Source: Minisyncoccota bacterium
GTDB lineage: Bacteria; Patescibacteriota; Minisyncoccia; UBA6257
Direction of reading: 5' to 3'
DNA: 38,162 nucleotides
Assembly (NCBI GenBank): GCA_028695015.1
Contig: JAQVJR010000003.1
Span: 1 to 38,162, forward strand
Part shown: positions 1-38,162 of the stretch, one piece after another
Layout: each line of letters starts with the position of its first letter
Position numbering within the stretch: position 1 is the first letter of the stretch
Position numbers and translations under genes: made by a program
Notes under the pieces: model-generated
Database searches by the model: none
Told to the model about the DNA's origin: nothing
Seen by the model: the letters and a program-made list of their open reading frames with translations, nothing else

Positions 1-39
1 AGATATAGTCTATACTACTAGTGATAGTGGAGTAATATG
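1..39 (+). ncRNA. 3' end of a group I-like intron in 23S rRNA (partial)
   Basis: The window opens with AGATATAGTC, which matches the conserved 3' half of the P7 core element (S element) of group I introns. A 6-bp hairpin follows (19-24 region with 25-30: CTACTA/TAGTGG-type pairing) closed by a GUGA tetraloop, as expected for P9. The terminal G at 39 is a good omega-G candidate, because 23S exon sequence resumes at 40. The insertion lies just before the base equivalent to E. coli C2512. The rest of the intron is upstream of the window, so its subgroup and any ORF cannot be judged. Confidence 0.65.
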
Positions 40-61
40 CACCCTATCCTGGGGCTGGAGA
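40..61 (+). rRNA. 23S rRNA micro-exon (about E. coli 2512-2533)
   Basis: These bases include TATCCTGGGGCTGGAG, which aligns with E. coli 23S about 2517-2532 in the peptidyl-transferase domain V. Intron sequence lies on both sides: an S element plus P9 hairpin before it, and a P4-P6-like region plus LAGLIDADG ORF after it. The exon is therefore about 22 nt. The 3' boundary (60 or 61) is uncertain by one or two bases, because the canonical U at a group I 5' splice site is not obvious here. Confidence 0.75.
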
Positions 62-835
62 AAACATACCTTCTCTCCCTAATGGAAACATTAGGGTAAT
101 AAACGAACTCAAAACGGTGAAGGCCTTTTACAGTGAATTATTTTGTGTAAATAAATCTTGATTTATTTGCAGGTCCCAGATATAATTCAATTAATATGCA
201 AAAGGTTAACGCCGTGGGAAAGAAATGTTCTGTAGCTGAAAGAGCTTATTTAGCAGGTCTTCTTGATGGAGATGGTGCTATTATGGCTTGCATTGAAAAA
301 CATTCTGAGAAGAAATTTAAATTTCGTGTCAGAATAGTAATAAAGATAACTCAAAAGAAAAAAAGTGATCTAGAATGGATAAAAAACACTTTTAAGATTG
401 GGTTAATAAAGCAAAATAAATCTGTTGTAGATTGGATAGTCAGAGATCAACAGTCAGCAAAATCTTTATTAAAACTTCTTATTCCTTTTCTAAGGATTAA
501 AAAGAAGCAAGCAGAAATAGCACTAAAAATACTAGATATACGTATTGATTCAAGAACAACACTAATAAAAGCAGCTCATTTAGCAGATTCTTTGTCTCGG
601 TTTAACGTTCGATCCCAAAATCGACGTAAAAACTTTGCTTCAATGATCGAAGAATATTTCTCCCCTAACGACTGAGCTAATTTCTTTGGGGAATGAGGCG
701 AGATAGAAAATAATTCTATAATAATATAGAAACTTAGTTCTATAACACGGTTCGCATCTAAATTCTTAGTGGAGACATTAAGAACAAGGTGAAGGAATAG
801 TCTGATACCTATAGTAATATAGGAAAACAATAGTG
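62..835 (+). ncRNA. Group I-like intron in 23S rRNA with LAGLIDADG ORF
   Basis: Core pieces can be read directly. TTTACA/TGTAAA (P5-like) and AAATAAAT/ATTTATTT (P6-like) occur at about 127-170. AGAC-ATT (about 772-779) can pair with AAT-A-GTCT (796-803) as a bulged P7. CCTATA/TATAGG (808-813/818-823) with a GTAA tetraloop is P9-like. The intron interrupts 23S near E. coli position 2533/2534; the downstream exon resumes at AGGTCCC (836). The endonuclease ORF lies between the P6-like and P7-like parts. Seen: the helices and exon joins. Inferred: self-splicing and the exact ends; omega-G could be 833 or 835. Confidence 0.7.
196..675 (+). CDS. Single-motif LAGLIDADG homing endonuclease (intron-encoded)
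   Basis: 159 aa. Residues 18-29 read YLAGLLDGDGAI, a clear LAGLIDADG helix with the metal-binding acidic residue in the GDG segment. There is only one such motif, so members of this size normally act as homodimers cutting a pseudo-palindromic site at the intron-less rRNA allele. The body is Lys/Arg rich, as expected for a DNA-binding protein. The ORF sits wholly inside the 62-835 intron, and the ATG at 196 is the first in frame. No Shine-Dalgarno sequence precedes it. A maturase role for the same protein is possible but cannot be seen. The gene is expected to be expressed from the rRNA transcript, since no separate promoter is evident. Confidence 0.9.
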   Translation: MQKVNAVGKKCSVAERAYLAGLLDGDGAIMACIEKHSEKKFKFRVRIVIKITQKKKSDLEWIKNTFKIGLIKQNKSVVDWIVRDQQSAKSLLKLLIPFLRIKKKQAEIALKILDIRIDSRTTLIKAAHLADSLSRFNVRSQNRRKNFASMIEEYFSPND

Positions 836-1250
<415 letters not shown>

Positions 1251-1287
1251 TATCTTTAGCGAAAAGAATTTTTTAAAAATATTAAAT

Positions 1288-1398
1288 CTCCCGGTGATTT
1301 AGTTTGGTAGGCTCTACCTGTTCTCATTCCGAACACAGAAGTAAAAATGCCAAACGCCGATGATACTCCTTTTGGGGGAAAGTAGGTTTTGCCGGGGG
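1288..1398 (+). rRNA. rrf: 5S ribosomal RNA
   Basis: The terminal helix pairs CTCCCGGT (1288-1295) with GCCGGGGG (1391-1398). Conserved internal segments TTCCGAACACAGAAGT and CGCCGATGATA match 5S loops B/C and E. Length about 111 nt, slightly short for bacterial 5S. It lies about 40 nt after 23S in the usual rRNA order. The GC-rich 3' strand runs straight into six T residues (1399-1404), which together can act as the rRNA operon terminator. Confidence 0.93.
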
Positions 1399-1429
1399 TT
1401 TTTTATTTTCTCTGGAAAATTATTAAGTT

Positions 1430-1454
1430 TTCATGTTATAATAAAAAACATGAA
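1430..1454 (+). promoter_or_regulatory. Extended -10 promoter with inverted repeat over the start codon
   Basis: TG-T-TATAAT at 1434-1442 is a full extended -10; no good -35 is seen. The expected start of transcription (1449-1450) coincides with the ATG at 1450, giving a leaderless mRNA. A perfect 8-bp inverted repeat, TTCATGTT (1430-1437) and AACATGAA (1447-1454), flanks the -10 and includes the start codon. It could be an operator. The base matches are seen; the function is inferred. Confidence 0.5.
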
Positions 1455-2802
1455 TAAAAGGATAATAAAACAAATAATAATTGCTTTAATAACCTTAGGA
1501 ATTTTTTCTCTTATTGGTGGAGGTATTTATTTAGTTCATCGTCCAGAAGCCACTTGTTTTGATGGTGTTCAAAACCAAGGCGAAGAAGGGATTGATTGTG
1601 GCGGCCCTTGTATCTCTTGTGAATTAAAATATGACCCGCCAATTTTTGTTTCTGAGGATCCCATAATACTTATTAATGAGAATAATAGGATTGATGTTTT
1701 GTTTAAGCTTATAAACCTAAGTGAAGATTGGGGAGCAAAACATCTGTCTTATAAAGTAATTTTCAAAGGTGATAATGAAGCTAAACAGGAGTTTATAAAA
1801 TCTGGTTTTATCTTACCTCATGAAACTAGGTATTTTTTAGCTTCTAATCTTGTTCTTGGTTTTCAACCAACAAATGTTGATATTGAAATTATTAAAGAAG
1901 AAGTTAATTGGGCTCAACCACCTGAAGGAGTTAATTTAGATTTAGGAGATCCTTTTATTTCCAGTAGTGTTAAGATGGTAAAACCAGAAACAATATCAGG
2001 CATGGCTTATAATGTTTATACTTTTACTAAAACCTTGGTACCAGGAATGGAAGATGCTGAAGTTTTTAATCTTCAGAAAGTACTTAGCCTAGATCCTACG
2101 GTGTATTCAGCTGGAGAAATTACTGGCTATTATGGAAAATTAACAGAAGCTGCAGTAATGAAATTTCAAAAGAAATATGGTATTAGGGTTACTGGTGAAG
2201 TTGGTCCTCAAACTAGAGCTAAATTACATGAACTTTATGGACCTCAAGGTAGTCAGAAATTCACCTATATTTTTACTCTTAACTTGAAAAAAGGAGATAA
2301 AGGAGATGAGGTTTTGAATTTGCAAAAAGCTTTGTTATTAGACTCTACAGTTTCTCCTATTGGTTCAATTACTGGTAATTTTGATTCAATTACAGAAAAA
2401 GCTTTAGAAGATTTTCAATTAAAGCATGGATTAAGTGTTACTGGAGAAGTAGATGCTAATACCAGAGCTAAATTAAATGAAATCTTTGGTAATTCTCAAG
2501 GCTCAGTTCAATTGCCAACAGATCAATTTGAAGCTTATGAAGCTAGTTTAGAAGTGAAAGGTGATATTTTTAATGAAACCCCTTATAACTGGCGCCAAGG
2601 AGAGATATTGGTGATTTTATGCGATAAAGATAAAAAGCCCATTTCTGTTGGAATGACTGTGTTAGAAGGTATTCACTCTAAACAAACCCAATCTTTTGTT
2701 ATACGATGGCGAGAAGAATTACCTGAGGGAATTACCATTTGTGAAAAACCAGTTATTAATATCAATATCTTAGAAGAAGAAAACGCTTTCTTAATGCCTT
2801 AG
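1450..2802 (+). CDS. Membrane-anchored protein with two peptidoglycan-binding domains
   Basis: 450 aa from the ATG at 1450. Longer readings upstream would start inside the 5S gene and are rejected. Residues about 6-27 form one hydrophobic N-terminal helix (signal anchor). Then comes a Cys-rich segment, CFDGVQNQGEEGIDCGGPC, likely disulfide-bonded or metal-binding outside the cell. Two PG_binding_1-type repeats lie at about 198-263 and 282-347; each has the EVxNLQK start, ITGxxxxxTE turn and VTGEV...TRAKL end. The C-terminal ~90 residues look like a beta domain. The next gene (FtsW/RodA family) begins 1 nt after its stop, so a role in envelope assembly is likely. No catalytic domain is visible, so it probably positions or scaffolds on the wall. 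Confidence 0.75.
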   Translation: MNKRIIKQIIIALITLGIFSLIGGGIYLVHRPEATCFDGVQNQGEEGIDCGGPCISCELKYDPPIFVSEDPIILINENNRIDVLFKLINLSEDWGAKHLSYKVIFKGDNEAKQEFIKSGFILPHETRYFLASNLVLGFQPTNVDIEIIKEEVNWAQPPEGVNLDLGDPFISSSVKMVKPETISGMAYNVYTFTKTLVPGMEDAEVFNLQKVLSLDPTVYSAGEITGYYGKLTEAAVMKFQKKYGIRVTGEVGPQTRAKLHELYGPQGSQKFTYIFTLNLKKGDKGDEVLNLQKALLLDSTVSPIGSITGNFDSITEKALEDFQLKHGLSVTGEVDANTRAKLNEIFGNSQGSVQLPTDQFEAYEASLEVKGDIFNETPYNWRQGEILVILCDKDKKPISVGMTVLEGIHSKQTQSFVIRWREELPEGITICEKPVININILEEENAFLMP

Positions 2803-2803
2803 T

Positions 2804-3880
2804 ATGTTTAAATCTGATTCTGTTTTATTTCTAGCCTTATTTATTTTAATTACCTTAGGGCTGTTGGTTCTTTGGAGCATTTCTTTCCAAGACCAGCCTT
2901 CTTTTTTATCTGTTAAAAAACAATTAATATTCTTAGGTATTAGTATTGGTTTTTTTATTGTTTTTTCTTTATTAGATTGGCGTATTTTTAATAATTCTTC
3001 TTTAATTCTTTTTTTATATTTCTTATCTCTGGGTTTATTGGTTTTAGTTTTATTTATTGGTGATAAAAGCTCTGGTTCTGCTGGTTGGTTTAATTTTGGA
3101 TTTTTTAGTTTTCAACCTGTAGAAGTGGCTAAAATTGCTTTGCTTTTGGTTTTGGCTAAATATTTATCTTCTCGTCATTTGGAAATTTGGCAATGGCAAC
3201 ATCTTTTAGTATCTGGGTTTTTTGCTTTAATTCCTTTTTGTTTAACAGCTATTCAGCCAGATTTAGGTGGCGCTTTAAGTTTTTTTATCATCTGGTTAGG
3301 TTTAGTGCTTATTAGTGGTATTAGAATTAAACAAATTATTCTTTTATTAATTGTTTTCTCTTTAGTAGGTGGTCTAGCTTGGGGGTTTTTATTAGAACCA
3401 TATCAACGTTCAAGAATTCTTAGTTTTTTAAATCCAGAAGAGGATCTATTAGGTGCTGGGTATAATCGGGAACAAGCCTTAATAGCTATTGGTTCTGGAG
3501 GTATTTTTGGTAAAGGACTGGGTTGGGGTTCTCAAACTCATTTGAGGTTTTTACCTTTATCTAAAACTGATTTTATCTTTGCTTCTTTAGCAGAATCCTT
3601 AGGTTTAATAGGGGTTTCCATTCTTTTAATTTGTTTTGTTGTTATCTTCCAACGTTTAATTGTTTGGGCTAATATTTTTTCTTATAACTTTTGTAAACTT
3701 TTTACTGTTGGTTTTACAATTAAGTTATTGTTTGGGGCTTTTATTAATTTGGGTATGAATTTAGGCTTATTGCCTATTATTGGCATTGCCTTACCTTTTA
3801 TTTCTATGGGTGGCTCTCATCTATTAGCAGAATTTATTGGTTTGGGAATAATTAACAGTATGATTCTTCATCAAGCTTAA
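2804..3880 (+). CDS. rodA: FtsW/RodA/SpoVE family peptidoglycan glycosyltransferase
   Basis: 358 aa, about ten hydrophobic segments, the usual size for RodA/FtsW. These SEDS proteins polymerise lipid II into glycan strands together with a class B PBP. Signatures seen: FQPVEVAKIALLL, QPDLGGAL, RILSFLNPEEDLLGAGYN, ALIAIGSGGIFGKGLGWG and FLPLSKTDFIFA, whose Asp matches the proposed catalytic Asp of the family, and the closing PFISMGGSHLL. The Glu normally following FLP is Leu here, a minor change. The LNPEED.LGAGYN wording is closer to RodA than FtsW, but the split is not certain. No PBP partner is in the window. Confidence 0.88.
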   Translation: MFKSDSVLFLALFILITLGLLVLWSISFQDQPSFLSVKKQLIFLGISIGFFIVFSLLDWRIFNNSSLILFLYFLSLGLLVLVLFIGDKSSGSAGWFNFGFFSFQPVEVAKIALLLVLAKYLSSRHLEIWQWQHLLVSGFFALIPFCLTAIQPDLGGALSFFIIWLGLVLISGIRIKQIILLLIVFSLVGGLAWGFLLEPYQRSRILSFLNPEEDLLGAGYNREQALIAIGSGGIFGKGLGWGSQTHLRFLPLSKTDFIFASLAESLGLIGVSILLICFVVIFQRLIVWANIFSYNFCKLFTVGFTIKLLFGAFINLGMNLGLLPIIGIALPFISMGGSHLLAEFIGLGIINSMILHQA

Positions 3881-3889
3881 TATTTCTTT

Positions 3890-4948
3890 ATGTATAAACA
3901 TCTGATAAAAATTATAATATTTATTATTGTCAGCCTGAGTGTTTTGTTTTTTTATCAATCAATCAGTCAGCCTCTTTCTTGTGAAACAAGTTGTAATTTT
4001 ACAATTACTAAAGGAGAAAATTTAAGAAATATTGCTAATCGTTTGGAAATGGAAAACTTCATTTCTTCTTCGATGATCTTTCAAATCTATTTTAAACTTA
4101 AAGGAGGGGAAAGAGATATTAAAGCTGGGGATTATTGTTTTGATATGCCAGTATCTATTAAAGATGTTTATAATATTATTACTAGCAAACAATCAGCTCA
4201 AAACAATCATTTCTTAATTGCTGAGGGAGAAACTCTTTTAGAAATAGAAGAAAATTTAAAAGAAAAAGGATTAATCGATAAAGATTCTTCTTTGAAAAAA
4301 TGGCAATTAAGGGATTTCTTTGATTTATTAGGCATTAATGAATCACAACCAATTAATTTTGGTATTTTTTCTAAAATGTCTCCTGATGTTTCTTTAGAAG
4401 GGTTTTTATATCCTGATTCTTATCATTTACCCCAAGGATTAACAGAAAAAGAAATTCTTTCTATTTTTATTAAGAATTTTGTTTCTAAGGTTTATAATGA
4501 CTTAAGTAAGGTAATAGAAACTAATTTATCTTTAAATATTAATGGAAAAACAAGAGATTTTTATAATATTCTAATTATGGCTTCTTTATTAGAAAAAGAA
4601 GTTTTATGTTTTGAAGAAAAACAAATGGTGGCTGATATATTATGGCGGAGATTAGATGATGAATTTTTGCTTCAAGTAGATGCCACTATTTGTTATGCTC
4701 AATATGAATCATTTAAAAAATGTTCTTTAAATCGTGATTTATTTAAATTAGATTCTCCTTATAACACTTATCTGTATAAAGGCTTACCACCAACGCCAAT
4801 TAATAATCCAGGCATAGAATCATTAAAAGCTGTTTTACAACCTAAGGCAAATAATTATTGGTATTATTTAACTGATAGAAGTACTGGTGATACTGTTTTT
4901 TCAGAAAATTATGATGATCATCTAGAAGCTAGGGAAAAATATTTTTAA
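3890..4948 (+). CDS. mltG: MltG-type endolytic murein transglycosylase
   Basis: 352 aa. One N-terminal membrane helix (about 5-24) is followed by a LysM-like segment (ITKGENLRNIANRL, about 39-52) and the YceG/MltG catalytic domain. The key motif ASLLEKEV has the catalytic Glu at about residue 235; EGFLYPDSYHLPQG (170-183) and YNTYLYKGLPPTPINNPG are family hallmarks. MltG cuts nascent glycan strands in the periplasmic or outer space and so sets strand length. It sits 9 nt after the FtsW/RodA gene, a natural synthesis-plus-termination pair. Four Cys residues at 31, 35, 83 and 240 may form disulfides. Confidence 0.93.
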   Translation: MYKHLIKIIIFIIVSLSVLFFYQSISQPLSCETSCNFTITKGENLRNIANRLEMENFISSSMIFQIYFKLKGGERDIKAGDYCFDMPVSIKDVYNIITSKQSAQNNHFLIAEGETLLEIEENLKEKGLIDKDSSLKKWQLRDFFDLLGINESQPINFGIFSKMSPDVSLEGFLYPDSYHLPQGLTEKEILSIFIKNFVSKVYNDLSKVIETNLSLNINGKTRDFYNILIMASLLEKEVLCFEEKQMVADILWRRLDDEFLLQVDATICYAQYESFKKCSLNRDLFKLDSPYNTYLYKGLPPTPINNPGIESLKAVLQPKANNYWYYLTDRSTGDTVFSENYDDHLEAREKYF

Positions 4949-4960
4949 AAAATATTACAC

Positions 4961-5015
4961 TTGACAAGAAAATTTTATAGATATACTATGATAATATACA
5001 GATTTGTATATTATC
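4961..5015 (+). promoter_or_regulatory. AbiE-type operon promoter with 11-bp inverted-repeat operator
   Basis: A perfect -35 TTGACA (4961-4966) is followed by -10 candidates TATACT (4982-4987, 15-bp spacing) or TATGAT (4987-4992, 20-bp spacing). A perfect inverted repeat, GATAATATACA (4990-5000) and TGTATATTATC (5005-5015) with a 4-nt spacer, covers the expected transcription start and lies 12 nt before the ATG at 5028. AbiEi-family antitoxins are known to bind promoter inverted repeats and repress their own operon, so this is the probable operator. Confidence 0.7.
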
Positions 5016-5027
5016 ACTTGGAATTAT

Positions 5028-5594
5028 ATGAATAATGCAGAACGTTTAGCCATATTAAATAAAACAAATAAAACAACTTTTTCAGCAAAGTTTCTAATTG
5101 ATATTTGGAAAGTTAAAAAAGAATCCTTTGGTGTTATAGTAAAAAGAATGGTAGATAAAGGATTATTATTTAGAATAGCTAGGGGATATTATAGTTTGAA
5201 AGAAGATTTTAATATTTATGAATTAGCAAATACTGTTATTACTCCCTCATATATTTCTTTTAATAGTGCTCTTGTTTATCATGGTGTAGCTTTTCAGGCT
5301 AGTAAAGAAATAGAATCAGCTGCTTTAATTAATTACAAAAGAGAAATGGCTGGTTATATTTTAAAATATTTTGTACTTAAAAAAGAATTATTACTGAATT
5401 CAGAAGGGATTATTCATTTGGAAAATTTTATTATAGCTACTCCTGAAAGAGCTATCTTAGATTGTTTGTATTTAAATATGTTTCCTAATATTGATAATAT
5501 AGAGAAGGTTAATAAATTACGATTAGGGAATTTATTAAAATATTACCCACAATCAGTAAAGAATAAAATTAAAGATTTATTCAATATTTCTTGA
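5028..5594 (+). CDS. AbiEi-type antitoxin / transcriptional regulator
   Basis: 188 aa from the ATG at 5028. A TTG at 5004 in the same frame lies inside the operator and is less likely. The N-terminal ~65 residues fit a winged helix (KFLIDIWKVKKESFGVIVKRMVDKG, then a wing ending GYYSL). The rest carries the AbiEi-like segment YISFNSALVYHGV and ATPERAILDCLYL. In AbiE systems this protein represses the operon and counters the nucleotidyltransferase toxin without direct binding (type IV). It is followed after 3 nt by the AbiEii-like gene. The family call rests on motif recall and gene order; pairwise identity is unknown. Confidence 0.78.
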   Translation: MNNAERLAILNKTNKTTFSAKFLIDIWKVKKESFGVIVKRMVDKGLLFRIARGYYSLKEDFNIYELANTVITPSYISFNSALVYHGVAFQASKEIESAALINYKREMAGYILKYFVLKKELLLNSEGIIHLENFIIATPERAILDCLYLNMFPNIDNIEKVNKLRLGNLLKYYPQSVKNKIKDLFNIS

Positions 5595-5597
5595 TTT

Positions 5598-6296
5598 ATG
5601 ACTCAAAAAGGATTTCCTGCTGAAAAGCATAAAAGAATTCTTACAGGGGTTTTATTAGATATATTTAAATACCTAGATGGCAAAATTGCTTTTAAGGGAG
5701 GTACTGCTGCTATGTTATTTTATGGATTACCTCGGCTTTCTTTAGATTTAGATTTTGATGTTATAAAAGATTTAGATTCAGAAGATATAGACAGGATAAA
5801 GATAGTTATTGAAAAATATGGCCGGATTAAAGATTTTTATAATAAAAGGTATGCTTTGTTTTTCTTATTAGATTATGAATTAAATGCTCCTAATATTAAG
5901 CTAGAATTTAGCAAAAGGAAATGGAAAAATAATAACTATGTAACTCACTGGCTTTCTGGGACTGAGGTGAAAATTGTCGATATTCCAACCATGGTTACTC
6001 ATAAAATAATAGCTTTGACTGATAGAAAAGTGCCTGTTGCTCGTGATTTATTTGATGTTTACTATTTTTTGAATAAAGGGTATTCTATTAATCCTGAATT
6101 ATTAAAAGAGAGGATTAATAAATCCCAGAAAGAATATTTAAATGATTTAATTAAGTTTATAGAGAGAAATTATAATTCAAAAAATGTTTTACAGGGCATA
6201 GGTGAATTAGTTAATGAAAAAGAAAAAGAATGGTTAAGAAAAAACTTAGTTACAGAAAGTATAAAAGAAATAAAGAAATACCTAGAGAAATATTAA
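5598..6296 (+). CDS. AbiEii/AbiGii-type nucleotidyltransferase toxin
   Basis: 232 aa. FKGGTAAMLFYGLPRLSLDLDFDV contains the family pattern: GGT at 34-36, then S48-x-D50-x-D52, the metal-binding pair of a DNA polymerase beta fold. A later KIIALTDRKVPVARDLFDVYYF segment matches the AbiEii motif with Lys and two Asp. Related toxins transfer nucleotides to RNA (tRNA acceptor ends in characterised cases) and stop growth. It is in one operon with the AbiEi-like gene. The likely role is phage abortive infection or plasmid/locus stabilisation; the target here is unknown. All catalytic acids are present, so it looks intact. Confidence 0.85.
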   Translation: MTQKGFPAEKHKRILTGVLLDIFKYLDGKIAFKGGTAAMLFYGLPRLSLDLDFDVIKDLDSEDIDRIKIVIEKYGRIKDFYNKRYALFFLLDYELNAPNIKLEFSKRKWKNNNYVTHWLSGTEVKIVDIPTMVTHKIIALTDRKVPVARDLFDVYYFLNKGYSINPELLKERINKSQKEYLNDLIKFIERNYNSKNVLQGIGELVNEKEKEWLRKNLVTESIKEIKKYLEKY

Positions 6297-6302
6297 TAAA
6301 TT

Positions 6303-7385
6303 ATGAAAGTTTTTATTATATTAGGCACTCGTCCAGAGATTATAAAAATGTCTCCGGTTATCAGAGCTTGTCAGGAAAACAAGGTAAATTTTGCTATTTT
6401 ACATACTAATCAACATTATTCTCAGAATTTAGATAAAATATTCTTTAAAGAATTAAATTTATCTCAACCAAGATATAATTTAAATGTTGGTTCTGGTACT
6501 CATGCTGAGCAAACAGCTAAAATCCTTGTTAGTATAGAGAAGATTTTATTAAAAGAAAAACCAGATATTGTTTTAGTTCAAGGAGATACTAATACAGTTT
6601 TAGCTGGTGCTTTGGCTGCTGCTAAAATCCATATTAAAGTAGGCCATATTGAAGCTGGGTTAAGGTCTTATTTTAGAGAAATGCCAGAAGAAATTAATAG
6701 AATTTTAGCTGACCATTGTTCTGATTTGCTTTTTGCACCAACAAAAAAAGCAAAGGAAATTCTTTTAAAAGAAGGTATTTCTAATAAAAATATATTTGTT
6801 ACTGGTAATACAATAGTAGATGCTGTTTTTCAAAATATGAAACTAGCTGAACAAAGATCAAAGATTTTAAAAAAATTAAATCTTCAAAAAAATCAATATT
6901 TTCTAATAACAGCTCATCGGGCAGAAAACGTTGATAATCAAGAAAGATTAAAAGGGATTTTAAAAGGAATAGAAATGATTAATAAGGAGTTTTCTTTACC
7001 TGTTATTTATCCTATTCATCCTAGAACTAGAAAAATGTTAAAAGAATTTAAATTATCAATTCCTAAAAATATTAAATTAATAGAGCCTTTAGGCTATTTA
7101 GATTTTCTTCTGCTTCAAAAAAATGCTAAACTAATTTTGACTGATTCTGGGGGCATTCAAGAAGAAGCTTGTATTATGAAAGTGCCTTGTATTACCTTAA
7201 GAGATAATACAGAAAGACCAGAAACCCTAATAATTAAAAGTAATATTTTAGCAGGTACTAATCCTGAAAAAATATTAAAATCAGCTAAAAAAATACTCAA
7301 TTCTAAAAGACAATGGAAAAATCCATTTGGAAATGGCTTAGCTGGAGAAAAAATCATTAAGATTATTAAAAAAAGTATACAATGA
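6303..7385 (+). CDS. wecB: UDP-N-acetylglucosamine 2-epimerase (non-hydrolysing)
   Basis: 360 aa, full family length. It interconverts UDP-GlcNAc and UDP-ManNAc in the cytoplasm, feeding ManNAc-type sugars into surface glycans. Motifs seen: LGTRPEIIKMSPVI at the N-terminus, QGDTNTVLAGALAA, HIEAGLRS, the RxMPEEINRxLxDH segment, TGNTIVDAV, TAHRAENVD, PIHPRTRK and LTDSGGIQEEA with LRDNTERPE. No residue of the conserved signatures is missing. It is the first gene of the glycan locus and overlaps the next gene by 4 nt (ATGA). The UDP-ManNAc dehydrogenase WecC is not in the window. Confidence 0.95.
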   Translation: MKVFIILGTRPEIIKMSPVIRACQENKVNFAILHTNQHYSQNLDKIFFKELNLSQPRYNLNVGSGTHAEQTAKILVSIEKILLKEKPDIVLVQGDTNTVLAGALAAAKIHIKVGHIEAGLRSYFREMPEEINRILADHCSDLLFAPTKKAKEILLKEGISNKNIFVTGNTIVDAVFQNMKLAEQRSKILKKLNLQKNQYFLITAHRAENVDNQERLKGILKGIEMINKEFSLPVIYPIHPRTRKMLKEFKLSIPKNIKLIEPLGYLDFLLLQKNAKLILTDSGGIQEEACIMKVPCITLRDNTERPETLIIKSNILAGTNPEKILKSAKKILNSKRQWKNPFGNGLAGEKIIKIIKKSIQ

Positions 7386-8530
7386 AGTCAAAATATATTA
7401 TTTTTGTAAATGATACAGCTGCTACAGAAGGAGGAGCATTAACTATTTTAAGACAATTTTTAAGCAATATATCAAAATATTCTCCAGAAAATTTTATTTA
7501 TTATGTTTTTTGCTCATTAGAAGAATTAAAGCAATACGAGAGTGATAACATTAAAATCATTAATGATATTAAAGGGAAAAAAAGAATAGATCGAATTAAA
7601 TGGGATTTGTTTGGTTTAAAAAAATGGAGTCAAAAACATAATATTAAAGCAGATTTGCTTATTTCTCTGCAAAATACTGGGATTCGTTATTATAAAAACA
7701 CTAAGCAAATAGCTTATATACACCAACCACTATCTTTTTATCAAATTAAGAGATGGAAATTGTTTAACAAAGACGAAAGAGGGCTGTGGTTCTATCAAAA
7801 TATTTATAAAAAAATTATTCAATATGGTTTAAGAAAAGATACTCATTTGGTAGTTCAAACAGAAACAATGAAAAAAGCTATGCAAAAACAGCTCAAGAGA
7901 GATGATTCTAAAATAAAAGTAATAAAACCAAGTCTTGAAAAAATAGAGATAGAAAAAATTAAAACCATAGACTTTGGCGATAACAAATTTCATATTTTCT
8001 ACCCCGCAGCTACATTTCCATATAAAAACCATGAAATTATTATTGAAGCATTGAGGTTGCTTAAGAATCAAGAAAAAAATATTTATCAAAATTTAGTGGT
8101 TCATTTTACCTTTGAGGCAGATAAAAAGGCACGAAGCACAAAATTAATTAAATTAATAAATCAAAAAAAAGTAGAAGATGCTATTATTCTTGAAGGGCAA
8201 ATACCTTATGATAAAGCTCTTTCATTATATAAATCCTCTGATTTATTAGTTTTCCCAAGTTATATAGAATCACTTGGTTTGCCTATGATAGAGGCAGCCA
8301 TGTTTGGTTTACCTATCTTAGTTTCTAGTGTGGATATTAATAAAGAGGTTTTACAAGATTATAAAGGTGCTAGATTTTTAGATTATAATAATCCTCAAGC
8401 TTGGGCAGAGGCTATAAAAGATGCTTATTTTAAAAAACAAAAATTCCCTGAGTATAAAGAAAATAATAGCAATAATTGGTCTCAATTTTTTGCTTTGATT
8501 AAGGGATTGATATACAATGAAATAACTTAA
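7382..8530 (+). CDS. Glycosyltransferase, GT4 family
   Basis: 382 aa, GT-B fold expected. The N-terminal half has the donor-independent EGGALTILRQF segment (about 16-26) typical of a glycine-rich acceptor loop. The C-terminal half has FYPAATFPYKNHEIIIEAL and then VFPSYIESLGLPMIEAAMFGLPI, the GT4 E-x7-E nucleotide-sugar binding signature. It transfers a sugar from a nucleotide donor to a lipid-linked or nascent glycan at the inner face of the membrane. Substrate cannot be read from sequence. It is translationally coupled to wecB by a 4-nt overlap, which makes a ManNAc- or GlcNAc-related role plausible. Confidence 0.88.
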   Translation: MKSKYIIFVNDTAATEGGALTILRQFLSNISKYSPENFIYYVFCSLEELKQYESDNIKIINDIKGKKRIDRIKWDLFGLKKWSQKHNIKADLLISLQNTGIRYYKNTKQIAYIHQPLSFYQIKRWKLFNKDERGLWFYQNIYKKIIQYGLRKDTHLVVQTETMKKAMQKQLKRDDSKIKVIKPSLEKIEIEKIKTIDFGDNKFHIFYPAATFPYKNHEIIIEALRLLKNQEKNIYQNLVVHFTFEADKKARSTKLIKLINQKKVEDAIILEGQIPYDKALSLYKSSDLLVFPSYIESLGLPMIEAAMFGLPILVSSVDINKEVLQDYKGARFLDYNNPQAWAEAIKDAYFKKQKFPEYKENNSNNWSQFFALIKGLIYNEIT

Positions 8531-8535
8531 CATTT

Positions 8536-10152
8536 ATGAAAATACTTACAGGTAAAAAATGGCAAAATGGTCTTTTAGATTATTATTGTAGCAAGAAAGA
8601 ATATAGAATTCAGGTTTTAGCTTGGAAGAATTTGGAAAAAATAGAAGGTGCTTATTATATCAGACCTAAGAGTTTAAAAATGGCTTTAAGGTATTTACCA
8701 GTTGTTGGTTTTTACGGGTTATTTACAAAAGCCTGGTCTAGATTTCGTGAACAAAGGAGAAATGATAAATATGTTTCTTGCGGCATAGGTAAAATTATTG
8801 AAACAGGGGATAATTCAGAATTTAAAAATAATGATATTATAGCCTTTATTGCGCCATTTCATCCTCATTTAGTTGAACGTTTAACTCTACCTCAGGAGTT
8901 TATTTTTAATATTGATAAAGATATTTTACCTCAATTATCATCAAAGGAAATTCTATTATATTCTTTAAATCAAAAAGGTAAATCAAATCATTGGTGGCAA
9001 GATATTATTAGTTGGAGCATATATTCGGGCAGAGATATTTCTCAAGAATTAAAAGAAAAATTAGAACAAGGATTAATTCAGGAAATTAAAAATACTGATT
9101 GGGATAATTGTGAGAAAATTAATATTCAAAACCCAACTGTAATTAAAGAAACAAAAGGTGAAGTTAAGAAACTAGATTCTCGTAAAACAGGAGTTCTTTT
9201 TGGTTTTGGTAATTATGCTAAAACCAATATTATCAGTTTTATGAAGCCTTTTGTTAATATCACGACTATTCATGAAATTGATCCCACACAAATTTGGCAA
9301 AAAAGCGCTCAAAAATGGGACGCAAGTCCTTTCCCAAGAAATAATGAAAAATATGATGTTTATTTTGTTGCCAGTTATAATCATACTCATACCCCAATAA
9401 CTTTACATGCTTTAAAACAAGGCGCTTATGCTGTAGTGGAAAAACCAGTGGCTATGGATTATGAAGAATTAGAAGAAATTGAAAAGGCAATAAAACAATT
9501 TGGACCTAAGGTTTTTATTGGTTTTCATAAAAGATATTCTGTATTTAATGATTGGGCAAAAAAAGATTTAGGGGTTAAATCTGGTGATCCTATCTCATAT
9601 CACTCTGTTGTCTATGAGATAAGTCAGCCTAAGTATTTTTGGTATTCTTGGCCTATTTCCCGAAGTACTTTTTTTGCTAATGGTTGTCATCAAATTGATC
9701 ATTTCTTGCATCTAAATGATTTTAGCCAACCTAAGGATTTTGATATTAAATTATTACAAGATAATGCTATTGAAGTTTGGATAGAATTGGAAAATGGTGC
9801 GGTTTTTACTACAGTTTTCAGTGAAAAAGGCAGTACCCGAATTGGGCCTAGGGACCATGTAGAATTAAAAGTTCCTGGTAGGAATATTAGAATCACTGAT
9901 AATATTTTTTACTTAGCAGAAGATGAAACAAGGATTATTAGGAAAAGAAAAATGTATAAAACTAATAGTTACCGTGATATGTATATTAAGATTGGTAAAA
10001 GAATAGCTAATAATGAACAAGGGGACTCTCTTAAATCTATTATGATTTCAACAAAGTTAATGTTGGATCTAGAAGAAAAACTGCAAAGACAAAAAGGATG
10101 GGGAGATCAATATGTAAAAGCCAAAGAAAAGTTTTGGAGCTATTTTAAATAA
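8536..10152 (+). CDS. Gfo/Idh/MocA oxidoreductase with N-terminal GroES-like domain
   Basis: 538 aa. From about residue 215 there is a Gfo/Idh/MocA enzyme: Rossmann start VLFGFGNYAKTNII, then VVEKPVAMDYEELEEIE with the conserved EKP Lys, GFHKRYS and the HQIDHFLHL segment. The first ~200 residues include GIGKIIETGDNSEFKNNDIIAFI, similar to the GroES-like domain of medium-chain dehydrogenases, but no second Rossmann motif is visible. Known two-domain relatives in polysaccharide loci carry a full dehydrogenase half, so this one looks reduced. The probable role is NAD(P)-dependent oxidation or reduction of a nucleotide sugar. It lies 5 nt after one GT4 gene and 15 nt before another. Confidence 0.8.
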   Translation: MKILTGKKWQNGLLDYYCSKKEYRIQVLAWKNLEKIEGAYYIRPKSLKMALRYLPVVGFYGLFTKAWSRFREQRRNDKYVSCGIGKIIETGDNSEFKNNDIIAFIAPFHPHLVERLTLPQEFIFNIDKDILPQLSSKEILLYSLNQKGKSNHWWQDIISWSIYSGRDISQELKEKLEQGLIQEIKNTDWDNCEKINIQNPTVIKETKGEVKKLDSRKTGVLFGFGNYAKTNIISFMKPFVNITTIHEIDPTQIWQKSAQKWDASPFPRNNEKYDVYFVASYNHTHTPITLHALKQGAYAVVEKPVAMDYEELEEIEKAIKQFGPKVFIGFHKRYSVFNDWAKKDLGVKSGDPISYHSVVYEISQPKYFWYSWPISRSTFFANGCHQIDHFLHLNDFSQPKDFDIKLLQDNAIEVWIELENGAVFTTVFSEKGSTRIGPRDHVELKVPGRNIRITDNIFYLAEDETRIIRKRKMYKTNSYRDMYIKIGKRIANNEQGDSLKSIMISTKLMLDLEEKLQRQKGWGDQYVKAKEKFWSYFK

Positions 10153-10167
10153 TGAAAACATTTTTAG

Positions 10168-11382
10168 ATGAAGAAAAATATCTTAATTATCACAGATTCT
10201 TATCCTCCAGAAATCCGTTCAGCAGCGCAATTAATGAAAGATTTGGCTAATGATTTAAATAATAGAGATTATAATATTTGGGTTGCCACCTCTTATCCAA
10301 AATATAATTTAGTTAATACAGAAGAATCTGTTTGGCCAGAGATTAAAGATGAAAACGGGGTTAAGGTTTTAAGAATTAAGACCTTACCTCATCATAAAGT
10401 AAATTTTGTTATTAGAGGATTGGCTCAATTAATGATGCCTTGTCTTTTTTTTAATAAAATAAAAAGAATAATTAAACAGAAAATTGACATTGTAATTGTT
10501 CACAGTCCACCTTTGCCCTTAGCGATTACTGCTTTGAAGATAAAGAATTTTTATAAAGCAAAATATATTCTTAATCTCCATGATATTTTTCCTCAAAATG
10601 CCATTGATTTAGGAATTTTGAAAAACAAACTGATAATCAAATTTTTTGAAAAAATGGAGAAAAAAGCTTATCAGGGCGCTGATTTAATTGTTGTTCCCTC
10701 TAATAGTCATAAAAAATTCTTAGAAGAAAAAAGAAATATTCAGCCTCAAACAATACAAGTAATTCCTCATTGGATTGACATGAAGCCATTATTAAAATTA
10801 CAAAAAACAGATAAATTCAGGAAATTATATAACCTAGAGGATAAATTCATTTTTCTATTTGGTGGGGTTTTAGGTCCTTCTCAGGGTTTAGATTTATTAA
10901 TTAGGATTGCAGATAAAATACAAGAATATAAAGATATTGTTTTTCTTTTTGTTGGTGATGGCTCTGCTAAAAAAGAATTAATAGAATTAACAAAACAACT
11001 TAATCTTAATAATGTTTTATTCAAATCATTTGTTTCTTTAGAAGAATATCCATTATTAGTTAAAGATTGTGATGTTGGTATAATTTGCTTAACAGGGAAA
11101 AACACAACCCCAGCTGTGCCAGCAAAACTTATAGGATATATGGCTTCAGCTATTCCTGTTATTTCTTTTCTGCATGAACAAAGTGACGGAGGGGAGATTA
11201 TTAAAGAAGCTCAGTGTGGTTATGCTTTAAAATCAGGTGATTTAGAAGAAGCTGTAAAAATTATTGAAAAAATGTATAAAGAAAAAAACAAATTACAAGG
11301 GTTGGGCCATAATGGTTTTCAATATGCCTTGAATAATTTTGATATAGATGTTTGTGTAGGTAAATTTGAAGATTTATTTTAA
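10168..11382 (+). CDS. Glycosyltransferase, GT4 family (WbuB-like)
   Basis: 404 aa. The N-terminus ILIITDSYPPEIRSAAQLMKDLA is the WbuB/WcaI-like opening, in which the PPE segment and following helix bind the acceptor. VHSPPLPLAITAL and NLHDIFPQNAIDLG are typical of this subgroup. The donor domain has FLFGGVLGPSQGLDLLI, FLFVGDGSAK and the GxxxTPAVPAKLIGYMASAIPVI region in place of the commoner E-x7-E, as in WbuB relatives. WbuB enzymes add N-acetyl-fucosamine in O-antigen pathways; the substrate here is not determined. Its end overlaps the longest possible reading of the FkbM gene, so the two are probably co-transcribed. Confidence 0.87.
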   Translation: MKKNILIITDSYPPEIRSAAQLMKDLANDLNNRDYNIWVATSYPKYNLVNTEESVWPEIKDENGVKVLRIKTLPHHKVNFVIRGLAQLMMPCLFFNKIKRIIKQKIDIVIVHSPPLPLAITALKIKNFYKAKYILNLHDIFPQNAIDLGILKNKLIIKFFEKMEKKAYQGADLIVVPSNSHKKFLEEKRNIQPQTIQVIPHWIDMKPLLKLQKTDKFRKLYNLEDKFIFLFGGVLGPSQGLDLLIRIADKIQEYKDIVFLFVGDGSAKKELIELTKQLNLNNVLFKSFVSLEEYPLLVKDCDVGIICLTGKNTTPAVPAKLIGYMASAIPVISFLHEQSDGGEIIKEAQCGYALKSGDLEEAVKIIEKMYKEKNKLQGLGHNGFQYALNNFDIDVCVGKFEDLF

Positions 11383-11404
11383 ATTTAATTTTTTTATAAT
11401 TATT

Positions 11405-12319
11405 ATGCAAAAATCAATAAGCAAGGAATCTATCAAAGCTCGATTAATAGGCGGAGAATATTTTTCAGAGTTATTAATAGTTTTAAAAAATGTTTTACTT
11501 GAAAATAAAAAAGGTTCATCTTTAAGGAATAGATATATCATTGAAAAATATTTTCTAGGAACTACATTTGCTATAAACAAGCCATATATATACTTGGATG
11601 AGAGATATGGAAAAAAGCAATACTTTAACTTTGATGGTATTTTGTTTCCCAAGTTTTTATCATTCCAAGCCAAGGCCAATTTAGTTATGACTTGGCTAGA
11701 TTTTATATATCCTTATTTAACCAATGATTACAGCAGTGCCTTTGATGAAGGTCCTTATTTATATAAAAATATTCAAATACGGAAAGGAGATATAGTTATA
11801 GATGCTGGGGCTAATCTAGGTTTATTTTCAGCCTTAGCTTCTTTTTTAGGAGGAGTAGTTTATGCTTTTGAGCCAGTAAAAGAGATAAGAAAAGAATATT
11901 TAGAAAAAACAATTAAATTAAATAAAAATATTTTTTCTATTCCTTATGGGTTGTCAAATAAAAAAGAGTTAATTAATATAAAAGGAAATGTAATAGGTGA
12001 TGCCACTATAATTAGAAAAAGGCAGGAAGATATAAGAAATAATACAATTAACGAATACATTAAGGTAATTGATTTAGATAGCTGGATAAAGGAAAACAAT
12101 ATATCTAGAATAGATTTTATCAAGGCAGACATTGAGGGAGCAGAAAGACTAATGCTGGAAGGAGCACAATGGGCTTTAAAAACATTTTCTCCGAAATTAA
12201 GTATATGCACTTATCACTTACCTGACGATAAAGAAGTTTTAACGAAATTAATTCTTCAGGCGAATCCTAATTATAAAATAGAACATAGGTGGAAAAAATT
12301 ATATGCTTGGGTGGAATAA
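11405..12319 (+). CDS. FkbM family methyltransferase
   Basis: 304 aa from the ATG at 11405; an in-frame ATG at 11366 would overlap the previous gene by 17 nt and adds only a hydrophobic stub. The SAM-binding core reads VIDAGANLGLFSALASFLGG, then VYAFEPVKEIRKEY. The FkbM hallmark DFIKADIEGAERLMLEGA follows, with the DIEGAE acidic pair. FkbM proteins O-methylate sugars or polyketides; in a glycan locus, methylation of a sugar hydroxyl is the likely role. About 100 residues before the core match nothing I recognise. Confidence 0.88.
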   Translation: MQKSISKESIKARLIGGEYFSELLIVLKNVLLENKKGSSLRNRYIIEKYFLGTTFAINKPYIYLDERYGKKQYFNFDGILFPKFLSFQAKANLVMTWLDFIYPYLTNDYSSAFDEGPYLYKNIQIRKGDIVIDAGANLGLFSALASFLGGVVYAFEPVKEIRKEYLEKTIKLNKNIFSIPYGLSNKKELINIKGNVIGDATIIRKRQEDIRNNTINEYIKVIDLDSWIKENNISRIDFIKADIEGAERLMLEGAQWALKTFSPKLSICTYHLPDDKEVLTKLILQANPNYKIEHRWKKLYAWVE

Positions 12320-12405
12320 TTTTTAAATTAACGGAATGCAAATAATATGATTTATTACAAAAAAGCTTGAAGGTATCTTTGAAAACAGCTAAAAATATTT
12401 CTTAC

Positions 12406-13848
12406 ATGCAACCAATTAAAGATAAAATTAAAAGAATTATAGGATTTTTTCCGTCAAAAATAGAAAAATATATTTATAATTATTATTGGTATATACGTAG
12501 TTTCCCAAAATTGTCTGTTCTGTATGTTAAGCTTATAACTCTACCATCAATCATTAAGGAAATTGAAAAAGAAGATTCTTTTATAAAGAAGAAAAATACA
12601 GCAAAGAATCAGGTAAAAAAAGAAAAACAAAACTTGGTATTTAAGGACATAGAAAAGGCACAGCCTCAAATTAATTCTTTATTTCATTCTTCAACATATC
12701 AATATAAGATAGATAAACTAAAAGCCATTGGAGATCTTAAGAAGAGACAAGATATATTTAACCAAATTGCCCCAAACTTCTTTCAAGGGCAGAATTTTTT
12801 AAACATTGGTTGCAATACAGGATATTTTCCTCTTGTAGCGGCACAATTTTTTGAAAAAGTTCAAATTATTGATGAAGATGAAAAGTTTATAAAGTTATGC
12901 AAGACATTAAAACAATCAAACATGGAGGTTTTTCATGATTCTTTTCGTGATTTTATGCCATTGATTGAATTTGATAAAATTTTTATAGATAATGTTCACC
13001 ATCATATTTTTAAACAATGTAGAGGGTGGGAGTGGATTTGTAAATTGGCTGCAATATCTAACGGAGAGGTGTTAATAGAAGGACCGGTAGATACGGATTA
13101 TAAAGATATAAAAACTTTATTTTCTAAAGAATTACAATCAAAGTTTACATTTGAAGATTTTATGCAAGCTATGGATCCATTTTTTTCTTTAGAAAAGAAA
13201 ATAAAGTCTATTAATCCTGACTGTTGGGTAATGTTGTTTAAAAGGAAACTTAATAGAATTAATAATCAAGTTCAATTAGATAATTTACCCATCACAAAGA
13301 TTCTTAAGAATGGAATTCATTCCTTGGTTTATTTAACAAGGTTCAGTGGAAAAAAAATTGTTGCAAAAATAATTCCCCCTCGCTTTGCTCTTAATGATTA
13401 TAAAATTAGAATCCAAATTGCTTCTTTTTCTCCTTTAAGCAACGGTATTACAGGATTCATATATAAAAATAATAAATTTGTTGGATGGTTCGAAGAATAC
13501 GAAGATAAGCGAGTCAATAGAAGTAAAGAAAATCAGGTAGAATTATTAAAGTTAATCTGTGATCATGTTATATTCTTAGCTAAATTAGGCTATTTTGATA
13601 TAGATTGCTCAACACGTAATTTTTTTAAAGAAAGTAATAAATTTTTTGATAAAGGAGGAGTAGTTCATATTAAAACATTAGATTGGAATATAGATGGTAC
13701 TTCTAATTTATCTAAGTTTTTTCAAAACCTGAATGATGGTTTTAATATTATTGATAAAGAGATGTTAGAGATTATTTACAATGCTTTAAATAGTAAAGAT
13801 TTATATTTGATAGAACAAGCATTTATTAGTATTAAAAATCGATTATAA
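12406..13848 (+). CDS. SAM methyltransferase-kinase fusion (WbdD-like architecture)
   Basis: 480 aa from the ATG at 12406; an in-frame TTG at 12367 is an alternative. Residues 131-140 (FLNIGCNTGY) are SAM motif I, with IIDEDE after the next strand, so residues ~120-280 form a Rossmann methyltransferase. From ~295 the sequence looks like a protein-kinase/LPS-kinase fold: KKIVAKII (Lys 321), D400-x4-N405 in DIDCSTRNFF matching the catalytic loop HxDxxxxN, and D426 in TLDWN as the metal Asp. Escherichia coli WbdD has the same domain order and caps O-antigen chains with phosphate and methyl groups, ending elongation. Inference: a glycan chain terminator. No C-terminal coiled coil like WbdD's is present. 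Residues 1-110 are basic and unassigned. Confidence 0.65.
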   Translation: MQPIKDKIKRIIGFFPSKIEKYIYNYYWYIRSFPKLSVLYVKLITLPSIIKEIEKEDSFIKKKNTAKNQVKKEKQNLVFKDIEKAQPQINSLFHSSTYQYKIDKLKAIGDLKKRQDIFNQIAPNFFQGQNFLNIGCNTGYFPLVAAQFFEKVQIIDEDEKFIKLCKTLKQSNMEVFHDSFRDFMPLIEFDKIFIDNVHHHIFKQCRGWEWICKLAAISNGEVLIEGPVDTDYKDIKTLFSKELQSKFTFEDFMQAMDPFFSLEKKIKSINPDCWVMLFKRKLNRINNQVQLDNLPITKILKNGIHSLVYLTRFSGKKIVAKIIPPRFALNDYKIRIQIASFSPLSNGITGFIYKNNKFVGWFEEYEDKRVNRSKENQVELLKLICDHVIFLAKLGYFDIDCSTRNFFKESNKFFDKGGVVHIKTLDWNIDGTSNLSKFFQNLNDGFNIIDKEMLEIIYNALNSKDLYLIEQAFISIKNRL

Positions 13849-13968
13849 AAGGTTGTTATTAAATAAAGACAAACAAAAAAAACCAAAATATTGCAAGATT
13901 GGGATATAATTCAACGCTTTAAAGATTCTATAACTAGAAAAAGTTAGTGAATTATATTTAGAATAATT

Positions 13969-15216
13969 TTAAAGATAAGAATAATGTTTTTTTCTCAATT
14001 TGCGGTAGAGATTCATAACAGGGTTTGGTGCAAGTTTCTTTAAAAAAGATTTAATTTTTTCTTTTACCAATGCTTTTTTATGTTTTATATAAGTAATTTT
14101 GGTAATTTTATATTTTGCCTCGATGTCTTTATTGACTTTACTTTTATTTTTTGGCGAAACTAAAACGAGAATTTCTCTCCCGCCTCTGTGTGAATTTAAT
14201 TGTGTGGATAATTGAAAATTCCATTTTTTACCTATTTCTAGAATAATTTTTTCTTGCTCAAAAGGTATTTCAAAAATGATACAGTCTCCCATAGAAAAGA
14301 TATTATCTAGGGCTTTAGAAATGTTTTTTACATGATGAAGCATATTCAAAACTAAAATGATATCAAAGTATTTTTCAAGACATATATTTTCTACTTCACC
14401 TTGCTTGAAAAAGATTTTTGATTTTTTTAAAGCATGGATTTTTTTAGCTACATCTATAATTTCTTTATTTTTTTCTAAACCAACAATGTCCTTGGCACCT
14501 CTTTCTTCAATTTTAAAACTAAAATACCCATAACAACAACCAATATCTAATATTGATTTATCACTAAAATCTACTAGGTTTTGAATTCTTTCCCAAGTTT
14601 TTTCGCTTTCAGAATATCCTTTAATAATAATTCCTGATGGAAGCTCTATTCTGTGATAGTGAAAGAACTGGTTATTGTCAGTATTTGCAAAACCTGAAAG
14701 GAAGATAAGATCCATCCATCTTTTTTTCCAATCTTCTTTTTTAATAAACGCCAATTTATTATTAGTAGTGTCTACGGTTATTAAATTAGGGTTTAAATGC
14801 GCAACATAAATAAAGAGACTGGATGTTAGTTGTTTAATTGCTTGTTCACTATAATCTATTTTACATTTTTTCTTTTTTCGCTTTTCAGTTTGCCGTCTTT
14901 TTATTATATGTGGGGCCGCAAAACAAAAATAGATTTCAGAGCGAAGATCCAGTTCTTTTATTAAATCTTCCAAGTTAATATTTTCACTAAAGCCATCAAG
15001 CACAAGAGTATTAGCTTTAGTTGTTTTTATAATACTTTCTAAGAAATTTAATAATTTCTCTTTTTCTATTTTATTATTACTTGTTTTATAATAATGAAAT
15101 AAGTCAAAATTTATATATTTAGCTTTTTTTTCTTTGCAGAGACGCTTGGCTAAATATGTTTTTCCTGAACCAGGTAATCCATAAATTAATATTAATTTTC
15201 TTTTTTGTTTAGTCAT
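13969..15216 (-). CDS. P-loop kinase-SAM methyltransferase fusion
   Basis: 415 aa, the only gene read on the minus strand. Residues 13-20 (GLPGSGKT) are a Walker A motif of an AAA_33/zeta-toxin-like nucleotide kinase domain, with NFDLFHY and the VLDGFSE segment downstream (~1-170). Residues 223-231 (ILDIGCCYG) are SAM motif I, followed by VGLEKN and the post-motif ILVLNMLHHV, giving a class I methyltransferase at ~195-340. The last 60 residues are strongly basic (KIKSFLKKLAPNPVMNLYRK), perhaps membrane- or glycan-associated. It is convergent with the methyltransferase-kinase gene and divergent from the flippase. The substrate is unknown; a glycan-modifying role is inferred from position only. 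Confidence 0.75.
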   Translation of the reverse strand: MTKQKRKLILIYGLPGSGKTYLAKRLCKEKKAKYINFDLFHYYKTSNNKIEKEKLLNFLESIIKTTKANTLVLDGFSENINLEDLIKELDLRSEIYFCFAAPHIIKRRQTEKRKKKKCKIDYSEQAIKQLTSSLFIYVAHLNPNLITVDTTNNKLAFIKKEDWKKRWMDLIFLSGFANTDNNQFFHYHRIELPSGIIIKGYSESEKTWERIQNLVDFSDKSILDIGCCYGYFSFKIEERGAKDIVGLEKNKEIIDVAKKIHALKKSKIFFKQGEVENICLEKYFDIILVLNMLHHVKNISKALDNIFSMGDCIIFEIPFEQEKIILEIGKKWNFQLSTQLNSHRGGREILVLVSPKNKSKVNKDIEAKYKITKITYIKHKKALVKEKIKSFLKKLAPNPVMNLYRKLRKKHYSYL

Positions 15217-15363
15217 AGCTTTTTATTAATAAATCTTAAGAATGTGCTTTACTAAATATTCAAATTTGTTTAGAATTAAATTATACATCTATTTTTTACT
15301 ATATATCAGTAGTTTTTATAATGATTTAGCTTATTATAATGAAAAAATGATTTTTATGCAATT
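15217..15363. promoter_or_regulatory. Divergent intergenic region, candidate -10 boxes on both strands
   Basis: 147 bp between the minus-strand fusion gene and the plus-strand flippase. Two plus-strand TATAAT boxes occur at 15317-15322 and 15335-15340. On the minus strand, TATAAT is at 15285-15280. None has a convincing -35 element, and in AT-rich DNA such boxes arise by chance, so only the arrangement (divergent promoters needed) supports them. No other structure was seen. Confidence 0.35.
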
Positions 15364-16695
15364 ATGTTTTCAATAAAAGAAAAGGTTTCTGCCTTAAATC
15401 ATATATCTGTTACTTTTAGTTCTATGGTAATAAGGTTATCTCTTAATCTTTTAATAGGGATTGTTGTTGCTCGTGCTTTGGGTCCTAACGGAAAAGGGCT
15501 TTTGGCAGTTATCGTAATGATTGGGACAACCATTATTAATTTAGGCAATTTAGGGATTAGTAGCTTTAATACCTTTGCTATTTCAAATAAAAGTGTTGAG
15601 GAAAAAGATATCATCAGTAATTCTTTTTGGTTGGGTCTAATTATTAGTTTAATATCTTTTTTTGTTGTTTTAGTTTTAGCATTTAATCTTCCCATATTCT
15701 TTAGGAATATCCCTAGGAGCTATTTGCTTATTTATCTGGTATCTTTGCCTTTTATTTTTTGGGCTAATTTTTTTGATGGGATATTGATAGGAGAGCAAAA
15801 GTTCAGATTATATAATATTTTTAGTGTTATAACCCAATTAATAAGCTTAATCGGAGTAATTTTATTATTATTGGTATTTAGGCTTAATGTTTTTTATGTT
15901 GTAGTTTGGTATGCATTAATAAATATTATAGATGCTTCGTTGCCAATGAGATCTGTTTTGTCAAGATATGGATTAAGCTTTAAGATTAATGTCAATGTTT
16001 TTAAAAAATCTTTAGACTATGGCTTGAGAATATTCTTAACTGGTATTTTTTCTCTTTTAATATTACGGATAGATTTATATATGGTGAATTTTTTCAAAGG
16101 CATGGTTGAGGCTGGTTTATACTCTTTAGCTTCTACTTTTGGTAACATCTTTTTTTATTTACCTTCTTCAATTACTACTGTAATGTTTCCTAAAATTAAT
16201 ATTGAAAATAAATCAAAAAAAGAATCAGTGGCAAGATATTCTCGAATTTCCTTTTTGTCTGTTTCAGTACTTGCTCTAGGTACTTTGTTGTTTATTAAAT
16301 TTCCAATAGGATTGTTGTATGGTCGAGAATTTCTTTCAGCAGTTCAGCCCATATTATTACTTTTGCCTGGGTTAATAGCTTTATCTGTATCTAATGTATT
16401 AGGTTTATATTTTTTAAGCACCAAATATCCTTTTAAACTTACTATTAGTTGGTTTTTGGCCACAATACTCAATGCCTTATTGAACTTTATTTATATTCCC
16501 CAATATGGGATGGTAGCAGCTGCAATTACCTCAACCATTAGTTATTTATTAGTTTTTGGCTTTCATTATTATTTCTTTCATAAAGAAACCAAGATGGGTT
16601 TTTATGATATTTTAGTGCCCCGGAAAGAAGAAATAAGTAGTATTATTGAGAGAATAATGAAATTTTTGAACAAAGGTATTAAAAATAATACATAA
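15364..16695 (+). CDS. Polysaccharide flippase, Wzx/MATE-like (MOP superfamily)
   Basis: 443 aa with about 12 hydrophobic segments. The opening SVTFSSMVIRLSLNLLIGIVVARALGPNGKGLLA is characteristic: the ARALGPxGxG turn after the first helix is the hallmark of oligosaccharide flippases. A conserved charged FDGILIGEQKFRLYN segment lies near residue 137. Such proteins move lipid-linked oligosaccharide from the inner to the outer membrane face. Together with the initiating sugar transferase at 18865 this suggests a Wzx-dependent pathway; no Wzy polymerase was found in the window. Confidence 0.9.
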   Translation: MFSIKEKVSALNHISVTFSSMVIRLSLNLLIGIVVARALGPNGKGLLAVIVMIGTTIINLGNLGISSFNTFAISNKSVEEKDIISNSFWLGLIISLISFFVVLVLAFNLPIFFRNIPRSYLLIYLVSLPFIFWANFFDGILIGEQKFRLYNIFSVITQLISLIGVILLLLVFRLNVFYVVVWYALINIIDASLPMRSVLSRYGLSFKINVNVFKKSLDYGLRIFLTGIFSLLILRIDLYMVNFFKGMVEAGLYSLASTFGNIFFYLPSSITTVMFPKINIENKSKKESVARYSRISFLSVSVLALGTLLFIKFPIGLLYGREFLSAVQPILLLLPGLIALSVSNVLGLYFLSTKYPFKLTISWFLATILNALLNFIYIPQYGMVAAAITSTISYLLVFGFHYYFFHKETKMGFYDILVPRKEEISSIIERIMKFLNKGIKNNT

Positions 16696-16725
16696 TACAA
16701 GAGAAAACAAGGTATTTTTAGAAGC

Positions 16726-16779
16726 TTGACAATTGTATATATCAAGCATACAATTGTATGTAAATAGCATACAGTTATC
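16726..16779 (+). promoter_or_regulatory. MNT-HEPN operon promoter with three 21-bp-phased repeats
   Basis: TTGACA (16726-16731), 17-bp spacer, TACAAT (16749-16754): a near-consensus promoter ahead of the ATG at 16780. ACAATTGTAT occurs at 16729-16738 and again at 16750-16759, with a degenerate copy ACAGTTATC at 16771-16779. The repeats are exactly 21 bp apart, two helical turns. The middle copy is part of a perfect 14-bp palindrome, CATACAATTGTATG (16747-16760), that covers the -10. This looks like a cooperative operator, probably bound by the wHTH of the first gene. Confidence 0.72.
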
Positions 16780-17325
16780 ATGATTCCAGCTTTTACAAAA
16801 AACCAATCATTAATCTTAGAGATATTCTTCAATCATTCAGAAGATTCTTATTATCTTCGTCAAATATCCCGTTTTTTAAATAAAGAACCAGGGGTTTTCC
16901 AACGAGATATTAATAATTTAGTCAAAGATGGCATCTTAGAAAGTTATTACCAAGGGAATAATCGATTCTTTAAAATAAATAAAAACTATCCCTTATATAA
17001 AGATTTTAAGAATATTTTTTTTAAAACAATAGGCGCTAAAGGAGAATTAGAAAAAATTCTAAAAAATACAAAAGGAATAAAAGAAGCTTTTATTTATGGA
17101 TCTTTTGCCAGAGGAGAAGAAAAAAAACAAAGTGATATTGATTTATGCATTATAGGTTCAATTAATGAAAATTCTTTAATTAAAAAATTAACTCAATTAG
17201 AAAAAAAGATAAATAGGGAAATTAATTATATCTTATTAAGCGAAAAAGAGTATAAAGATAAATTAAAAAATAAAAACTCTTTTTTAGAAAATATTATTAA
17301 ACAAGAAAAAATATATTTGACATGA
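16780..17325 (+). CDS. Winged-helix / MNT nucleotidyltransferase (antitoxin-like)
   Basis: 181 aa. Residues ~1-65 form a winged helix (YYLRQISRFLNKEPGVFQRDINNLVKDG). Residues ~95-165 form a minimal nucleotidyltransferase: GSFARG at 107-112, and D119-I-D121 after exactly ten residues, fitting the GS-x10-DxD rule. The third acidic position of the family appears as Asn149 (REINYI), which may weaken catalysis. The stop overlaps the following HEPN start by 4 nt (ATGA). In MNT-HEPN (type VII) systems the MNT protein neutralises the HEPN RNase, in some cases by adding AMP groups. The fused wHTH suggests it also autoregulates. Confidence 0.82.
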   Translation: MIPAFTKNQSLILEIFFNHSEDSYYLRQISRFLNKEPGVFQRDINNLVKDGILESYYQGNNRFFKINKNYPLYKDFKNIFFKTIGAKGELEKILKNTKGIKEAFIYGSFARGEEKKQSDIDLCIIGSINENSLIKKLTQLEKKINREINYILLSEKEYKDKLKNKNSFLENIIKQEKIYLT

Positions 17326-17783
17326 AGGAGTTTTTAGAAAAATATAAAGACGCAGGGTTTATTAAAGAAGAGCAGATAGGGTTTGATCAAGTAAGTAAGC
17401 ATCTGACAAGGGCGATAGAAGATATAAAAGTTGCAGAGGCAAACACAAGCATTGATACTGGGGTAGCGTATAATTATGCCTATTTGGCAATGTTAAGGAC
17501 TGCTCGGGCTTTAATGTTTTCTTTTGGTTATCGTCCAATTAATGGTCAGCAACACAAAACTGTAGTGTTTTTTGCGGAAAAAACCTTAGGCCCAAAGTTT
17601 TCAGATTTAATAGAATATTTTAATAGAATGAGAAAAAAGCGTAATAGGTTTACTTATGATGAGCCTGATCTTTTAGTATCAGAAGAAGAAACAAAAAATG
17701 CCATTATTACTGCAAAGGCATTTGTTCCAGAGGTAACACAATTTATAAAAAAGAAAAACCCACAAAAAGAATTAAAATTATAA
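17322..17783 (+). CDS. HEPN-domain protein (toxin-like partner of MNT)
   Basis: 153 aa, all helical in appearance. The region HLTRAIEDIKVAEANTS, then the helix AYNYAYLAMLRTARALMFSFGYRP and the end RKKRNRFTYDEPD fit a HEPN fold. The usual catalytic R-x4-6-H appears as R107-N-R-F-T-Y112, so the His is replaced by Tyr. HEPN toxins are metal-independent RNases using that His; this copy may be inactive as an RNase, or the Tyr may be the modified residue. It is coupled to the MNT gene by a 4-nt overlap and followed by the UbiA-like gene after 6 nt. Confidence 0.8.
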   Translation: MKEFLEKYKDAGFIKEEQIGFDQVSKHLTRAIEDIKVAEANTSIDTGVAYNYAYLAMLRTARALMFSFGYRPINGQQHKTVVFFAEKTLGPKFSDLIEYFNRMRKKRNRFTYDEPDLLVSEEETKNAIITAKAFVPEVTQFIKKKNPQKELKL

Positions 17784-17789
17784 ATCTTT

Positions 17790-18365
17790 ATGAAAACTCT
17801 TTATTATATCTTTCTTAGTTTTCGACCTAAAAAATTGATTAAAAATCTCTTTGTTTTTGTTCCTTTGTTGTTTTCTGGAATGGTATTTAACTTACCATTG
17901 TTTTTAAAAGCTGGAGAAGCTTTTTTGTTATTTAGTTTATTTACAGGAGTGGCTTATTTATTTAATGATGTTTTAGATCAGGAAAAAGATAAAAAACATC
18001 CAATAAAATCTCAAAGACCAATTGCTTCTGGAAAATTAAACCCAAGCATAGCTTTATTTAGCAGTTTGATTTTAATTATCCTTGGTTTATGGTTAAGTTT
18101 GCAAATTAATTTGAAGTTTGCAGTAATTGCTGTTTTGTATTTGATTATTAATATGATTTATACACTTTGGTTAGAGCATGTAAGATATATTTGTTCTTTT
18201 TGCGCTGGACTAGGTTATGTTTTAAGAGTTTTAGCTGGTGGGGCAATAATTAATCTAACTTTAAACATTTGGTACATTATCTTTGGTTTTGTTTTTGGTT
18301 TATTGCATTTTTTTTATAAAAACGCATTTACTGATGAAGGAGTTAATACTCAAATAGCTAAGTAA
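17790..18365 (+). CDS. UbiA-like polyprenyl phosphate transferase, C-terminally short
   Basis: 191 aa against about 290 for decaprenyl-phosphate phosphoribosyltransferase (DPPR synthase) relatives. The first Asp-rich loop, NDVLDQEKDKKHPIKSQRP, matches that subfamily closely (NDxxDxxxDxxHPxKxxRP). The second loop LEHVRYICSFCAGLGYVLRVLAGG retains the GxVLRxxAG part, but the Asp expected a few residues after HV appears to be Cys. The reading ends in a non-hydrophobic tail after about five or six membrane helices. A T8 run near 18309 is a possible frameshift site, but the other frames also stop at once. Either a decayed gene or a shortened variant. The following pgpA-like gene overlaps it by 1 nt. 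Confidence 0.7.
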   Translation: MKTLYYIFLSFRPKKLIKNLFVFVPLLFSGMVFNLPLFLKAGEAFLLFSLFTGVAYLFNDVLDQEKDKKHPIKSQRPIASGKLNPSIALFSSLILIILGLWLSLQINLKFAVIAVLYLIINMIYTLWLEHVRYICSFCAGLGYVLRVLAGGAIINLTLNIWYIIFGFVFGLLHFFYKNAFTDEGVNTQIAK

Positions 18366-18841
18366 TGGATTTTTTAAATAATTATAAAGATTTTTTTGTA
18401 AAATTATTTGCTACTTTTTTTGGAGTAGGTTATTTGCCTATTTTTTTGGGGGCAGCTGGGGTTGGTTTGGGAGTGATTATTGCTTACTTAATTCATCCAT
18501 TAATTTTTTGGCAAAAAGGATTAATAACTTTAATTCTTATCATCTTTGCAATTCCTTTAACTTCAAGAGCAGAACAACTATTTCAGAAAAAAGATTCTAG
18601 GAAAATCATCATTGATGAAATCATTGGTGTTTTAGTAGCTACAATTTGGTTTTCTGATTTACCTTTATTGATGTTTTTAATAATTTTCTTTGTTTATGGA
18701 ATAATAGATGCCATTAAGGTTTTCCCAGCTAATGTTATTGAATCTTTACCTAAAGGCTGGGGGATTGTTTTTGATGATATTGTAGCTGGAATATATGCGG
18801 CTGTTGTTTTGGTTTTGATTTTTCAATTTTTAAAACTATAA
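18365..18841 (+). CDS. pgpA: Phosphatidylglycerophosphatase A-like protein
   Basis: 158 aa, the normal PgpA length. Signatures: FATFFGVGYLPIFLGAAG near the start, KIIIDEIIGVLVA (about 79-91) with the DE pair, and the closing LPKGWGIVFDDIVAGIYAA with the DD pair; four membrane segments. PgpA removes phosphate from phosphatidylglycerol phosphate in the membrane. Because it is translationally coupled to a DPPR-synthase-like prenyltransferase, it might instead dephosphorylate a polyprenyl-phosphoribose phosphate, a step done by another phosphatase type in mycobacteria. That alternative is inference from gene order only. Confidence 0.85.
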   Translation: MDFLNNYKDFFVKLFATFFGVGYLPIFLGAAGVGLGVIIAYLIHPLIFWQKGLITLILIIFAIPLTSRAEQLFQKKDSRKIIIDEIIGVLVATIWFSDLPLLMFLIIFFVYGIIDAIKVFPANVIESLPKGWGIVFDDIVAGIYAAVVLVLIFQFLKL

Positions 18842-18864
18842 TATTAGTAAGAAATTGATAAAAA

Positions 18865-20196
18865 ATGTTACAAAATAGAATTAAAACTTTTTATTTGGTT
18901 GTTGGTGATTTGATTGTTTTTTATGTCTCTTTGGTTTTAGCTATTCTTATTAGGCATGGTTGGCCTTTTGATGTGGGGGTTTTTCATCAAAGCTTGTTTC
19001 CATTTTCTTTTATCTTTGTAATCTGGATTATCTTGTTTCTAATTAGTCATCTATATGAATTAAGACATGCGATTAATAGAAGAAAATTCTTTGAAATGGC
19101 TTTTAAATTATTTGGTATTGGAGCTATAATAGGCATAATCTATTTTTACCTTTTTGTACCTTCTTTAGCACCAAAAATAGTTTTATTTTTAACAATTCTT
19201 TTCTCTTTAACTTTGTTTTTAATTTGGCGGGGATTGTTTAACCGAATAATAGAAGTTCCTAAATTAAAAGTTTTTATAATCTCAGATACTGAAGAAGCAA
19301 AGGAAATCAATCTTTTTCTTAAAAAACATCCACAATTAGGCTATCAGATAGAAGAAATATTATCTCCTAAGAATATAGAAGATAAAACAGAGAAAATCAT
19401 TAAAGAGATCAAAGAAAAAGAAATTGATGCTATTGTAGTTGATGCAATTTTATTTGAGAGTTTTTTCTCTCTTTTTTCTAAATTTCCTGATATTTATTAC
19501 AAAATTAAAATTATTAATTTAGTTGATTTTTATGAATCTACTATTCAGAAAATACCAATTAATTTAGTAAATCCTTCTTGGTTTGTGGAAAATTATTATA
19601 GTAAAAACAGAGAATTTTATGAAACTATTAAAAGAATATTTGATATTTTTAGTAGTATAATATTGTTTATTTTTACCTTACCTTTTTGGTTAATAATACC
19701 TTGTTTAATAAAAATAGATTCTCCAGGCCCAATTTTACATAAATCTATTCGCAGTGGTTTAAAAGGAAAAGAATTTTATATTTATAAATTCAGAACGATG
19801 GTAGAAGATGCTAGTAGTATTGGACCAGCATGGACTTTGAAGAATGATTCGCGGATTACAAGGTTAGGTAAGGTTTTAAGATATTTGCATTTAGATGAAC
19901 TTCCTCAAATCTTTAATATTATTAAAGGAGATGTTTCTTTTGTTGGTCCACGGCCAGAAGAAATCAAATTAACAAAACTTTTTAAACAAGAAGTTCCTTT
20001 TTATGAATTCAGGGCTTTAATTAAACCTGGGGCTATTGGTTGGGCTCAGCTTAATTATCCTCATGGAGCTTCTATAGAAGATGCAAAAGAGAAATTAAAA
20101 TATGATTTTTATTACTTGAAAAACCGGAATATCTTTTTTGATGCCATTATTGCTTTAAAATCATGGCGCATTCCTTTTGAAATTCCCACTCATTAA
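18865..20196 (+). CDS. Polyprenyl glycosylphosphotransferase (initiating sugar transferase, WcaJ-like)
   Basis: 443 aa. Four or five N-terminal membrane helices (to ~115), a CoA-binding-like Rossmann middle domain (LKVFIISDTEEAKEIN), and a C-terminal bacterial sugar transferase domain from about 255. The latter shows KRIFDIFSSI, LIKIDSPGPILHK, FYIYKFRTMVEDA, LHLDELPQIFNIIKGD and FVGPRPEE, all catalytic signatures of the PglC/WbaP/WcaJ phosphoglycosyltransferases. It transfers a sugar-1-phosphate from a UDP-sugar to undecaprenyl phosphate, the first committed step of the glycan made by this locus. It is the last gene before the noncoding RNA region. Confidence 0.93.
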   Translation: MLQNRIKTFYLVVGDLIVFYVSLVLAILIRHGWPFDVGVFHQSLFPFSFIFVIWIILFLISHLYELRHAINRRKFFEMAFKLFGIGAIIGIIYFYLFVPSLAPKIVLFLTILFSLTLFLIWRGLFNRIIEVPKLKVFIISDTEEAKEINLFLKKHPQLGYQIEEILSPKNIEDKTEKIIKEIKEKEIDAIVVDAILFESFFSLFSKFPDIYYKIKIINLVDFYESTIQKIPINLVNPSWFVENYYSKNREFYETIKRIFDIFSSIILFIFTLPFWLIIPCLIKIDSPGPILHKSIRSGLKGKEFYIYKFRTMVEDASSIGPAWTLKNDSRITRLGKVLRYLHLDELPQIFNIIKGDVSFVGPRPEEIKLTKLFKQEVPFYEFRALIKPGAIGWAQLNYPHGASIEDAKEKLKYDFYYLKNRNIFFDAIIALKSWRIPFEIPTH

Positions 20197-20200
20197 AAAC

Positions 20201-20229
20201 TTGCTTTTTAAAAAGAAATAGTGTATAAT
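20201..20229 (+). promoter_or_regulatory. Promoter of the 20231-20450 RNA region
   Basis: TTGCTT (20201-20206), 17-bp spacer, TATAAT (20224-20229). This is one of the best sigma-70-like promoters in the window and lies just after the stop of the sugar transferase gene, with no ORF starting nearby. The predicted start is about 20235-20237, right at the 5' strand of the first long helix. That position supports a noncoding transcript. Confidence 0.7.
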
Positions 20230-20230
20230 G

Positions 20231-20450
20231 CTGTTAAGTGAGTGAGTTGTCTTGACGAGAGGTTTTGCCTTTAATTAAGATAACCCTACTATTTGTCGAT
20301 TTTCCGTTCTGTTTTACAGGGCGGAATTTTTTTATCTAGAATAACCTTGCATCTTTTTTTAATATGCTTTAAGATTTAATTGGGCCTTGGAGGCTGCGCA
20401 CTCACTTAATAGACAAATAGTTTAGGAGTCAACCCTTCCAGGGCCCTCTT
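20231..20450 (+). ncRNA. Candidate structured RNA with three crossing helices
   Basis: No ORF of note. Helix A: 20231-20244 with 20399-20412 (core TTAAGTGAGTG/CACTCACTTAA, 11 perfect bp, up to 14). Helix B: CTATTTGTC (20289-20297) with GACAAATAG (20412-20420), extended by CCTA/TAGG across a 2-nt bulge. Helix C: 20382-20393 with 20435-20446 (GGGCCTTGGAGG, 12 bp including GU pairs), followed by a T5 run. The 5'-3' order is a-b-c-a'-b'-c', so all three cross, i.e. pseudoknots or mutually exclusive states. Local hairpins: 20246-20253/20277-20284, enclosing 20258-20262/20268-20272, and 20302-20311/20317-20326. It lies between the promoter at 20201 and murB. I do not recognise the family; it does not match RNase P, tmRNA, SRP or 6S landmarks. 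It may be a stand-alone RNA or a murB leader. Confidence 0.65.
20302..20333 (+). terminator. Terminator-like hairpin inside the RNA region
   Basis: TTCCGTTCTG (20302-20311) pairs with CAGGGCGGAA (20317-20326), 10 bp with two GU pairs and loop TTTTA, followed at once by seven T residues (20327-20333). By shape this is an intrinsic terminator about 95 nt after the predicted start. It may instead be an internal hairpin of the larger RNA, or an attenuator in front of murB. Confidence 0.55.
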
Positions 20451-20461
20451 TTTAAAATCAA

Positions 20462-21403
20462 ATGGCAAAATTAAAAACCAAAATCCCTGATTGGATTAAA
20501 AAAGACGTTTCTTTAGGACAGAGCAATACTTTTAGAATAAAAACAAAGACAAGTTATTTAGCAATTATTTCTAATAAAAAACAATTAATAAAAAGCTTAC
20601 AATGGGCAAAAGCTAATTCTTTGCCTTTTTTTATTTTAGGCAATGGTTCTAATATTCTGTTTGCAGGAGAAAAATATCCTGGATTAATAATCAAGATAAG
20701 AAATAATAGAATAAGGAAAATTGATTCTCAAACAATCATTGCTCCTGCTGGGATAATGTTGGAGTTATTGTTGGGAAAATTTATTAAAATGGAATATCAA
20801 GGATTAGAATGGGTATCAGGTATTCCAGGTACTCTAGGCGGAGCCGTTTATGGTAATGCTGGGGCTTTTGGAAATGAAATGAGTCAGATTGTAAAAAAAG
20901 TAAAAACCATAAATACAGAAACTTATAAAGAAAAAACTTATTTGCTAAAAGATTGTCAATTTAAATACAGGGATAGTATTTTTAAAAAAAACAAGGAAAT
21001 AATTTGGACAGTAGAAATCTTTATTAAAAAAGGAAAAAAAGAAAAGATTATTGAACAAGCGAGGGAAAATAGAAATTATAAAACCCAAAGAGGTCTTTTT
21101 AAATACCCTTCAGCTGGAAGTGTGTTTAAGAATATTTATGCTAAAGAAGTAGCTGAAAAATACAGAAAACAAGCTAAGATTCAAGGAGGCAAAATCTCTG
21201 CTGGTTGGTTTATTGATCAATGTGGCTTAAAAGGAACAAAAATTGGTGGGGCAATGATTTCTGATTTTCATGCAAACATTATTATTAATTTTAATGAGGC
21301 AACAGCAAAAAATATTTTAGATTTAATAAGTTTTTGCAAAGAAAAAGTTTTTAAAAAATTTAAAATTAAGTTACAAGAAGAAATAATTGTTATCCACTAT
21401 TGA
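20462..21403 (+). CDS. murB: UDP-N-acetylenolpyruvoylglucosamine reductase
   Basis: 313 aa. Cytoplasmic FAD enzyme that reduces UDP-GlcNAc-enolpyruvate to UDP-MurNAc with NADPH. Seen: the FAD-binding segment FILGNGSNILFAG, GLEWVSGIPGTLGGAVYGNAGAFG, FKYRDSIFK, the catalytic Ser in YPSAGSVFKN, the AGWFIDQCGLKG segment and the C-terminal HANIIINF plus EEIIVIH, which supplies the general-acid Glu. The ATG at 20462 is 11 nt after the T-run that ends the RNA candidate. Expression of murB may therefore depend on read-through. No separate promoter was recognised. Confidence 0.94.
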   Translation: MAKLKTKIPDWIKKDVSLGQSNTFRIKTKTSYLAIISNKKQLIKSLQWAKANSLPFFILGNGSNILFAGEKYPGLIIKIRNNRIRKIDSQTIIAPAGIMLELLLGKFIKMEYQGLEWVSGIPGTLGGAVYGNAGAFGNEMSQIVKKVKTINTETYKEKTYLLKDCQFKYRDSIFKKNKEIIWTVEIFIKKGKKEKIIEQARENRNYKTQRGLFKYPSAGSVFKNIYAKEVAEKYRKQAKIQGGKISAGWFIDQCGLKGTKIGGAMISDFHANIIINFNEATAKNILDLISFCKEKVFKKFKIKLQEEIIVIHY

Positions 21404-21517
21404 CATTAATTTTGTAAGAGTTAAAATTTTATTAGAGAAGTAAAAATACTTTTTGAAAAATAATTTTGGAAAATAATTTCAAAAATTAATTAAAAGAATT
21501 TTGAAGTTATTAAAATA

Positions 21518-21570
21518 TTCAGACAGCATCCATTCGGATAATCCTTAAAAGGATTGGTCGGCTGTTTGAA
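21518..21570 (+). promoter_or_regulatory. Three-way-junction RNA structure in the leader of the histone-like gene
   Basis: TTCAGACAGC (21518-21527) pairs with GCTGTTTGAA (21561-21570), 10 bp with one GU. Inside are two hairpins: ATCC/GGAT (21528-21531/21536-21539) and AATCC/GGATT (21540-21544/21551-21555). The flanking 100 bp upstream are plain AT-rich DNA, so this folded block stands out. Function unknown; probably part of the 5' UTR of the gene at 21629. Confidence 0.5.
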
Positions 21571-21578
21571 AAATTATC

Positions 21579-21618
21579 AGCGCCTAATTGTTTTAAAATA
21601 AAATTAATTAGCAGCGCT
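21579..21618 (+). promoter_or_regulatory. Hairpin just upstream of the histone-like start codon
   Basis: AGCGC + CTAATT (21579-21589) pair with AATTAG + GCGCT (21606-21611 and 21614-21618), 11 bp with a 2-nt bulge (CA at 21612-21613) and a 16-nt AT-rich loop. It ends 10 nt before the ATG at 21629, where it could block or guide ribosome access. No Shine-Dalgarno sequence is present. Function inferred from position. Confidence 0.5.
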
Positions 21619-21628
21619 CAATAAAAAA

Positions 21629-21829
21629 ATGGCTACAAAAAAAGTTAAAAAAGCCGTTAAAAAAGCAAAACCAAAAGCAAGAAAAACCGTAAAGAAAGCT
21701 AAGCCTAAAGTTAGACCTAAGGCTAAGCCAAAAGCTAAGCCTAAAGCAAAACCAAAGGCAAAAAAGGTTGTTAAAAAAGCTAAACCTAAAGCAAGAAAAG
21801 TTAAGAAAGTAACTAAAAAAAGAAAATAA
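21629..21829 (+). CDS. Histone H1-like Lys/Ala/Pro-rich small DNA-binding protein
   Basis: 66 aa, roughly half Lys or Arg, built from AKPKAR / KAKPKAKPKA repeats with almost no hydrophobic or acidic residues. This composition matches the C-terminal tails of histone H1 and bacterial H1-like proteins (Hc1 or AlgP type), which compact nucleic acid. Disordered; no fold expected. The codons vary between the repeats (AAG/AAA, CCA/CCT), which shows a maintained protein repeat rather than a recent DNA expansion. It stands alone with a structured leader and its own strong terminator, so it is probably a single-gene, highly expressed transcript. Binding to rRNA rather than DNA is also possible. Confidence 0.78.
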   Translation: MATKKVKKAVKKAKPKARKTVKKAKPKVRPKAKPKAKPKAKPKAKKVVKKAKPKARKVKKVTKKRK

Positions 21830-21845
21830 GCATTAATTTGCTTTT

Positions 21846-21883
21846 AAACCCGCTCTTGAGAGATCAAGGGCGGGTTTGATTTT
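21846..21883 (+). terminator. Intrinsic terminator of the histone-like gene
   Basis: AAACCCGCTCTTGA (21846-21859) pairs fully with 21864-21877 (14 bp, one GU), closed by a GAGA tetraloop (21860-21863) and followed by GATTTT. It is the clearest terminator in the window and separates the histone-like gene from hpf. Confidence 0.88.
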
Positions 21884-21904
21884 AGATGTTTTTTTAGGTA
21901 AAAT
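21876..21904 (+). promoter_or_regulatory. hpf promoter, predicted leaderless transcript
   Basis: TTGATT (21876-21881), 17-bp spacer, TAAAAT (21899-21904). The expected start (about 21911-21912) coincides with the ATG of hpf at 21912. The -35 begins in the last two bases of the terminator stem, so the two elements share DNA. Matches are modest for AT-rich sequence. Confidence 0.45.
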
Positions 21905-21911
21905 TAGATTA

Positions 21912-22268
21912 ATGAATATTAGAATTAATCCTGTTAATATCAAGTTATTAGATAAACAACAGGAATACTTAGAAAAGAATTTGAAAGTTCTTGAAAAAGT
22001 TACTAAGCATTATAAAGACAAGGCTGACTTAACAGTTAATATAGGTAAAGTTACTTCACAGCAACAAACTGGGGAGATTTTTTTTGCTGAAGCTAATTTT
22101 GCCATTCCTGGAAAAGATATTGTTTATAAAACAACTGGAGGCAGTTTTGAAGAAGTAGTGAAGAAACTGAAGAACAACTTAAAGAGTTTAATTGTCAAAG
22201 ATAAGGGAATGAAAAAAGGTCGTTTTAGAAGATTGGCTCGTCTTTTAAAAAGGAAACTCCATTTGTAA
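21912..22268 (+). CDS. hpf: Ribosome hibernation-promoting factor, short form (HPF/RaiA)
   Basis: 118 aa from the ATG at 21912; an in-frame start at 21876 lies within the terminator and is rejected. The fold is clear: MNIRINPVNIKLLDKQQEYLEKNLKVLEKV, then ADLTVNIGKV and FFAEANFAIPGKDIVYKTTGGSFEEVVKKLKNNL, the beta-alpha-beta3-alpha pattern with the conserved late helix. The protein binds the small ribosomal subunit during stress and blocks mRNA and tRNA sites. There is no C-terminal dimerisation domain as in long HPF; instead a basic tail (RFRRLARLLKRKLHL). The gene is alone between a terminator and secA. Confidence 0.85.
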   Translation: MNIRINPVNIKLLDKQQEYLEKNLKVLEKVTKHYKDKADLTVNIGKVTSQQQTGEIFFAEANFAIPGKDIVYKTTGGSFEEVVKKLKNNLKSLIVKDKGMKKGRFRRLARLLKRKLHL

Positions 22269-22346
22269 GTTTTTGTATATTAAATATAATTATGATCGCT
22301 ATAAGGTATAGGCGAAAGTAATTTTGGTTATTAATTTTTTTACTTT

Positions 22347-24692
22347 ATGTCTTTATTAGATATTTTTTTTCCTGATTTAAGTGTTCGTTATCAAAAACAA
22401 AAATCAAAAATTGTTGCTGGGATTAATGAAAAGGAAAAAGAGATTAGTAATTTATCTCAATCAGAATTTCCTAAAAGGATAAAGTTTTTAAAAGAACAAA
22501 TTCAAAAAGGCGAAAGCCTAGATGCAATTTTACCAGAGGTTTTTGCCCTAACTCGAGAAGCTAGTAAGCGCACTTTAAAGCAGCGTCATTTTGATGTTCA
22601 GATTTTAGGAGGCATTGCCCTTCATGAAGGAAAAATTATTGAAATGAAGACTGGAGAAGGGAAAACATTAGTGGCTACATTGCCAGCAGTTTTAAATGCT
22701 ATTGAAGGTAAAGGAGTTCATATTGTCACGGTTAATGATTATTTAGCTAAGAGAGATGCGGTTTGGATGGGACAAGTTTATGATTATTTAGGATTAACCA
22801 CTAGTTGTTTAAGTCAAGATGGAAGTTATCTTTATGATTCACAATATATAGAAAAAAAAGACAAAAGAGAAGAATTAGATACAAAGAGAGATGAAATTGG
22901 TGGTTTTAAGGTTTTTAAAGAATTTTTACGCCCTATTGATAAAAAACAAGCATATTTAGCAGATATTACCTATGGTACTAATAGTGAATTTGGATTTGAT
23001 TATTTAAGAGATCATTTAATTTCTTCCTTAGAGGAAAAAACTCAGAGAGAGCACCAATATGTGATTATTGATGAAGCAGATAGTGTATTAATTGATGAAG
23101 CAAGAACACCTTTGATTATCTCGATGCCAGATCAACAAGCTGCTAAGCTGTATCAAGAATTTACTCAAGTGGTGCCTAAATTAAAAAAAGATTTAGATTT
23201 TACTGTTAATGAAAAAGACAGGGCCGTGGCTTTAACTGAAGAAGGATTAAATAAATTAGAAAAAATCTTTGGCTTTAATATCTTTGATGAAAAAGGCCTC
23301 CTGTATGTTCATCATCTAGAAACAGCATTAAAAGCCAATTATCTTTTTCTAAAAGATCGTGATTATATTGTCAAAGAAGGGAAAATAATTATCGTAGATG
23401 AATTTACTGGTCGTTTATTACCAAGTCGAAGATATTCTGGTGGCTTACATCAAGCCATTGAAGCTAAGGAAAGAGTGCCTATTCAAAGAGAGAGTCGCAC
23501 CATAGCTACAATTACCTTGCAAAACTATTTCCGTTTGTATAAAAAACTATCAGGAATGACTGGAACTGCCTTTACTTCATCAGAGGAATTTAAAAAAGTT
23601 TACAATGTTGAGGTTATAGTAATTCCCACTAATAAACCCATGGTGAGAAAAGATTTATCAGATAAAATTTATGAAACTGATGAATCAAAATTAAAGGCTA
23701 TCGTTCAAGAAGTAAAAGAAAAACATCAAGCAGGCCAACCAATATTAATTGGCACGCCATCAGTGGAAAAAAATGAATTATTAAGTTTGTATTTAAAAAG
23801 GGCTGGTATCCCTCATAATATTTTAAATGCTAAGAATCATGAAAGAGAAGGAGAGATAATTGCTCAAGCAGGAAAATTAAAAGCAGTTACCGTGGCCACT
23901 AATATGGCTGGACGAGGAGTGGACATTGTTTTGGGAGGTAATCCTCCAGATAAAGAACAAAAAGAAAAAGTCTTAAAATTAGGCGGCCTTTATGTTATTG
24001 GCACAGAAAGACATGAAGCTAGAAGAATAGATAATCAATTAAGAGGTCGGGCTGGTCGTCAAGGAGATATTGGTTCTTCACAATTTTTCATTTCTTTAGA
24101 AGATGATTTGATGCGTATTTTTGCTCCTAAATATTTATCAGGTATGATGCAGAAATTAGGTTGGCCAGCAGATCAAGCTATTGAACATCCAATGGTAACT
24201 AAATCTTTAGAAGTTGCCCAATCCAAGATAGAAGGCATGTATTTTGATATGAGAAAACATATCTTAGAATATGATGATGTGATTAATAAACAAAGAATCG
24301 CTTTTTATAGAATCCGTGATAATATTTTGGAAAAAGCAGCTATTAAGGAATTAAAAGATTATCTTGAAGAAATCTTTACAGAACTCAATGAAGAATTTCC
24401 TTTAAAAGATTATCAAGAAAAATCCACAGCTATTAGTGAAGAAAAATTATCAGATATTCTCAAAGCAATAATTTTAAGAATTTTAGACACTCTTTGGATA
24501 GAGCATATAGAAAAAATGGAATTCTTAAGAGATTCAACTTCCTTAAGAGCTTATGGCGGTAAAGATTCTTTAGTAGAATACAAAAAGGAAAGCTATTTCT
24601 TTTACAAATCCCTAGAAGAAAGATTTAAGGATTTCTTAGTGAATAATGTAAAAAATATGCTTTTAGCAGAAATACAGATAGAGAAAAAATAG
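22347..24692 (+). CDS. secA: Preprotein translocase ATPase SecA
   Basis: 781 aa. It drives secretory proteins through SecYEG with ATP. Walker A is at about 99 (MKTGEGKTL), the DEAD-like box at about 241 (IIDEADSVLIDEAR), and SAT-like and helicase motifs follow, including TNMAGRGVDIVLGG (about 515-528) and ERHEARRIDNQLRGRAGRQGD. Between LGLTTSCL and YLADITYGTNSEFGFDYLRDH there are about 45 extra residues rich in Lys/Asp/Glu compared with E. coli SecA. The C-terminal zinc-binding/SecB tail is absent; the protein ends soon after the helical scaffold. It lies 78 nt after hpf and 11 nt before scpA. Confidence 0.96.
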   Translation: MSLLDIFFPDLSVRYQKQKSKIVAGINEKEKEISNLSQSEFPKRIKFLKEQIQKGESLDAILPEVFALTREASKRTLKQRHFDVQILGGIALHEGKIIEMKTGEGKTLVATLPAVLNAIEGKGVHIVTVNDYLAKRDAVWMGQVYDYLGLTTSCLSQDGSYLYDSQYIEKKDKREELDTKRDEIGGFKVFKEFLRPIDKKQAYLADITYGTNSEFGFDYLRDHLISSLEEKTQREHQYVIIDEADSVLIDEARTPLIISMPDQQAAKLYQEFTQVVPKLKKDLDFTVNEKDRAVALTEEGLNKLEKIFGFNIFDEKGLLYVHHLETALKANYLFLKDRDYIVKEGKIIIVDEFTGRLLPSRRYSGGLHQAIEAKERVPIQRESRTIATITLQNYFRLYKKLSGMTGTAFTSSEEFKKVYNVEVIVIPTNKPMVRKDLSDKIYETDESKLKAIVQEVKEKHQAGQPILIGTPSVEKNELLSLYLKRAGIPHNILNAKNHEREGEIIAQAGKLKAVTVATNMAGRGVDIVLGGNPPDKEQKEKVLKLGGLYVIGTERHEARRIDNQLRGRAGRQGDIGSSQFFISLEDDLMRIFAPKYLSGMMQKLGWPADQAIEHPMVTKSLEVAQSKIEGMYFDMRKHILEYDDVINKQRIAFYRIRDNILEKAAIKELKDYLEEIFTELNEEFPLKDYQEKSTAISEEKLSDILKAIILRILDTLWIEHIEKMEFLRDSTSLRAYGGKDSLVEYKKESYFFYKSLEERFKDFLVNNVKNMLLAEIQIEKK

Positions 24693-24703
24693 TTTTTATC
24701 AGA

Positions 24704-25408
24704 ATGTACGAAATTAAAACCCAACAATTTACTGGACCTTTAGATCTTCTGCTGCAATTAGTAGAAAAGAATAATTTTGAAATTACAGAAATTTCTTTAG
24801 CTGAAGTTACTCAAGATTATCTGGCGCATATTAATAATCAAGATTTAGTGGCTCCTGAGAGTTTGGCAGATTTTTTAGTTATTGCCGCTACTTTGCTTTT
24901 AATAAAATCCAAAACTCTTTTACCAGTTTTAGTTTTAGAACCAGAAGAAGAAGAGGAGATTATGGATTTGGAACAACGTTTGCAATTATACAAACAATAC
25001 AAGGAAAAAGGAAAAGAGATAGAACAATTATGGCAAAAAAAATATTACCTCTATACTAGAACCCCATGGGCAGATGTTGTTAATGAATTTTCACCACCGC
25101 CTCATTTGACTACAGATAATCTTTTACAATCTTTTAAAAAAATCTTATCAGAATTTGAAAAACCTGTTGTTTTAAAAGAAAAAAAGCTTAAGCAGATAGC
25201 CACTCTTAAAGAAAGAATTCAAGAATTAATACAAAAATTAACTCAAGGTAAAGATTATAATTTTAAAGAATTGACCAATTCAAAGCAGGATAATAAAATG
25301 GAATTAATTGTAACTTTTTTAGCTATCTTGTATTTGGCTAAGGAAAACTTAATTAAAATACAACAAGATAAAAATTTTAGTTCTCTATGGATATCAAGTC
25401 AAAAATAG
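24704..25408 (+). CDS. scpA: Segregation and condensation protein A
   Basis: 234 aa. The opening FTGPLDLLLQLVEKNNFEITEISLAEVTQDYL and then ADFLVIAATLLLIKSKTLLP are the kleisin N-terminal signatures. The C-terminal winged helix (ELIVTFLAILYLAKENLIKIQQ) binds the SMC head. ScpA bridges the SMC ATPase heads in chromosome condensation. It overlaps scpB by 22 nt, the normal coupled arrangement. No smc gene is in the window. Confidence 0.93.
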   Translation: MYEIKTQQFTGPLDLLLQLVEKNNFEITEISLAEVTQDYLAHINNQDLVAPESLADFLVIAATLLLIKSKTLLPVLVLEPEEEEEIMDLEQRLQLYKQYKEKGKEIEQLWQKKYYLYTRTPWADVVNEFSPPPHLTTDNLLQSFKKILSEFEKPVVLKEKKLKQIATLKERIQELIQKLTQGKDYNFKELTNSKQDNKMELIVTFLAILYLAKENLIKIQQDKNFSSLWISSQK

Positions 25409-25914
25409 AAAGTTTGCTTTTTGCTGCTGGAGAGCCTCTTTCTCTTCAAAGAATAAGCAAAATAATAGAAGAAAAAGAATCCAAGGTTAAAGAAACCTTA
25501 GAGATTTTAAAAGAAGAATTTAATGCTCCAGAAAGAGGGATGAGGATTTTAGAAAATGATGGTCAGTGGTTAATGACAACAGCGCCAGAAGCAACATCTT
25601 TTATTCAAAAATTGAAAAAAGAGGTTTTAGAAGGGGATTTAAGCAATGTGGCTCAGGAAACCTTGGCTATTATTGCTTATCAAGGACCAATTATGAGAAC
25701 AGAAATAAATGAAATTAGAGGAGTTGAATCTACTTATACAATCAATCAATTATTATCTAGAGGGTTAATAGAGCGTTCTCGTCATCCTCAGCGATACAAT
25801 ACTTATCTTTATAGTATTTCTTTTGCTTTTTTACAGCATTTAGGTATTGAGAAAAAAGAAGATTTGCCTCAATTTGATGAATTTAAAAAAGATGGAAAAG
25901 AATCAGAAGAATAA
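25387..25914 (+). CDS. scpB: Segregation and condensation protein B
   Basis: 175 aa. Starts KSKIESLLFAAGEPLSLQRISKIIE, the ScpB winged-helix opening, and contains VAQETLAIIAYQGPIMRTEINEIRGV, the strongest family signature, then LLSRGLIERSRHPQRYNTYLY. ScpB dimers bind ScpA in the SMC complex. Its 3' end overlaps the start of the next gene by about 23 nt, so scpA, scpB and the carboxypeptidase are probably one message. Confidence 0.93.
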   Translation: MDIKSKIESLLFAAGEPLSLQRISKIIEEKESKVKETLEILKEEFNAPERGMRILENDGQWLMTTAPEATSFIQKLKKEVLEGDLSNVAQETLAIIAYQGPIMRTEINEIRGVESTYTINQLLSRGLIERSRHPQRYNTYLYSISFAFLQHLGIEKKEDLPQFDEFKKDGKESEE

Positions 25915-26836
25915 AATTAATAAAAATTCCTTTTATCAATTTGCTCAAGAAAAGCCTTATTTGTTTTGGGCAATGTTTGTTTTAAGCTTAATGGTAGTTA
26001 TTACTGGCATTGTCCTTAGCATAGAAATATTAGAATATTCTTTAGATGACCTTTTTGATTTTCAAACCCCACCTCCAGAATTACAAGCAACAGCTTATCT
26101 AATAGGGGAAATTAACTCTGGAAAAATATTAGCTAAAGAAAACAGTAGACTTCATTTGTTTCCAGCTTCCTTAACTAAATTAATGACGGCAATAATTGTT
26201 TTAGAAAATTCTTCTTTAGATGAAGAGGTTTTTATTAGTGCTTATGCTGTGAGCATGGAAGGAGATGAAGGAGGATTAGTAACTGGAGAAACAATTAAGA
26301 CTGATGATTTATTAAAAATTCTTTTATTGCCTTCTTCTAATGATGCAGCTAAAGCTTTTGAAGAAGCTTTAGAAAAGAAAGGGAAAAATTTTATTGAGTT
26401 GATGAATAAAAAAGCCAAGGAGATAGGGTTGTATAATACAGCTTTTTTTGATCCAAGTGGTTTAGATAGGGAAGGTAATTTTACAAATACTGAAGATTTA
26501 TTTATTTTAAGTAAAGAGATTTATACAAAATATCCTTATTTGGGAGAAATTAGTCGTTTAAAAGAGGCAATTGTTTATTCAACAGACTATCAAGTTGTTC
26601 ATCAGATAGAAAATACAAATATTTTAGCTGGGAAAATAGATAATTTATGGGGAGGCAAAACTGGTACTACCCCAGAGGCAAAAGATTGTCTTTTAACCAT
26701 TTATGAATTTCCTTTTCCAGGAAAAGATGATAAGATAGTAATAGCGATTATCATTTTAAATTCAACAGATCGTTTTGGAGATACAATCAAATTGTATAAC
26801 TGGGTAGAAGAACAATTATTAATGACTTATCAATAA
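25892..26836 (+). CDS. dacA: D-alanyl-D-alanine carboxypeptidase (S11, DacA family)
   Basis: 314 aa from the ATG at 25892; earlier in-frame ATGs at 25847 and 25877 would extend the overlap with scpB. One N-terminal membrane helix (about 28-48) acts as signal or anchor. Penicillin-binding motifs are complete: S93-L-T-K96 (PASLTKLMTA), S-S-N near 148-150 and GGKTGTTPEAKDC. The enzyme trims the terminal D-Ala of muropeptides outside the membrane and so limits cross-linking. No C-terminal amphipathic anchor is visible. It lies 3 nt before mraY, which ties wall precursor synthesis and trimming together. Confidence 0.9.
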   Translation: MEKNQKNKINKNSFYQFAQEKPYLFWAMFVLSLMVVITGIVLSIEILEYSLDDLFDFQTPPPELQATAYLIGEINSGKILAKENSRLHLFPASLTKLMTAIIVLENSSLDEEVFISAYAVSMEGDEGGLVTGETIKTDDLLKILLLPSSNDAAKAFEEALEKKGKNFIELMNKKAKEIGLYNTAFFDPSGLDREGNFTNTEDLFILSKEIYTKYPYLGEISRLKEAIVYSTDYQVVHQIENTNILAGKIDNLWGGKTGTTPEAKDCLLTIYEFPFPGKDDKIVIAIIILNSTDRFGDTIKLYNWVEEQLLMTYQ

Positions 26837-26839
26837 TTT

Positions 26840-27898
26840 ATGATCTTTGGTTCGCCAGCTTTTCATATTATTCGTATTCTTTTTCTAGGAGTTTTTACTT
26901 CAATTTTAGCTATTCTTTTAACACCTTTATTAACTCATTTTCTTTACAAGTATAGTATTAGAAAACAAATCCGTTCTGATGAAAATGCGCCAGTCTATAT
27001 GGCGCTTCATCAAAAAAAAGAAGGCACGCCAACAATGGGTGGTATTCTGATTTGGGGTTCAACTATATTTGTAACTTTGTTGTTTTTTATTCTTTCCCAA
27101 GTGACTAATGGGTTTTTTGGTGCTTTAAATTTCTTATCTCGTGCTCAGACCTGGTTGCCTTTAGGTGCAATGTTAGGCGCAGCTTTAGTTGGCTTAGGTG
27201 ATGATTTATTAGGAGTTTTAAGAATAGGGGCTAAAGGCGGTGGTTTAAGAATGAGAGAAAAGATTATTATCTATACTTTAATTGCTTTAATAGGCGCTTG
27301 GTGGTTTTGGGCCAAATTAGAAAGAGATTCTATTTTCATTCCTTTTTTTGGTGTTTTTAGTTTGGGTTCATGGTATCCATTGTTTTTTGTATTTGTTTTA
27401 GTGGCTACTACTTTTTCTATGAATGAAGCTGATGGTCTAGATGGCTTGGCTGGGGGGATTTCTTTAATTGGTTTTGCTTGTTTATTAGTAGTGGCTTTTT
27501 CTCAAGGAATGTATAATTTAGCTGCTTTTCTAAGTGTGATTGCAGGCAGTTTAGTGGCTTTTCTTTGGTATAATGTTTATCCCGCTCGTTTTTTTATGGG
27601 TGATACTGGGGCTATGGCCTTAGGTATTACCATGGGAGTAGTGGCCATGATAACTGATACTGCTTTGTTCTTGCCTTTTTTCTGTTTTATCTTAGTGGCT
27701 GAATCTTTATCAGTGATTATCCAAAAAACATATCGTAGAATTAAAAAGAAAAAGCTTTTCTTATCAACACCGATTCATCATCATTTTGAAGCTAAGGGTT
27801 GGCCAGAAACTAAAGTCACCATGCGTTTTTGGTTAATAGCTGGTGTGGTTGCTGTTTTTGGTTTAGCGCTTTACTTTCTTGATATGTTTTTAGTATAA
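26840..27898 (+). CDS. mraY: Phospho-N-acetylmuramoyl-pentapeptide transferase
   Basis: 352 aa, ten membrane segments. It transfers phospho-MurNAc-pentapeptide to undecaprenyl phosphate, giving lipid I. Signatures: GTPTMGGILIWGST, LVGLGDDLLGVLRIGAKGG (DDD-type acidic patch), NEADGLDGLAGG, the metal-binding FMGDTGAMALG and the PIHHHFEAKGWPETKVTMRFW loop. All catalytic Asp and His residues appear present. It is isolated from the usual mur/dcw genes and instead sits between dacA and the pilus operon. Confidence 0.96.
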   Translation: MIFGSPAFHIIRILFLGVFTSILAILLTPLLTHFLYKYSIRKQIRSDENAPVYMALHQKKEGTPTMGGILIWGSTIFVTLLFFILSQVTNGFFGALNFLSRAQTWLPLGAMLGAALVGLGDDLLGVLRIGAKGGGLRMREKIIIYTLIALIGAWWFWAKLERDSIFIPFFGVFSLGSWYPLFFVFVLVATTFSMNEADGLDGLAGGISLIGFACLLVVAFSQGMYNLAAFLSVIAGSLVAFLWYNVYPARFFMGDTGAMALGITMGVVAMITDTALFLPFFCFILVAESLSVIIQKTYRRIKKKKLFLSTPIHHHFEAKGWPETKVTMRFWLIAGVVAVFGLALYFLDMFLV

Positions 27899-27946
27899 TA
27901 TATTAGATAGAAGATAATTTTTAAAATGTTTTAATTTTTTTATAAA

Positions 27947-29011
27947 ATGGATTATCAAAAGAAAATGGCAGAGTTAATGGTTTTAGCAGCTCAACAAGGA
28001 GCTTCTGATTTGCATCTAGGTGTAGGTAAGCATCCTACAGTGAGAATAGATGGGAACTTAGTTCCTATTTCCAATGAAGCGATTTTAACTCCTGAAATGA
28101 CTGCAGGTTTAATAGGCGCCTTATTAACAGAAGAACAGCAAGATAAGTTAATTAGTGAAAGAGAAATTGATTTTGCTTTTGCTTTTGAGAATAAAATTCG
28201 TTTTAGGGTTAATGTCTATTTTCAAAAAGGATATCTTTCTGCAGCCTTAAGGTTAATCCCAGTGCATATTAGAACCATAGAAGAATTAGGTTTACCTTCA
28301 ATATTACATGAATTTACAAAATATCAGCAAGGGTTCTTCTTAGTAGTGGGTCCGGCTGGGCATGGAAAGACAACTACTTTGGCTGCTTTAATAGATGAAA
28401 TTAATCATAAAAGGATGGAACACATTATTACGATTGAAGAGCCAATTGAATATACTTTTAGCCAAGACAGAGCTTTAATAGATCAAAGAGAAGTGGGCAC
28501 AGATACAGTAAGTTTTCATCGGGGCTTACGTTCTGTTTTGCGTCAAGACCCTGATGTGATTATGATTGGGGAAATGCGAGACCCAGAATCAATTTCTATT
28601 GCCTTAACAGCAGCAGAAACCGGTCATTTGGTATTTTCTACTTTGCATACTAATTCAGCTAGCCAAACCATAGATAGGATTGTTGATAGTTTTCCTGGAT
28701 CTCAGCAAAGCCAGATTAGTTCTCAATTAGCCACGACTTTAATTGGTATTGTTTCTGAGAGATTAATTCCTCGGATTTCTGGTGGCCGAGTACCTGCTTG
28801 TGAAGTTATGTTTGCTAACTCAGCTATTAAGAATTTAATCAGGGAAAAGAAAAGCTATCAGATTGATTTGGTTATTGAAACCAGTGTTCAAGAAGGCATG
28901 GTTTCTCTAAATCGTTCTTTAATGGAATTGGTTCGCAAAAGAGAAATATCTTTGGAAACAGCAGAAAATTATTCCTTAAATCCAACAGAGCTAAGACAAT
29001 TATTAGGTTAA
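27947..29011 (+). CDS. pilT: Type IV pilus retraction ATPase PilT
   Basis: 354 aa. N-terminal PAS-like domain with ASDLHLGVGKHPTVRIDG, then Walker A GPAGHGKTT (about 135-143), IITIEEPIEY (Asp box), RSVLRQDPDVIMIGEMRD (Walker B) and ALTAAETGHLVFSTLHTN (His box). The AIRNLIRE-type PilT motif appears as AIKNLIREKK. The Walker A loop reads AGHGKT rather than the common TGSGKS. PilT hexamers depolymerise the pilus. It is the first gene of the pilus operon here; the extension ATPase PilB is not in the window. Confidence 0.94.
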   Translation: MDYQKKMAELMVLAAQQGASDLHLGVGKHPTVRIDGNLVPISNEAILTPEMTAGLIGALLTEEQQDKLISEREIDFAFAFENKIRFRVNVYFQKGYLSAALRLIPVHIRTIEELGLPSILHEFTKYQQGFFLVVGPAGHGKTTTLAALIDEINHKRMEHIITIEEPIEYTFSQDRALIDQREVGTDTVSFHRGLRSVLRQDPDVIMIGEMRDPESISIALTAAETGHLVFSTLHTNSASQTIDRIVDSFPGSQQSQISSQLATTLIGIVSERLIPRISGGRVPACEVMFANSAIKNLIREKKSYQIDLVIETSVQEGMVSLNRSLMELVRKREISLETAENYSLNPTELRQLLG

Positions 29012-29018
29012 TAAATAC

Positions 29019-30227
29019 ATGAAATATATTTATCGCGCTAAAGACAAACAAGGAAATATTAAAACAGGAAGAGTAGAAGCTCGTTCCTTAGATGTGGCCA
29101 TAAATATTCTTCAAGGCTATGGCTTAATAGTTGTTGAAATTACTCCTGAAAGAAAAGCTACAATTCTAGATGGAATTTTTGGCAGACAAGCTAGGGTTAA
29201 TAAAAAGGATTTATCTATTTTCCTTCGTCAATTTGCTACTTTATTACAATCTCAGGTTCCTTTAATCGAAGCCTTAAGAACTCTTTATCTTCAAGCAGCC
29301 ACACCAACAATTAAAGATTTAGTTTTTGAATTAATTTCTGATTTAGATGCTGGTTTACCTCTTTCTAAAGCAGTAAGTAAAAGAGATGATGTGTTTGGAG
29401 AATTTTATAGCCAGATGATGAAATCTGGAGAAATCTCAGGACGCTTAGAAGAGGTGGTTACATATTTAGCAGATTATGCTGAACATGAAAATGATTTGAG
29501 AAATAAAATGAAATCAGCTTCAACTTATCCCATATTCTTATTTGCTACTTTTGCCTTTATCGCTATAATCGTTACTGTTACTTTAGCTCCGCAAATGGTT
29601 TCAATTTTTGAAGAATTTGGAGCTACACCTCCTCTTGGCACCAAGATTTTAATTGTCATTGGCGAGTTTTTTAAAAATTGGGGATTAGTAGCTGCTGCTT
29701 TATTAGCTGGGTTTGCCTGGTTTCTACTAAATTATTTTCGTTCAGCAGAAGGTAGGAGGTTTTTAGGTATTTATATGCTAAGAGTTCCTATCTTAGGAGA
29801 AATCTATAAAAAAATATTTATTACTCGTTTTTGTGAAACCATAGGTACTTTAGTACTTGGTGGTATTCCTATTGTCACTGCTTTTGAAGTAGCTGGAGAG
29901 GCAACAGGTAATTATGTTTATCAAACTATTGGTTATAATGTAGCAGAAAGCATTAGAAGAGGTGAGAGTATTAGTAAAACTTTAGCTAACTATCATAAGT
30001 ATTTACCACCTTTGGTTAGTCAAATGGCTGCAGTAGGAGAGAGCACTGGTCGTTTAGAAAATATTTTAAGAATAGTAGCTGGATATTATCAAAAAGAAGT
30101 TGACCGAGCCTTTTCCTCAATGATAGATTTATTACAACCAATTCTAGTTGTTATTATTGGTATTTTAGTAGCTTTCTTAGTTTCAGCTATTTTATTACCT
30201 ATTTACCAATTAGCCCAAAGCGTATAA
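29019..30227 (+). CDS. pilC: Type IV pilus inner membrane platform protein PilC (GspF family)
   Basis: 402 aa. Opens with YIYRAKDKQGNIKTGRVEA, the usual PilC start. Two homologous T2SSF domains follow, each with a FLRQFATLLQSQVPLIEAL / FCETIGTLVLGGIPIVTAFEV helix and the MKSGEISGRLEE / MAAVGESTGRLEN signature; three membrane helices. PilC couples the ATPases to pilin assembly. It lies 7 nt after pilT. Confidence 0.94.
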   Translation: MKYIYRAKDKQGNIKTGRVEARSLDVAINILQGYGLIVVEITPERKATILDGIFGRQARVNKKDLSIFLRQFATLLQSQVPLIEALRTLYLQAATPTIKDLVFELISDLDAGLPLSKAVSKRDDVFGEFYSQMMKSGEISGRLEEVVTYLADYAEHENDLRNKMKSASTYPIFLFATFAFIAIIVTVTLAPQMVSIFEEFGATPPLGTKILIVIGEFFKNWGLVAAALLAGFAWFLLNYFRSAEGRRFLGIYMLRVPILGEIYKKIFITRFCETIGTLVLGGIPIVTAFEVAGEATGNYVYQTIGYNVAESIRRGESISKTLANYHKYLPPLVSQMAAVGESTGRLENILRIVAGYYQKEVDRAFSSMIDLLQPILVVIIGILVAFLVSAILLPIYQLAQSV

Positions 30228-30282
30228 TAGATGGGGATAATAATTAATAAAGGTCGGATAATATAATTAATAATATAAAAAG

Positions 30283-30744
30283 ATGAAAAATAAAAAAGGT
30301 TTTACACTTATTGAAATGTTAATCGTAATTACGATTATTGCCGTTCTAGCCTCTTTGATATTAGTTGGTATGGGAGGGGCTCAAGCAAGATCTCGGGACT
30401 CAAGAAGAATAGCTGATTTGCATAATATGATGAATGCACTGGAGCTTTATAATTCCAAACATGGTCTTTATCCAGATTATAAACAAGGGAAAATTGCCTC
30501 AGCTGATGATTGGGATAATTTTACAAAAGATTTAAAACCTGAGACAGGGGTAAGTAGTTTCCCAAGAGATCCTTTGAGCACTACTAAGTATTTTTATCGA
30601 TATGTAGCAAGCGATGAGTTAACTGATTATATTTTAGCAGCAGTCTTAGAGCAAGAAAACCCTGCTTTAAGAGAAACAGAAGAAGAAACTGTATTAGGTA
30701 TTAGCTGTGGTATATCACACATGACTTATTGTATTAGACCTTAA
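30283..30744 (+). CDS. Type IV pilin (major pilin candidate)
   Basis: 153 aa prepilin with a 6-residue leader: MKNKKG then FTLIEMLIVITIIAVLASLIL, the class III signal with Glu5 and a long hydrophobic helix. The cleavage site is G6/F7. The globular part includes DSRRIADLHNMMNALELYNSKHGLYPD, the common pseudopilin G/minor pilin pattern. Two Cys near the end (SCGISHMTYC) could form the D-loop disulfide. It is followed after 6 nt by the peptidase that would process it. A TATAAT at 30262-30267 with no good -35 may give it extra expression. Confidence 0.9.
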   Translation: MKNKKGFTLIEMLIVITIIAVLASLILVGMGGAQARSRDSRRIADLHNMMNALELYNSKHGLYPDYKQGKIASADDWDNFTKDLKPETGVSSFPRDPLSTTKYFYRYVASDELTDYILAAVLEQENPALRETEEETVLGISCGISHMTYCIRP

Positions 30745-30750
30745 AATTTA

Positions 30751-31650
30751 ATGGAATTTAGTTTTTTACTTCCTTTAGTTTTTTTATTTGGCACGATAAT
30801 AGGTAGTTTTCTAAATGTTATTATTGATAGAGCTGATACAAAAGAATCCCCTTTAAAAGGGGGTTCTTATTGTCCTCATTGTCAAAAATCCTTAAAATGG
30901 TGGGAATTGATTCCAATTTTTAGTTTTCTTTTTTTAAAAGGAAAATGTTCTTCTTGTAAACATAAATTATCTTGGCAATATCCTTTAGTAGAGACAATAA
31001 CTGGTTTGCTTTTTATGTTTATTGTGATGAGGTTTTTACGTTTTTCTTTTATTAATCCTTATTTGTGGCAAAATATTAATCTGGAAAATATTTTAATAAT
31101 CTTGAATTTCTTGTTTTGGTTTTATTGGATTAGTGTTTTAATTGTGATTTCAGTTTATGATTTTAAAAAATATTTAATCTTAAATGATGTTTTAATTCCA
31201 GGTATTATAATTACTTTTACTTGGAGAATATTATTAGGGTTTTTAATACAAAAGAATTCTTTAAATATCTTGCCGTATTTTTTTAGATATTTAGGGGATA
31301 AAAGTTTTCTTTTTGGTTATCATTCTTATTTTTCTTCTTTATTTTTAGGAATTGCTTTTTTCTGTGGCCTTATCTCTTTATTAGCTTGGTTAACTCAAGA
31401 GAAAGCTATGGGTTGGGGTGATGCTATTTTAGCGTTTTTCTTAGGCTCTATCTTAGGTTGGCCAGAATCATTAATTGCTTTAATAATTGGCTTTTTAATT
31501 GGTGGTTTTGTTTCTGTAGTATTGATTGCTTTTAAAAAAAAGACAATGAAAAGCTATTTACCCTTTGCTCCTTTTCTTTCTTTTGGAGCGCTGACAGTTT
31601 TGTTTTTTGGTGATATAATAATAAAGATGTATCTGTCATTAATATTATAA
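30751..31650 (+). CDS. pilD: Prepilin peptidase (A24 family)
   Basis: 299 aa, eight or so membrane helices. Opens FGTIIGSFLNVIIDR, the N-methyltransferase domain hallmark. Two zinc pairs are present, CPHC and CSSC, about 24 residues apart. The catalytic Asp pair is visible as YDFKKYLI and MGWGDAILAFFLG. The enzyme cleaves prepilin leaders at the inner membrane and methylates the new N-terminal Phe. It lies within the operon of its substrates. No key residue is missing. Confidence 0.94.
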   Translation: MEFSFLLPLVFLFGTIIGSFLNVIIDRADTKESPLKGGSYCPHCQKSLKWWELIPIFSFLFLKGKCSSCKHKLSWQYPLVETITGLLFMFIVMRFLRFSFINPYLWQNINLENILIILNFLFWFYWISVLIVISVYDFKKYLILNDVLIPGIIITFTWRILLGFLIQKNSLNILPYFFRYLGDKSFLFGYHSYFSSLFLGIAFFCGLISLLAWLTQEKAMGWGDAILAFFLGSILGWPESLIALIIGFLIGGFVSVVLIAFKKKTMKSYLPFAPFLSFGALTVLFFGDIIIKMYLSLIL

Positions 31651-31662
31651 GGGAATATTAAG

Positions 31663-32256
31663 ATGTTTATTGATAAAATTAAAAATTATAAAATTATACA
31701 ACTAGGCAATAAAGGGTTTACTTTAATAGAGATGCTGGTTACCTTAGGTATTGTGACTTTATTGTCAACAATGATATTAGCTTATTCAAGAAAAAGTGAA
31801 TCAGTTTCTAATTTAGTTAGAGAAGGAAATAGAATTGTTTTTGAAATTCAAGAAGCTAAAAACTCAGCAATGCTCACTTTGCAAAAAGATAATTTAGGGG
31901 AAAAGAAAATTTGCGGTTGGGGTATACATTTTGATCAGGATTTAAAAAATAGCTTTATAGTTTTTCAGGATTTTTGCATAGCTGATACAGGGGATCTAGA
32001 AGGCAGTGGAGATTATGATGGAGAAGAGGAAATGGTAGAAACCATAGAGCTTTTAAAAAATGTTGAAATATTTGAAACCAATGTTTCTTCAATTGTTTTT
32101 GTGCCTCCAGAGCCAAAAATCATATTTAAGCCTGAATTATTTAGTTCAGAAGAAGCTAGTATAAAAATCGGTTTAAAAGAGCATCAAAATCAATATTTTG
32201 AAATTAAGGTTTCTCCAGTTGGTCAAATCTATAAACGATTGATAACTAATCAATAA
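31663..32256 (+). CDS. Minor pseudopilin, GspH/FimT-like
   Basis: 197 aa. Class III leader of 18 residues ending NKG, then FTLIEMLVTLGIVTLLSTMILAY. The rest has an EIQEAKNSAMLTLQ helix and beta strands, typical of GspH/FimT minor pilins that prime assembly or sit at the tip. It has two Cys (at CGWGIHF and DFCIAD), perhaps a disulfide. A run of acidic residues (EGSGDYDGEEEMVE) near the middle could bind calcium; that is speculative. It starts 12 nt after the peptidase gene. Confidence 0.85.
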   Translation: MFIDKIKNYKIIQLGNKGFTLIEMLVTLGIVTLLSTMILAYSRKSESVSNLVREGNRIVFEIQEAKNSAMLTLQKDNLGEKKICGWGIHFDQDLKNSFIVFQDFCIADTGDLEGSGDYDGEEEMVETIELLKNVEIFETNVSSIVFVPPEPKIIFKPELFSSEEASIKIGLKEHQNQYFEIKVSPVGQIYKRLITNQ

Positions 32257-32274
32257 ATTAATAATTCTTAATTA

Positions 32275-32805
32275 ATGGATTTAAGCAGATTACAATATTT
32301 TTCTAATAGTTATAGAAAAGAAAAAAAAGCCTTTACTTTGGTTGAAGCTTTAGTGGCTATTTCCATTATGCTTATTGGTATTTTATCAGCTCTTATCTTA
32401 GTGACCAGAGTTTTATACAGTACTTCAATTATTCAAAACAGATTAACAGCTAGTTTTCTAGCTCAAGAAGGAATGGAATTAATAAGACAGAAAAGAGATT
32501 CAAATTTTGTTAAAGGGCTTGGAGATAGCGCAGGATGGTTGGATGGACTAGGTTCAGGTGAATACAGGATTGATGCTAAGGATATGATTTTACAACAAGA
32601 AGGAATAGATGAACCTTTGCGTTATGATAAAGGAGGCTTTTATAATTATACGGTTGGTGAATTAACTCCTTTTAAAAGGAAAATTACAATTGAACAGATA
32701 GATGAAAATCAAATTTGGGTAAAGGTTTTAATGGAATGGAAAACCAAGGGAATGTTTTTTGATTTAGAGGTTGAAGATTATTTATTTAATTGGTTAGGGA
32801 TATAA
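32275..32805 (+). CDS. Minor pseudopilin, PilV/GspI-like
   Basis: 176 aa. Leader of 19 residues ending KKA, then FTLVEALVAISIMLIGILSALIL. The residue before the cleavage site is Ala instead of the usual Gly, which prepilin peptidases tolerate but less often. SFLAQEGMELIRQKRDSNF is the typical PilV-type helix after the spike. The C-terminal part is a beta domain. The following gene begins about 5 nt after the stop. Confidence 0.85.
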   Translation: MDLSRLQYFSNSYRKEKKAFTLVEALVAISIMLIGILSALILVTRVLYSTSIIQNRLTASFLAQEGMELIRQKRDSNFVKGLGDSAGWLDGLGSGEYRIDAKDMILQQEGIDEPLRYDKGGFYNYTVGELTPFKRKITIEQIDENQIWVKVLMEWKTKGMFFDLEVEDYLFNWLGI

Positions 32806-32810
32806 TTAAA

Positions 32811-33341
32811 ATGTTTAACATTAATTTGAATTTTTTAAATAATAAAAGAAAAGGGTTTACCTTGGTTGAAGTTTTAGTTTCTGTGGGCATTTTTGTAATG
32901 ATTGTCATGGCTATTTCTCAAATCTATATTGCTGTCTTGCATTCAGAGCAAGTAGCTTATGCTTTATTAAATAGTGAAAACAATATTAGAGATAATTTGG
33001 AATTTATGGCTCGGGCTATCAGAATGGGTAAAGAATTTCAAGTAAGTAGTGATAAGAAAGAAATTTCTTTTGAATATTTTTCTGGAAAACAATGGGAAAC
33101 AGTTAGGTTTTATTTTAATGAATCTAACAACAATTTATACAAACAAGATTTAGATAATAATCTACCTCTTTTTGATTCTTCTGTTACCAAAGTTCAAGAT
33201 ATTCGTTTTAGTATTAAAAATAATGAGGCTGAAAGTCAGATAATAATAATTATTGTTCTAGAGGCGATGACAACAGTTAAAAAAACAGATTATATGTTTC
33301 ATGTTGAAACTGCTGTAACGCCAAGGGTGTTGCCGATATAA
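32811..33341 (+). CDS. Minor pseudopilin, PilW/GspJ-like
   Basis: 176 aa from the ATG at 32811; an in-frame TTG at 32790 overlapping the previous gene is less likely. Leader of 15 residues ending RKG, then FTLVEVLVSVGIFVMIVMAISQIYIAVL. NIRDNLEFMARAIRMGKEF is the PilW/GspJ helix. Together with the GspH-, PilV- and PilX-like neighbours it should form the tip/priming complex of the pilus. Confidence 0.85.
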   Translation: MFNINLNFLNNKRKGFTLVEVLVSVGIFVMIVMAISQIYIAVLHSEQVAYALLNSENNIRDNLEFMARAIRMGKEFQVSSDKKEISFEYFSGKQWETVRFYFNESNNNLYKQDLDNNLPLFDSSVTKVQDIRFSIKNNEAESQIIIIIVLEAMTTVKKTDYMFHVETAVTPRVLPI

Positions 33342-33359
33342 TAAAATATTTTAAAATAT

Positions 33360-35805
<2,446 letters not shown>

Positions 35806-35819
35806 TAAGTTTATTTTAT

Positions 35820-36104
35820 ATGGATAAAAAAGAAATAATTAATTTATCAGAATTAGCTAGGATAGAATTATCTTCTCAAGAGATAGAAAAAATTCAATTA
35901 GATTTTGAAAAGCTTTTAGAATATGCAAAACAATTACAACAAATAGATACTATAAATATAGAATTCGTATTAAGAGGAAGTAGAACAAAGAATGTTTTTA
36001 GAGAAGATGTTATTAATGAAAAAAAATTAAATCAAAGAGAAATATTAATAAAATCTGCTTTTGATACAGAAGGAGATTATTTTAAAACTCCACTTGTATT
36101 TTAA
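35820..36104 (+). CDS. gatC: Asp-tRNA(Asn)/Glu-tRNA(Gln) amidotransferase subunit C
   Basis: 94 aa, normal GatC length. IINLSELARIELSSQEIEKIQLDFEKLLEYAKQLQQIDT is the family opening, and FREDVINE near residue 60 and the KTPLVF end are also typical. GatC stabilises the GatA-GatB complex that converts misacylated Glu-tRNA(Gln) or Asp-tRNA(Asn). It is followed by gatA after 12 nt. gatB is not in this window. Confidence 0.9.
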   Translation: MDKKEIINLSELARIELSSQEIEKIQLDFEKLLEYAKQLQQIDTINIEFVLRGSRTKNVFREDVINEKKLNQREILIKSAFDTEGDYFKTPLVF

Positions 36105-36116
36105 ATATTTAAAATT

Positions 36117-37532
36117 GTGATTAAAAAACTTCATCAAAAATTAATATCAAAGGAAATTACGGCTAAGGAATTAGCAGAAGGTTGTTTGGAAAAGATAGAA
36201 AAACAAGACAAGGAAATTAAAGCTTTTATATCTTTAAATGAAAAGGATTTAATTCTAGAACAAGCGAAGACAGTAGATGAGAAAATTAATAAAGGGGAAG
36301 AGATTAATCTTTTAGAAGGGATTCCTTTTGCTGTTAAGGATAATATTTTAGCTTTAGGAACACGAACAACAGCTGGTTCAAAAATGTTAGAAAACTATGA
36401 ATCTAGTTTTGAAGCTACGATAGTTGAAAAATTAAAAAAACAAGGGGCAATATTAATAGGGAAGACTAATCTAGATGAATTTGGTATGGGATCTTCTACT
36501 GAAAATTCAGCTTTTTTTACTACTAAAAATCCTGTTGATTTAGAAAGAGTAGCTGGTGGTTCTTCTGGTGGTTCAGCAGCAGCTGTTAAAAGCGGAATGG
36601 TTCCTTTTGCCATTGGTTCTGATACTGGTGGCTCTGTAAGACAGCCTGCTAGTTTTTGTGGTGTTGTAGGTTTTAAACCAAGTTATGGCACTGTTTCTCG
36701 TTATGGTCTTATTGCCTTAGCTTCTTCTATGGATACTATTTGTCCTTTAGTTAATTCTGTAGAAGATGCAGAGATAGTTTTTAAAGCTATTCAAGGAAAA
36801 GATTTTATGGATGCGACTTCTCAGACACTTTGTGAAAAAGATAATTCAAAATTAAATATTAAGAATTTAAGAATAGGCTTACCTAAAGAATATTTTGAAA
36901 AAGAATTAGACAAAGAAGTTAAAGAATGTATTGAAGAAGCAATAGAGAAAATTAAATCACAAGGAATTGAAGTTAAAGAAGTTAATTTACCAATGGCTCC
37001 TTATGTCTTGCCTTGTTATCATATTATTATGTCAGCTGAAGCAAGTGCTAATTTAGCACGCTTAGATGGTATTCGTTATGGCAGAGATAAGGATTTGAGA
37101 ATAGAAAATTTACAAGACTTATATTTTAAAAACAGGGGAAAGAATTTAGGTCCTGAAGTAAAAAAAAGAATCATTTTTGGTGTTTATGTTTTATCCAGTG
37201 GTAATTATGATGCTTATTATAAAAAAGCCTTACAAGTAAGAAAATTAATCATTGAAGATTTTGATAAAGTTTTTAAGCAAGTTGATTTTCTATTAACGCC
37301 AACTACTCCATTTTCTGCTTTTAAGATAGGAGAAAAAGTTAATAATTCTTTAGCCATGTCTTTTTCTGATTTACTAACTGTTGGTGCTAATTTAAGTGGC
37401 ATTCCAGCAATTAGTTTGCCTTGTGCTGTTAAGCAAAATGCTTTACCTATTGGTTTACAACTCATGGGTTCTTATTTATCTGATTATTCTTTATTAAATT
37501 TAGCAAAATTTATACAACAAATTATTAATTAA
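36117..37532 (+). CDS. gatA: Asp-tRNA(Asn)/Glu-tRNA(Gln) amidotransferase subunit A
   Basis: 471 aa from a GTG start at 36117. Amidase-signature enzyme that frees ammonia from Gln for the GatB step. The catalytic triad is complete: K74 in FAVKDN, S149 in GGSSGGS and S173 in DTGGSVRQPA. Further family blocks are GIPFAVKDN, GKTNLDEFGMGSSTE and FKPSYGTVSRYGLIA. It implies the organism makes Gln-tRNA(Gln) and/or Asn-tRNA(Asn) indirectly. It overlaps the next gene by 1 nt. Confidence 0.96.
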   Translation: MIKKLHQKLISKEITAKELAEGCLEKIEKQDKEIKAFISLNEKDLILEQAKTVDEKINKGEEINLLEGIPFAVKDNILALGTRTTAGSKMLENYESSFEATIVEKLKKQGAILIGKTNLDEFGMGSSTENSAFFTTKNPVDLERVAGGSSGGSAAAVKSGMVPFAIGSDTGGSVRQPASFCGVVGFKPSYGTVSRYGLIALASSMDTICPLVNSVEDAEIVFKAIQGKDFMDATSQTLCEKDNSKLNIKNLRIGLPKEYFEKELDKEVKECIEEAIEKIKSQGIEVKEVNLPMAPYVLPCYHIIMSAEASANLARLDGIRYGRDKDLRIENLQDLYFKNRGKNLGPEVKKRIIFGVYVLSSGNYDAYYKKALQVRKLIIEDFDKVFKQVDFLLTPTTPFSAFKIGEKVNNSLAMSFSDLLTVGANLSGIPAISLPCAVKQNALPIGLQLMGSYLSDYSLLNLAKFIQQIIN

Positions 37533-38044
37533 TGGTTACTTCTGTTTTTATTTATTTTGTTTATCTTAAGATTATTGTTTTAATTCTTTGTGGAATTTTT
37601 TTAATTGGTATTGTTTATTATATTAAGAAATTAAAAATCATTTCTCAATGGAAAGAAAGCTGGCAAGAATGGTGGGGGATAATTCCTTCTATGATAACTA
37701 CTAGTAAAAGTCATAAAGAATGGCAAAGAATAGAAAGTTTCCTAGCTGAACCTTATGAATCTTCATGGAAATTAGCTGTTATTCAAGCACAAGGAATAAT
37801 TAAAAAAACATTAAATTCTATTGGTTATTCTGGACAAGGGGGTGATAAGGATAAAGATGATTTTGAGCAGATTTTAGAAGAATTAAAAGCTAGGAATTAT
37901 CAAAACCTAGAGATTCTTTATCAACTGCATCAGGTTAGACAAAGAATTATTAGTGATAAGAATTTTTCTTTATCTCAAAGCAAAGCTAAAGAAATGGTAG
38001 GTATTTATAAAAAGTTCTGGGAAGAATTATTAGAAGTATTATAA
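37532..38044 (+). CDS. Single-pass membrane protein of unknown function
   Basis: 170 aa. One hydrophobic helix at about 5-30 (FVYLKIIVLILCGIFLIGIVYYI), with a short outer end, then a cytoplasmic-looking helical domain. Visible features are EWQRIESFLAEPYESSWKLAVIQAQGIIKKTLNSIGYSG, an acidic GGDKDKDDFEQILEEL stretch and YQLHQVRQRIISDKNFSLS. I do not recognise a domain with known function. It is translationally coupled to gatA by a 1-nt overlap and followed by the initiator tRNA promoter. Confidence 0.75.
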   Translation: MVTSVFIYFVYLKIIVLILCGIFLIGIVYYIKKLKIISQWKESWQEWWGIIPSMITTSKSHKEWQRIESFLAEPYESSWKLAVIQAQGIIKKTLNSIGYSGQGGDKDKDDFEQILEELKARNYQNLEILYQLHQVRQRIISDKNFSLSQSKAKEMVGIYKKFWEELLEVL

Positions 38045-38046
38045 AG

Positions 38047-38075
38047 TTGCAATTATTCATTTTTTATTTTATAAT
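38047..38075 (+). promoter_or_regulatory. Promoter of the initiator tRNA gene
   Basis: TTGCAA (38047-38052), 17-bp spacer, TATAAT (38070-38075). The predicted start, about 38082, is 11 nt before the tRNA at 38093. It starts 3 nt after the stop codon of the preceding gene. Confidence 0.75.
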
Positions 38076-38092
38076 GAGATACCCCAATTGAT

Positions 38093-38162
38093 CGCGGGGT
38101 GGAGAAGTAGTATCTCACGAGGCCCATAACCTCGAGACGTCGGTGCAATTCCGACCCCCGCA
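38093..38162 (+). tRNA. Initiator tRNA-fMet (CAT), 3' end beyond the window
   Basis: The acceptor stem is CGCGGGG (38093-38099) with CCCCGCA at the end, leaving C1 opposite A72 unpaired: the mark of bacterial initiators. D-stem GAGA/TCTC, anticodon stem CGAGG/CCTCG with loop CCCATAA (anticodon CAT at 38125-38127), T-stem GTCGG/CCGAC. Unusual: base 33 is C, the first of the three G-C pairs is A29-U41, the D-loop has only 7 nt without a GG pair, and the T-loop reads TGCAATT with G at position 55. A73 and CCA would lie past the window edge. Confidence 0.9.

Follow-up and report, generated by a model that had tools for sequence, protein, structure and literature searches.

The WbdD protein of Escherichia coli O9a / Klebsiella pneumoniae O3 acts on a polymer completed in the cytoplasm, and its coiled-coil ruler trimerizes and recruits the polymerase (PMC3482155). 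In the methyltransferase (MTase) of this protein, the residues H132, H133, and R203 enclose the methyl group, and each of them is required for phosphate methylation (PMC3482155). The WbdD-type cap is recognized by an ABC exporter (PMC3482155, PMC11231755). In K. pneumoniae O7, ORF6 combines an MTase with a kinase which is not seen by family searches, and still produces methyl phosphate (PMC11231755). Since ORF6 provides this precedent, the pairing of an MTase with a kinase is not in itself new, and the novelty of P0001, the protein analyzed here, lies in its setting.

The P0001 gene is located in a window (the whole stretch of DNA analyzed, 38,162 nt) corresponding to the entire contig 4 of the host genome, which consists of 516,567 bases in 8 contigs and is 99.84% complete, a size in keeping with the minimal cell described in an earlier note on this DNA. 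Its frame runs from the ATG through 480 aa with no stop. In-frame TTG starts occur up to 13 codons upstream of the ATG, one of them being preceded by AAGG. The features of P0001 and its surroundings are as follows:

12406..13848 (+): coding sequence of P0001, MTase plus kinase-like domain; open frame, 480 aa
12406..12540 (+): basic amphipathic N-terminus of P0001 (residues 1-45), possibly involved in membrane docking
12739..13233 (+): putative class I SAM MTase domain (about residues 112-276); Pfam Methyltransf_11, BLASTP to the WbdD MTase
13000..13005 (+): H199-H200, opposite WbdD H132-H133 in the alignment
13237..13845 (+): probable kinase-like domain (residues 278-480), degenerate; four-residue register, MSA-guided fold, no family match
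13366..13368 (+): K321, at the beta3 lysine position, in KIVAKII; register of the unguided alignment
13603..13605 (+): D400, at the catalytic Asp position, in FDIDCSTRN; register of the unguided alignment
13618..13620 (+): N405, at the metal-binding Asn position, in FDIDCSTRN; register of the unguided alignment
13681..13683 (+): D426, at the DFG Asp position, which reads DWN (TLDWN); register of the unguided alignment
13969..15216 (-): neighbor convergent with P0001, fusion of a P-loop kinase (AAA_33-like) with a class I MTase; Pfam
15364..16695 (+): Wzx-type flippase; PF01943 (Polysacc_synt), E 2.6e-16
18865..20196 (+): polyprenyl-phosphate glycosylphosphotransferase, initiating enzyme; PF02397, E 1.8e-55; TIGR03025
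11384..17789 (no strand): exchangeable block, missing at the locus of the sister species; DNA and protein comparison

The sequence evidence that the N-terminal half of P0001 is a class I SAM MTase is weak. Residues 132-201 match Methyltransf_11 with an E-value of 6e-4, just short of the curated cut-off in Pfam, and the matches with the NCBIfam MTases are also weak. When the WbdD sequence serving as the yardstick, which was first verified against PDB 4azs, was compared with P0001 by BLASTP, the MTase part alone was aligned (26% over 107 aa, E 2e-5 in this one-pair comparison). The WbdD residues R36 and D82 are aligned with an R and a D in P0001, and the histidine pair is present. No equivalent of R203 was found in P0001, where a W is aligned at this position, the alignment of the last hairpin being uncertain. 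Ahead of the MTase, residues 6-23 show a hydrophobic moment of 0.61, and residues 1-110 contain 23 K/R vs. 11 D/E; this basic amphipathic N-terminus may hold the enzyme at the membrane.

The earlier note described an MTase followed by a kinase fold: the MTase and the order of the domains were supported, whereas the kinase fold was not detected by sequence in Pfam, the PDB, or profiles. The C-terminal part (about 200 aa) matches no Pfam family and no PDB chain sequence, even at E<=10, and shows no sequence similarity with the kinase half of WbdD, the BLASTP and hhalign results both being at chance level. The hhalign score obtained with the WbdD kinases was 13, which was equalled by 52 of 100 shuffles; those obtained with the APH and Ser/Thr-kinase profiles were 16 (8/100) and 17.7 (2/100), respectively, as compared with 52-79 for WbdD's own kinase against these two profiles. 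The best local hhalign alignments are located at the catalytic loop in the case of WbdD and the Ser/Thr kinases, and at the beta3 lysine in that of APH.

The residues Lys321, D400-x4-N405, and D426 are present exactly at the positions given in the earlier note. When the C-terminal domain was aligned, without guidance, with 21-22 kinases drawn from related genomes and from loci of the WbdD family, the two invariant columns were occupied by D400 and N405, a nearly invariant one by D426, and the lysine column by K321. This full four-residue register (K, D, N, D) was reached by only one of 87 shuffles and one of 87 unrelated control segments (p about 0.01), while the evidence from a lenient three-residue register was weaker (26/300 and 12/232, respectively). 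A home-made regular-expression motif test was discarded, since the pattern had been composed after the sequence was seen and its DFG part missed WbdD as well. The motifs themselves deviate: the HxD position reads DID and the DFG position reads DWN. An equivalent of the alpha-C Glu (E274, a Mg ligand, in WbdD) is absent from P0001, since there is no Glu in residues 322-362.

The AlphaFold model of the C-terminal domain obtained with a kinase MSA (row L116 omitted) has a pLDDT of 63 and a pTM of 0.54, values which are partly circular. Its elements occur in the canonical kinase order (beta1-beta2-beta3-alphaC-beta4-beta5-alphaE-loop-beta7-beta8-helices), the N-lobe being the most confident part, and the Foldseek matches listed for this model are kinases, the top TM-score among them being that of PRPK (7szc, 0.61). 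As the alignment supplied was made up of kinases, what can be learned here is limited to the gain in confidence. The single-sequence AF2 model of the full protein (pLDDT 36) was set aside, its Foldseek matches being meaningless. Because the four residues are in register and the model, which depends on the kinase alignment, follows the kinase order, the resemblance to kinases is likely to go beyond chance, and the C-terminal half is a probable, not a proven, small degenerate kinase.

P0001 is surrounded by genes encoding a wecB-type epimerase, two GT4 glycosyltransferases, a GFO/IDH-type oxidoreductase, an FkbM MTase, the Wzx-type flippase, a UbiA-family protein, PgpA, and the polyprenyl-phosphate glycosylphosphotransferase. 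The UbiA-family protein (17790-18365) is only 191 aa long vs. about 300 positions in the model, its closest NCBIfam match being decaprenyl-phosphate phosphoribosyltransferase, and this short form has also been kept in the sister species. An ORF at 196-675 (159 aa) contains an AGLLDGDG stretch which resembles, by eye, that of LAGLIDADG homing endonucleases. The earlier note's finding omits the convergent neighbor (13969-15216, minus strand), which is a second kinase-MTase fusion. The MTase of this neighbor is nearer to that of WbdD than P0001's is (BLASTP E 4e-10 vs. 2e-5). In the PDB, the neighbor matches WbdD at about 1e-5, as well as an adenylate-kinase-like protein, and the families which it matches best are those of generic MTases such as UbiG, CmoB, and TIGR04290. 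Since two kinase-MTase fusions with opposite domain orders and different types of kinase adjoin each other, phosphate and methyl groups are suggested to be a theme of this cassette.

The flippase and the lack of a visible ABC exporter reported in the earlier note were both borne out: no wzm/wzt genes adjoin P0001 in the window, and no Wzm/Wzt-type exporter was detected anywhere in the 99.8%-complete genome. The genome encodes two ABC-2 permeases, both outside the P0001 locus and each adjoining an ATPase which, upon reading the sequences, is NatA/DrrA-like; they were rejected as Wzm/Wzt candidates, since they form drug-exporter-like pairs. Wzz was not detected in the genome, in which one Wzy_C/TPR protein, a distant Wzy-type, is encoded elsewhere. 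Next to the latter gene there is a 713-aa dehydrogenase/GFO-IDH fusion (L137:4534-6675, minus strand), of which the 538-aa oxidoreductase at 8536-10152 in the window may be a shortened relative, and the two loci may for this reason be linked. The glycan route looks like Wzx plus a distant Wzy-type protein. ATP and SAM are cytoplasmic, so that an enzyme using them in a Wzx pathway is limited to nucleotide sugars or the lipid-linked unit prior to flipping.

In the sister species (G003, about 95% identical), the same locus is present and most of the flanking blocks show 91-96% DNA identity, but block 11384..17789 is missing, as is a second block of the window, 7386-8531. The genes replacing them are dTDP-sugar genes and genes encoding a UDP-sugar dehydrogenase, GT8 and GT4 enzymes, an MTase, a 679-aa orphan, a PGA_cap protein, another FkbM MTase, and a Wzx showing 42% identity. 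The orphan (L130:10798-12834, minus strand) has no Pfam match and reads like MTase fragments flanking an unknown middle. Toxin-antitoxin-like pairs occur in the exchanged glycan region (16780-17783, nucleotidyltransferase/HEPN) and at its edge (5004-6296, AbiEi/AbiEii), and the corresponding edge in the sister species carries an AbiE pair which has diverged. DNA and protein comparisons yielded no counterpart of P0001 at the sister locus. Because that locus has a different Wzx and no P0001 counterpart, P0001 can be said to be an exchangeable cassette gene, and its function, as judged from these comparisons, is a replaceable, cassette-specific one. Searches with the full protein or its C-terminus detected no orthologs in the whole order (244 genomes), in samples of the class (384) and the phylum (380), or in GTDB contigs, viral contigs, plasmids, and phages; the matches obtained were rejected, since they proved to be MTases of a generic, stand-alone type, a recombinase (L002), or chance alignments.

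We propose, with a probability of roughly one in two, that P0001 decorates a glycan as a membrane-associated enzyme of the cytoplasm, its kinase-like and MTase domains acting on a polyprenyl-linked oligosaccharide, and that it is not a chain-length ruler. The C-terminal degenerate protein-kinase-like domain would phosphorylate a hydroxyl of the oligosaccharide, and the N-terminal SAM MTase would then methylate this phosphate or an adjacent hydroxyl ahead of flipping by Wzx, thus contributing a side or end group to the glycan; if the kinase-like domain is dead, P0001 would add a methyl group only. Phosphorylation and/or methylation of the lipid-linked oligosaccharide is the most likely activity, whereas the kinase fold and activity, the substrate, the order of the reactions, and the docking at the membrane are inferred. 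The decorating role is the parsimonious reading, since P0001 ends after the kinase-like domain and no WbdD-type exporter was found.

Whether the C-terminal domain is a kinase at all is the point on which the main alternative turns. If it is a pseudokinase or has some other fold, serving for example to bind the acceptor, P0001 would simply be an O-methyltransferase of sugars that carries an accessory domain, which seems to us a somewhat doubtful but by no means negligible explanation. It would account for the lack of Pfam and PDB matches, the chance-level hhalign score against the WbdD kinases, the DID and DWN motifs, and the missing alpha-C Glu, and the missing phosphate-MTase residue R203 is consistent with a plain MTase; but it leaves unaccounted for the four key residues, whose register is supported at a level of about 1%, and the MSA-guided model with its confident N-lobe. 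It is improbable, on the other hand, that P0001 is a terminator resembling WbdD or O7 ORF6, setting the chain length via a methyl phosphate cap at the non-reducing end; a WbdD-like chain-length terminator had been proposed in the earlier note. The shared domain order and the histidine pair speak for such a role, as does the fact that no Wzz was found in the genome, which leaves length control otherwise unexplained. Against it, nothing is present C-terminal of the kinase-like domain, so that there is no coiled-coil ruler; polymerase recruitment, similarity to the WbdD kinase, and R203 are absent as well. The cap is read by an ABC exporter (PMC3482155, PMC11231755), and the loci of the WbdD family which were inspected adjoin wzt or wzm/wzt, yet Wzm/Wzt was not found here; the route involves Wzx, with a Wzy-type protein encoded elsewhere, and the sister locus lacks the gene. 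The interpretation as a WbdD-like terminator is not supported, and P0001 does not belong to the family of chain terminators which includes E. coli WbdD.

Capping might also take place on the lipid-linked oligosaccharide in the cytoplasm, so that the unit, once past Wzx, could do no more than begin a Wzy-type chain, or could never lengthen one, and the chain length would be set, or a single decorated unit produced, without Wzz. This is very unlikely; if true, it would extend length control by capping beyond ABC-dependent systems. It is also rather improbable that the methyl-phosphate enzyme of the cassette is the neighbor (13969-15216), P0001 only methylating or binding another part of the glycan: the neighbor's MTase is the closer of the two to WbdD and its P-loop kinase is recognizable, but its best families are generic MTases, histidine pairs are common in such enzymes, and a parallel role for P0001 remains compatible with this explanation. 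In the case of the decorating enzyme that we favor, if the kinase-like domain is active, an MTase paired with a kinase would be decorating a surface glycan with phosphate and methyl groups in a system based on Wzx instead of an ABC exporter, and a 0.5-Mb genome would be devoting two adjoining fused enzymes to glycan decoration. The comparison with the sister species indicates that serotype-like swapping of glycan cassettes occurs in such reduced genomes. The rule that WbdD-type capping accompanies ABC exporters is not overturned by P0001.

Among the known systems, the small PKL kinases (Bud32/PRPK, aminoglycoside phosphotransferase-like) resemble the C-terminal domain in size (about 200 residues) and in the order of the elements in the MSA-guided model, but no significant sequence match was obtained with them; P0001 is not recognized as a PKL kinase, since no gene in the genome matches Pfam APH or Pkinase at E<=1e-3. 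In both WbdD and P0001, a class I MTase in the N-terminal part precedes a kinase-like domain. The two proteins have the histidine pair in common, and D351, N356, D369, and the beta3 Lys of WbdD are in register with D400, N405, D426, and K321. WbdD differs, however, in having a recognizable kinase, R203, E274, and an ABC exporter as its partner, all four of which P0001 lacks, and a 250-residue C-terminal coiled coil which trimerizes and recruits the polymerase, of which P0001 has no equivalent, its only charged, weakly heptad-like stretch being N-terminal. ORF6 of K. pneumoniae O7 differs from P0001 in its carbohydrate-binding domain, coiled coil, GT2 modules, and ABC-dependent system (PMC11231755), but its N-terminal module, going by its description, is built like P0001: an MTase followed by a domain of about 220 aa with a catalytic Asp, a kinase which family searches miss (PMC11231755).
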